Of a stretch of DNA of 49,697 nucleotides, positions 1-49,697 are shown piece after piece. Below the pieces are notes generated by a model. That model was given only the letters and a program-made list of their open reading frames with translations, made no database searches and was not told where the DNA came from. Each line of letters begins with the position of its first letter. The stretch's first letter is position 1. The DNA comes from Thermodesulfobacteriota bacterium. Its GTDB lineage: Bacteria; Desulfobacterota_D; UBA1144; Nemesobacterales; UBA2774. Location of the stretch: assembly GCA_021604765.1 (NCBI GenBank), contig BQJP01000003.1:78081-127777 (forward strand), read 5' to 3'. A program made the translations under genes and the position numbers.

Positions 1-1051
1 TAAGCGGGTTCAAGACTCCCATTACTCTAAGCGCAGTCTTGTTTAAATCATCTCTTAAGCTGTGCTCAAGGAGTGCTACCTCTGTTACGCTGTCATGCTT
101 AGTTACCCCAATTTTCTCACAGAAGTTTCTAATTGCAGCAGCTGTATAACCGCGTCTTCTTAGCCCCGATATTGTGGGCATCCTTGGGTCGTCCCAACCT
201 GATACATGATTGTCTCTGACAAGCTGCATAAGCTTTCTTTTGCTGAGCACTGTATAGGTTAGATTTAATCTAGCGAATTCAATCTGTCTGGGAGCGTAAA
301 TTCCCAGCTGCTCAACAAACCAATTATAAAGCGGTCTGTGGTCTTCAAATTCAAGCGTGCACAGAGAATGAGTAATCTTCTCTATAGAATCTGACTGTCC
401 ATGAGCAAAGTCATACATGGGGTATATATTCCATGTGTCACCTGTTCTATGATGATGCTGTTTAAGAATCCGGTACATGATAGGATCGCGCATATTAAGG
501 TTTCCAGAAGCCATATCGACTTTAGCGCGCAGCACATAAGCACCCTCTTCAAACTCGCCGTTTTTCATTTTCTCAAAAAGTTCTAAATTCTCTTCAACCG
601 ATCGATTACTGAAAGGGCTTTCTTTTCCAGGTTCGCTGAGCGTTCCGCGGTATTGTCTTATTTCTTCAGAGCTTAAGCTGTCTACATATGCTTTTCCATT
701 TTTTATAAGTTGAACCGCAAACTCATAAAGATTTTGGAAGTAGTCAGAGGCGTAATACAGTCCGTCCCAGTTAAACCCGAGCCACTTAACGTCTTCCATT
801 ATGGATTCCACAAACTCTGTATCCTCTTTTGTAGGGTTTGTATCGTCAAACCTGAGATTGCAACTCCCTCCAAATTCTTCTGCTACGCCAAAATTTAAGC
901 AGATAGATTTAGCATGACCGATATGCAGATACCCGTTGGGTTCAGGTGGAAATCTGGTTGCTACCCTACCCTCGTTTTTATTGCTGGTGATATCTTCAGT
1001 GATAATAGTTCGTATGAAGTCTAAGCTTTTTTTGTCTGTGTCTTGTTCCAT
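1..1051 (-). CDS. glnS: Glutaminyl-tRNA synthetase (3' end off the window)
   Basis: Charges tRNA-Gln with glutamine in the cytoplasm. I translated the complement by hand: the frame is open from 1051 to the left edge (about 350 codons). The N-terminal part carries the class I synthetase signature in the GlnRS/GluRS form, [14 protein letters not shown] near residues 36-49, then FDDTNP and the KMSKS-region equivalent VLSKRKL. The PNGYLHIGH wording is typical of GlnRS rather than bacterial GluRS. The start ATG (complement of 1049-1051) has a good Shine-Dalgarno (GGAGA) seven bases upstream. The anticodon-binding barrels lie outside the window. It is divergent from hemB. A TATAAT-like -10 can be read at 1081-1086 on the minus strand, but no matching -35 is convincing. 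Having GlnRS suggests tRNA-Gln is charged directly; whether GatCAB is also present cannot be seen here. Confidence 0.95.
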
Positions 1052-1138
1052 ATCTATCTCCAAAATGAGCGGAAATTAATATTATACTATTGCCAGCAAA
1101 CATCAACGCAAATAAGCTCAGAAATATAGCTCACAATG

Positions 1139-1167
1139 TTGCTTAGTCTGATATAAGCAATTAAAAT
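1139..1167 (+). promoter_or_regulatory. Predicted sigma-70-type promoter of hemB, apparently leaderless
   Basis: A -35 TTGCTT (1139-1144) and a -10 TAAAAT (1162-1167) are separated by 17 bp. The -10 ends only 8 nt before the hemB ATG at 1176, so transcription would begin at or within a base or two of the start codon. No Shine-Dalgarno is present in that gap (AGACCACT). Found by eye. Confidence 0.5.
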
Positions 1168-1175
1168 AGACCACT

Positions 1176-2153
1176 ATGTATTTCCCAGCTTATCGCCCAA
1201 GAAGACTTAGAAAGAACTCTAATATCAGAGAGCTTGTTGCCGAGACCCACCTTAGTGTAAATGATCTGATTTATCCGATGTTTGTAATGCCCGGCAAGAA
1301 TAAGAGAATCCAAATAAAATCAATGCCTGGAATTTACAAGCAATCTATCGACAATCTTATTAAAGAGATTAAAGAAGTGAAAAAACTTGGCATCAAAGCT
1401 ATTTTGCTATTTGGTATTCCTGAACATAAAGATGAGATGGGCACTGAGGGATATCATGAGCACGGCATTATTCAAAAAGCAGTTAGGGAAATAAAAAAGA
1501 AGGTAAAAGATATTCTCGTTGTTACTGATGTGTGTATGTGTGAATACACTAGTCATGGTCACTGTGGGATAATAAAAGACGGCGATGTAGATAATGATGA
1601 GACTTTGCAATATCTAGCAAAAATGTCTTTATCTCATGCTGAGGCTGGTGCTGATATAGTAGCACCGTCTGATATGATGGACGGACGTGTTGGGGTGATC
1701 AGAGATGAGCTTGACGGAAACGGTTATAAAAATGTCTCGATAATGGCGTATTCAGCAAAATATGCCTCAGCTTTTTACGGACCTTTCAGAGAAGCAGCTG
1801 AGTCTCCACCTCAATTTGGCGACAGGCGCAGTTATCAGATGGACCCACCCAATGTTAGAGAAGCTCTAAGAGAAATAGAGCTTGATATAGAGGAAGGAGC
1901 AGACATTGTAATGGTCAAGCCTGCTTTGTCTTATTTGGACGTTATAAGGGCTGCCAGAGAAGAATTTGATCATCCTGTGGCTGCTTATAATGTGAGCGGT
2001 GAGTATTCAATGGTAAAAGCTGCAGGTAAGCTTGGTTGGATTGATGAAGAGCTTGTAATGATGGAAGTTCTAATAAGTATCAAACGAGCCGGCGCTGATT
2101 TAATCCTTACCTACTTTGCAAAAGATGCAGTTAAAGTTTTGTCTAAAAAATAA
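1176..2153 (+). CDS. hemB: Delta-aminolevulinic acid dehydratase (porphobilinogen synthase)
   Basis: Condenses two 5-aminolevulinate molecules to porphobilinogen, the second common step of haem, sirohaem and cobamide synthesis. At 325 residues it has the normal family length. The two active-site lysines are visible: K195 in [10 protein letters not shown] (Schiff base) and K248 in IVMVKPA. The metal site [14 protein letters not shown] supplies C120, C122 and C130, which marks the zinc-type enzyme rather than the aspartate/magnesium type. The allosteric-magnesium loop [11 protein letters not shown] is also present. The gene stands alone and is divergent from glnS. The ATG at 1176 is the first in frame, matches the family N-terminus ([10 protein letters not shown]) and has no Shine-Dalgarno, fitting the leaderless promoter above. 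It converges with the HAD gene across only 21 nt. Confidence 0.97.
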
Positions 2154-2174
2154 GCTGCACTATTTGAATTAACT

Positions 2175-2882
2175 TTAATCCAAGAATCTATCTATTTCTG
2201 TTAAACTCTTGATCTTGTGTTGGTCCCCTATTGATTCATATTCGTTCTCTCTATCTAACAATAGAGCTTGAATACCTAGCGCACGTGGTCCGTGAAAGTC
2301 GTTTTGAATGTTGTCTCCAATGTGAAGACACCCTTTTGGGTCCGCCCCCGTTTCTTTCAGTGCTAAGTGGAATATGTTTGGATCAGGTTTTGCATGTCCC
2401 GCTTCGCTGGAAATAATAAATGTGTCGAAGTATTCCTGAATTCCCAAATTCTTCATTACATCGTAGACCCTTGAATCAAAATTAGAAATAATTCCAAGTT
2501 TATAGTTTTTTTCTTTTAGGATTTCCAGAACCTCTTTCGTTTCTGGAAATATTGCCCAGGCATGTGTTCTAAAAACTTCAAAAAGCTCATCAAAGTGGGC
2601 ATCGAATTCCTCAAACATTCCTACTTCCTCATAGACATTCTCTACAATATCTCTCCAGTAACCTTTCTCAAGGACTTTTCTCTCTTCATCAGACACTCCA
2701 CCAAATGCCAGAGGCGGTGCTGTGGTAAAGGCTTTAGAAAAAGCTTTTTTCAAATCATTAGGATCTGGGTCTCCGCCGTGCTTCTTTGCTACAGAAGCAT
2801 AGGTTTTCCCCAGACCCTGCTCAATAAAGAATAAAGTATCCGCGGCATCGAAAAATATTGTATTGATTTTTCCGTTTTTCAT
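2175..2882 (-). CDS. HAD-superfamily hydrolase, subfamily IA (DREG-2/HDHD3-like)
   Basis: A 235-residue soluble haloacid-dehalogenase-fold protein, probably a phosphatase or a relative. Motif I is FFDAADTLF with nucleophile candidate D12. Motif II is the ISNFD segment, the motif III lysine is in the GHAKPDP stretch, and motif IV is HIGDNIQNDFHG. The residue two after the nucleophile, normally the acid/base Asp of HAD phosphatases, is Ala14. This Ala form is known in phosphonatases, and the DAxxTLF wording resembles the eukaryotic/bacterial DREG-2-like group. A substrate cannot be inferred. The ATG has a GAGGA ribosome site. It is divergent from the receiver-like gene and shows no operon partner. 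Confidence 0.8.
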   Translation of the reverse strand: MKNGKINTIFFDAADTLFFIEQGLGKTYASVAKKHGGDPDPNDLKKAFSKAFTTAPPLAFGGVSDEERKVLEKGYWRDIVENVYEEVGMFEEFDAHFDELFEVFRTHAWAIFPETKEVLEILKEKNYKLGIISNFDSRVYDVMKNLGIQEYFDTFIISSEAGHAKPDPNIFHLALKETGADPKGCLHIGDNIQNDFHGPRALGIQALLLDRENEYESIGDQHKIKSLTEIDRFLD

Positions 2883-2895
2883 CGCTTAATCCTCT

Positions 2896-2922
2896 TTGTG
2901 GATAATAACGCTTTCGTATAAA
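2896..2922 (+). promoter_or_regulatory. Possible promoter of the receiver-like gene
   Basis: TTGTGG (2896-2901) and TATAAA (2917-2922) are 15 bp apart, shorter than ideal. The -10 is followed by a GAAGGAG ribosome site and the ATG at 2947. A weak prediction by eye. Confidence 0.28.
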
Positions 2923-2946
2923 ATAACTTTAGAAGGAGTATATTAA

Positions 2947-3330
2947 ATGAGTGAGACCCAACAGACAAGAGTTGTTGCTATTGTTGATGATATCTTTTTT
3001 GCATCTAAGATCAGAGAAGCCGCAAAATCAGCTCAGGTAAATATAGAGATTTTCAAAAACCCTGATGGAATTATTGAAAGCTTAACAAATGCAGTCTTTA
3101 CTCTTATTATTGTTGATCTGGATTCTAAGAAATTTAATTCTCTAAAAATAATAGAGAAACTGAAGACTAGAGAAGATGCGAAGGACATTTCGACGCTGGG
3201 TTATCTTTCTCATGTTCAGGAAAACCTGAAAAACGAAGCGATTAAAGCCGGATATGATTCTGTAATGCCTAGATCCAGGTTCTCAAGAGAATTAATCTCT
3301 ATATTAAAGAAACATTTGGTTCATAAGTGA
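2947..3330 (+). CDS. Degenerate response-regulator receiver domain protein
   Basis: A 127-residue stand-alone protein with the alternating beta/alpha pattern of a CheY-like receiver and no output domain. Acidic pocket residues D14 and D15 follow beta-1 (VVAIVDD), and the expected phospho-acceptor position is D57 in LIIVDLD. The later signature is altered: beta-4 ends in GYLSHV, and the conserved lysine after beta-5 is replaced in VMPRSRF (R109/S110/R111). Phosphorylation is therefore uncertain and the protein may work as a protein-protein interaction module. I recall small pseudo-receivers with the same GFxSHV and MPRSxF wording in other bacteria, but I could not check this. It has a strong GAAGGAG ribosome site. 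No histidine kinase lies nearby. It converges with metH across 15 nt. Confidence 0.7.
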   Translation: MSETQQTRVVAIVDDIFFASKIREAAKSAQVNIEIFKNPDGIIESLTNAVFTLIIVDLDSKKFNSLKIIEKLKTREDAKDISTLGYLSHVQENLKNEAIKAGYDSVMPRSRFSRELISILKKHLVHK

Positions 3331-3345
3331 TTTTTAATCATACAG

Positions 3346-6300
3346 TCAAACTGCTTTCTTTTCTGATGATGAATCATAACCTAAATTAGGTCTTAGCCAT
3401 TTTTCCGCTTCTTCCACTGAAATGCCTTTGCGAGTAGCGAAATCTTCAACCTGATCTCTGTCTATTTGTCCCAGATGAAAATATTTAGATTCGGGATGAG
3501 CAAAATAAAGCCCAGCAACTGAGCTTGGAGGGTATATCGCATAGTTTTCTGTAAGTTCTACACCAATATTTTTCTCTACATCGAGCAATTTCCACAGTGT
3601 CCCTTTCTCGGTATGATCAGGAGAGGCAGGATATCCCGGAGCAGGCCTGATTCCTCGATACTTTTCTTTTATTAAATCCTCTGAGGATAAATCTTCCTCA
3701 AGCCCATATCCCCATTTGTCTCTGACTCTCTTATGAATCATTTCGGCAAGAGCTTCGGCTATGCGGTCTCCCAGCGCTTGTACCATAATGGCAGAATAAT
3801 CATCATGGTTTTCTTTGAACGTGTCTGAAAATTGCTCGACTTCTTCACCAGAAGTAACAACAAATCCACCTATATAGTCCTCTCTGTTGGATTCCCTAGG
3901 TGCTACAAAGTCAGATAAAGCAAGATAAGTCTCTTCATCTCCCTTTTCTTTCTGCTGACGTAAACTGTGGAACTTTGAAATTACTTTAGTTCTGGAATTG
4001 TCCGAATAGATTTCAATATCATCTCCAATGCTATTTGCCGGCCAGAGTGATATTACAGCCCTTGGTCTAAATCTTTTCTCTGTAACTATTTGGGTAAGTA
4101 ATTTCTGGGCATCTTCAAATATTGTTTTTGCCTGTTCTCCCCATTTCTTGTGATCAAGTATTTTAGGATACGAGCCCTTAAGCTCCCATACCCAAAATAG
4201 TGGTGACCAATCTATGAAAGGTATTATTTCTTCAACAGGAACGTCAATTACTTCTGTCTCTAGATTTTCAGGAACGTCAATTCTTGTTTTTTCCCAGTCA
4301 CTCTTAAATCCTTTTGAGCGGGCTTTTTCAATTGGTAGATAACTCATTTTTTTCTGCGTTGAAGTGTGGCGATCTCTAAGTTCTTGATGTTTAGCTTGGA
4401 GATCGGTTGCAATTTTTTCGTACTTCTCAGGATTTAAGAGGTCATTACAGACGTTTACCACAAGAGAGGCGTCCTTTACATGACTTACAACACCCCCATA
4501 GGCCGGGGCAATCTTTATCGCAGTGTGGGTCTTGCTAGTTGTAGCGCCTCCAATTAAAAGCGGAGTATTAAATCCCTGTCTTTCCATCTCGGACGCATTA
4601 TAGACCATTTCATCTAATGAAGGTGTGATGAGTCCGCTAAGTCCGATTATATTAGCATTTAAATCTTTTGCGGTTTTTAGAATATTGTCGCATGCTACCA
4701 TGACACCAAGATCTATAACCTCGTAGCCATTACAGCCGAGCACTACGCCTACAATATTTTTCCCAATATCATGAACGTCGCCTTTCACAGTTGCAATAAC
4801 AAACTTTCCTTTAACTTGACCTACGCCGGATTTGGCTTTTTCAGCTTCCATGTAAGGCTCTAATATTGCTACAGCCTTTTTCATTACCCGTGCGCTCTTA
4901 ACAACTTGTGGTAAAAACATTTTTCCCTCACCAAATAGTTGTCCTACTACTTTCATGCCACTCATAAGTGGCCCTTCTATTACTTCTAAAGGTTTGTCAT
5001 ATTTCTGACGAGCTTCTTCCGTGTCTTCATCTATAAAGTCGACTATCCCCTTCACTAGTGCGTGAGATAGTCGCTCTTCTACACTGCCTTCGCGCCATAC
5101 TTGAGTGTCTTTCTCTTTAGTTTTCTCTGTTCCCTTCACCTGCTCTGCATATTCAATAAGTGTTTCGGTTGCATCAGGGGTTCTGTTGAGAAGTACATCT
5201 TCTACTTTTTCTAGAAGTTCTTTATCTATGCTCTCATATACTTCGAGCATGCCGGCGTTCACGATTGCCATATCTAATCCGGCTTTGATTGCATGATATA
5301 GGAAGGCGCTATGCATAGCTTCTCTGACAACATTATTGCCTCTAAATGAAAATGAAACATTGCTTATTCCACCGCTGGTTTTTGCTCCCGGGCATTGTTT
5401 CTTGATTTCGCGAATAGCTTCTATAAAATCCAGAGCGTAGTTGTTGTGTTCATCAATGCCTGTAGCAACAGTCAGTACATTTGGATCAAAAATAATGTCA
5501 TTTGGATCCATTCCCATTTTTTCAGTTAGGAGATCATAAGCACGTTTACAAATTCGGATTTTATCGTCTTTTGTAGCAGCTTGCCCGTCTTCGTCAAAAG
5601 CCATTACTACTGCCGCAGCTCCATAACGAACTACTTTTTCAGCTTGTTCCAGGAATTTTTCTTCTCCCTCTTTTAAACTAATAGAGTTTACTACTCCCTT
5701 ACCTTGTATACATTTGAGCCCTTCTTCTATCACTGTGAATTTTGAGCTGTCTATCATTATCGGCACACGTGAAATATCCGGTTCAGATCCAATTAAGTTC
5801 AAGAACCTTCTCATGCATGCTTCACCATCTAAAAGTGCTTCATCAAAGTTAATGTCTATTATATTGGCGCCATTTTCTACCTGTTGTTTAGCAACACTAA
5901 GGGCAGTATCGAAATCGTCTTCCTTAATTAATCTGGCAAATCTTGGCGAACCTGTAACATTGGTTCGTTCTCCTACCATAATAAAGGGTGAATTCTCGCC
6001 AATGTTCAATGCTTCTAATCCACTTAATCTTGTTGCCTCAGATATTTGTGGAATAGGTCTTAGTGTTAACTTTTCAACTTTTCTTACTAAAGCAGCTATG
6101 TGATCAGGGGTTGTTCCACAACATCCCCCAACAATATTTATAAATCCACTTTCGGCAAACTCCTCTAAAAATCCAGATGTGTCTTCGGGTGTCTCGTCGT
6201 ACCCGGTCTCGCTCAGAGGATTGGGCAGGCCTGCGTTGGGATAACAGCTAATATAGCAGTCTGCTATTTTGGACAACTCTTCAATATATGGTCGCATTTC

Positions 6301-7068
6301 CTGTGCTCCAAGCGCACAGTTGATTCCTACACTTAGGGGTTTTGCATGCCTAACGGAATTCCAAAAAGCTTCTATAGTTTGCCCGGACAAAGTACGTCCA
6401 GAAGCATCTGTTATGGTTACAGAAAGCATAAGTGGAATTAAAACATCATGCTCATCGAAAAAGTTGTTAATTCCATATATGGCTGCTTTTAGATTCAGGG
6501 TGTCAAATGTCGTTTCAGCTAAGATGATATCAACCCCGCCTTCAACTAAAGCCTTTACCTGTTCATAGTATGTTTCTACAAGTTCGTCGAACGTGACCCC
6601 TCTATAGGCAGGGTCATTTACGTCTGGAGATATTGATGCAGTTTTATTAGCGGGACCGAGCGCTCCAGCAACAAAACATTTTCTGTCCGGGTTCTCGGAC
6701 ATAAAAGTATCTGCCGCATCTCTAGCCACACTTGCCGCTGCTTTGTTAAGCTCTGCCACTATATCTTGAAGCTCATAGTCTGATTGAGAAAGCCTGTTTG
6801 CATTAAAAGTGTTAGTCTCCAGAATGTCTGCGCCAGCTTCTAAATATTTGCGATGGATCTCAGTAATGATTTCAGGTCGAGTCATGCATAGCAGATCGTT
6901 GTTTCCCTTTAAATCAATTTTATGATCTTTAAAATGCTCACCACGGAAGTCTTCTTCTTCCAACTTATAGCGCTGGATCATAGTGCCCATTGCACCATCG
7001 AGAAATAGTATGCGCTCTTTAAGAAGTGAACTTATAAGTTCATAAGATTTTGATACAGGTTTATTCAT
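3346..7068 (-). CDS. metH: Cobalamin-dependent methionine synthase
   Basis: Transfers the methyl group of 5-methyltetrahydrofolate to homocysteine via methylcobalamin. At 1240 residues it is a full-length four-module enzyme. The homocysteine domain starts at [10 protein letters not shown] and has zinc cysteines in VGINCALG and GGCCGTTP. The folate (pterin) domain begins near ERTNVTGSP. The B12 cap and binding domains contain [11 protein letters not shown], whose His coordinates cobalt, and [12 protein letters not shown]. The C-terminal reactivation domain carries [12 protein letters not shown] for AdoMet. It follows the glyoxalase II-like gene by 55 nt. There is no Shine-Dalgarno before the ATG, but a possible -10 TAAAAT at 7075-7080 ends 6 nt before it. 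No cobalamin or SAM riboswitch fits in the short upstream gap. Confidence 0.97.
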
Positions 7069-7074
7069 AACGGT

Positions 7075-7105
7075 ATTTTACCAGACTGCAGATGCTTATT
7101 GTTAA
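7075..7105 (-). promoter_or_regulatory. Possible short-leader promoter of metH
   Basis: On the minus strand a -35 TTAACA (complement of 7100-7105) and a -10 TAAAAT (complement of 7075-7080) are 19 bp apart. That spacing is longer than optimal. The -10 ends 6 nt before the metH ATG, and no Shine-Dalgarno is seen. Confidence 0.28.
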
Positions 7106-7123
7106 TTTGAAGATATTTAAGAT

Positions 7124-7942
7124 CTAAGAAGTCCACTCATTTCTAAGTTCTCTGATAGCTTTAAAGACGGCTCCAGGATCGCTACTGGTTAAATCAGGTA
7201 CACGCTTTTTCGCTTCTTCTGCTATTTCACTTATATCGTAGCGCATAAACGGGTTATATGATTTCTCTTCGCCTACAGTCGATGGAGGAACTTCTGTATT
7301 TTGAGATACAGCTTTTTCTATTTCGGCAAGCTTGTTTTTTGCATCTGTGTTGTTCGGTTCTAAGTCCAGGGCAAATTTAAGATTTGCTTCTGCGTAGTCG
7401 TGTCCCACAAAAATTCTGCACTCATCAGGAAGCTCTCTAATTCTGCTCACACTTGAGTAGAGGTCTTCAACTGCACCTCTATGTTTTGTGTTTCCACATC
7501 CGCCTAGAAAAACTGTATCGCCTACAAACACATTGTTATCTAATATTAATGAAATATGTTCAGGACAATGACCGGGAGTGTGTATAACTTTAATTTCCAG
7601 GTTGCCTAGATTAATAATATCTCCTTCGTTAACAAAATCATATCTAGTTCCTATAAGCTCTTCACCTAAAGGATGTATCAATGCTTTTGAAATCATTGTA
7701 AGGCTGACTTTAAGAATAGGATCGTTTCCGCTTATATGATCGGGATGACAATGTGTGTTTATAACATATTTAACCATTAGCTCATTGTCTCGTATAAAAT
7801 TTAGAATTGTAATTGGATCAATTGGGTCGATAACTGCACATTCTTTAGTCTCGGTACACCAAATAATATAATTATAGTTGCTGTCACTGTCTTCAATGCG
7901 TATTCTCGCAATTCCATATCCGGGTCCGTTGTATATGTCCAT
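7124..7942 (-). CDS. Metallo-beta-lactamase-fold hydrolase, glyoxalase II-like
   Basis: A 272-residue cytoplasmic metallohydrolase, likely a hydroxyacylglutathione hydrolase or a related thioesterase. The binuclear metal motif is clear: THCHPDH at residues 63-69, then HTPGHCPEHIS, GDTVFLGGCGN (bridging Asp) and the C-terminal GHDYAEANLKFAL. The last is characteristic of the glyoxalase II C-terminal substrate region rather than plain beta-lactamases. There is no signal peptide. The ATG at 7942 has a GAGGAG ribosome site. It lies 55 nt upstream of metH on the same strand, possibly in one transcription unit. Whether the cell uses glutathione or another thiol is not shown here, so the substrate is inferred from the family only. 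Confidence 0.85.
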   Translation of the reverse strand: MDIYNGPGYGIARIRIEDSDSNYNYIIWCTETKECAVIDPIDPITILNFIRDNELMVKYVINTHCHPDHISGNDPILKVSLTMISKALIHPLGEELIGTRYDFVNEGDIINLGNLEIKVIHTPGHCPEHISLILDNNVFVGDTVFLGGCGNTKHRGAVEDLYSSVSRIRELPDECRIFVGHDYAEANLKFALDLEPNNTDAKNKLAEIEKAVSQNTEVPPSTVGEEKSYNPFMRYDISEIAEEAKKRVPDLTSSDPGAVFKAIRELRNEWTS

Positions 7943-7997
7943 TTGCTATCTCCTCTAGGCTCTTTATAAATTAAGATTGTTAGTATGCCATAAAATA

Positions 7998-8027
7998 TTC
8001 AGATTATTCATTCTTTGCAGGTAAAAT
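7998..8027 (+). promoter_or_regulatory. Possible leaderless promoter of the lipoprotein gene
   Basis: TTCAGA (7998-8003) and TAAAAT (8022-8027) are 18 bp apart. The -10 ends 8 nt before the ATG at 8036, the same 8-nt gap as in hemB and the TPR gene at 40851. No Shine-Dalgarno is visible. Confidence 0.4.
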
Positions 8028-8035
8028 ATATAGCT

Positions 8036-8530
8036 ATGCTAAATAATCAAGAGAAAAACCGTAATATGAAGAATAGTAATGCGTTTATTAAAAAACTAAT
8101 AATTATAATGCCTGTGTTGCTTATATTCGTTTTTGTTGGGTGCAATAAAGAACCTGAATATATTCCTGGTGCCGGGATTCAGGGTATCAGAGAGCCTATG
8201 TTTAGGATTCTTTTATCTCCAATAGCTTATGACGGCGCCATTGTTGTAGTTGAGGGAGTTGTTAGGAATTACTCTGAGCACAAAGAAACAGATTCAGCGA
8301 GTACGGATGATCTTGAGGCCACTTTCCAACTGTATGATACAAAGGGTGGCTACATAAATATCAGAATGCCTGGTCAATGGGAAATTGTAGATAATGATTA
8401 TTTAATCGTCGGTGGAATATACAGAAAGAACCCAAATGAAATAGAGGCCCAACAATTTGAGAAAGTTGATTTTCAAGATAAAGATGAGAAGGACATAGAC
8501 AAAGAAATAGAAAAAAGAGACGATTGGTAA
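8036..8530 (+). CDS. Predicted lipoprotein of unknown function (possible OB-like fold)
   Basis: The sequence shows a basic N-region, a hydrophobic stretch (IIIMPVLLIFVFVG) and a Cys right after Gly, which fits a lipoprotein signal (FVGC). The mature part of about 130 residues has a beta-rich region with VVVEGVVRNY, FQLYDTKGGYINI and DNDYLIVGGIYRK. That pattern is reminiscent of an OB-fold, but this is a guess. The tail is strongly charged (KDEKDIDKEIEKRDDW). I do not recognise a family. Three starts are possible: 8015, 8036 and 8066. I prefer 8036 because of the promoter-like box 8 nt before it; 8066 would give the shortest signal peptide. It is a single gene between the gloB-like gene (divergent) and thrC. 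Confidence 0.65.
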   Translation: MLNNQEKNRNMKNSNAFIKKLIIIMPVLLIFVFVGCNKEPEYIPGAGIQGIREPMFRILLSPIAYDGAIVVVEGVVRNYSEHKETDSASTDDLEATFQLYDTKGGYINIRMPGQWEIVDNDYLIVGGIYRKNPNEIEAQQFEKVDFQDKDEKDIDKEIEKRDDW

Positions 8531-8555
8531 CCCCAATAAATAAAGGCTTCAAGCT

Positions 8556-8584
8556 TTGACAAGCCAAGAGAATATGGGTATTTT
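8556..8584 (+). promoter_or_regulatory. Predicted sigma-70-type promoter of thrC and the sulfur-carrier gene
   Basis: A perfect -35 TTGACA (8556-8561), a 17-bp spacer and a -10 TATTTT (8579-8584). The thrC ATG follows 34 nt later with a GAGGAG ribosome site. The two genes are presumably cotranscribed from it. Confidence 0.5.
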
Positions 8585-8618
8585 CTAGGGTTTATTTAAG
8601 CTTTTAACGAGGAGATTT

Positions 8619-9905
8619 ATGAGTTTTGTAAAAGGATTGAAATGTAAAGAATGTGGCGAAGTATATCCAAAAGAAGCACTTCATGTATGTGACATGTGTT
8701 TTGGACCGCTCGAAGCTGCATATGACTATGAAAAGATAAAAGGTGCCCTATCTAAAGAGTTAATTGAGAGCAGGGGTCATAATATTTGGCGTTATAAAGA
8801 ATTACTGCCAATTGACGAAGAACCAACTGTAGGGCTTAAGGTTGGATATACGCCATTAATAAGAGCTCACAATCTGGGTAACGCCCTGGGCTTAAGTGAG
8901 ATTTATATCAAAAATGATGGTGTTTGCTTCCCTACTCTATCATTTAAAGACAGAGTTGTTTCTGTTGCGCTCTCTAAAGCAAAAGAGTTTGGTTACGATA
9001 CCGCAGCATGTGCTTCTACAGGGAATTTAGCCAATTCAGTTGCTGCACTTTCTAGAGCGGGAAATCTTAAAAACTATATATTTATTCCATACGACCTGGA
9101 GCAGGCTAAGATAGTTGGAACTACAGTTTATGGAGCCAACCTCATAGGCATTAATGGGGCTTATGATGATGTGAATAGGCTCTGCAGCGAAGTTGCCGGC
9201 AAATTTGGTTGGGCCTTTGTCAATATTAATATGCGCCCATATTACGCTGAGGGATCTAAGTCATTAGCGTTTGAAGTAATGGAGCAGCTTGGATGGCGTT
9301 CTCCAAAGCACTTTGTTGTCCCAATGGCTAGTGGCTCATTGCTTACAAAGGTCTGGAAAGCCATTAAAGAATTTGAAACGATTGGACTCATTGAAGAAAC
9401 AGGAACTAAGATATACGGAGCTCAAGCTAAAGGTTGCTCCCCTATCACTACAGCCCTTAAAAATAAATGGGAAATATTTAAGCCGGTTAAACCTGATACC
9501 ATCGCAAAATCACTTGCGATAGGTACACCAGCTGACGGATTTTATGCTATGCAGGTTATGAATCAAAGCGGCGGCTGGGGTGAGGATGTTGCAGATCAGG
9601 AAATTATAGATGGAATTAAACTACTTGCGGAAACTGAAGGTATTTTTACAGAAACGGCAGGCGGAGTAACAATTGCTGTTACCAAGAAGCTTGTCGAGCA
9701 GGGAGTTCTTCCCAAGGATGAATCAATAGTGCTTGCCATAACAGGAAATGGACTTAAAACACAAGAAGCTATTACTAACGACGTTTCCCAGCCACACATT
9801 ATTGATGCAAATCTTGAGGAGTTTGAAGAGCTTTATGATAGATTAAATAATGAAAATCAAGGAGGGTCAGAAGATGCCATCAGTGCGCATTCCAACACCG
9901 CTTAG
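8619..9905 (+). CDS. thrC: Threonine synthase (PLP fold type II)
   Basis: Converts O-phosphohomoserine to threonine. It has 428 residues. An N-terminal zinc-ribbon-like knuckle (C9, C12, C24, C27) is typical of the ThrC branch with CxxC pairs. The PLP lysine is K110 in LSFKDRVV. The phosphate-cradle/SxGN motif is ASTGNLANS, and a glycine-rich turn follows in VPMASGSLL. Start: ATG with GAGGAG. Its last 32 nt overlap the ThiS/MoaD-like gene, so the two are translationally linked. PLP type II enzymes include sulfhydrylases that take sulfur from carrier proteins. A side role in sulfur metabolism is therefore possible, but the sequence itself reads as ThrC. Confidence 0.9.
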   Translation: MSFVKGLKCKECGEVYPKEALHVCDMCFGPLEAAYDYEKIKGALSKELIESRGHNIWRYKELLPIDEEPTVGLKVGYTPLIRAHNLGNALGLSEIYIKNDGVCFPTLSFKDRVVSVALSKAKEFGYDTAACASTGNLANSVAALSRAGNLKNYIFIPYDLEQAKIVGTTVYGANLIGINGAYDDVNRLCSEVAGKFGWAFVNINMRPYYAEGSKSLAFEVMEQLGWRSPKHFVVPMASGSLLTKVWKAIKEFETIGLIEETGTKIYGAQAKGCSPITTALKNKWEIFKPVKPDTIAKSLAIGTPADGFYAMQVMNQSGGWGEDVADQEIIDGIKLLAETEGIFTETAGGVTIAVTKKLVEQGVLPKDESIVLAITGNGLKTQEAITNDVSQPHIIDANLEEFEELYDRLNNENQGGSEDAISAHSNTA

Positions 9906-10149
9906 AAAATTAACAGCCGATAAGGATGAGGTAAATGTAAGCGCCTCTAACATATCTGTGCTAATAGAAGAACTTGAGAATCAGTATCCCGGACTTAAAG
10001 CAAGGCTTTGCGATGAGTCAGGTGAAGTGAGAAGATTTATTAACCTCTATGTCAATAACGAAGATATTAGGTTTCTTGATGGAAAGGAAACTGCCCTTAA
10101 AGATGAAGATGTTGTATCAATAATTCCTGCTATAGCGGGTGGTTTTTAA
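9874..10149 (+). CDS. ThiS/MoaD/CysO-like sulfur-carrier protein ending Gly-Gly-Phe
   Basis: A 91-residue ubiquitin-fold protein of the ThiS/MoaD/CysO family. Such proteins carry sulfur as a C-terminal thiocarboxylate after adenylation by a MoeB/ThiF-type E1. Visible features are MPSVRIPTPLRKLT, the FINLYVN strand, and the end DVVSIIPAIAGG followed by one extra Phe before the stop. The start at 9874 is chosen over 9850 because a strong AGGAGG lies just upstream of it inside thrC. The pairing with thrC recalls CysO-CysM and HcyS-MetY systems, where a carrier feeds sulfur to a PLP enzyme. The extra Phe would have to be removed by a peptidase (a JAMM/Mec-type enzyme in known cases) before activation. 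Neither an E1 nor a peptidase gene is in this window. Confidence 0.85.
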   Translation: MPSVRIPTPLRKLTADKDEVNVSASNISVLIEELENQYPGLKARLCDESGEVRRFINLYVNNEDIRFLDGKETALKDEDVVSIIPAIAGGF

Positions 10150-10154
10150 AGACT

Positions 10155-11279
10155 TTAAGGTTTATCTTGTTGGTTATTCTCTGATTGTTTACTAAACAAT
10201 TGATTAAGCTTATCAAAAAATCTTTTTGACAGCGGGTCATTATCTTCTTTGCAAGCTTGAGAGAAGTCCTCTAATATTTGCTTTTGTTTTTTATTGAGCT
10301 TCACAGGGATTTCTACGTTTGTTTCTATATACAAATCGCCAATACCTCTTCCATCAAGTCTTGGAGCCCCCTTCCCCTTTAACCTAAAAGTTTGTCCAGA
10401 TTGAGTTCCTGGCGGGATTTTAATGCTGCTTTTGCCTTTAGGTGTTGGTATTTCGATCTCTGCTCCAAGCGCAGCTTTAACAAAGCTTATGGGTACTTGG
10501 CAATAAAGGTTTTCGGCTTCTCTTTTGAATAATGGATGCTCTTCTACATAGATTTCAATGTAGAGATCACCTTCGGGACCACCGTAGAAGCCAATTTCTC
10601 CTTCACCCCTTATTCTCAATCTCGATTCGTTGTTTATTCCGGCGGGGATTTTGACTTTTACATTGTGCTCTTTTCTTATTAGTTTTTCGCCCCTGCAGTT
10701 TGAACATCGTTTAGTAATTCTTTTTCCTGTGCCTCCACATGCAGGACAAGCTCTTTTAATAGCAAGGAATCCCTGTGTATATCTTATTTCCCCTCTTCCG
10801 CTGCAGTCCATACAAACTTCTTCACCACCCGGTGCAGCCCCACTTCCCTCACAATCTGGACAAAAGATATGTTTTGGAATTTTTAATTCTTTCTCAGTTC
10901 CTTCAATGGCCTCGTCAAAAGTGATTTCAAGACTATATTTTAAGTCTCTGCCCCTTTGTGGCCTGGCCCTGCTTCCAGCATTGAAGACCTCTTCAAATAA
11001 ATTCCCAAAAATATCATTAAAACCGCCTCCAAAATCCTGATCGGAAAACATTCCTTCTGAAGAAATGTGCCCAAAGCTATCATAACGCGCTCTTTTGTCA
11101 GGATCGCTTAATATTTGGTAAGCCTCATTTATTTCTTTGAATTTATCTTCGGCTTCTGTATCGCCAGGATTTCTATCTGGGTGGTATTCAAACGCGAGTC
11201 TTTTATAAGATCTTTTTATCTCATTATTATTCGCGCTTCTCTCTATCTCGAGTACTTCATAGTAATCAATTGATGTCAT
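10155..11279 (-). CDS. dnaJ: Chaperone protein DnaJ (Hsp40)
   Basis: Co-chaperone that delivers clients to DnaK and stimulates its ATPase. It has 374 residues and all standard parts: J domain with HPD at 33-35, a Gly/Phe stretch (FGGGFNDIFGNLFEE), four zinc-binding repeats and the C-terminal substrate domain. Repeats one to three read CPDCEGSG, CMDCSGRG and CPACGGTG. The fourth is CSNCRGEK, with Lys in place of the last Gly; its cysteines are intact. It lies 75 nt downstream of grpE on the same strand, and its 3' end converges with the sulfur-carrier gene across 5 nt. The ribosome site is weak (AGGT). Confidence 0.97.
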   Translation of the reverse strand: MTSIDYYEVLEIERSANNNEIKRSYKRLAFEYHPDRNPGDTEAEDKFKEINEAYQILSDPDKRARYDSFGHISSEGMFSDQDFGGGFNDIFGNLFEEVFNAGSRARPQRGRDLKYSLEITFDEAIEGTEKELKIPKHIFCPDCEGSGAAPGGEEVCMDCSGRGEIRYTQGFLAIKRACPACGGTGKRITKRCSNCRGEKLIRKEHNVKVKIPAGINNESRLRIRGEGEIGFYGGPEGDLYIEIYVEEHPLFKREAENLYCQVPISFVKAALGAEIEIPTPKGKSSIKIPPGTQSGQTFRLKGKGAPRLDGRGIGDLYIETNVEIPVKLNKKQKQILEDFSQACKEDNDPLSKRFFDKLNQLFSKQSENNQQDKP

Positions 11280-11354
11280 TAGCTAATACCTAGTTGCAAT
11301 AATATATTTAAGTGCTTTAGCACAGCCACAAGTTGTCAATGTTGTTATTGTTAA

Positions 11355-11912
11355 TCAGTCTTCTACGTTCTTGGATACAACAACTAGTGCGGGTCTTAAT
11401 AGTCGTTCTTTTAGAGTATATCCAGCTTGCATTTCAGAAAGTACTAGCCCTGGTGCTATCTCGTTGGATTCGGTATGTTCTATTGCTTGGTGTAGCATAG
11501 GATCGAATTCCACTCCTTTAGAAGCATCTATATGCTGAACCCCAAATTTCTCCAAAGTACTAACAAATTGTTTTTGGACCAGCTTAACCCCATCTATTAT
11601 AGGTTTTGCGTCATCCTGTTGCTCTGTGTGTTCCAGAGCTCTCTGTAAATTGTCCAGGACACTTAACATTTCTTTAATAAGCTCCTCGTTACCATAAGCA
11701 ATGCTATCGGCTCTTTCTTTTACCATTCTTCTCTTATAATTCTCAAAATCTGCAGCAAGCCTTAAGTATTGTTTATTGAGCTCTTCAAGTTCGTTTTCTT
11801 CTTCTTTAATTTCTTCTTCCAAATTAGATTCTTTTGAATCTTCTCCAGAATGCATTTCGTTTATTTCTGTGTTGGTATTATCTTTAGACTCTTCTCTATC
11901 TTCGGTGTTCAT
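11355..11912 (-). CDS. grpE: Nucleotide exchange factor GrpE
   Basis: Releases ADP from DnaK. It has 185 residues. The acidic, low-complexity N-terminus (about the first 50 residues, rich in E, D, N and S) leads into a long coiled coil (residues about 35-95) with the family segment ADFENYKRRMVKE. The C-terminal beta wing contains VEFDPMLHQAIEH and VLSEMQAGYTLKERLLRPA, both diagnostic of GrpE. The ATG has a GGGAGG ribosome site. A good promoter (12032-12059) lies about 120 nt upstream, so grpE-dnaJ is likely its own transcription unit, separate from ppx. Confidence 0.96.
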   Translation of the reverse strand: MNTEDREESKDNTNTEINEMHSGEDSKESNLEEEIKEEENELEELNKQYLRLAADFENYKRRMVKERADSIAYGNEELIKEMLSVLDNLQRALEHTEQQDDAKPIIDGVKLVQKQFVSTLEKFGVQHIDASKGVEFDPMLHQAIEHTESNEIAPGLVLSEMQAGYTLKERLLRPALVVVSKNVED

Positions 11913-11956
11913 TTCTACCTCCCACTAATACTGATTGAAGTGCTAAAAAATGCTTT

Positions 11957-11970
11957 AACTGCAGGCAGTT
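11957..11970. repeat. Short dyad in the grpE leader
   Basis: AACTGC AG GCAGTT is a perfect 6-bp inverted repeat with a 2-nt centre, between the predicted grpE promoter and the start codon. It could be an operator or a small RNA hairpin, or chance. It is not the CIRCE element. Confidence 0.3.
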
Positions 11971-12031
11971 TGATGTAAAATTTATCTTGCACCAGGAATA
12001 TACAACTACCACCCGGAAAAGCACCACTCAA

Positions 12032-12059
12032 AATATAATAATTAAGCTCGGATTGTCAA
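12032..12059 (-). promoter_or_regulatory. Predicted sigma-70-type promoter of grpE-dnaJ
   Basis: On the minus strand a -35 TTGACA (complement of 12054-12059), a 16-bp spacer and a -10 TATATT (complement of 12032-12037). The leader to grpE would be about 110 nt. The boxes match the housekeeping consensus; no sigma-32 (CTTGAA / CCCCAT-type) pair was seen here. Confidence 0.5.
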
Positions 12060-12112
12060 TGTAAACCTGGAATAAAAATCTTGTAAAAATCACAAGCCAT
12101 AATCAATTCTAG

Positions 12113-13036
12113 TTAGGTTTGGCTATATGCTATTCCTTCTAAAACGCCCCCGTCGCTTACAATTACTTTGTTTAGAGAAAATATTCTTAATGTTTCAACT
12201 AGAATTAATGCTCCAGGGATTATGATGTCTTCCCTGCCTTTTTCAAGCCCAATTGTATTGGCTCTTTCTTTCCTAGGTATCTGGATTAATTTATTAATTG
12301 TTGAGAGGACAGTATCTTCGGTAAGTACAAAGTTATTGACGAGCTCTGGGTTATATTCTTTCAGTTTTAATTCAATTGCTGCAAGAGTTGTTGGTGTGCC
12401 AGCGGTTGCAATAAGAATTAAGTCTTTTTTCTTATTAATATCAAAGCTCTGCAATTCTCTTTTTAGTATCTGCTGAATATGTTGAGATAATTGGGTTATT
12501 TCCTCTTTGCTTTCTAGTTCATTTTTAAGAAACTTTTCTGTGAGATGAACTACCCCCAAATTTATACTCGTCAAATTCACTATCTTTGAGTTATTTATAT
12601 ATATATATTCAGTACTGCCGCCCCCTATGTCGAATATTATACAATCGGCTGTATTAGTATCTATAGATTTTAATACTCCAAGTACAGTAAGCCGCGCTTC
12701 TTCTTCGCCAGAGATAACTTCGACTTTAAGTCCCGCTTTATCAGCTGCATGGCTAACAAATTCCTGCCCATTTTCCGACTCCCTTACTACACTTGTAGCC
12801 ACAGCTCTAATTTTACTAACGTTATATTCTTTGATAACTTTGGAGAAATTACAAAGGGCGTCTAAAGATTTCTCCATAGTATTTGAATTTAATAGACGTT
12901 TATTTTCTGAAAAACCCTCTCCAAGTCTAGTGATTGCTCGGCTTATATATATTTTTTTGAATACACCATGGCTAGTCTGCTCACTAATTAGTAGCCTGAT
13001 TGTGTTGGTACCTATGTCAATCGATGCAGTACGCAA
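12113..13036 (-). CDS. Ppx/GppA-family exopolyphosphatase/pppGpp phosphohydrolase
   Basis: A 307-residue enzyme of the actin-like ASKHA fold that hydrolyses polyphosphate or the pentaphosphate alarmone. The phosphate-1 loop is ASIDIGTNTIRLLI at the N-terminus and the phosphate-2 loop is FDIGGGSTEYI. A VISGEEEARL segment and an ATAGTPTTLAA segment follow, as in the family. It is the short single-module form, lacking the C-terminal HD-like extension of E. coli Ppx and GppA. The start codon is TTG at 13036, preceded by AAGGATG at proper spacing. It lies 163 nt downstream of the EF-G paralog. Choosing between Ppx and GppA activity needs biochemistry. Confidence 0.88.
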   Translation of the reverse strand: MRTASIDIGTNTIRLLISEQTSHGVFKKIYISRAITRLGEGFSENKRLLNSNTMEKSLDALCNFSKVIKEYNVSKIRAVATSVVRESENGQEFVSHAADKAGLKVEVISGEEEARLTVLGVLKSIDTNTADCIIFDIGGGSTEYIYINNSKIVNLTSINLGVVHLTEKFLKNELESKEEITQLSQHIQQILKRELQSFDINKKKDLILIATAGTPTTLAAIELKLKEYNPELVNNFVLTEDTVLSTINKLIQIPRKERANTIGLEKGREDIIIPGALILVETLRIFSLNKVIVSDGGVLEGIAYSQT

Positions 13037-13199
13037 TGGTCATCCTTTATTTGTAGTGATTTGGGGCGGTTATCAGCTATAGCTCAAGTTAATTGTTCGC
13101 TATCTTGTAGAAGTATAATATTGAAAACTATTGTAAATAATTATAGTTGTCGGGAAATTAATACTTCTGTTTAATGCAGTTAATAGTGCACAAAATGCT

Positions 13200-15278
13200 C
13201 TATTCCTCAGATTCCGTACCTTTAGAGGACTCTGCAATTATTTTACCAGCCTGTTGGTGAGGAACTTCCTCGTAATGTGAGAAGTCCATAGTAAAAGTAC
13301 CTCTACCGCTAGTAATTGATCTTAATTCTGGGGCATAAGTAAGCACCTCTGACATAGGGATTAATGCATTAATTAGATGCGATCCAGCTAGTGAATCAAC
13401 GCCTGAGACTTTACCTCTTCTTGAATTAACATCTCCTATTACATCTCCCATGGAGTCTTCGGGAATCGTAATTTCCATTTTCATTACAGGTTCTAGCAAC
13501 AATGGTTTTGCATCCTTCATTCCCTGCTTAAATGCCATTGAGCCCGCAATTTGAAAAGCCATGTCTGAAGAATCTACTGGATGGAATTTTCCATCAAATA
13601 GAGTAACTTTGACGTCGACCACCGGGTAGCCTGCTAGTTCGCCACTTTTCATGGCGTCTATAATTCCTTTTTCTACCGAAGGTATGTAGTTTTTAGGTAT
13701 CGCGCCACCCACAATTTTATTTACAAACTCAAAATTTTGTCCCCTAGGTAAAGGTTCGATGTTGATTGAGACAACACCATATTGCCCCTTGCCGCCTGTT
13801 TGTTTGACGTATTTTGCTTCAGTTGTTGATTTTCCCCGAATAGTTTCTTTATAAGGCACTCTTGGGGTATGAAGATCTACATTAACTCCATAAATTTCTT
13901 TCAATTTATTCACTAACACTTCTACATGAGATTGACCTGTACCAGAAAGCAGAAATTCATTGGTCTCTTCATCCATGTGATATTGAAAAGTAGGGTCTTC
14001 TTCATGGATTTTTGCAAGCGAGGGGTTTAACTTGTCTTCGTCGTTTCTCGATTTAGGTTCAATAGCAAAGGAAAGAACTGCAGAAGGAAGTTCTGCTGGG
14101 GGAATAATCCTAGGATTAGACTCTTCACATAGAGTATCCCCTGTGCGGGCATCTTTAAGTTTGTTTACAGCTACAATATCACCACACTCTGCCACGTCTA
14201 CTGGGTATTCTTTCTTTCCTATTAATCTATGCAGATGACCTAGTTTTTCTTTGACACCTTTTGTGGAATTGTAAACTGTAGAATCTGATTTAATGGAGCC
14301 TGAAAATACCCTGAATATACTCATTTTCCCGGCATATGGATCAGAAATAGTTTTAAATATATACCCTGCTGGATTTCCTTTTTCTTCTGGATTAATTTGA
14401 ATTTCTTCTCCTTCACCGTTTTTAGCACTAATAGAATTGCGTTCAATTGGTGAGGGTAGATATCTGCAAATACCGACTACAAGAGCTTTAATCCCTAATA
14501 AATTGGTAGCAGAACCAGCAAATACAGGGTAAATTTTTGCATCTAATATACCTTGATGGAGCATTTTAATCATCAGATCTTCATCGATTTCTTGGCCGTC
14601 TAAGTATTTCACGAGTAATTCATCATCAAGTTCAGCTACTGCCTCGACAATCTTCTCTCTTCCGGCTTTTGCTTTCTCAATCATGTCTTCTGGGATAGGT
14701 ATTCCTTGAGTATTACCGTCACTGTCGTAAGTATATGCTTTCATCTTGACGAAATCTATTACAGCATTGAAATTACCCTCATCCCCCATCGGAAGAGTAA
14801 ATAGGAGTGCTTTAACTCCAAGCTCATTTGAGATGCTGTTCACTGTATCTTCAAGAGAGGTATTTTCTCTATCAAGCTTGTTAACAAAAATTAATCTAGG
14901 AATATCTCCAGCCATGTCCCAGTATTTTCTTACCTGTACCGGGGCTTCTCCCTGTATGGCTTCTACAAGGATTACTGCGCCATCTGCTATTTTTGTTGCG
15001 CTATCTGTTTCGTAAAGGAAGTTTAAAAATCCAGGGGTGTCTACAACATTTATGAAGTGGTTTTTGGTTTCAAAGAATGCAACGTGTGAATTGATGGACA
15101 TATTACGGTTTTTTTCTTCTGACTCATAATCAAGTGTTGAAGAACCGTCGTCAACTTTTCCAAGTTTATCTGTGGCACCATGCATGAATAGCATTGCCTC
15201 TGCAAGTGAAGTCTTTCCGGCACCATGGGGAGCAATTAGTGTGATATTTCTTATACTACCTCTACTAAACTCTGCCAT
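13200..15278 (-). CDS. Elongation factor G-like GTPase (EF-G paralog)
   Basis: A 692-residue translational GTPase with the five-domain EF-G layout. The P-loop is APHGAGKTSL (residues 16-25) instead of the canonical AHIDAGKTTT; switch II is DTPGFLNF and the base-recognition motif is NKLD. The domain IV region has GKGQYG and FVNKIVGGAIPKNYI. Domain V contains VIGDVNSRRGKVSG. These features put it in the EF-G-like/EF-G2 group rather than the main translocase. Such paralogs are known in Thermus, Mycobacterium and Deltaproteobacteria, with poorly understood roles. It is not next to rpsL, rpsG or tuf, which supports the paralog reading. Neighbours are rpmE upstream (110 nt) and ppx downstream. Confidence 0.9.
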   Translation of the reverse strand: MAEFSRGSIRNITLIAPHGAGKTSLAEAMLFMHGATDKLGKVDDGSSTLDYESEEKNRNMSINSHVAFFETKNHFINVVDTPGFLNFLYETDSATKIADGAVILVEAIQGEAPVQVRKYWDMAGDIPRLIFVNKLDRENTSLEDTVNSISNELGVKALLFTLPMGDEGNFNAVIDFVKMKAYTYDSDGNTQGIPIPEDMIEKAKAGREKIVEAVAELDDELLVKYLDGQEIDEDLMIKMLHQGILDAKIYPVFAGSATNLLGIKALVVGICRYLPSPIERNSISAKNGEGEEIQINPEEKGNPAGYIFKTISDPYAGKMSIFRVFSGSIKSDSTVYNSTKGVKEKLGHLHRLIGKKEYPVDVAECGDIVAVNKLKDARTGDTLCEESNPRIIPPAELPSAVLSFAIEPKSRNDEDKLNPSLAKIHEEDPTFQYHMDEETNEFLLSGTGQSHVEVLVNKLKEIYGVNVDLHTPRVPYKETIRGKSTTEAKYVKQTGGKGQYGVVSINIEPLPRGQNFEFVNKIVGGAIPKNYIPSVEKGIIDAMKSGELAGYPVVDVKVTLFDGKFHPVDSSDMAFQIAGSMAFKQGMKDAKPLLLEPVMKMEITIPEDSMGDVIGDVNSRRGKVSGVDSLAGSHLINALIPMSEVLTYAPELRSITSGRGTFTMDFSHYEEVPHQQAGKIIAESSKGTESEE

Positions 15279-15388
15279 CGCAGGTCACCTCCGCATTCTT
15301 TATTGTTTGGCGTGCTTACATATTCTCCTCAATAACAGAACTTATGTTCATATAATTGTTTGCAATTTCAATTATCATAGAGTTTGAA

Positions 15389-15592
15389 TTAATTTGTTTG
15401 ATATTTTCTTCTAAATCTTTCAACTCTACCCTTTGCTTCAGCCGCTCTCTCCTTACCTGTATAGAAAGGATGGCAGTTAGCACATACCTCAACTGTAAAA
15501 TCTTCAAACCTTGTTGATTTAGTTTTATATGAAGTTCCGCAAGAACAACTTACAGTCACTTCTTTGTACTCAGGATGAATTCCTGCTTTCAT
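15389..15592 (-). CDS. rpmE: 50S ribosomal protein L31 (zinc form)
   Basis: A 67-residue ribosomal protein of the large subunit. It starts [12 protein letters not shown], as the family does, and carries the zinc cysteines C16, C18, C37 and C40 (CSC and CANC before HPFYTGKE). That makes it the zinc-binding C+ type rather than the zinc-independent paralog made under zinc limitation. The tail [10 protein letters not shown] matches L31. It lies between dnaK (192 nt, with a terminator) and the EF-G paralog (110 nt) on the same strand. Confidence 0.96.
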
Positions 15593-15720
15593 TTTACTTG
15601 CCTCCGGTTTATTACCTTACAAATTGTGTTATTTGAATAACCCCAATAAGTTATAATAAATTAACATTTATTTTATAACTCAGCAATAGTTTTCGTATGG
15701 ATGAATAATCTTATTCTGAT

Positions 15721-15758
15721 TAAAAAATAATAAGGCGACACTAGGCCGCCTTATTATT
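15721..15758 (-). terminator. Intrinsic terminator of dnaK
   Basis: A perfect 12-bp stem: AATAATAAGGCG (15726-15737) pairs with CGCCTTATTATT (15747-15758) across a 9-nt loop. In the minus-strand transcript the stem runs into a stretch of Us (complement of 15721-15727). It sits just after the dnaK stop codon at 15785 and is the clearest Rho-independent terminator I found in the window. Confidence 0.85.
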
Positions 15759-15784
15759 AAATTGAACTTAACTTTTTTTAAGAA

Positions 15785-17728
15785 TTACTTTTCTGTAAAT
15801 TCGGCGTCTATTACATCATCGCCGTCATTGTTATTATCTTCTTCATCAGCTTCAGCAGAAGGATTAGCCTCTGGTTCTCCAGGAGTGTCTTCTGGAGCTC
15901 CCTCTGTTTCAGCGTTTTCAGCTTGCTGCTTATACATAAGCTCAGCAAGTTTATGTGATGCCTGTGTTATCTTTTCAGTAGCTTGTTCTATTGCCTCAGG
16001 ATCTTCACCTTTAATGGCATTTCTACCAGCTTCTAAAGCTTCCTCTAGCTCTTTCTTCTCATCTTCAGAAAGCTTATCTTCAAGCTCTTTAAAACTCTTG
16101 TCCGTTCTATAGATAAGTTCGTCTAACTTGTTTCTATTCTCTACCAATTCATGACGTTTCTTATCTTCTTCGGATTTGTCTTCTGCATCCTGAACCATAG
16201 AATCAATTTCTTCTTTGTTAAGTCCACTAGATGCTTCCACTCTGACCTTTTGTTCCTTTTGAGTCGCCATATCCTTGGCGGAAACATGAAGAATACCATC
16301 TGCGTCTATGTCAAAGGTAACCTCTACCTGAGGTATGCCACGAGCCGAAGGAGGTATCCCATCAAGAATAAATCTTGCTAGAGTCCTGTTGTCACCTGAC
16401 ATCTGGCGCTCTCCCTGGAGCACATGTATTTCTACAGAAGTCTGATTGTCCTCGGCTGTTGTAAACACCTGACTTTTCTTTGTCGGAATTGTAGTGTTTC
16501 TCTCAATTATTTTTGTCATAACTCCGCCTAAGGTCTCAATACCTAGAGACAGCGGTGTAACATCGAGAAGTAATACATCTCTGACCTCTCCGCCTAAAAC
16601 TGCGCCTTGTATTGCTGCACCCATGGCTACTACCTCATCAGGGTTAATGCCCTTATGAGGTTCTTTACCAAAGAAGTCAGTTACAACTTTCTGGACCATA
16701 GGGATCCTTGTTGATCCACCAACTAGGATAACTTCATTGATATCTCCTGCTTTTAGCCCAGCGTCTTTAAGTGCTTGTTTGCAAGGCTCTAGAGTTCCTT
16801 TAATTCTGTCTTCAACTAATTGCTCAAACTTTGAGCGGGTTACTTTCATTACTAAATGCTTTGGTCCCGAAGCATCTGCTGTAATAAACGGTAGGTTGAC
16901 CTCTGTCTCAAGAGTATTTGAAAGCTCTACTTTAGCTTTCTCTGCTTCTTGCCTTAAACGCTGCAGTGCCATCTTATCTTTGCTTAGGTCTATTCCTGAT
17001 TCTTTCTTGAACTCTTCGATAATATATTCCATAACTAATCTATCAAAGTCGTCCCCACCTAGGTGAGTATCACCATTAGTAGATTTAACTTCGATTACAT
17101 TATCGCCAACTTCAAGAATAGATATGTCAAAGGTACCGCCGCCTAAATCATAAACTGCAACAATTCCTTCAGACTTTTTATCAAACCCATAAGATAATGC
17201 TGCAGCTGTAGGCTCGTTTATTATTCTTTTAACTTCGAGTCCTGCAATCTTACCAGCGTCTTTTGTAGCCTGTCTTTGAGAATCGTTGAAGTAAGCTGGA
17301 ACAGTTATAACTGCCTCCGTTACTTCCCCACCAACATAGTCCTCGGCAGCTTTTTTTAGTTTCATTAATATATGCGAGGAAATTTCCGGTGGTGAATATT
17401 CTTTGCCGTTAACCTCAATCCAGGCATCATCATTTTTTGATTTAACTATTTTATATGGGAGATGAGATGCTTCTTCCTGAAATTCATCATAGCGCATTCC
17501 CATAAGTCTCTTAACAGAGAAGATTGTATTCTCCGGGTTAACAACTCCCTGTCTCTTTGCCGGCCCTCCAACTAGTATTTCGCCCTCTTTGGAAAACGCG
17601 ACAACTGATGGAGTAACCCTTGCTCCCTCTTCGTTAATAATGACCTTCGGCTCACCGCCTTCAACTATAGCGACCACTGAGTTTGTGGTTCCTAGGTCAA
17701 TTCCAATTATTTTTCCAGTGCTAGCCAT
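15785..17728 (-). CDS. dnaK: Molecular chaperone DnaK (Hsp70)
   Basis: ATP-driven folding chaperone of 647 residues, the usual bacterial length. The nucleotide-binding domain begins with [12 protein letters not shown] and includes [14 protein letters not shown] and [12 protein letters not shown]. The substrate domain has [14 protein letters not shown]. The helical lid is followed by an acidic low-complexity tail ending [11 protein letters not shown], the short C-terminal motif typical of bacterial DnaK. The ATG follows a strong AGGAGG site. It lies 77 nt downstream of rpoH, an arrangement that places the chaperone beside the sigma factor it would normally hold in check, and it is terminated by the hairpin at 15721-15758. 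Confidence 0.98.
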
Positions 17729-17805
17729 TTTTATAGCCTCCTAATCTTTTATATTCTTTTTATATGGTGCCAATCTGTCTGCGTACGAAGTTAATAACTT
17801 TTATC

Positions 17806-18660
17806 TTAATTGCCATTTGAGATAACAGTTTCAACTGCACCTTTTAATTTTTTTAAAGCATGTACTTCTATTTGTCTTACTCTTTCTTTTGAAATACCGA
17901 GTTCTTCTCCAAGCTCTCTGAGTTTTTCAGGCGGATTCTTCAGATACCTGCTCTCTATCACTTTTTGTTCTCTTGCTGATAGTTTCTCAAATCCATTTTT
18001 AATACCCTGATTTGATAACTCGCTGGCTTCAATAGATTCAAGAATGTTTTCCTGATTAGCTCTATCGTCGGACAGGACATCTAAATAAGTCACTGTGTTG
18101 TCCTCAGTTGATGTCGCGTCTAATGAATAATCTCTAGATGCCATTCTGAATTCCATATCTATGACATCTTTATCTTTTACACCAAAGAGCTTTGCAACTT
18201 TACTGACTTCCTGTTCGGTCATTTCGTTATTTTCTATGTTCAATTCTTTTTTTGCTTTTCCAATTTTGTGGAAAAGTTTTCTCTGAGCCTGTGTGGTTCC
18301 GATTTTTACCTGACTCCAGAACTTCATGATATGGTTCTGAATACCTGCTCTAATCCACCAAACTGCATATGAAATAAGTCTGTATCCTTTATATGGATCA
18401 AACTTCTTCACAGCTTTCATAAGCCCAATTGTACCTTCCTGGACAAGATCAGATAATGGAAAACCATATGACAGATATTCTCTTGCTATCTTGACCACAA
18501 ATCTCAAGTTGGATACAACGAGTGTGTTAGCCGCTTCGAGGTCTTTATCCTCATGATATCTTAAAGCGAGCTTATATTCCTCTTCTTTGTTAAGAACAGG
18601 ATATTTTTCAATTTCTTTAAGAAATATGTTTAACGGTTCTCTTAAAGCTATTGCATTCAT
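17806..18660 (-). CDS. rpoH: RNA polymerase heat-shock sigma factor (sigma-32)
   Basis: A 284-residue sigma-70-family factor. Region 2 reads NLRFVVKIAREY and DLVQEGTIGLMKAVKKFDP with the aromatic promoter-melting stretch ISYAVWWIRAGIQ. The RpoH-box equivalent AQRKLFHKIGKAKKEL separates it from RpoD, RpoS and SigF-type factors. Region 4 has the helix-turn-helix LRELGEELGISKERVRQIE. In proteobacteria sigma-32 directs chaperone and protease genes and is bound by DnaK/DnaJ for degradation. Here it sits directly upstream of dnaK. The start has a GAAGGAGG site, and a possible promoter with a perfect TTGACA lies about 50 nt upstream. Confidence 0.92.
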   Translation of the reverse strand: MNAIALREPLNIFLKEIEKYPVLNKEEEYKLALRYHEDKDLEAANTLVVSNLRFVVKIAREYLSYGFPLSDLVQEGTIGLMKAVKKFDPYKGYRLISYAVWWIRAGIQNHIMKFWSQVKIGTTQAQRKLFHKIGKAKKELNIENNEMTEQEVSKVAKLFGVKDKDVIDMEFRMASRDYSLDATSTEDNTVTYLDVLSDDRANQENILESIEASELSNQGIKNGFEKLSAREQKVIESRYLKNPPEKLRELGEELGISKERVRQIEVHALKKLKGAVETVISNGN

Positions 18661-18683
18661 ATTGTTATATGCCTCCTTCTCAC

Positions 18684-18711
18684 AAAGTAATCATCATCGA
18701 GGCAATGTCAA
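18684..18711 (-). promoter_or_regulatory. Possible promoter of rpoH
   Basis: Minus strand: -35 TTGACA (complement of 18706-18711), a 16-bp spacer and a poor -10 TACTTT (complement of 18684-18689). The perfect -35 and the short distance to rpoH are the only support. Confidence 0.3.
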
Positions 18712-18828
18712 GGGGGTAATCTTGGAAATTTGCAAACAATATTTTCAATATTACCAACTAGTTACAGCTATACTGTCATATTATATAAAAAGAACATGAT
18801 TTAGATACTTTTCTTTGATAATTAGGGG

Positions 18829-19989
18829 TTATTTTGCGGCATCAACTGCTTTTCCGGCAGCTTCTCTCATGTCGGAACCTGTGATAATGTTCAGGCCTGA
18901 CTCTGATAGTAGCTTTCTTCCAAGCTCTACATTTGTGCCTTCGAGTCTAACTATTAGAGGCACTTCTATGCCAACTTCTTTTGCGGCACTAATAACACCC
19001 TCAGCTATGGTGTCACATTTCATGATACCACCAAAGATGTTAATAAAAATTGCTTTAACATTTGGGTCACTGAGAATCATTTTTAACGCTTGGAGAACTT
19101 GATCAGCTGTAGCGCCTCCACCAACATCTAGGAAGTTGGCAGGTTCTCCACCATGATGCTTGATGATGTCCATAGTAGACATAGCAAGCCCAGCGCCGTT
19201 AACGAGACAGCCAATATTGCCGTCTAGCTTAACGTAGCTAATTCCCCATTTCTTTGCTTCAAGCTCTGTTGGGTCTTCTTCGTTAGGGTCATGCATCTTT
19301 TCAATATCTGGATGTCTGAAAAGAGCATTATCATCGAAGTTCATTTTTCCATCAAGTGCAAATACATCTCCATCGTTTGTCACTATTAAGGGATTTATTT
19401 CAGCAAGTGAACAATCTTTTTCTGTAAATGCTTGATATAAGCCTAGAATAAACTTTACAGCTTTGTTTACTGTTTTTCCTTTTAATCCAAGGAAATAGGC
19501 TATCTTTCTGCATTGATAAGGTAGAAGCCCTACAGTGGGATCTACATATTCTTTTAATATTTTTTCAGGATTGGTGCGAGCAACTTCCTCAATCTCCATT
19601 CCGCCTTCCTGACTTGCCATGATCACTATTTTTTCAGTAGCCCTGTCTATTACCATGCCGAGATAGAGTTCTGTCGCTATGTTGGAGGCTTCTTCTACTA
19701 GTACTTTACTAACTAATTTCCCTTCAGGTCCTGTTTGGTGAGTAACAAGGTTCATTCCGAGTATCTCTGAGGCTAGGCGTTTTACTTCATCAAGCATATT
19801 AGCAACTTTAACGCCACCGCCCTTTCCTCTGCCCCCTGCGTGTATCTGGGCTTTTACTACGAATTTTTCAACATTAAGGTCTTTTGCTATCTGTTCAGCT
19901 TCGTCTTCATGAGAAGCTACTTTACCCATTGGAACAGCAACTCCGTATTTAGATAGTAGTTCTTTTGCCTGATACTCGTGAATATTCAA
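18829..19989 (-). CDS. sucC: Succinyl-CoA synthetase (ADP-forming) beta subunit
   Basis: The ATP-grasp/beta subunit of succinate-CoA ligase, which makes ATP from succinyl-CoA in the TCA cycle. It has 386 residues, the normal length. It begins [12 protein letters not shown] and has the ATP-grasp segment [29 protein letters not shown] and the CoA-ligase part FLDVGGGA with [12 protein letters not shown]. It is the last gene of the TCA block, 41 nt after sdhB. The alpha subunit gene sucD, which usually follows directly, is absent: the next gene is rpoH. The ribosome site AAGGAGAG is rather far (about 13 nt) from the ATG. Confidence 0.97.
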
Positions 19990-20030
19990 TTTAATTCTCT
20001 CCTTATACTTATTAACAAGCTAAGTGTTCT

Positions 20031-20762
20031 TTAACTTCCTTTGATCTTCTTCATAACCCACTGCAGCGGATCGAAATAAGTGTCTGCTACTCTTTCTTTT
20101 AGTGGGATAATTGCATTGTCCGTAATGTGAATTTCTTCTGGGCACACTTCTGTACAACATTTTGTTATATTGCAGTATCCTACTCCTGCTGCCTCTCTCA
20201 ACATTTCTTTCCTATCCTCAATGTCTAAGGGATGCATTTCAAGTTCTGCAATTTTAATCATCATGCGTGGACCAAAAAATTCATTCTTTTTATTATGATT
20301 TCTTAATACATGGCATACATCTTGGCATAAGTAACACTCAATGCATTTACGAAATTCCTGGCTTCTCTCTACATCAACCTGCTGCATTTTCCAATCTGTA
20401 TCTTTCGCATATTTAAATGGCGGAATCTTTTTTCTTACCTCATAGTTCCAGGATACATCGGTTACAAGGTCTTTCATTATCGGGAACGTTTTAAGAGGAT
20501 GCACAGTAATAGGTTTATCAAGTGGAAGTGTATCTAACCTAGTTTTACAGGTTAGCTTTGGCATGCCGTTAATTTCTGCGCTGCAGGAGCCGCACTTAGC
20601 AGCTTTACAATTCCATCTTACAGCTATATCGCCATCGTAATTGGCTTGAACAAAATGAATAGCGTCTAATACAACCATGCCCTCTTCAATAGGCACATCG
20701 TATTCAACTTCCTGTCCACCTTCTGCATCACCACGGTATATTCTTAGTTTAGCTACAGACAT
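20031..20762 (-). CDS. sdhB: Succinate dehydrogenase iron-sulfur subunit
   Basis: The electron-transfer subunit of complex II, 243 residues. The [2Fe-2S] cysteines are C52, C57, C60 and C72 (NCKAAKCGSCSAEI, then LTC). The [4Fe-4S] set is C140, C143, C146 and C150 (CIECYLCQDVC). The third set lies in CNITKCCTEVCPEEIH (C197, C203, C207, with C202 next to it), fitting a [3Fe-4S] cluster. The start ATG overlaps the sdhA stop by one base (TAATG), so translation is coupled. Its N-terminus (LRIYRGD) and the wording around the clusters resemble the actinobacterial Sdh1 type rather than E. coli SdhB. sucC follows. Confidence 0.96.
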   Translation of the reverse strand: MSVAKLRIYRGDAEGGQEVEYDVPIEEGMVVLDAIHFVQANYDGDIAVRWNCKAAKCGSCSAEINGMPKLTCKTRLDTLPLDKPITVHPLKTFPIMKDLVTDVSWNYEVRKKIPPFKYAKDTDWKMQQVDVERSQEFRKCIECYLCQDVCHVLRNHNKKNEFFGPRMMIKIAELEMHPLDIEDRKEMLREAAGVGYCNITKCCTEVCPEEIHITDNAIIPLKERVADTYFDPLQWVMKKIKGS

Positions 20763-22489
20763 TATTTATATCCTCCCTCGACAATCTTCTTTAGTTCTTC
20801 GGGCATTTGAGGAAGAGGTGATGTTCCAAGATTCATATCGCCGCTGCTATCTTTGGAAATTACAGAGTTAACTGTGCCCCAAACTTCATCATTGTAATTT
20901 GGGAAATCTACACGGCTATGAGCTCCTCTACTCTCTTCACGCTGATGTGCGCATCTGGCAATTGCTTCAGATACTATGAGCATGGATTTAAGGTCTTTAC
21001 ATAAATGCCATCCAGGGTTATACATTCTGGAGCCTTCTATCTTAAGTTGTGATCCTCTTTCTTTAAGGATATGAATTTCTTCTATTCCTTCATGAAGTTT
21101 ATCTTTAGTTCTAAATACACCTACAAAATCTCCCATAGCATCCTGAAGACCTTGATGTACTGTGTATGGGTTTTCACCTTCAGTATTTTCAAATGGTTCT
21201 AACATCTCTTTTACTGCATTGTTTATTTCTTCGTCGTGAACTTTAACATCATTATTGATTTTGTTTGCGTACTCAGCAGCTCCTGTACCCGCTCTTTTTC
21301 CAAATACTAGCAAGTCAGAAAGGGAGTTGCCCCCAAGTCTGTTCGCACCGTGCATGCCGCCTGCAACTTCACCACAGGCAAAGAGCCCGTTTACAGTGCT
21401 CTGAGCTGTTTCAGGATCAACCCTGACCCCACCCATTACATAATGTGTGGTTGGAAAAACTTCCATTGGTTCTTTTGTAATATCTATTTCTGCAAATTCT
21501 TTAAATTGATGATACATGCTCGGGAGTTTTTTCTTAACATACTCTGCTCCCCTGTGGGATATGTTTAAGAACGCTCCTCCATGGGGAGAACCTCTCCCCT
21601 CTTGTACTTCAGTGTAAATAGATCTTGCTACAACGTCCCTAGTGGATAATTCCATTCTTTCAGGGTCGTATTTTTCCATGAATCTCTCGCCTTTATTGTT
21701 GGTGAGAATACCGCCCTCTCCTCTTACAGCTTCAGTAACGAGGATTCCTTTTACACTTGGAGGCCATACCATGCCAGTTGGGTGAAATTGAACAAATTCC
21801 ATATCAATCAAGTCAGCCCCTGCCTCGTATGCAAGTGCATGTCCGTCTCCTGTATATTCCCAAGAGTTTGAAGTAACTTTATATGATTTTCCTATGCCGC
21901 CTGTTGCAAGAATGATGGCTTTAGCATTAAATAGTACAAATCTTCCACTTTCTCTCCAATATCCAAATGCTCCGGATATACGGTCGCCGTCTTTAAGCAA
22001 ATGTGTAATAGTGCATTCCATGTATACATCCACTCCAGTGTGAATACCTCTGTCCTGAAGTGTACGTATCATTTCAAGTCCTGTGCGATCACCAACATGA
22101 GCAAGTCGTTTCCATGTGTGTCCACCAAAGGCTCTCTGGTTGATGTTCCCTTCTTTTGTACGGTCAAAAAGCGCTCCCCAGTGCTCAAGCTCTCTGACTC
22201 GCTCTGGTGCCTCTTGTGCGTGAAGCTGAGCCATGCGCCAGTTGTTCAACAGCTTACCGCCGTGCATAGTGTCATGAAAATGGGTTTTCCAATCGTCTTT
22301 GGAATCTACATTAGCTAGTGCAGCTGCAACGCCACCCTCTGCCATAACAGTATGAGCTTTTCCAAGAAGTGATTTGCAAACAAGCCCAACCGATGCTCCT
22401 TGTGTAGAAGCTTCAATAGCGGCTCTTAAACCAGCTCCACCTGCCCCAATAACAATTACATCATGTGTATGTGTCTCAAATTTTTCCAT
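20762..22489 (-). CDS. sdhA: Succinate dehydrogenase flavoprotein subunit
   Basis: The catalytic subunit, 575 residues, oxidising succinate to fumarate. The FAD dinucleotide fold is VIGAGGAGLRAAIEAS. H46 in KAHTVMAEGGVAAAL is the expected site of covalent FAD attachment. The substrate-binding and catalytic segments are FVQFHPTGMVWP, VRGEGGILTN and the C-terminal RGAHSRVDFP. HTWKRLAHVGDRTG also follows the family pattern. Both ends overlap neighbours by one base in a TAATG arrangement (sdhC upstream, sdhB downstream), so the three proteins are made in step. Fumarate reductase activity cannot be ruled out by sequence, but the oxidative TCA neighbours favour SDH. Confidence 0.97.
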   Translation of the reverse strand: MEKFETHTHDVIVIGAGGAGLRAAIEASTQGASVGLVCKSLLGKAHTVMAEGGVAAALANVDSKDDWKTHFHDTMHGGKLLNNWRMAQLHAQEAPERVRELEHWGALFDRTKEGNINQRAFGGHTWKRLAHVGDRTGLEMIRTLQDRGIHTGVDVYMECTITHLLKDGDRISGAFGYWRESGRFVLFNAKAIILATGGIGKSYKVTSNSWEYTGDGHALAYEAGADLIDMEFVQFHPTGMVWPPSVKGILVTEAVRGEGGILTNNKGERFMEKYDPERMELSTRDVVARSIYTEVQEGRGSPHGGAFLNISHRGAEYVKKKLPSMYHQFKEFAEIDITKEPMEVFPTTHYVMGGVRVDPETAQSTVNGLFACGEVAGGMHGANRLGGNSLSDLLVFGKRAGTGAAEYANKINNDVKVHDEEINNAVKEMLEPFENTEGENPYTVHQGLQDAMGDFVGVFRTKDKLHEGIEEIHILKERGSQLKIEGSRMYNPGWHLCKDLKSMLIVSEAIARCAHQREESRGAHSRVDFPNYNDEVWGTVNSVISKDSSGDMNLGTSPLPQMPEELKKIVEGGYK

Positions 22490-23220
22490 TATATTATCCT
22501 CAGGTCTGTAATAACGCCTTTTGCTAGTAAGAATATGTAAAGATCAGCAAGTGCTACGCTGAACAAGCTGAGCCATGCCCACATAGCGTGATTTTCGTTC
22601 CATTTGCTTACTTTCTCCCAAAGTCTAAATCGTGTGGGGCATTTTGAAAATACATCAAATCTTCCGCCTACTAAATGTCTGAATGAATGGCAAGAAAGTG
22701 AATACATTGAGAGTAGTATCACGTTAACAAATAACACGATTGTTCCAACTCCAATTCCAAAACCGTCTTCAAACCATAGAGCATGAAATGCGTCTACCCA
22801 AAGGAAGAACAGCACAACTGCCGCTGCATAGAAGAAGTAGCGGTGTATGTTTTGAATAATGAATGGAAACTTTGTTTCCCCTTCATAATTGCCAGCTTTA
22901 GCCATAGGCTTTACGGCACATCCCGGAGGAGCCATAAAAAATGATCTGTAGTATGCTTTTCTATAGTAGTAGCATGTTGCTCTAAATCCTAATGGCGCCC
23001 AGAGTATCAACAAGGCTGGAGAAAATGGCCACCAAGATGCAAGTATGTAGGGTGAATAAAAAGGAGAGAGATAAGGCTGTACTAGGAAATCCACATTAGC
23101 AAAAGCCCTCCACGTAGAATAAGCACCAAATGTGGCAAGCACTATCGCTGTAACTAGCGGTAGAACCCACCAAGTGTCGGTTCTTAGCGTAATTGAACTT
23201 TGAGCAGTTCCGTTAGCCAT
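22489..23220 (-). CDS. sdhC: Succinate dehydrogenase membrane anchor, Sdh1-like single subunit
   Basis: A 243-residue membrane protein with about five hydrophobic segments (near residues 18-38, 65-80, 130-148, 155-175 and 212-233). It is one anchor rather than an SdhC/SdhD pair. The start at 23220 is preferred to a TTG at 23241 because GGGAGG lies just before it. Many Cys and His residues are present: C83, C101, H126, H146, C177, H178, H182, C194 and H211. Segments such as FRATCYYYRKAYYRSFF, QNIHRYFFY and YLSPFYSP closely match my recollection of mycobacterial Sdh1 SdhC. The Sdh1 class is reported to hold a membrane-embedded Rieske-type cluster. I infer the same class here; which residues would be ligands I cannot state. 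Confidence 0.85.
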   Translation of the reverse strand: MANGTAQSSITLRTDTWWVLPLVTAIVLATFGAYSTWRAFANVDFLVQPYLSPFYSPYILASWWPFSPALLILWAPLGFRATCYYYRKAYYRSFFMAPPGCAVKPMAKAGNYEGETKFPFIIQNIHRYFFYAAAVVLFFLWVDAFHALWFEDGFGIGVGTIVLFVNVILLSMYSLSCHSFRHLVGGRFDVFSKCPTRFRLWEKVSKWNENHAMWAWLSLFSVALADLYIFLLAKGVITDLRII

Positions 23221-23288
23221 ATCAATTCCTCCCTTAACCAATCTTAGCTATTTTTTATGTCAATTTTTAACTTGCAAATACAATAATC

Positions 23289-24230
23289 TTAAATAATTCC
23301 TAATCCTTCAATGTGCTCACAAAGCTCTTTCACATGGCTTGCTGATTCATGAAGCTCTTTAGTTTCTGAGTCACTAAGGTCAATCTGAAAAACTTCTTCA
23401 ACGCCAGCTCTTCCTAACTTAACAGGAAGCCCGACAAATGTGTTTTCTACTCCATACTCTCCCTCTGCTCGTACGCAGCATGGAAGAATTTTTTTCTTGT
23501 CTTTTAAAATAGCTTCTACCATTTCAACCGCTGACATGGCTGGGGCATAGAATGCGCTACCAGTTTTAAGTAGTTTTACAATCTCTCCGCCGCCGCCGCG
23601 AGTCCTTTGGATGATTTCCTCTAATCTCGCTTCTGGAATAAGCTCTGTAACCGGCACACCTGCAACTGTTGTAAATCTTCCTAGTGGTACCATGTCGTCT
23701 CCATGTCCACCAAGAACAAATGCATTGATATTCTCAACAGAAACGCCGAGTTCCATTCCAATGAATGCTCTGAATCTAGCAGAATCCAAAACTCCTGCCA
23801 TCCCCATTACTCTTTCTCTTGGGAATCCACTTACTTTATGAGCTACATAGACCATTGCATCAAGTGGATTAGTTACTAATATAAGAATTGCGTTTGGTGA
23901 CTGTGCAGCAACATTTTCGGTTACTTGCTTAACGACGTTTGTATTTGTGGAGATAAGGTCATCTCTACTCATTCCAGGTTTACGCGGAATGCCTGATGTA
24001 ATTACCACTATGTCAGATCCAGCTGTTTCTTCATATCCATTTGTTCCTGTGATGTTAGAATCAGACCCGATCACCGGATTCATTTCCATCATATCTAATG
24101 ATTTGCCCTGAGGCATGCCTTCTACAATATCTACTAAAACAATATCTCCTAATTCCATTTGAGATAACATTAATGCTGTTGATGCGCCTACATTTCCAGC
24201 GCCAATTACTGAAATTTTTGGTCTACCCAT
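23289..24230 (-). CDS. mdh: Malate dehydrogenase (LDH-like type)
   Basis: Interconverts malate and oxaloacetate with NAD. It has 313 residues, typical of the LDH-like MDH group. The NAD-binding turn is [12 protein letters not shown] and the catalytic loop contains [15 protein letters not shown], whose arginines bind the dicarboxylate. GVLDSARFR carries the Asp-Arg pair, and the catalytic His is in [10 protein letters not shown]. The ribosome site AAAGGAGC is good. It lies 67 nt after icd and 68 nt before sdhC, inside the TCA block, so cotranscription is likely. Confidence 0.97.
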
Positions 24231-24297
24231 TTTAATGCTCCTTTATTTTTTCTTTGTTTAAATCTCGGGGCCAAAACCCATTTTTATTAATAAATTT

Positions 24298-25545
24298 TTA
24301 TACGTTATCCATATTTGCTGCTATTGCTTCTCCAAACTCTGAACACTTAAGTAGTTTGGCATTATCAAGCTGACGTTCCAGATCGTATGTGACCGTTTTA
24401 TCCAGAATAGTTTTTTCCATAGCTTTTAATATCAGGTCGCCTGCTTCATTCCAACCCAGATATTCAAGCATCATAACTCCTGAAAGAATTACAGAGCTAG
24501 GATTAACTTTATCCTGACCGGCGTATTTTGGCGCTGTGCCGTGCGTAGCTTCAAAAAGTGCTAAATAGTCTCCTATGTTACCCCCAGGAGCCATACCTAG
24601 TCCCCCAACTTGGGCAGCGCATGCATCAGACAAATAGTCTCCATTAAGGTTTGGAGTAGCAATCACTTGATAGTCTTTGGTTCTTGTTAAAATCTGCTGA
24701 AGCATATTATCAGCAATTCTATCTTTTATTATGACTTTTCCATCTGGTTGTTTTCCATCAAATTCATCCCAAAGTTGGTCTTCTGTAATGGTCTCGCCAC
24801 TAAATTCTTCTTTAGAGAGATCATAACCCCAATCTCTGAAAGCGCCTTCAGTATATTTCATGATATTTCCTTTGTGTACCAAAGTAACACTTTCAAGACC
24901 TTTTTTTATAGCGTGTTTAATCGCTTTTTTCACAAGTCTTTTTGTTCCTAGTGGGCTAATTGGCTTAATGCCTATTCCTGAGTGTTCTCTGATATATACT
25001 CCATATTTTTCCACTAGGTAATTTCTGATTTCATAAGCCTCTTTTGTGCCGCTCTGCCATTCTATGCCAGAGTAAACATCTTCGGTGTTTTCCCGGAAAA
25101 TAATCATGTCCATATCATCAGGTCTTTTAACAGGTGATGGTGTGCCTTTTATATATTTCACTGGGCGTACACATGCATATAGGTCAAGGATTTGTCTTAG
25201 AGCCACATTTAAACTTCTAATCCCACCACCTATTGGCGTAGTAAGTGGACCTTTAATTGAAACTACATATTCTTTAAGATCTTCGACTGTTTTATCCGGA
25301 AGCCATTCGCCAGTTTCTTCAAATGCTTTCTCTCCAGTTAAAACTTCGTGCCAATGAATCTTTTTCTGACCGCTATAAGCTTTTTCTACAGCAGCATCAA
25401 ATACAATTTGTGAAGCGTGCCATATATCAGGCCCTATTCCGTCACCTTCAATAAAAGGTATAATCGGGTCATTTGGAACAATTAAGTGGTCGTTTTCCTT
25501 ATCAATCTGGATCTTGCTCCCCACTTGGGGTTTTTCGGATGACAT
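24298..25545 (-). CDS. icd: Isocitrate dehydrogenase (NADP-type)
   Basis: Oxidatively decarboxylates isocitrate to 2-oxoglutarate. It has 415 residues, matching the E. coli-type prokaryotic homodimer. Features are [14 protein letters not shown] at the N-terminus and the substrate/phosphorylation loop [13 protein letters not shown], where the serine equals E. coli Ser113. [16 protein letters not shown] and the metal-site segment [20 protein letters not shown] are also present. The adenine-binding [10 protein letters not shown] region with downstream residues fits NADP use, but specificity is inferred. The GAGGAG ribosome site is good. It lies between acnA (158 nt upstream) and mdh. Confidence 0.97.
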
Positions 25546-25703
25546 TATTTAACTCCTCTATGTTTTTCTCTATTTTTTTCGTCTGAAAATATAAACAAAA
25601 TAAAACAAATTTCAAATCATTACGGTAATTTTAGATATATCTTTGTATTCTATGCATATTTTAAATGAGTCAGATTAAATCTAAAGATCTTATAATTAAT
25701 ATA

Positions 25704-28394
25704 TTAACCCTGCATCATTTGTCTAAGTACCGTCTGCAAAATGCCTCCATTCTTGAAATAATCAACCTCTACAGGGCTGTCTAAACGGCATATTGCATTA
25801 AACGTGAAATCTTGTCCTCCTGGGGGCATTACTCTTACTAATATGTCTTTCCCAGGTGCGAGCCCGTCTTCTATTCCTTCGATATCAAATTTTTCATATC
25901 CTGTAATTCCTAATGATTCGGCGCTGTCTCCATCTTTAAACTGAAGAGGAAGAACTCCCATTCCAACAAGGTTGCTCCTGTGAATTCTCTCGAAGCTTTC
26001 TGCAATTACCACACTAACGCCCAATAGAAGTGTTCCTTTTGCTGCCCAGTCTCTTGAGCTTCCCGTGCCGTATTCTTTCCCGCCAATTACTATTAAGGGA
26101 ACTCCTTCTTCTTGGTATCTAATAGAAGCGTCATAAATCGAGAGCTCTTCATCTGTAGGAACGTGTTTTGTTACGCCTCCTTCTGAGCCTTCAAGCATAA
26201 GGTTTTTAATGCGAATGTTTGCGAAAGAACCTCTAACCATGACTTCATGGTTACCTCTGCGAGAACCAAAGCTGTTGAATTCTCTTTGCTCCACTCCTTT
26301 GGATACTAAGTATTTACCTGCCGGACCATCTTTAGGTATCGAACCAGCTGGTGATATGTGGTCTGTTGTTATAGAATGTCCCAATACTGCTAGAGCATGC
26401 GCCCCTTTTATATCTCCTGTTTCAGGTAACTCTAATGTCAGGTCATTAAAGAAGTTTGGTTCTCTAATGTAAGTTGAATCATCACTCCATTCATATAAAT
26501 TGCCCTCAGGTGTATCAAGTCCTTTCCAGGTTTCATCTCCTTCAAATACTTGAGAGTATTGAGCTTTAAATATTTCTGGATTTACTACATTTTGGACTGT
26601 TGTTTTTACTTCATCTTGAGTTGGCCATATGTCCTTTAAGAATACCTGCTCGCCATCTGATCCTGTTCCAATTGGTTCATTATAAATATCAATGTCGACA
26701 GTTCCCGCAAGAGCAAATGCTACAACAAGTGGAGGAGATGCTAGATAGGAAAATTTTACGAAAGGATGAACACGGCCTTCGAAGTTTCTGTTTCCACTTA
26801 ATACTGCGGATACTGTTAGATCGTTTTCTTTAATAGTTTCTTCAATTGGAGCCGCTAATGGTCCACTGTTACCAATACAGGTTGTACATCCATAACCAAC
26901 TAGGTCAAATCCAATTTTGTCCAGATATGGTGAAAGTCCAGCAGCATCCAAGTAGTCAGTAACTACTCTTGATCCTGGAGCTAAGCTTGTTTTAACAGTA
27001 GGATCTACAGTGAGTCCTTTTTCTACCGCCTTCTTAGCAACAAGTCCTGAAGCTACCATAACCGATGGGTTTGAAGTGTTAGTGCAACTGGTTATTGCTG
27101 CAATAGCGACCGATCCATTACCCATCTCAAATGAGTCACCATTTAATTGAACATCAACTCTTTTGCCAAGATCAGCACCGTTGCCGGTTTTTTCTTTTAG
27201 TGAATTTTCAAATGAAGTTTTCAGTTCTTTTAATGAAACCCTGTCCTGAGGACGGCTAGGTCCGGCCATTGAAGGCTCAACTGTTGAAATATCAAGTTCT
27301 AGAGAGTCTGTATATACTGGATCTGGTGTATCGTCTGTTCTGAAAATACCCTGCTCCTTTGTGTAAGCTTCAACTAGCTCTACTACATCCTCTCTTGCAG
27401 TGGTTCTCAGGTAGTTTAAAGTTTCTGCATCTACTGGAAAGAATCCCATAGTTGCGCCGTATTCAGGAGCCATATTTGCAATAGTTGCTTTGTCAGATAG
27501 TGCAAGCTGGCTTAGACCTGGTCCGTAGAATTCTACAAACTTGCCTACAACTCCTTTTTTCCTTAGCATTTCTGTTACTGTAAGTACAAGATCTGTAGCT
27601 GTAACGCCTTGTTCAAGCTCGCCGTGAAGTTTAAATCCAATTACATCTGGAATGAGCATGTAAAGTGGTTGTCCTAACATACAAGCTTCGGCTTCAATAC
27701 CACCTACACCCCAGCCCAAAACGCTGAGTCCGTTTATCATCGTGGTGTGAGAATCTGTGCCTACGAGAGTATCAGGGAATGCTACTTTTTCCCCATCTAC
27801 TTCGCGACTTGATATAACATCAGCCAGGCACTCGAGATTGACCTGATGAACAATTCCTGTTCCTGGTGGTACTACTCTAAAATTATCAAAAGCTTTTTGA
27901 GCCCACCTTAAAAATGCATATCTTTCACCATTTCTTTCATATTCTCGCTCTACGTTCATTGTAAAAGCTTTATCGTTTCCAAAATAATCAACTTGTACAG
28001 AATGATCTATAACTAGATCGACTGGCACTCTTGGGTTAATTTTGTCAGGATCACCGCCTAGTCTATTTACAACAGATCTCATTGCAGCTAAATCCACAAC
28101 ACAAGGCACACCGGTGAAATCTTGAAGTATAACCCTTGCAGGATTGTAAGGGATTTCCTGATTTCCATTGTTTTCAGCACTCCAGTTCGCAAGCGCTTTT
28201 ACATGGACGTCATTTACTACTGTTCCATCATAGTTGCGTACTACATTTTCAAGTAATATCCTTATTGATACTGGTAGTTTCGAAAGATCCCCGCCAAAAC
28301 TATCTTGTATAGTTTTTAGAGAATAGTATTTCACCTCACCTGAGGGGGTTTTAAGCGTAGAGAGTGCATCTAATTTGTTATTAATCTGACTCAT
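25704..28394 (-). CDS. acnA: Aconitate hydratase A
   Basis: Isomerises citrate to isocitrate through a [4Fe-4S] cluster. It has 896 residues, the AcnA/IRP length. The three cluster cysteines are C437 ([12 protein letters not shown]), C503 and C506 ([12 protein letters not shown]). Other family segments are [20 protein letters not shown] and the swivelling-domain [17 protein letters not shown]. Proteins of this branch can also bind mRNA when the cluster is lost; nothing in the sequence shows whether this one does. It has a strong AAGGAG ribosome site and a long upstream region (233 nt to fabF) with a predicted promoter at 28578-28605. It is the first gene of the TCA block. Confidence 0.98.
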
Positions 28395-28577
28395 GAAAAT
28401 CTCCTTAATTAATTTCTAGAAATAAATAACCAGCAAAAACGGAAGGAATCCGAATCCCCGTAATTCTACAATTAAATGAGCACAAATCAAGAATATAAGG
28501 GGTCTTAGTGATAAATTAGGTCAATTTATTAAGTTAATGCTGATATGAACAGGGTAAAATTTGAGCAATGAGCCGTA

Positions 28578-28605
28578 ATTATTAGCAATTTACTGCCATA
28601 GTCAA
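28578..28605 (-). promoter_or_regulatory. Possible promoter of acnA and the TCA block
   Basis: Minus strand: -35 TTGACT (complement of 28600-28605), 16-bp spacer, -10 AATAAT (complement of 28578-28583). It would leave a leader of about 175 nt before acnA. A second TTGACC closer to the gene lacks a well-spaced -10. Confidence 0.35.
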
Positions 28606-28627
28606 AAAAGAATAAGCGTATAAACTT

Positions 28628-29860
28628 TTAGCTGACTTTTCTAAAGATTAAAGTCCCATTTGTTCCGCCAAATCCGAAAGAATTACTTAATACTGTTGTA
28701 ATTTTTGCGTCTCTAGCTTCATTTGGTACATAATCCAGGTCACAATCAGGATCAGGTGTGTTGTAGTTTATGGTGGGTGGCAGTATTCCCTGATCAATTG
28801 CTAATACACTAAATGCGGCCTCAATACCACCTGCAGCACCAAGAAGATGACCAGTCATTGATTTAGTTGAGCTTACAGGAGTTTTATATGCTTTATCTCC
28901 AAGGATTTCTTTTATAGCCCGAGTTTCGTTTGCGTCGTTTAATTGAGTTGAGGTTCCATGCGCGTTTATATAATCAATTTCTTCTGGGTTGATCTTGGCT
29001 TCATTTATTGCACCTTGCATACATCTAACCGGGCCATCTAAAGAAGGAGCTGTTATGTGACTAGCGTCACTGCTCATTCCAAATCCAATTAATTCTGCAT
29101 ATATTCTGGCACCGCGTTTTTTTGCAAATTCCATTTCTTCAAGAATTAACATTCCGGAGCCTTCAGCAATGATAAATCCATCCCTGTCTTTATCAAAAGG
29201 CCTACATGCACCTTGCGGGTCATCGTTGTTTGTAGAAAGTGCACGCATTGAATTAAACCCACCTAAGCTTAAAGGATTAATAGGAGCCTCAGTTCCACCG
29301 GCTATCATTACGTCGGCCTCTCCCCTTTTTATCGACATTGTTGCATAACCTATAGAATGTGCACTTGCAGCACATGCAGTAGTTGTTGCGCAATTAGGCC
29401 CCTTAGCGTTAAAGGTGATTGACACATGACCTGCTGCTAAGTTTGTTATTATATTTGGTATAACAAAAGGTCCGAGCCGGCCTGGTCCCTTTTCTTCAAG
29501 CGTTATCACAGCTTCCCTGAAAGTGTCCATACCACCTATACCTGTACCAATCAAAGTACCAACTCTTGGTGATATCTCGTCAGTTATCTCTAAATCTGCA
29601 TCTTCAAGTGCAAGCCTGGTGCTGGCAACTGCATATTGGATAAACCTATCGGTTCTTCGTGCCTCTTTTGGGTTCATGAAGTTTTCAGGATTAAAATCAG
29701 TTATTTCACCACCAATTTTTGTTTTATGATCAGTGATGTCAAACCTAGTTATCCCTTTGATTCCCGATTTACCGCTGCAGACGGCATCCCAGGTCTCCGT
29801 GTTCCCTATACCAAGAGGGGTAAGTAGACCAATACCGGTTACAGCAATCCTTCTACTCAT
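28628..29860 (-). CDS. fabF: 3-oxoacyl-ACP synthase II
   Basis: Elongating condensing enzyme of type II fatty acid synthesis, 410 residues. The catalytic triad is visible: C163 in TTACAASAHS, a His in YINAHGTST and a His in STKSMTGHLLGAAGG. The C-terminal NSFGFGGTNG is also typical. It is the last gene of the FAS operon and its ATG overlaps the acpP stop by one base (TAATG). As no fabH or fabB lies in the window, initiation would need a ketoacyl synthase III elsewhere or another route. Confidence 0.97.
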   Translation of the reverse strand: MSRRIAVTGIGLLTPLGIGNTETWDAVCSGKSGIKGITRFDITDHKTKIGGEITDFNPENFMNPKEARRTDRFIQYAVASTRLALEDADLEITDEISPRVGTLIGTGIGGMDTFREAVITLEEKGPGRLGPFVIPNIITNLAAGHVSITFNAKGPNCATTTACAASAHSIGYATMSIKRGEADVMIAGGTEAPINPLSLGGFNSMRALSTNNDDPQGACRPFDKDRDGFIIAEGSGMLILEEMEFAKKRGARIYAELIGFGMSSDASHITAPSLDGPVRCMQGAINEAKINPEEIDYINAHGTSTQLNDANETRAIKEILGDKAYKTPVSSTKSMTGHLLGAAGGIEAAFSVLAIDQGILPPTINYNTPDPDCDLDYVPNEARDAKITTVLSNSFGFGGTNGTLIFRKVS

Positions 29861-30105
29861 TATTTTTTGCGCTCCACAATGAAGTTTATAGCATCCTGTA
29901 CGGTAATAATTGATTCTGCATCTTCATCTGAAATTTCTAGACCGAATTCATCTTCCATAGACATGATGAGTTCTACTAAGTCTAATGAATCAGCACCTAA
30001 ATCTTCAATAAATGAAGATTCCGGTGTAATTTCATCTTCTGATTTTCCTAGTTGGCTTGCAACCATCTCCTTAACTTTGCCAAGAATTTCTTGTTCCTGA
30101 GCCAT
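29860..30105 (-). CDS. acpP: Acyl carrier protein
   Basis: An 81-residue acidic helical carrier of acyl chains. S40 in [13 protein letters not shown] is the 4'-phosphopantetheine attachment site. The rest ([32 protein letters not shown]) follows the four-helix ACP pattern. An AAAGGAGG site precedes the ATG. It lies 20 nt after fabG and overlaps fabF by one base, the classic fabG-acpP-fabF order. Confidence 0.98.
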
Positions 30106-30125
30106 AATAAATACCTCCTTTAATT

Positions 30126-30872
30126 TTAAGTATATATACCACCGTTGATTCTAAACACTTCGCCTGTGATATAAGTAGCGTCGTCAGATACCAAAAAAGA
30201 AACTGCGCCTGCTATATCTTCAGGTGTGCCGAATCTATTCATCGGTATTCTAGAAATATAATCTTTTTTTAAGTCTTCTGTTAATTCATCTGTTATATCT
30301 GTTTTTATAAATCCAGGGCTAATGGCGTTTACTGTTATTCCTCTTGGAGCCATTTCACGAGCGCATGCTTTAGTAAATCCAATGATGCCTGCTTTGGATG
30401 CTGCATAATTACTCTGTCCAGCATTACCCATTTCTCCAACTACAGATGTTAGATTTACTATCCTGCCCTCACGTTGTTTGAACATGTTCCGTGTAACAGC
30501 TTTGGTACAGTTAAATATCCCTTTTAAATTTATTGAAATAACACTATCCCAATCTTCTTCCTTCATTCTCATCAACAATGTATCTTGAGTAATACCTGCA
30601 TTGTTAACCAGTATATGAAGTCCGCCGAACTTTTCAATAATGTTGTCGATTTCTTGATGTACTTTGTCAAAGTCCGAGACGTCAAATTTAGATGCAAATG
30701 CTTGACCGCCGGATTCTTCAATTTCTTTTATAGTTTGATTAGCAGCGGATTCATTTTGTGTGAAATTAATAACTACCGTTGCTCCCTGGGATGCAAGCCT
30801 TTTAGCAATAGCTTTTCCTATTCCTCTTGAACCTCCAGTAACCAGTGCGATCTTACCTTTAAGATTATCCAT
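30126..30872 (-). CDS. fabG: 3-oxoacyl-ACP reductase
   Basis: NADPH-dependent short-chain reductase of 248 residues that reduces beta-ketoacyl-ACP. The cofactor loop is [13 protein letters not shown], with the NNAG motif in [11 protein letters not shown]. The catalytic Ser is in LTSVVGEMG, and the Tyr and Lys are in SNYAASKAG. Its start lies inside fabD with an 8-nt overlap, so it is translationally coupled. The context makes FabG much more likely than a generic SDR. Confidence 0.97.
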
Positions 30873-31791
30873 TATTTATAGACTCCAGTTGTGATATCTT
30901 CTCGAAATTATTGACTGTAACATCTGATAGTGTCCTTTTTATTAATCCGGATAAAACATTTTTAGGTCCAATCTCAATAAAATTATTACATCCTTGATTT
31001 TTAAGTGTCTCTACAGATTCGTACCATCTTACAGGGCTCGTAACCTGACTTACTAATAGTTCTTTTACCTTACTAGAATCATTATTAACAGATGCTGTGC
31101 AATTTACAACAATAGGTGAATCCATTTCTCGTATATTAACTTCATTCAAAACCTCTGACAACCTTTGTGCTGCAGGTTCCATTAGTGCGCAGTGAAATGG
31201 AGCGCTAACATCCAGCGGTACTACTCTTTTTACACCTTCTGTTTTGGCTATTGAAGAAGCTTCTTCTATTGCTTGGGTATTTCCCGATATTACAGTCTGG
31301 CCAGGAGCATTTAGATTTGCGGGGCTTGCGATTAATCCGTTTTTTGATACTCGATTGCATATATCTTCAACTTTTTCTTTATCCAGTCCCAATACTGCAG
31401 CCATAGCTCCTATTCCCACCGGAACAGCTTCTTGCATAAATTCTCCACGTTTTCTTACCGTTTTCACAGCATCACTTAGGCTCAATGCCCCATTAGCGAC
31501 AAGAGCGGTATATTCTCCTAAGCTATGTCCAGCTACAAAATTAGGAATCAAAGGGGTTTCACTTTTTAAGACCATCAAGCACGCTATGCTTGTAGTTAAT
31601 AATGCCGGTTGTGCATTTGCCGTCAGTGATAATTCACTCTGCTCGCCTTCAAAGCATAATGCAGCAAGGTCAAAGCCTAATGAATCATTAGCTTCTTCAA
31701 AAATGTTTTTTGCAACAGCAAAATCATTATAGAGTTCTTTTCCCATTCCCACATATTGGGAACCTTGGCCCGGGAATACAAAAGCAAGCAT
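30865..31791 (-). CDS. fabD: Malonyl-CoA:ACP transacylase
   Basis: Loads malonate onto ACP. It has 308 residues. The N-terminal FPGQGSQYVGMG is the oxyanion glutamine segment, and S90 in GHSLGEYTAL is the nucleophile. The catalytic His is in SAPFHCALM, and the C-terminal FIEIGPKNVLSGLIKR is typical. An AAGGA ribosome site precedes the ATG. It directly follows rpmF; in most bacteria plsX and fabH would lie between these two genes. Confidence 0.97.
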   Translation of the reverse strand: MLAFVFPGQGSQYVGMGKELYNDFAVAKNIFEEANDSLGFDLAALCFEGEQSELSLTANAQPALLTTSIACLMVLKSETPLIPNFVAGHSLGEYTALVANGALSLSDAVKTVRKRGEFMQEAVPVGIGAMAAVLGLDKEKVEDICNRVSKNGLIASPANLNAPGQTVISGNTQAIEEASSIAKTEGVKRVVPLDVSAPFHCALMEPAAQRLSEVLNEVNIREMDSPIVVNCTASVNNDSSKVKELLVSQVTSPVRWYESVETLKNQGCNNFIEIGPKNVLSGLIKRTLSDVTVNNFEKISQLESINNG

Positions 31792-31823
31792 ATTATTTTA
31801 TCCTTGAAACTATTGAGAATATA

Positions 31824-32018
31824 TTATGACTCTACTGCTACTTCTTCCTCTTTAATGAACGTCCTGCCTTTGTAGAATCCACAACTAGGACAAGCTCTGT
31901 GAGGTGATTTATGCTCTCCACAATTTTGACATGTAGATACACCCGGTTTAGTTAACTTATAATGAGTCCTTCTCTTTCTCGATCTCGATCTGGAATGTTT
32001 TCTTTTGGGAAGTGCCAT
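31824..32018 (-). CDS. rpmF: 50S ribosomal protein L32
   Basis: A 64-residue, very basic ribosomal protein that starts MALPKRKHSRSRSRKRR. It carries a CxxC zinc knuckle (CQNCGEHKSPHRACPSCGFY) with four cysteines, so it is the zinc-binding form. The order DUF177-rpmF at the head of a fab operon is widely conserved. Gaps: 21 nt from DUF177 and 32 nt to fabD. Confidence 0.97.
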   Translation of the reverse strand: MALPKRKHSRSRSRKRRTHYKLTKPGVSTCQNCGEHKSPHRACPSCGFYKGRTFIKEEEVAVES

Positions 32019-32039
32019 ATTATTTCTCCCTTTTTGTTA

Positions 32040-32573
32040 TTAAATTTTTATATCTTTCAGAACTGCAAATCTTGGATCTATTTGATCCCGTTCGCAATCA
32101 CAATCATCGTTGTTTAAATTTGCACCGCATATTGTACACAAACCTTTACAAATTTCATCACAAACTACTTTCACCGGTAAAGCCATTGCTACCTGTTCTC
32201 TTAAGTAGTTATTTAAATCCACCTCATCGCCTTGATATGTTTCGCACTCAAGGTCCTGTTCTTCTCCTCTGAGTTGGTCGTCAGATGTAAGAACTAGGCT
32301 TACCAGAGGGCTAAGCTCTATTTTAACTGCTTCTACACATCTAAAACACGGAGTTTCAATCGTTAGTCTTAAATTTCCTGTGACAGTTACTTCGTTAAGT
32401 ACTCTTGTCACATTCAAATCTATTCCAACTTTTGAAATTAGCTTTATTTCGCTGCCTTCAGACCAAAGCTCCGGTAAATTCTCAAGCCATTCAGGCTCTT
32501 GTAGTGTATCAATATGTACAACATTCTCTGTAATATCGGATACACGTAGTATCAATGCGTTTGTTGATATCAT
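32040..32573 (-). CDS. DUF177/YceD-family protein
   Basis: About 177 residues, homologous to YceD, which is linked in other bacteria to 23S rRNA/ribosome maturation. The family core is VTGNLRLTIETPCFRCVEAV, with the paired Cys, then YQGDEVDLNNYLREQVAMALP. The C-terminus has a cysteine cluster (CDEICKGLCTICGANLN, followed by CDC) that looks metal-binding, as in many non-proteobacterial versions. No start has a Shine-Dalgarno. I chose ATG 32573 because it matches the family N-terminus and lies 10 nt after a promoter-like -10. The longer ATG at 32621 or TTG at 32627 would add 16 or 18 residues. It heads the rpmF-fab operon. Confidence 0.85.
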   Translation of the reverse strand: MISTNALILRVSDITENVVHIDTLQEPEWLENLPELWSEGSEIKLISKVGIDLNVTRVLNEVTVTGNLRLTIETPCFRCVEAVKIELSPLVSLVLTSDDQLRGEEQDLECETYQGDEVDLNNYLREQVAMALPVKVVCDEICKGLCTICGANLNNDDCDCERDQIDPRFAVLKDIKI

Positions 32574-32583
32574 CTGACTATTA

Positions 32584-32611
32584 AAAATATTGGGTTTTAA
32601 TAATAATACAA
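32584..32611 (-). promoter_or_regulatory. Possible promoter of the DUF177-rpmF-fab operon
   Basis: Minus strand: -35 TTGTAT (complement of 32606-32611), 16-bp spacer, -10 TATTTT (complement of 32584-32589). The -10 ends 10 nt before the ATG at 32573, giving an almost leaderless mRNA. There is no Shine-Dalgarno. It lies in the short gap after the dppF-like gene. Confidence 0.35.
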
Positions 32612-32641
32612 GATTAATCATTTGCAAGTATATGTCTTATT

Positions 32642-33610
32642 TTAAACCAAGTGGCAGGAAACAAAGTGACCACTGCCCACATCACGAAGTTGTGGCTCGA
32701 GGGTTTTGCATTTGTCTACCGCAATTGGACATCTGGGGTGGAAGCTACATCCGGAAGGTGGATTTATTGGGCTTGGCACATCTCCTTTTAGCACTGCCAT
32801 TTCTCTTTTTCTACTAGGATCCGCAATAGGTACAGAGGAAATTAGAATCTGTGTATAGGGATGTAAGGGATTCTTATATAGTTCCTTACTGGGAGAAATT
32901 TCAACAATCTTTCCTAAATACATCACCGCCACTTTATCACTTATATGCCTTACTACTCTAAGATCATGTGATATAAAGAGGTATGTAAGCTTAAATTTTT
33001 CTTGCAACTCTATAAATAGGTTAATGATTTGCGCTTGAACGGATACATCAAGGGCAGAAATTGGTTCATCACAAACTATGAATTTAGGTTTAAGTGCCAG
33101 AGCCCTAGCAATTGCTATTCTTTGTCTCTGACCACCGCTGAATTCGTGGGGGTAACGAGATAAAACATCTTCTCTTAGACCAACGGTCTTCATTAGCTCT
33201 CGAATAAAATCTTTTCTATCTTGACCTGATAGTATGTTATGTATTGCAAGTCCCTCAGACACAATACTTTCAACTTTCATTCGTGGATTAAGAGATCCAT
33301 ATGGGTCTTGAAATACAATTTGCATCTCCCGTCTAAATGGTCTCATGTTTGATGCAGAGAGGTGAGTTAGATTGTTGTTGTCAAATATTATTTCCCCTGA
33401 AGTTGGCTCAAGAAGCTTTAGGATTGTTTTGCCTAGAGTTGTTTTGCCACAACCACTTTCTCCTACAAGTCCTATCGTCTGCCCCTCTGGAATAGAAAGA
33501 TCAATTTCGTCTACGGCTTTTACATAATTCGTAACTCTAGAAATAATCCCAGATTTGACCGGAAAGTATTTTTTAAGTTTTTCAATTTTTATAAGTTCTT
33601 TTACAGACAT
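32642..33610 (-). CDS. Oligopeptide/dipeptide ABC transporter ATPase (OppF/DppF type)
   Basis: A 322-residue ABC ATPase. Walker A is GESGCGKTTLGK, the signature is FSGGQRQRIAIARAL, and Walker B is KFIVCDEPISALD. It ends with the oligopeptide-family C-terminal domain, whose cysteine-rich PSGCSFHPRCPIAVDKC can bind an Fe-S cluster in some members. It is the second of two different ATPases, 2 nt after the OppD-type gene, and completes a five-gene importer. The substrate (peptide, nickel or sugar) cannot be fixed from the ATPases. Confidence 0.93.
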   Translation of the reverse strand: MSVKELIKIEKLKKYFPVKSGIISRVTNYVKAVDEIDLSIPEGQTIGLVGESGCGKTTLGKTILKLLEPTSGEIIFDNNNLTHLSASNMRPFRREMQIVFQDPYGSLNPRMKVESIVSEGLAIHNILSGQDRKDFIRELMKTVGLREDVLSRYPHEFSGGQRQRIAIARALALKPKFIVCDEPISALDVSVQAQIINLFIELQEKFKLTYLFISHDLRVVRHISDKVAVMYLGKIVEISPSKELYKNPLHPYTQILISSVPIADPSRKREMAVLKGDVPSPINPPSGCSFHPRCPIAVDKCKTLEPQLRDVGSGHFVSCHLV

Positions 33611-33612
33611 AA

Positions 33613-34599
33613 TCAGTTCTCTATTTTTCTTGCTTCATCTCTTCTCCAACAAGCTGCTGTGTGACCAGTTCCAACTTTTTCTAAGAGAGGTTCGTCTGTT
33701 CGGCATTTGTCGATTACTAGCGGACAACGGTCCTGGAACCTGCATCCGTCAGGGAAATTATCCGGACTAGGCACTACGCCGGGTATTGGATTTAACATTT
33801 CTTTGTTCTCATGCAGATCCGGTACTGAATTAAGTAGGCCAACTGTGTATGGGTGATGTGGCTCTTTGAATATATCAGCAGTAAATCCATGCTCAACAAC
33901 TTTTCCTGCGTACATTACATAAACTTCATCCGCTACTTCAGCGATTATGCCGAGATCATGTGTTATCAACAGCACTGCCATACCCATTTTTTCTCTCAAC
34001 TCATTTATGAGATCTAATATTCCAGCCTGTATAGTTACATCAAGGGCCGTTGTAGGTTCATCCGCGATTAAAACTTCAGGGTTGCAAGCAAGAGCCATAG
34101 CTATCATAACTCTCTGTGACATTCCACCACTCATTTCATGAGGATAGTTGTTTATTCTTCTCTGTGGTGCAGGAATGCCTACTAGTGTAAGCAGTTCAAT
34201 AACCCTCTCTTTTTTTTCTTCGTTCGATAGTTTGAGATGGGTACTCAATGCTTCCCCTATTTGATCGCCTACTGTAAAGACCGGGTTAAGTGAGCTTATA
34301 GGTTCCTGAAATATCATCGAAATTCTGTTTCCTCTTATGGAGCGCATATCACGGTCTGAATAATTTAGAATGTCTGCCCCGTCAAATATTATTTCTCCAC
34401 TATCAATTTTGCCCGGTGGTTCAGGAATAAGTCTCATAGCAGATAATGCTGTAACCGTTTTGCCACAACCACTTTCTCCTACAACTCCCACAATTTTCCC
34501 CTTCGGAACATTAATTGATACTCCGCTTACAACTTCTACCCTCTTTCCGTCGGAAGCAAATGAGATTCTAAGGTCTTTTATTTCAAGCGCGTCATTCAT
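33613..34599 (-). CDS. Oligopeptide/dipeptide ABC transporter ATPase (OppD/DppD type)
   Basis: A 328-residue ABC ATPase with Walker A GESGCGKTVTALS, signature MSGGMSQRVMIAMALA and Walker B EVLIADEPTTALDVT. The family C-terminal segment FPDGCRFQDRCPLVIDKC is present. It lies 6 nt after the DppC-type permease and 2 nt before the OppF-type ATPase, so a heterodimeric motor for the same importer is expected. Confidence 0.93.
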   Translation of the reverse strand: MNDALEIKDLRISFASDGKRVEVVSGVSINVPKGKIVGVVGESGCGKTVTALSAMRLIPEPPGKIDSGEIIFDGADILNYSDRDMRSIRGNRISMIFQEPISSLNPVFTVGDQIGEALSTHLKLSNEEKKERVIELLTLVGIPAPQRRINNYPHEMSGGMSQRVMIAMALACNPEVLIADEPTTALDVTIQAGILDLINELREKMGMAVLLITHDLGIIAEVADEVYVMYAGKVVEHGFTADIFKEPHHPYTVGLLNSVPDLHENKEMLNPIPGVVPSPDNFPDGCRFQDRCPLVIDKCRTDEPLLEKVGTGHTAACWRRDEARKIEN

Positions 34600-34605
34600 C
34601 TTATA

Positions 34606-35610
34606 TTATTCACTCCCAAGAAATTTGGGATCAATTGCGTTTCTAAACCCTTCTCCCAGAAGGTTAAATGAAGTAACAGTTACAAATATAGCCGCACCGG
34701 GAAATAGGACAAGCCACCAGGCGAAATCCACATATCTTTGCGACTGGGATAGGATATCTCCCCAACTAGGTTCAGGTGGAGGAACCCCAAATCCAAGAAA
34801 GCTAAGACCTGATTCTACTAAGATGGCCCCTGCTATCCCGAAAGAAACATCTACCAATACTGGAGCAAGGGAATTTGGAAGCATATGCTTCATCATAACT
34901 CTCCAATCGTTTCCCCCAAGTGCAACTGCGGCATCTACGTAATCAAATTTTCTAAGCTGTAAGAACTGTCCTCTTATTAAACGAGCTATACCCGTCCAGC
35001 TTGTGGCCCCTATTACTATCATTATGTTATAAATACTTGGGTCTCTAAACGCTAAAATTGTTAGAATTAGAAAGAAAACCGGAAATGTCATCATTACTTC
35101 AAAAAGCCTGGAAACTATAAAATCAATTGTGCCGCCATAATATCCGGCGATCGCTCCTAGTAAAATTCCTATGAAAGCTGCTATTCCCACTGCAACAAAT
35201 CCGATTGATAGAGAGATTCTTGCCCCATGAATCATTCGGCTAAGTACATCTCTTCCCCTATCATCAGTTCCAAATAAGTGCTCTTTTGAAGGTGGCGTGA
35301 GTACAGACAGTAAATCATTTTCTGTGGGGCTATATCTGACTGGCGGGAAGATAGCAAAATCCCCCTTTGGCAAGTTCTTATCAAGCTGCTTGAAATCGGT
35401 TCCAAAAAATTCGCTATATCTAAAGAGGACTGGGAAGTAATATTCATTTTGGTATTTAAGGATTATTGGTTTGTTTCCGGCTAGAAAGTTTTGAAATATA
35501 GCAATTCCGAAAAGGACAAGAACAATAACCAATGCGGTCATAGCAAGCTTGTCTTTCTTGAATTTCTGCCAAACGCTTCCCCAGTATCCTATACTCTTAG
35601 TCTCGGTCAC
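34606..35610 (-). CDS. Peptide ABC transporter permease (DppC/OppC type)
   Basis: A 334-residue inner-membrane permease with an N-terminal membrane helix (residues about 22-46), a periplasmic loop, and a core of five to six helices starting near FGTDDRGRDVLSRMIHGARIS. The EAA-like loop contacting the ATPase is YVDAAVALGGNDWRVMMKHMLPNS. The C-terminal SGLSFLGFGVPPPEPSWG is diagnostic of the DppC/OppC group. Its start overlaps the DppB-type gene by 4 nt. Confidence 0.93.
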   Translation of the reverse strand: MTETKSIGYWGSVWQKFKKDKLAMTALVIVLVLFGIAIFQNFLAGNKPIILKYQNEYYFPVLFRYSEFFGTDFKQLDKNLPKGDFAIFPPVRYSPTENDLLSVLTPPSKEHLFGTDDRGRDVLSRMIHGARISLSIGFVAVGIAAFIGILLGAIAGYYGGTIDFIVSRLFEVMMTFPVFFLILTILAFRDPSIYNIMIVIGATSWTGIARLIRGQFLQLRKFDYVDAAVALGGNDWRVMMKHMLPNSLAPVLVDVSFGIAGAILVESGLSFLGFGVPPPEPSWGDILSQSQRYVDFAWWLVLFPGAAIFVTVTSFNLLGEGFRNAIDPKFLGSE

Positions 35611-36608
35611 TTTTTAGCCTCAAAACTAATTCTGGGATCTACTAAAACGTATACTAAGTCTGCTATTAATATTCCAAATAAAGTCAGCACTGCTGAGATG
35701 GTTGCGATTGCCATAATCACCGGATAATCGCGGGAAAGAACCGCTTCAAAACCTAATTGCCCTATTCCTGGTATAGAAAAAATACTTTCTATAATTACGC
35801 TTCCACCTATCATTGCCGGAAGAATCCCTGCTAGAATTGTAATAATAGGAATAAGAGCATTCCTGAGGGCATGTTTTAAAAGTACTTTATGCCTCGGCAA
35901 TCCTTTCGCAGTAGCTGTTCTGACAAAATCCTCTCTTAGAACTTCTAAGAGGCTACCCTTTTGGAATCTTGATAGGTAAGCAAGGCTTCCATAGGTCAAA
36001 CAAAAAACAGGAAGCGCTATATGCCATAAAAAATTTATTGCTTTTTTAAAGAATGGATAGTTCTCTGCCCCTGGTGACAATATTCCGTAGACAGGGAATA
36101 TATCCCAGTAATCTCCTCCCCCAAGAAAGAAAATTAAGATCATTGCCATCCAAAAACTGGGGATAGAATATAAAATAAATAAAAAGAATGTGCTCACCCG
36201 TTCTGAGAACCTTCCATGCGAAACTGCGGCATAGACTCCTATAGGTATAGCTATCAAATAAATCAAAATTATAGAAATAATATTTAGAGTAAGTGTGATA
36301 GGAATTCTTTCGGCTATTTTGTTAATAACAGGCCGGTGGTCTTTATATGAACGACCAAAGTCTAAGGTAGCAATCTGTTTGACCCAGATCCAATATCTCT
36401 CATATATTGGTTTGTCCAGTCCATAGAGTTTTTTCGTTTCTTCTACAATCTGCTGTGTTATAGCTTCAGCCTGGATACCCTGGTCGAGCTGGAGTTTTCT
36501 TTCGACAGGATTTCCGGGAGCTAACTGAATAATAAAGAATGTAATGAGAGTTATCCCAAAAAGCGTTGGAATAAGTAACAGCAGTCTTTTGAATATATAG
36601 TCTCTCAT
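35607..36608 (-). CDS. Peptide ABC transporter permease (DppB/OppB type)
   Basis: A 333-residue permease. It starts with the family N-terminus MRDYIFKRLLLLIPTLFGIT and FFIIQLAPGNPVE. The EAA loop is FVRTATAKGLPRHKVLLKHALRNA and the C-terminus has SIPGIGQLGFEAVLSRDYPV. There is no Shine-Dalgarno at the ATG. A TATAAT (complement of 36629-36634) lies 20 nt upstream without a clear -35, so it may be read both from the binding-protein gene and from a local start site. Confidence 0.92.
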   Translation of the reverse strand: MRDYIFKRLLLLIPTLFGITLITFFIIQLAPGNPVERKLQLDQGIQAEAITQQIVEETKKLYGLDKPIYERYWIWVKQIATLDFGRSYKDHRPVINKIAERIPITLTLNIISIILIYLIAIPIGVYAAVSHGRFSERVSTFFLFILYSIPSFWMAMILIFFLGGGDYWDIFPVYGILSPGAENYPFFKKAINFLWHIALPVFCLTYGSLAYLSRFQKGSLLEVLREDFVRTATAKGLPRHKVLLKHALRNALIPIITILAGILPAMIGGSVIIESIFSIPGIGQLGFEAVLSRDYPVIMAIATISAVLTLFGILIADLVYVLVDPRISFEAKK

Positions 36609-36734
36609 GGTTCAAGTTGTGGAACAATATTATAGGGCTTTTAGAATAATAAGACTAATTTTATACCCAAATAGATGCGCTAATAAAAATATATTCAGAA
36701 AATAACCTTATAACTAGAGAGATTTTTTTATGAT

Positions 36735-38399
36735 CTATTCGCTGTATACCTGAAGCGGCAGCGGCACATACCATTCCACAGGGTCTATTCCTAAGGGATG
36801 TACTACTACATTTTCAAATCTTTTGTTAACAGCTACTGTTGACTTTCTGCAGAAAAGAAATGTATATGGTTGTTCCTCGTGAATGATTTCTGCAAATCTA
36901 TTGTAAAGCTGTTTTCTTTTTTCACGGTCAAATTCAGTTCTAGCTTCATTTATTAATTTGTCGACTTCTTGATTCTTAAATCCAATGAAATTAGAGCCGC
37001 TTTCAGCTTGAGTTGAACTCCATATTTGATATGGGTCGGATTCAACGCCCATAGACCAGGCAAGCGTAACAGCATCAAAATTCCTCTCTGTTAAACGAGT
37101 TGTGAATACCGCCCACTCTGTTTTTCTTATGTCCATTTGGATTCCAGTGTTATCTAGTTCTTCTTTAAGAATAGTCGCTATTTTCTCTCCTGTTTCCGAG
37201 CCTCCGGGGATTAGAAACTCAAAGGCAAATTTCACACCGTCTTTATCTCTGATTCCATCCCCATCACTGTCCACCCATCCGGCTTCTTTTAACAGTTGTT
37301 CAGCTTTTTGTGGATTATATTCAAGTGGTTCAATGGATTTATCATATTCGGGGCTATTTATGTAAAATGGATTTGTTACAATTGCGCCAAGATTATAGAG
37401 TATTTTATTAAGAATAAGTTCTCTGTTTACCAGGTGAGTCATGGCAGTTCTGACTTGTTTATCAGCAAAAAAAGGTTTTTTTGAGTTCCATCCAATATAG
37501 CTGTAGTTCGGAGTGAAGTAGCTTAATTTATCATAACCCTCTTGAAACGCAGATGAGTTTGTTTGTCTTTCCCATTGAATAGGTGTCAAACCGGAAACAT
37601 CTAAATCTCCTCGTTTTAATACCTGGAAGGCAACAGTGTTATCCGTGATGATCTTAAAAACTATTCTATCAAGATTAGGTTTTTCTCCCCAGTAATCCTG
37701 ATTTTTTTCAACAACAATATCTCTACCAGTTGTCCATTTAACAAACTTATAAGGTCCAGTACCAATTGGAGCTCTTCCTGCGGGGTTTGTATTAAAATCA
37801 CCTTCATCAAAAATATGCTTTGGTACTATTGGCATTCCCCCACAGAACTCAAGAGCAAGGAAATAAGGTCTGGCATATGTGAATTCAACTGTTAAATCAT
37901 CTATAGCTTTGACGTCCTTTATTTCCTGGAAATAGCTTCTTAACTGTGGAGTATCCACTTTGGGGTTCATTATTGTTTTATATGAAAAGACAACATCTTC
38001 AGAAGTGAACGGAGTTCCGTCGTGCCATTTGATGCCCTCTCTTATTTTGAAAGTATATTTTAGTTTGTCTTCTGATATTTCCCATGATTCAGCAAGGAGT
38101 GGGTCTAATTCTAGGGTTTCATTATTTCTTTCAATTAAAGTTTCATATATCTTTCCGTTATTTACAGTGCTTTCGTATGCATCACTTGCAGTAATAGGGT
38201 TTAGTGTTGCTGGCTCAGCATTTAAGTGATAGATAAGCCAGTCGCCTTCAACTGGTTCAGAGCTAGAAGCAGTTTTTGATGCTGATTGTCCTTCTTTAGC
38301 CTCTTCTGTCTTTTTCGAATTGTCATTCCCGGAGCTGCATGCAATCAGGGTCGACACTATAGCTATATTAAGAATTGTAATAAGTGTAAGTCTTAACAA
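36735..38399 (-). CDS. Family 5 solute-binding lipoprotein of the peptide importer
   Basis: A 554-residue extracytoplasmic binding protein. The signal ends in the lipobox STLIAC, so the mature protein is a lipoprotein beginning with Cys, followed by a Ser/Lys/Glu-rich linker. The family 5 core includes GDWLIYHLNAEPATLNP, WHDGTPFTSEDVVFSY and GTGPYKFVKW. It also has a VDSDGDGIRDKDG loop that resembles a calcium-binding motif and is common in this family. The start is TTG at 38399 with GGAGA upstream. It is the first gene of the transporter, 126 nt before the DppB-type permease. Family 5 proteins bind peptides, but also nickel-chelates, opines and sugars. Confidence 0.92.
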   Translation of the reverse strand: MLRLTLITILNIAIVSTLIACSSGNDNSKKTEEAKEGQSASKTASSSEPVEGDWLIYHLNAEPATLNPITASDAYESTVNNGKIYETLIERNNETLELDPLLAESWEISEDKLKYTFKIREGIKWHDGTPFTSEDVVFSYKTIMNPKVDTPQLRSYFQEIKDVKAIDDLTVEFTYARPYFLALEFCGGMPIVPKHIFDEGDFNTNPAGRAPIGTGPYKFVKWTTGRDIVVEKNQDYWGEKPNLDRIVFKIITDNTVAFQVLKRGDLDVSGLTPIQWERQTNSSAFQEGYDKLSYFTPNYSYIGWNSKKPFFADKQVRTAMTHLVNRELILNKILYNLGAIVTNPFYINSPEYDKSIEPLEYNPQKAEQLLKEAGWVDSDGDGIRDKDGVKFAFEFLIPGGSETGEKIATILKEELDNTGIQMDIRKTEWAVFTTRLTERNFDAVTLAWSMGVESDPYQIWSSTQAESGSNFIGFKNQEVDKLINEARTEFDREKRKQLYNRFAEIIHEEQPYTFLFCRKSTVAVNKRFENVVVHPLGIDPVEWYVPLPLQVYSE

Positions 38400-38451
38400 T
38401 TTATAATCTCCTTAGAATTTGTAGTCTTGTTTATTCGTTTCCTTTCCCGCT

Positions 38452-39243
38452 CTATGAGTTATCTTCTGGATTATCAGGTTTGCTCTGAATAGCGTTAGAG
38501 AGCCCTTTTTCAAAAAACGGCTTGATTAGATCAAGAGGCAGTGGGAAGATGATTGTAGAACTCTGGTTGCTAGACATTTCGGTTAATGTTTGAAGAAATC
38601 TTAACTGAAGTGACATGGGACTACGGCCTAATATTTCTGAAGCTTCAGTTAATTTCTGCGCAGCCTGGTACTCACCTTCTGCACTAATTATCTTAGCCCT
38701 TCTCTCTCTTTCCGCTTCTGCTTGACGAGCCATAATTTGTTTCATATCTTCAGGAAGGTCAACATACTTTAATTCTACAAGAGTAACTTTTATTCCCCAA
38801 GCGTCTGTTTGTTTATCAAGAACATCTTGTAATTTTAAGTTCAATTTCTCTCTTTCTGCAAGGAGTTCGTCTAGTTCCACTTGTCCCAATACGCTTCTAA
38901 GAGTTGTTTGGGCTAATTGAGACGTTGCATAAAGAAAGTTTTCTACTTGAATTACCGCTTTTATTGGATCTACTACACGAAAATATACAACCGCGTTAAC
39001 TTTTACAGATACGTTATCTCTGGTGATTACATCTTGTGGAGGCACATCCATAGTAATAAGGCGAAGGCTGATCTTGGTCATCTTATCAACCATCGGTATG
39101 ATCCATTTAAATCCCGGTCCTTTAAGGTCGACAATTCTACCTAGTCTAAAAACTACGCCTCTTTCGTATTCGTTTAATATTTTAATTCCTGATAATATGA
39201 AAAGCGCTATAATTCCGACAAATATGATTACAGGTGAAAACAT
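38452..39243 (-). CDS. SPFH-domain membrane protein (stomatin/slipin)
   Basis: A 263-residue protein with one N-terminal membrane helix (residues about 4-20). The stomatin/prohibitin domain begins [18 protein letters not shown] and includes [20 protein letters not shown] and [11 protein letters not shown] helical coiled-coil part ([38 protein letters not shown]) follows. Such proteins form membrane microdomain scaffolds. In bacteria and archaea they are paired with an NfeD-type protease, as here (19 nt after it), and the protease can cut the stomatin C-terminus. The ribosome site is AGGAGG. Confidence 0.95.
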
Positions 39244-39262
39244 TTTGCTGCCTCCTGTTTTT

Positions 39263-40714
39263 TTAATTTATGACTTTTTCTACCTTTAGTTTGAAGCCTT
39301 TTTGAGATTCTACAACCTTTATCTTATCACCTTCTTTAATAAATTCATCACTAACAGCATCCCAATACTCACCCATTACATAAACTTTTCCACTCTCGCT
39401 AATATCTGATACGGCATCTCCAACTTCTCCCGTAATACTTTCCATGCCAACTTGAGGGCGTAAATTTTGAGCTTTTATTAAGTAAAACAGTACATATCCA
39501 AAAAAGAGAGCGATAGCGGCAGTTGATGCTATTACAACTCCATACCCTACCCTAATATCAGAGTCAGGCGTGTCAAAAAGAAGCAATGCTCCAAGGGCAA
39601 AGCTGATAGCACCGCCAGCAGTTAATAATCCGAAACTAGTGACATATACTTCCGTTATGAAAAGTGCAAGCGCGAGAACTAACAATACAACACCCGCATA
39701 ATTAAAAGGAAGAATTTGGAAAGAAACAAAACCCAGCATCAGGCATACGACGCCCGCAGCCCCTGGGAATATTAGGCCTGGATTGTAAAACTCGAGAAGG
39801 AGTCCAAGAGATCCTAGTGATAAAAGTAAAAATGCAATATCAGGCGTACTTAGGATATCAATTAATTTTTGCTTAATGCTCATTTCAACTCTGACTATTT
39901 GAGCATTTTTAGTTTGAAGAGTTATCTCACCTTGAGGTACTTTTACTTTCATACCATCAATTTGAAATTTTAAATCAGATAGACTTGGTGAAATTAAATC
40001 GATTACTTTTAATTCCAAAGCTTCTGTAGCTGTAATAGAATCACTCTCTCTGACTGCATCTATTGCCCACTCAACATTACGTCCTCTATGCTCAGCAATA
40101 CTTTCGATAAAAGATGACGCATAATTTTCTATTTTCTCACTCATGACGTCTTGATTTGATTTTGTATTGTCTACCGTTTCTGATTCTTTATCATTTTTTT
40201 CGGTCAATTTTTTTACTGGATCCTGGTCCTTTTTATCAGGCTGTCTACCGCCTGGACTAAGAGAAACTGGGGCTGCTGCCCCAATACTAGTACCAGGAGC
40301 CATAGCTGCAACATTAGCGGCGAGTGTGATAAACACCCCAGCAGAAGTAGCTGAAGCTCCACTTGGAGATACATAAACTACAGAAGGTATTGGAGAGTTA
40401 AGTAATAGTTTTACAATCTCTTTAGTTGATGTGAGTAGTCCGCCCGGGGTATCTAAAAGTATAATTAGTGCAGATGCCGACTCTTTTTCAGCTTCTTCAA
40501 ATCCGGCTCTTATATAGTCCAGTGTTGCAGGATTAATAGTGCCATTGATTTCAATTAGTACTATCTCACCCACTTCTGGTGTTTGTTTTAATTCTTGCTC
40601 ACTTTCATTAGTTTTTGTTTGGGCTGCCTCTTTTTTATTTTTGGTATCCGCGTAGCTAAAATAAAAGCTAATGAGTGAGAAAATAATTAACAGAATTGAT
40701 AGCGCTCTAAGCAT
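39263..40714 (-). CDS. NfeD-type membrane serine protease (stomatin partner)
   Basis: A 483-residue long-form NfeD. It has an N-terminal signal/membrane helix (residues 1-22), then a ClpP-like protease domain with [18 protein letters not shown]. The catalytic Ser is probably S124 in [11 protein letters not shown], and K194 in SEKIENYA sits where the Ser-Lys dyad lysine is expected. Between them is a hydrophilic charged insertion (residues about 153-190, rich in K, D, E and N). Four or five membrane helices (residues about 285-405) and a C-terminal OB-fold NfeD domain ([19 protein letters not shown]) follow. It is the upstream partner of the stomatin gene. The start has a GAGGT site and a predicted promoter at 40733-40761. 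Confidence 0.92.
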
Positions 40715-40732
40715 ATTGTGACCTCAAGTAGA

Positions 40733-40761
40733 AGTTTAGCTTTCCCACGTACAATCTTCAA
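40733..40761 (-). promoter_or_regulatory. Predicted promoter of the nfeD-stomatin pair
   Basis: Minus strand: -35 TTGAAG (complement of 40756-40761), 17-bp spacer, -10 TAAACT (complement of 40733-40738). The start codon lies about 18 nt downstream with a GAGGT ribosome site. It shares the divergent region with the TPR gene promoter. Confidence 0.4.
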
Positions 40762-40814
40762 GCAAAATCAGTCCAATATACCTAGCATTCTTCCAATAAA
40801 TGCTTAACATGATC

Positions 40815-40842
40815 TTGTAATTATTTAAGCTCCGATTATAAT
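40815..40842 (+). promoter_or_regulatory. Predicted leaderless promoter of the TPR gene
   Basis: -35 TTGTAA (40815-40820), 16-bp spacer, perfect -10 TATAAT (40837-40842). The ATG at 40851 follows after only 8 nt (TTCCCCCT) with no Shine-Dalgarno, so the mRNA should begin at or next to the start codon. Confidence 0.5.
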
Positions 40843-40850
40843 TTCCCCCT

Positions 40851-41513
40851 ATGGCTACCAAAATTAAATATACAGAAAAAGAACTCAAACAGCCCGATGA
40901 ATTCAACAAGACTATTACGAGGGCAATTGATTTTACTGCGGATCATGCAAAAAAAATGCTAATAGGCGTAGTAGTTGTAATCGTGATTTTGTTCAGCGCT
41001 TTTTTTATAAATTCCAGTTCACAAAAAGAAGGTATTGAGGCAAATAATTCTTTTCAGAGCGCTTTATCTCTGTATGAAGCTGGAGATAGTGAAGGTGCAC
41101 TCAAGGGCTTTTTGGCTACTGCAGAACAATATCCAGGTCAAGGTATATCAAACATATCTTTGTACTATGCAGCTCTTATAAATTTTAACAATGGCAATTA
41201 TGGTGAATCAGTAAAATTGTTAAACAACTTTGAAGCTAATGAAGTAAATGAGCCTCTGTTGATTGATTCAGCAACCCTCACACAAGGACTTGCGTACTTT
41301 AATCAGAATGAATGGCAGAACGCTATAGACTATTTATCGAAGATAACAGATCCGTCTAGTCCATACGAAAGACAAGCAAAGCTACATATGGCTCTATCCT
41401 ATGAAAAATTAGGGGATACAGCTCGTGCAAATTCTATATTCGATCAAATGTATGAAAATCAAACTTCATTCAATCCTGGCTTATCTTCTGCAGGCCAAAC
41501 ACCTTCTAATTAA
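40851..41513 (+). CDS. Membrane-anchored tetratricopeptide-repeat protein (YfgM-like)
   Basis: A 220-residue protein with a charged cytoplasmic N-terminus and one membrane helix (residues about 37-54, MLIGVVVVIVILFSAFFI). An exported TPR-like part has helical repeats around NNSFQSALSLYEAGDSEGAL, YYAALINFNNGNYGESVKLL, LTQGLAYFNQNEWQNAIDYL and LHMALSYEKLGDTARANSIF. The single N-terminal anchor plus periplasmic TPR resembles YfgM, which acts with the Sec translocon and periplasmic chaperones. Identity with YfgM is inferred from architecture only. It is a single gene, divergent from nfeD. Confidence 0.82.
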   Translation: MATKIKYTEKELKQPDEFNKTITRAIDFTADHAKKMLIGVVVVIVILFSAFFINSSSQKEGIEANNSFQSALSLYEAGDSEGALKGFLATAEQYPGQGISNISLYYAALINFNNGNYGESVKLLNNFEANEVNEPLLIDSATLTQGLAYFNQNEWQNAIDYLSKITDPSSPYERQAKLHMALSYEKLGDTARANSIFDQMYENQTSFNPGLSSAGQTPSN

Positions 41514-41585
41514 ACATAATATTTTATTTTAAAATCGTAGGATAGGTTAAATCAGGTCAATGGTTGTACTGAATTAATTGGTTTG

Positions 41586-41825
41586 TTAAACAGGTTTTAC
41601 TTTGGATTTGAGAAGAATTTTAAGCCTATTTCTGATTTCTGGAGTAACAAATGGTTTGTTTTTAAGTTTACCGGTAATTTCAAGCATCCTTTTGTATGTG
41701 TTTACAAATGTCATGCATTCCGGACAGTCGCCCGTGTGTTTTTCTAGCTCTTTTAGAGTCTGAAGGTCCAATTCACAATCAATGTAACCCATAATATTTT
41801 CTACTACATCTTTGCACATAAACAT
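41586..41825 (-). CDS. Zinc-binding anti-sigma factor (zf-HC2/ZAS type)
   Basis: A 79-residue protein with the ZAS signature H30-x3-C34-x2-C37 (HTGDCPEC) and an N-terminal C4 that could complete a metal site. It also has Y14 in GYIDCELD, the usual YxDGEL-like element, with an extra Cys at 17. Such small cytoplasmic proteins hold an ECF sigma factor and in many cases release it on thiol oxidation. It has no membrane helix. It follows the sigma gene by 3 nt with a GGAGA site inside the sigma 3' end, so the pair is coupled. Confidence 0.88.
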   Translation of the reverse strand: MFMCKDVVENIMGYIDCELDLQTLKELEKHTGDCPECMTFVNTYKRMLEITGKLKNKPFVTPEIRNRLKILLKSKVKPV

Positions 41826-41828
41826 ATT

Positions 41829-42491
41829 TTATCTTCTCCATTCGTAGAAGTAGTCTGATAATTTATCACGTAAAAAAAGTCTCGCTCTGTGAAGTCTTGA
41901 TTTAACAGCAGGAATTGAAATTTCCAATATATTGCCAACCTCTTCATTTGAAAGACCTTCTATATCTCTTAGATGAAAAACTGTTCTATAAGACTCAGGC
42001 AATTCATTAATAGCTTTCTCAATTATTACTACAGCCTCTTTATTAAAAATAATTATGTCAGGTCTTGAGCTCCAGTCCTTATACATAATTCTCCCCATAA
42101 GCGTTCCTTTTTCGTCATATGGGGCATAGTTTTCAAGGCTAATGTTGTTTTCATGTTTTTTTTGCGAGCGTAAATACATGTAGCTCGTATTTACGGTTAC
42201 TCTGTAAAGCCAACTTGAGAATTTAGAGTCTCCTCTGAACGTATGTAATTTCTTTGTTAAAGTAAGAAATACTTCCTGAAAAACCTCTTCGGCATCACTT
42301 GTATTTCTTGTTATTCTTAACGCAAAACCATAAATTCTGTCTGAGTATCGGTTTACTATTTCTTCAAATGAGGACTCATCTCCCAATTGGGTAAATCTTC
42401 TTACGAGTTCATCGTCGGAGATGCCGGTTGTTTGCTCATTGTCATTGCTTACAATAACATTAATCAGCTTTTTAATAAACCCAATTTCCAT
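41829..42491 (-). CDS. ECF-subfamily RNA polymerase sigma factor
   Basis: A 220-residue group IV sigma factor. Region 2 has DELVRRFTQLGDESSFEEIV, YGFALRITRNTSDAEEVFQE and FSSWLYRVTVNTSYMYLRSQ. Region 4 has LPESYRTVFHLRDIEGLSNE and the helix-turn-helix GNILEISIPAVKSRLHRARL. There is an unusually long linker between regions 2 and 4 (about residues 115-150). Partner: the ZAS anti-sigma just downstream. Targets are unknown; ECF factors usually read their own promoter. A perfect 8-bp inverted repeat lies upstream at 42525-42553. The ribosome site is GAGAGGGGAA. Confidence 0.93.
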   Translation of the reverse strand: MEIGFIKKLINVIVSNDNEQTTGISDDELVRRFTQLGDESSFEEIVNRYSDRIYGFALRITRNTSDAEEVFQEVFLTLTKKLHTFRGDSKFSSWLYRVTVNTSYMYLRSQKKHENNISLENYAPYDEKGTLMGRIMYKDWSSRPDIIIFNKEAVVIIEKAINELPESYRTVFHLRDIEGLSNEEVGNILEISIPAVKSRLHRARLFLRDKLSDYFYEWRR

Positions 42492-42524
42492 CTTCCCCTC
42501 TCAAGTGTCAAAAAAATAGTGGGC

Positions 42525-42553
42525 GAATATTTTAAGCTTATATAGAAATATTC
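42525..42553. repeat. 8-bp inverted repeat upstream of the ECF sigma gene
   Basis: GAATATTT (42525-42532) and AAATATTC (42546-42553) are perfect inverted copies around a 13-nt centre that contains TATATA-like sequence. It lies 34-62 nt before the sigma ATG, where a promoter or operator would be expected. It is AT-rich, so chance is possible. Confidence 0.35.
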
Positions 42554-42585
42554 TTATATATTAGTTGATATAGTATAGGATGTTT

Positions 42586-43515
42586 CTAATTGGTAGAAGT
42601 TTCAGAATTGCAAATATATTTTTTTGAGAGTTGAAATACTCGGTCATGATTAGGAACGAAAACTCCGTCTTCATGGTTGCGCGATCTTATTAATACCTGG
42701 TCTGAACCGCAAGCAAATGTTAGTACTCGCGATTCTGATTCTTTAATCCCTATTAATTCTGGGCGGATAGATGATACATGTACAAAAATCGTGCCCTCAA
42801 ATTTATCTTTTTCGACTATATTATTCATTATAGAGTGAGGCAGGTGTAAATGTCCGGACAACCATAAATCAACTTGGTATTCTTTTAAAACATTGGTAAA
42901 CCTTTCAGAATTAATAACTTGACGGTCTCTAAAGGAAGAAAAAGGAATACCACTATCTTCAAGTGGGGCATGAGTTGTGACAACAATAATTTTGTCTTGG
43001 TTATTTATTACTAGATTCTTCCACCAAGCAAAAGTTTCATCCGATATCTCGGTTGGTTTTCCTCTCTCAGAATCGGACATGAAGATGAATAGGATATTAT
43101 CTTTTAGGATTGAATAATTAACCTCTTCTCTTAGTTTTTCTCTAAAGAGTTTTCCCTTATCAGCTATAAGGTCGTGGTTGCCTATAATCTCGTACCATTC
43201 TTCTATATATGAGGTGTTTCTGGTTTGTAAGTACCAATCAAAGGTTTCTTCAGTTGTTTTGTTTACTATGTCACCTGCAACGATTGCGAGATCAATATTT
43301 GGAACATTCTCGTTAATGTCTATTACGGCAAGCTCAAAAGCTTCCTCATGACTTTTCTTTGTCGGCTGAATATCTGCAAGTGCCCATACGCTTAAAGTTC
43401 TCTCAGGGTTAAACCAGTTAGCTTTTGAGTACTCATCGCCCGATGAATAACCTACATAGCAAGATGTCTGGATTAGAAATAATAGTAGTACGAGTGGTAT
43501 TAACTTTGTGGGCAT
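42586..43515 (-). CDS. Exported calcineurin-like metallophosphoesterase
   Basis: A 309-residue predicted exported protein with hydrophobic N-terminus LIPLVLLLFLIQTSC. C19 could be a lipid anchor, but the Gln at -3 is not a good lipobox. The phosphoesterase metal motifs are ADIQ (D48, with Gln at the usual His place), VAGDIVN, IGNHD, TTHAPLE and SGHLHLPH. The D-x-Q variant is known in some members of the family. It sits 4 nt after mtaB without a ribosome site, so it is probably translated by coupling. The substrate is unknown. It lies upstream of the sigma operon on the same strand (94 nt). Confidence 0.82.
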   Translation of the reverse strand: MPTKLIPLVLLLFLIQTSCYVGYSSGDEYSKANWFNPERTLSVWALADIQPTKKSHEEAFELAVIDINENVPNIDLAIVAGDIVNKTTEETFDWYLQTRNTSYIEEWYEIIGNHDLIADKGKLFREKLREEVNYSILKDNILFIFMSDSERGKPTEISDETFAWWKNLVINNQDKIIVVTTHAPLEDSGIPFSSFRDRQVINSERFTNVLKEYQVDLWLSGHLHLPHSIMNNIVEKDKFEGTIFVHVSSIRPELIGIKESESRVLTFACGSDQVLIRSRNHEDGVFVPNHDRVFQLSKKYICNSETSTN

Positions 43516-43519
43516 AAAT

Positions 43520-44818
43520 TTATGTATTACAAGTTTGTGGAATTCCTACCGCTTCTTCATTAACTACATCAGATATTTCAACAAAAACTTCATCGCCTAT
43601 GTTGAAGCCTTCAGTATTGAACTTGACTGGTATGTAGTTAGGAGTTGTGCCTTTAGAGCCTTTCTCAATTAAGACCGGGAATGTTCTTCCTATGAATTGT
43701 TTAAAGAAATCGGTTTTTTTCTTGCTTCCAAGCTCTCTTAGCCTTTTACTTCTATCTTTTATCTGTTCAGGATTTATCTGGTTATCCATGACAGCAGCCG
43801 GAGTCATCTTTCTCTTTGAATAAGGAAATACATGGAAATATGTAAGTTCTGATTCTTTTACTATTTCATATGTGTTTAAAAACTCTTCTTCAGTTTCACC
43901 TGGAAAACCAACCATTATATCTGAGCCTATTGCTGCATCAGGGATTCTTTGCCTTATTTTGTTTGTAAGGTCCAGAAATTTTTCAGGACCATATCTTCTT
44001 CTCATTGCCTTTAGTACTTTTGCATCGCCGCTTTGAAGAGCAATATGAAACTGGGGGCAGATTGTTTCAGAATCTGCAATAAAATCTATTAGATCTAATT
44101 CAGTATCCGCAGGGTCTAAGGAAGTAAGTCTAACTCGGTTTACAATCTTCTCATTCTCTATTTGGCGAAGTAATTCAAAAAAGTTAGTTCCGATATCTCT
44201 TCCGTAGCTTGCAATATGAACGCCGGTTAATACAATTTCTTTATATCCTGACTCTGCTAGCTTTTCCATTCGGGTTAGAATTTCGGGAATGTCTAAGCTT
44301 CTGGAACGTCCCCTTGCACGCGGGATGATGCAAAATGTGCAAGCATAGTTACACCCGTCCTGTACTTTTAGGAAAGCTCTTGTTCTTCCAGGGAATATTT
44401 CTATATCAGGAGATTCAAAGCCTTTTTTCTTCTCTTTGAAAATATCAGAAATAAATACCTTAGGTTCTTCTTGGCGTTTACCTTCTCTTATAATTTTTAA
44501 GAGTGAAGAAAACTTGTGTGAATTCCCTATTACGTAATCTACTCCTTGAACCTCTTTCAGTTCTTCTGAGGAAACCTGGGCGTAACAGCCTGTTACGACT
44601 ACTAGTCCATCGGGGTTAGCTCTTTTGGCACGGTTTATATAGTTTCTAGCCTCAGCGTCAGCTCTATGGGTAACAGTGCAAGTATCTATAACATATACAT
44701 CGGCTTTATCTGAAAACGGAACCTTTTTATACTTACTCTTAGGGAGTTGATTAAGTATGACTGCTGTATCGTACTGATTTACCTTACAGCCTAATGTGAC
44801 AATAGAAATACTCTTCAT
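43520..44818 (-). CDS. mtaB: tRNA t6A37 methylthiotransferase (MiaB family)
   Basis: A radical-SAM enzyme that adds a methylthio group to N6-threonylcarbamoyladenosine 37 of ANN-reading tRNAs. It has 432 residues from the chosen start. The N-terminal methylthiotransferase domain has TLGCKVNQYD, VIDTCTVTHRA and VTGCYAQ, whose Cys residues bind the second [4Fe-4S] cluster. The radical-SAM motif is CNYACTFCIIPRARG. A C-terminal TRAM-like segment follows. The KVNQYD and TVTHRAD wording fits MtaB better than MiaB or RimO. The start at 44818 is preferred to 44839 because AGGGT sits just upstream, and it makes a one-base TAATG overlap with mnmA. Confidence 0.93.
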   Translation of the reverse strand: MKSISIVTLGCKVNQYDTAVILNQLPKSKYKKVPFSDKADVYVIDTCTVTHRADAEARNYINRAKRANPDGLVVVTGCYAQVSSEELKEVQGVDYVIGNSHKFSSLLKIIREGKRQEEPKVFISDIFKEKKKGFESPDIEIFPGRTRAFLKVQDGCNYACTFCIIPRARGRSRSLDIPEILTRMEKLAESGYKEIVLTGVHIASYGRDIGTNFFELLRQIENEKIVNRVRLTSLDPADTELDLIDFIADSETICPQFHIALQSGDAKVLKAMRRRYGPEKFLDLTNKIRQRIPDAAIGSDIMVGFPGETEEEFLNTYEIVKESELTYFHVFPYSKRKMTPAAVMDNQINPEQIKDRSKRLRELGSKKKTDFFKQFIGRTFPVLIEKGSKGTTPNYIPVKFNTEGFNIGDEVFVEISDVVNEEAVGIPQTCNT

Positions 44819-45906
44819 TATAAGACCCTGTTTATCCAACCGCCGCCGAGAACTTCTTTATTTTTATACAAAACAACAGCTTGTCCAGGTGTTATAGCGC
44901 GCTGGGGATTTATGAATTCTACGTCTGCTTCGTTATTTGGGTTTATTCTGACAACAGCATCATCTTCGTAGTGTCTGTTTCTTACTTTAGCCTTAACCAA
45001 AAGCTCTCCGTCAGCATATAAATCATTAATATCTATTTTTGTCCTATCCACCCATGAGAGGTTTTCTGCAATTAGTTTAGAACTGTAAATTTTGTCCTCT
45101 TCTCCAACAACAATACGGTTTTCTTTGGAATCTATACCTACAACATACATAGGTTTTCCTGTAGCTATACCAAGCCCTCTTCTCTGTCCAACAGTGAAGT
45201 AGTATATACCTTTATGTTTGCCCAAAACTTCCCCTTCGGTATTCACAATGTTTCCTTCTTTTTCTGGAAATGCATTATTGTTGACTAAATAATCCCTATA
45301 GTTGTCAGAGGGTACAAAACAAACTCCGGTGCTATCGGGTTTATCTGCTAATTTCAAATTATATCCTCGGGCAAGATCTCTAACTTCATCTTTATTTAAT
45401 GAACCTAGAGGGAACATTAGTTTAGATAACTCTTTTTGTTTTAATGTGTATAAAAAGTAGGTTTGGTCTTTATTCTCGTCATCCGCTTTGCTTAATTTAT
45501 AGGTGCCGTTATTGTTTTCTATTTTTGCATAATGGCCGGTTGCTAAATAATCAGCTCCAAGCTCAAGCGCACGTTTTAAAAGCAGGTCAAACTTCACATA
45601 CTGATTGCACAGAACACATGGAATAGGAGTCTTGCCTGATTCATATTTCTCTACATAATCTTTCAAGACGTATTCTTTGAACGAGTCTATAAAGTTCACA
45701 ACATAATGCGGTATGTCAAGCTCCTGTGCTACTCTTCTAGCATCTATTACATGATCCAATGAGCAGCATCCTCCCTCGGCATCTTTGTAATCCAAGAGCT
45801 GCATGGTTATGCCAATCACCTCATGGCCTTGTTCTTTAAGGAGCGCCGCTACTGTGGTGCTGTCTACTCCTCCGCTCATTGCAACAACTATTCTTTTCCT
45901 ATTCAT
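44818..45906 (-). CDS. mnmA: tRNA-specific 2-thiouridylase
   Basis: Makes 2-thiouridine at position 34 of Lys, Glu and Gln tRNAs. It has 362 residues. The ATP-pyrophosphatase P-loop is AMSGGVDSTTVAALL. The catalytic cysteines are in NQYVKFD's leader PIPCVLC and in STGVCFVPS, and the tRNA-contact region is GHYAKIE. The C-terminal beta-barrel includes YYFTVGQRRGLGI and ITPGQAVVLY. It is the first gene of a unit with mtaB and the phosphoesterase, pairing two anticodon-loop thiolation enzymes. No good ribosome site is seen before the ATG. Confidence 0.96.
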   Translation of the reverse strand: MNRKRIVVAMSGGVDSTTVAALLKEQGHEVIGITMQLLDYKDAEGGCCSLDHVIDARRVAQELDIPHYVVNFIDSFKEYVLKDYVEKYESGKTPIPCVLCNQYVKFDLLLKRALELGADYLATGHYAKIENNNGTYKLSKADDENKDQTYFLYTLKQKELSKLMFPLGSLNKDEVRDLARGYNLKLADKPDSTGVCFVPSDNYRDYLVNNNAFPEKEGNIVNTEGEVLGKHKGIYYFTVGQRRGLGIATGKPMYVVGIDSKENRIVVGEEDKIYSSKLIAENLSWVDRTKIDINDLYADGELLVKAKVRNRHYEDDAVVRINPNNEADVEFINPQRAITPGQAVVLYKNKEVLGGGWINRVL

Positions 45907-46003
45907 AGTTATATAAGAGATTACCCAAGCTCCATATGTGAAACAAATTTATATTATTGTTGGGAAAGGTGAGTGTTTGTGAAATTAACTTGTAGTAGCG
46001 AGC

Positions 46004-47251
46004 TTAAACTAGGCCCTCTTCTACACCTACAATTGAGTAGTAGGATTCTCCACCGAGAGTGAGCTCTCTAGCTTCTACATATTCGCTTACTGATAAATAC
46101 ATGTCTGAGCTGACTATTACTCTCCATATCGGAGCTAAATCGCAAATACCTCTGGCAGAGTCAGTTACTGCTTTTATGCCCTGGGGAACTCCATTGTCCC
46201 CATAAACATTCAATGTCTTGGAACCAATTCCTATTTTGCCGCTAATGGCGACCTTACCTTCTAGTTTTCTTTCTCTTGTTATGGTTGCTAAGTGCTGAAG
46301 GACTTCGACCGCAGAACAAATTGCTCTTAATTCTGGGTTTGTTTGTTCTTCAGGGGCATTGAAAAATGCAACAATTTCGTCTTTCATAAGAGCTTCAATT
46401 ACACCACCATAATTTGAAATTATTGAAGATGCAGATTTTCTGTAATCAGCCAGGAATGCATTAAATTCGGACGAATCAAGAGTTGAGCTAAGGTCTTGGA
46501 AGTCAGCTATCTTAGCCACGATAACTGTGACTCTTCTATTTTTGGTTTCTTCTTCCTCTTCCTCCTCTTCATTCTCGTCAGCCTCAATGAGAGTAGGTTG
46601 AAAAACAGGTTCTTCAGGTGGTTCTACGTCAGCCTTTCTTTTGAGTAAATCTAACATTTGATTATAGGTTTCAAATGCCCTTATCATTGTTACATCATCC
46701 CCTGCTTCACTTGAATCAAGCTTGGTTGCTAAATCACCTCTTGATACTCTTTTCATTCCTGCTATAAGCTTTTCAATAGTGTCTGATTTGCCGTTAGAGA
46801 GAAATGATAGCAAAAAGAGAACTATAATAGAGACAACAAGCCCTATTAAACCGCTCCATATTGCTGTAGATATAGAAAGACTCTTAAAGTCTGTTGCGGC
46901 CAGTCCAATTAATATAGTTGAGTCCTCAGATGTCGAGATCGGGAGTATTTCAAGGCTCTCCCCGTCTTCATTACCGAGACTTTCTTGTAACACACCTTCA
47001 GAATCTACAAGTTTAATAAAATAAATATCTTGTCTTGAATTTAATATGTTTTCAGCAGTTTCTTGAAAGCCAGTATTTGAATTACTAAAGAGTTTAATAA
47101 GATCTTGAGTCTTTTGTTCAGTAACAGTAGAGTTGAAGTAATAAGAGCTGAATAATGAAATTGCTACAGATAATATGACGAAAACAGCAACTAAAAGTAT
47201 AGATATTCCAGTTCCGGGCTTAGTCATTTTGGTACCTGGTCCCATACTCAT
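46004..47251 (-). CDS. Membrane HAMP protein with a degenerate class III nucleotidyl-cyclase domain
   Basis: A 415-residue protein. Two membrane helices (residues about 15-38 and 130-151) enclose an exported sensor region of about 90 residues. A HAMP-like segment (155-205), an acidic linker with a run of eight Glu (229-235 region) and a C-terminal cyclase-homology domain (241-415) follow. In VTVIVAKIADF the first metal-binding Asp is replaced by K247. In NYGGVIEALMKDEIVAFFNAP the second Asp (D291) is kept, but the Gly before it is K290. Catalysis is doubtful, so the domain may act as a sensor-driven regulator. The start at 47251 has GGAGC; 47245 is possible. It is a single gene between mnmA and rpmA. 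Confidence 0.8.
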   Translation of the reverse strand: MSMGPGTKMTKPGTGISILLVAVFVILSVAISLFSSYYFNSTVTEQKTQDLIKLFSNSNTGFQETAENILNSRQDIYFIKLVDSEGVLQESLGNEDGESLEILPISTSEDSTILIGLAATDFKSLSISTAIWSGLIGLVVSIIVLFLLSFLSNGKSDTIEKLIAGMKRVSRGDLATKLDSSEAGDDVTMIRAFETYNQMLDLLKRKADVEPPEEPVFQPTLIEADENEEEEEEEETKNRRVTVIVAKIADFQDLSSTLDSSEFNAFLADYRKSASSIISNYGGVIEALMKDEIVAFFNAPEEQTNPELRAICSAVEVLQHLATITRERKLEGKVAISGKIGIGSKTLNVYGDNGVPQGIKAVTDSARGICDLAPIWRVIVSSDMYLSVSEYVEARELTLGGESYYSIVGVEEGLV

Positions 47252-47495
47252 CGCGCTCCGACTTTATAGTTAGATTGATGAAATTTTGAGTTGGCATAAT
47301 CAAACTTCATAATTTCTATAATACAAATTTAAAAAGAACTAGTAAAGAAGAATTATATAAAAGCCTGTATTTGATATTTAAGAACCCTACCTGCACAAAA
47401 ATTATAACAAATTATTTATTAAAAATATCTGCTAAAGAATTGCCGGTTAAGTCCATTTGAGTCGGTATAGCAAAACTCACCTACTCTTCAAAAGT

Positions 47496-47756
47496 CTAAT
47501 TTGTTAAGGGCTGTATGTTTATTTTAGTTTTGTTGTTTGCAAACTTCTGAAATTCAACTGTGCCATCTATTAGTGCAAATAAGGTATGATCCCTACCCAT
47601 CCCAACGTTATTTCCTGGATGGAACGTTGTGCCCCTTTGTCTGGCAAGTATATTTCCAGCAATTACTCTTTCGCCACCAAATTTTTTAACACCAAGCCTT
47701 TTTCCTGCTGAATCTCTTCCGTTTCTACTACTTCCGCCGCCTTTTTTTGTTGACAA
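47496..47756 (-). CDS. rpmA: 50S ribosomal protein L27
   Basis: An 86-residue ribosomal protein whose N-terminus reaches the peptidyl-transferase centre. It begins [20 protein letters not shown] and has [10 protein letters not shown] and GRDHTLFAL, all typical. There is no N-terminal cleavable extension of the Firmicutes type. The start codon is TTG at 47756, with AGGGGG upstream. It follows rplU by 13 nt. The GTPase gene obgE, often the next gene, is absent here. Confidence 0.97.
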
Positions 47757-47769
47757 TTTTATATACCCC

Positions 47770-48084
47770 CTAATTCACAATATCAGTTATTTCTACTGTT
47801 GTGTAACGTTGGCGATGACCGTTTTTATTGCGGTAATCTTTTCTTCTCTTGAATTTAAAAACTATTATTTTCTTTCCTTTTTTTTCTTGAACTATCTTGG
47901 CTTTAACTACTGCTTTTTCAACAACGGGTGAACCAATTTGAACTTCCCCTTTGTCGTTAGAAACCATAAGCACTTCATTAAATTCAATCGCATCCCCCGG
48001 ATTACCTGCCAGAAGTTCGACATCTAATATGTCTCCTGGGTTAACGGTATACTGCTTCCCGCCTGTTTTGATAACTGCTTGCAT
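47770..48084 (-). CDS. rplU: 50S ribosomal protein L21
   Basis: A 104-residue ribosomal protein of the large subunit. It starts [18 protein letters not shown] and has the family core [19 protein letters not shown] and a basic C-terminus [17 protein letters not shown]. The ribosome site CGGAGGA is strong. It is the first gene of the rplU-rpmA operon, with a predicted promoter at 48142-48171. Confidence 0.97.
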
Positions 48085-48141
48085 TATAACATTCCTCCGA
48101 ATTTACTAAAAGACTAACTATATATAGAGTAAAGCACTAAC

Positions 48142-48171
48142 ATTATTCCATTATTTATATAGTGTTGTCAA
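48142..48171 (-). promoter_or_regulatory. Predicted promoter of rplU-rpmA
   Basis: Minus strand: perfect -35 TTGACA (complement of 48166-48171), 18-bp spacer, -10 AATAAT (complement of 48142-48147). It lies about 60 nt before rplU. The rest of the 48085-48358 gap shows no gene and no convincing terminator. Confidence 0.45.
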
Positions 48172-48358
48172 ATGTTTTCGTAATATTTTTGATAGTTTTC
48201 AATGAATATCTAATTTGGGCATAGATTATACCTCAAATTCTAGTAATTGCACTATGGTTATTGATTTTGGATTCCATCATACTTGTGCGTAGTTAAGAGA
48301 TTTTGTAGATATGTGACTAATACTTAGGTTCAGGGGTTCTGCTTCAGAAATAAATGCC

Positions 48359-49165
48359 CTATTTATATTTGTCGTAGGCACGAGCTAATTTTGTATCATA
48401 TTTATTTGTTTTATATCCAGGTCCGTTGTAGCGTCTTGCAAATCCCGCCCAATCCTTACTCTTCAAATATTTAGACAAATTGTTGGCTAATATGAAGCGT
48501 CCAAAAGCTTTTAGATGTTCCCCTTCGCTCTTGCCCATAAGCCTTACAAAATCTTTTACACTCTTATAACCTAAGCTTTCCCAGTGATAACCCATAATTT
48601 GAAAAAGCCCCCAGGAGGCTGACTCAAGGGCTGCATTCTCATGAATTTTCTTTGCCTTATCTAACCTCTCGTGCTCCCTTGCTCCTCCAAAGTAGTGCTC
48701 TCTGGTCCAGCGGCTATAGAGAATATTCTCATTACCCTCTTTTAGAGTATTTGGATCAAGTCCATGTTTCTTGAGTTGACGCCAAAATACATGTCCTTCA
48801 AAAAGAATCTTAGGCTTATCCCCAGAGAACCCCTGCCCGCTTGACTCAACTTCATTTACTGCTTTGATAACCGCTAATTCAATGCCAAGATCTTTTGCCA
48901 CTGAATTGAGATCTGATTCAGCTAGAAAGCGCGACTTTAATTCAACCGGGTTTTCTGGTTCCTCGCTTAGTAAAGTACGCCATGTCTTTTGTCCTACTAT
49001 CCCGTCTACAACTAGTTTGTTTTCTCTTTGAAAATCCATTACCGCTGCTTCTGTCATTGGTCCAAAAGCCCCATCTGCAGCAATATCATAGCTAGCCTTA
49101 ATTAAGAGGCTCTGCAGTAGAACAACAGAGTCTGTCTTAGATGTGTTTCTTCTAATGGTTTCCAT
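48359..49165 (-). CDS. Phage-type N-acetylmuramidase with peptidoglycan-binding domain
   Basis: A 268-residue predicted muralytic enzyme. Residues about 10-68 form a PG_binding_1 repeat (LLQSLLIKASYDIAADGAFG, MDFQRENKLVVDGIVGQKTW). Residues about 80-268 match the N-acetylmuramidase domain (formerly DUF3380) of phage endolysins, with candidate catalytic E107 in NEVESSGQGF, then ILFEGHVFWRQL, ASWGLFQIMGYHW and FARRYNGPGY. There is no signal peptide, so export would need a holin or another route, as for phage lysins. No other phage gene is in the window. The ribosome site is AGGGTG. It lies 79 nt after the partial gene at the right edge. Confidence 0.88.
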   Translation of the reverse strand: METIRRNTSKTDSVVLLQSLLIKASYDIAADGAFGPMTEAAVMDFQRENKLVVDGIVGQKTWRTLLSEEPENPVELKSRFLAESDLNSVAKDLGIELAVIKAVNEVESSGQGFSGDKPKILFEGHVFWRQLKKHGLDPNTLKEGNENILYSRWTREHYFGGAREHERLDKAKKIHENAALESASWGLFQIMGYHWESLGYKSVKDFVRLMGKSEGEHLKAFGRFILANNLSKYLKSKDWAGFARRYNGPGYKTNKYDTKLARAYDKYK

Positions 49166-49244
49166 TGGGCACCCTACTTATATTTAGTTTGTTTTGAATC
49201 CTGATCCGCCATCTGGTAAAGAATTCATAGTTAGTTCAATACTA

Positions 49245-49697
49245 TTAATTTTCTAAAACTAGATTAAATACTGAAGAATCGACACTTACTTTGTCCCTTA
49301 GCTTTTCATGTACTGCTATATATATCCTATCTCCATAGCGTGAAAGTCTCTTGAATAGCTGATTCATCTGCTGACGCTGTGTTTCATGAAAATGCTCTAT
49401 GTTTAAAGTAATAGAAGACGAAGTGTTCTGCAAAATATTTTCTAAATGTGGTGCGACATTCTCAAAGAAATCAAGATCAATTAATCCTTTTATAGATATT
49501 GATAGATTAGCAGCTGTATTTTTTACTCCACTAAGCGATACTTCAAGCGTTCCCTTGTTCATATAAGGTTGAAAGGATTTTTCTATTGATTCAGAATAGG
49601 ACTCTGCAAGAACGTTATTCTCTTCAAACTCTTTAATAAAATGGCGATCTACATAATCTTTCATTGATATGCCAACTGTCCAGTCCTGGATTACCAG
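49245..49697 (-). CDS. Unknown protein, C-terminal part; possibly 5' truncated by the window edge
   Basis: The frame is open to the right edge: 11 more codons lie upstream of the ATG at 49664 with no stop and read as plausible coding sequence (LVIQDWTVGIS). I therefore treat it as the C-terminus of a longer protein. The visible 139 residues after that ATG have an alternating strand/helix pattern (LSISIKGLIDLDFFENVAPH, SSITLNIEHF, GDRIYIAVHEKL) that resembles a STAS/SpoIIAA-like domain. I do not recognise a family with confidence and no catalytic motif is visible. If 49664 is the true start, the protein is a small stand-alone regulator-like domain. There is no Shine-Dalgarno before it. Confidence 0.55.
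   Translation of the reverse strand: MVIQDWTVGISMKDYVDRHFIKEFEENNVLAESYSESIEKSFQPYMNKGTLEVSLSGVKNTAANLSISIKGLIDLDFFENVAPHLENILQNTSSSITLNIEHFHETQRQQMNQLFKRLSRYGDRIYIAVHEKLRDKVSVDSSVFNLVLEN

Follow-up and report, generated by a model that had tools for sequence, protein, structure and literature searches.

A membrane-anchored class III cyclase-fold protein with a degenerate active site in Dadabacteria

The locus and the layout of its protein

The window (the whole stretch of DNA that was analysed, 49,697 nucleotides) carries on its minus strand a gene for a 415-aa membrane protein, here called the pseudo-cyclase, which lies among genes of the translation machinery (Table 1). The start codon is uncertain (M1, M3 or M9), and near relatives begin around M9. 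Pfam and NCBIfam searches put no name on the protein, and no Rfam RNA element was found in the window at gathering thresholds.

Table 1. Features of the pseudo-cyclase gene and its surroundings (window coordinates; residue numbers refer to the 415-aa protein).
Feature	Position	Strand	Basis
rplU (ribosomal protein L21), located upstream and conserved in relatives	47770..48084	-	profile match and locus comparison
rpmA (ribosomal protein L27), located upstream and conserved in relatives	47496..47756	-	profile match and locus comparison
Putative own promoter, TTTACTAGT-N13-GTATTAT	47318..47346	-	conserved in spacers of several relatives
Pseudo-cyclase membrane sensor gene	46004..47251, stop codon included	-	415-aa open reading frame
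First transmembrane helix, about residues 14-37	47141..47212	-	sequence; helix 14-57 in the AlphaFold2 model
Small extracytoplasmic domain, about residues 40-122	46886..47134	-	helices, then four strands; borderline PAS/Cache-like
Second transmembrane helix, about residues 123-150	46802..46885	-	sequence and AlphaFold2 model
HAMP-like segment, residues 155-208	46628..46789	-	AlphaFold2 model; Pfam HAMP in 7/24 members
FQPT motif in disordered linker, residues 217-220	46592..46603	-	F217/P219 kept; linker pLDDT <50
Acidic linker, residues 223-235, including Glu run E228-E235	46547..46585	-	sequence
Class III cyclase-fold domain, catalytically degenerate, residues 236-415	46007..46546	-	alignments, model and fold comparison
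K247 codon at first metal-binding Asp	46511-46513	-	AAG (Lys), read directly
K290-D291-E292 codons, former Gly-Asp pair	46376..46384	-	D291 Asp/Glu in family, E292 invariant
mnmA (tRNA 2-thiouridine synthase), located downstream in the window's family	44818..45906	-	locus comparison

From its N-terminus, the protein consists of a transmembrane helix, a small extracytoplasmic domain, a second transmembrane helix, a HAMP-like segment, an acidic linker predicted to be disordered, and a domain with the class III cyclase fold. An AlphaFold2 model of the single chain, based on 24 sequences, has a mean pLDDT of 76.6 and falls below 50 at residues 1-12 and 212-235. The exported sensor loop proposed in an earlier note on this DNA is present in the model as strands at residues 76-118 between helices 14-57 and 123-151, and residues F62, L81, G86, S91, G93 and G116 are invariant in the family alignment. 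Modelled alone (pLDDT 78.2), this extracytoplasmic part resembles PAS/Cache domains (YkuI, KinD, WalK) at Z 6.6-8.3, where chance arrangements turn up as well; the best matches, 2w27_B (Z 8.3) and 4jgo_B, the KinD sensor (Z 8.0), lie near that range. Roadblock-type folds also rank high for this domain in Foldseek.

The HAMP segment suggested by the earlier note appears in the model as a HAMP-like helix pair (residues 155-170 and 187-208), and the Pfam HAMP model (PF00672, E<=0.01) matches 7 of the 24 family members scanned but not the window's own protein. Likewise, the run of glutamates noticed before the cyclase domain is real (E228-E235), but a pure run is limited to the window's close relatives; other relatives have different, partly longer and mostly acidic linkers. 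This HAMP-cyclase linker is variable in length and sequence and is predicted to be disordered. Within it, residue 217 is Phe in 22 and Tyr in 2 of 24 members and P219 is kept in 23/24; docking sites are typically short motifs of this sort, retained within disordered sequence, and we suggest such a role for F-x-P here.

A cyclase fold that has lost most of its catalytic residues

The cyclase domain is modelled with a pLDDT of about 81-94 over most of residues 241-410, with a dip to 61 around residues 351-360. It superposes on CyaB of P. aeruginosa (3r5g_A) with a VIA-align Z of 23.0 (179 residues, 3.2 A) and on Cya2 of Synechocystis (2w01) with a Z of 22.7 (182 residues, 3.7 A), at about 20% identity to both. 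Together with a best Foldseek E of 3.2e-12, this result identifies a class III cyclase fold and bears out the earlier impression, drawn from the letters, that the fold pattern is intact. The relationship can also be detected at sequence level: phmmer matches residues 238-347 to Cya2 at 4.5e-8 and to CyaB at 7.7e-7, and a profile built from 17 relatives reaches CyaB at E 5.7e-13 and Cya2 at E 2.8e-12 over the domain. The Pfam Guanylate_cyc model (PF00211) has no match in the window's genome, pseudo-cyclase included, and none of its 70 places in 57 Dadabacteria genomes is a member of the pseudo-cyclase family. In the alignment, the strand 4-5 loop and the C-terminal hairpin are shorter than those of canonical cyclases.

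According to the earlier note, K247 stands in for the first catalytic Asp and K290 for the Gly preceding the second one. Alignment with CyaB and Cya2 bears out both placements, with K290-D291 falling on the Gly-Asp pair, and 14 canonical cyclases taken from related genomes align in the same way (codon 290 is AAA, Lys, at 46382-46384; codon 291 is GAC, Asp, at 46379-46381). K290 is nevertheless not a conserved Lys, its position being R in 9, K in 8 and Q in 7 of 24 members. The note had also described the domain as having lost its first metal ligand. K247 does stand in that place, but far more of the active site has gone than this single ligand. In the 32 family rows with catalytic columns, the first Asp is Lys in 32/32, so that no row has both metal-binding Asp residues; the substrate Lys is Ala in 31 and Thr in 1; the Gly before the second Asp is R, K or Q in 32/32; the catalytic Asn is found in 0/32, and the catalytic Arg and the substrate-specifying Asp in 3/32 each. 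The second Asp (D291) is mostly kept (Asp 30, Glu 2; Asp in 23/24 of a second row set), and K247, E292 and K339 are invariant in 24/24 rows. In class III cyclases, the Lys specifies the substrate and the Asn and Arg serve the transition state. Judged by these roles, class III-type catalysis can probably be taken as lost.

A search of relatives for the same substitution found Lys at the first Asp position in 34/34 assemblies read, namely the window's copy with 29 relatives (30 rows), L094, L053/L093 (one assembly), L033 and L046, and none of them keeps both Asp residues. Because all 34 assemblies agree, the substitution is not a sequencing error. The family rows aligned with canonical cyclases were cut by a Lys-containing pattern, which none failed; the 30-row alignment and the one that gave the invariant residues of the sensor part did not use this pattern. 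Among the 34 genomes with a member in the 57-genome set, G042 was not read at K247 and G025 holds the N-terminal part only.

Other cyclase domains keep what the family has lost. The 14 canonical comparators retain the first Asp (14), the Gly-Asp (14), the Asn (14) and, in 13 cases, the Arg; 20 further domains, mainly weaker matches, retain the first Asp in 19/19 where it is visible and the second in 20/20. Altogether the first Asp is kept in 33/33 other domains with the position visible, the 34th being truncated there (L138), and no intermediate between canonical and Lys-type sites occurs among these 34. The comparators comprise 32 domains from the phylum, which has 70 PF00211 places, and 2 from outside; L059 (one of 15 fetched loci) and L135 (one of 20 later regions, without the domain) were left out.

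Distribution, selection and genomic position

Members of the family were found in 34 of 57 Dadabacteria genomes, one copy each. Across these genomes the weakest member covering the cyclase domain scores 395.7 bits, against 72.6 bits for the best canonical cyclase. The gene is present in most of one Dadabacteria order, with 9 of its 43 genomes lacking a member; families f8 (14 genomes) and f5 (2 genomes) have none. Seven of the order genomes without a member (G001, G008, G012, G013, G014, G015 and G029) also have no rplU match, which fits an assembly gap at this place, and G001 retains a 32-aa end fragment of the gene. A scan of 84,980 species with a degenerate sequence pattern returned 23 loci, all from Dadabacteria except L033, in a MAG titled Rhodospirillales. 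This 3323-bp contig (JAJFIE010000103.1) holds a copy of Dadabacteria type with 85% identity and, behind it, mnmA-mtaB as in the window's family. Its presence in that MAG is probably a binning error.

In a tree from which the domain rows L033 and L053 were left out, the family forms one clade with branch support 100/100, set off by long branches (1.19 and 1.31); because of these branches, the parent cyclase cannot be named. In four close pairs with unsaturated dS, dN/dS is 0.116, 0.105, 0.241 and 0.197; several pairs with the window's copy were saturated and left unused. The gene is thus under purifying selection rather than decaying. Across four pairs with the window's copy, the extracytoplasmic part has the highest dN of the protein (0.205-0.466) and the cyclase part the lowest (0.041-0.065), that is, a fast-evolving sensor is joined to a constrained output domain. 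Taken together, a fold that is kept, catalytic residues lost across the whole clade and maintenance by selection mark this protein as a probable pseudoenzyme of class III origin.

A canonical cyclase is often absent from the same genome. PF00211 has no match in 23 of the 34 carrier genomes, including the window's, and a match in 11; a canonical partner is therefore not needed in those 23. As a separate observation, the window's genome, without a PF00211 cyclase, contains five cNMP-binding matches (contigs C43, C57, C40 and C3 of G000).

The gene also keeps its genomic position. In 21/23 loci, rplU-rpmA lies directly upstream on the same strand, and the remaining two loci begin at a contig edge inside the gene; in L032, rpmA alone is upstream, at the contig edge. 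Downstream, the window's family has mnmA-mtaB, and in other lineages the gene stands between rpmA and alaS, mostly with rlmN between (9 of 23 loci inspected by eye; Pfam confirms rlmN and alaS in L041 and alaS in L050). The genomes of f5 (2/2) and f8 (5/14 looked at) have, by eye, the order rplU-rpmA-alaS without the pseudo-cyclase gene, which therefore probably entered an old row of translation genes a single time. In L047 (9817-12234, family f6), two transposase-like open reading frames were seen by eye between the pseudo-cyclase and alaS.

The spacers between rpmA and the gene measure 88-413 nt and in several relatives contain a putative promoter. Its block is shared by the six spacers belonging to the window's family and, at one mismatch, by L038 and L042. 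In all, 8 of 22 spacers reach 14/16 positions, L045 reaches 13/16 and the other 13 reach 9-11/16, and since the pattern was drawn from six of the eight, only L038 and L042 are independent. We considered this promoter as the mark of a regulon and rejected the idea: there is one exact occurrence in the genome, and its 7 further matches, all with two mismatches, are no more than the 11 of the backward-read control. With one exact occurrence, the putative promoter is a trait of this gene. An explanation through the rplU-rpmA operon is weakened by the spacers and by the putative promoter.

Two further genes of the window lie on the same strand. At 42586-43515 is a calcineurin-like phosphoesterase (PF00149) with an apparent lipoprotein signal, which matches a cAMP phosphodiesterase model weakly (29.7 bits, cut-off 225). 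At 41586-42491 is an ECF-type sigma factor (TIGR02937), followed by a 79-aa cysteine-containing open reading frame that by eye resembles an anti-sigma factor; the sigma gene follows mnmA, mtaB and the phosphoesterase in L031, L034 and L037 too.

A proposed signalling role and comparison with known systems

The earlier note read the protein as a signalling protein with a cyclase part turned to binding, and this reading is supported by Lys in 34/34 assemblies, by the wider loss of residues and by the constraint on the gene, as well as by the 23 carrier genomes that offer no PF00211 cyclase to pair with. The cyclase part may bind a ligand or a partner. We think it probable, with some reserve, that the protein is a single-copy transmembrane pseudoenzyme in which a sensor and a HAMP segment control a non-cyclising, cyclase-fold output that takes up or lets go of a partner. 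A cue would be sensed by the extracytoplasmic domain, which is probably PAS/Cache-like, and the two transmembrane helices and the HAMP segment would relay it to the cyclase-fold domain. There, the invariant K247 probably replaces the charge of the metal by forming a salt bridge with D291/E292; a Lys in place of Asp beside these two residues is a plausible substitute. The signal would most likely be a change in shape or pairing of the domains, so that a dimer exposes or hides a binding surface, and the F-x-P motif in the flexible linker may help a cytoplasmic partner to bind or to be released. A partner-binding switch would agree with the constraint on the output domain, with the HAMP segment and with the docking-like motif.

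Of the alternatives, a small-molecule receptor survives best, though we consider it unlikely. Here the degenerate domain would act as a cytoplasmic input, with K247 and nearby charges making direct, metal-free contact to an anionic ligand such as a nucleotide, a ppGpp-like molecule or another compound. The invariance of K247, E292 and K339 and the retention of D291 agree with a ligand site, and with five PF00027 cNMP-binding matches in its own genome, nucleotide signalling may not be foreign to this organism. Against this, the substrate Lys and the Asn are lost, the Arg is almost always missing and the loop after strand 4 is short, which makes canonical nucleotide binding unlikely.

The retention of D291 (30/32) and E292 (24/24) may also point to an unusual site for an ion or a ligand, or even to a different chemistry. 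That the protein is still a cyclase or a related transferase with a changed, metal-poor mechanism would agree with the intact fold, with D291 being kept in most rows and with the strict constraint on K247, but nearly every known class III catalytic residue and the loop segments have been lost, and we regard this as very improbable. Scarcely any better, and marginally worse in our judgement, is the idea that the protein pairs with another subunit in a heterodimeric class III cyclase and supplies what the active site of that subunit lacks. In its favour, most members retain the second Asp, and PMC8815786 describes class III heterodimers whose subunits miss some catalytic residues; yet here residues of both halves are missing (first Asp, substrate Lys, Asn, and Arg in 29/32), and PF00211 finds no cyclase in 23 of the 34 carrier genomes, the window's among them. 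That the gene is a decaying pseudogene, or that sequencing or assembly went wrong, could be argued from the fragmented MAG (173 contigs) and the genomes without the gene; this has a negligible chance and is refuted by the relatives, given K247 in 34/34 assemblies, dN/dS of 0.10-0.24, the conserved position and the fact that 7 of the 9 order genomes without a member also lack an rplU match, the other two being the f5 pair.

Beyond the partner-binding switch, we raise, as a speculation with a low chance of being right, a lineage-specific class of transmembrane receptors whose class III cyclase domain became, in a single event, a protein-binding switch without metal, with Lys standing where the metal was, and which couple the translation machinery to a cue from outside the cytoplasm. 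Translation genes do surround the locus (rplU-rpmA upstream, rlmN-alaS or mnmA-mtaB downstream), and the link to translation, drawn from gene order alone, is the weakest step. If the switch operates as proposed, replacing K247 should abolish function without touching catalysis. Often no other class III fold is recognised in the genome of a pseudo-cyclase, which the current Pfam model misses. In the literature searched, which covers few subscription papers and therefore says little, no degenerate class III cyclase receptor was recognised in Dadabacteria or other bacteria, the term 'pseudocyclase' is absent, and no precedent was found for a class III pseudo-cyclase receptor present in single copy throughout a clade and bearing Lys in the metal site.

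Among known cyclases, CyaB and Cya2 share the fold with the pseudo-cyclase. In both, the first metal Asp and the Gly-Asp pair are present, whereas the pseudo-cyclase has Lys at the first of these positions, Ala for the substrate Lys, no Asn and almost never the Arg. The family profile also matches canonical HAMP-linked cyclases of the same order (for example L054-L057, 680-690 aa), starting in the HAMP region (from profile positions 75-123 on) and extending into the cyclase domain; these proteins keep D, G-D, N and R, are scored by PF00211 and fall outside the Lys clade.

LapD-type receptors combine a membrane sensor, a HAMP segment, a degenerate nucleotide-enzyme domain and a protein-interaction output. 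The likeness of the pseudo-cyclase to them is by analogy only, as the domain family is different, and Pfam finds no GGDEF or EAL match at E<=0.01 in 24 family members. Degenerate GGDEF-EAL receptors are a known kind (PMC3032553 and PMC3032545). Such proteins have taught that an inactive second-messenger enzyme may act as a receptor; a clade-wide receptor made from a dead class III cyclase would be the parallel case for the enzymes of cAMP and cGMP. Incomplete class III domains are likewise known in principle, as heterodimers: in the mammalian transmembrane adenylyl cyclases, the C1 and C2 domains each lack part of the active site (PMC8815786). There the partner domain completes the site, whereas the pseudo-cyclase lacks residues of both halves.
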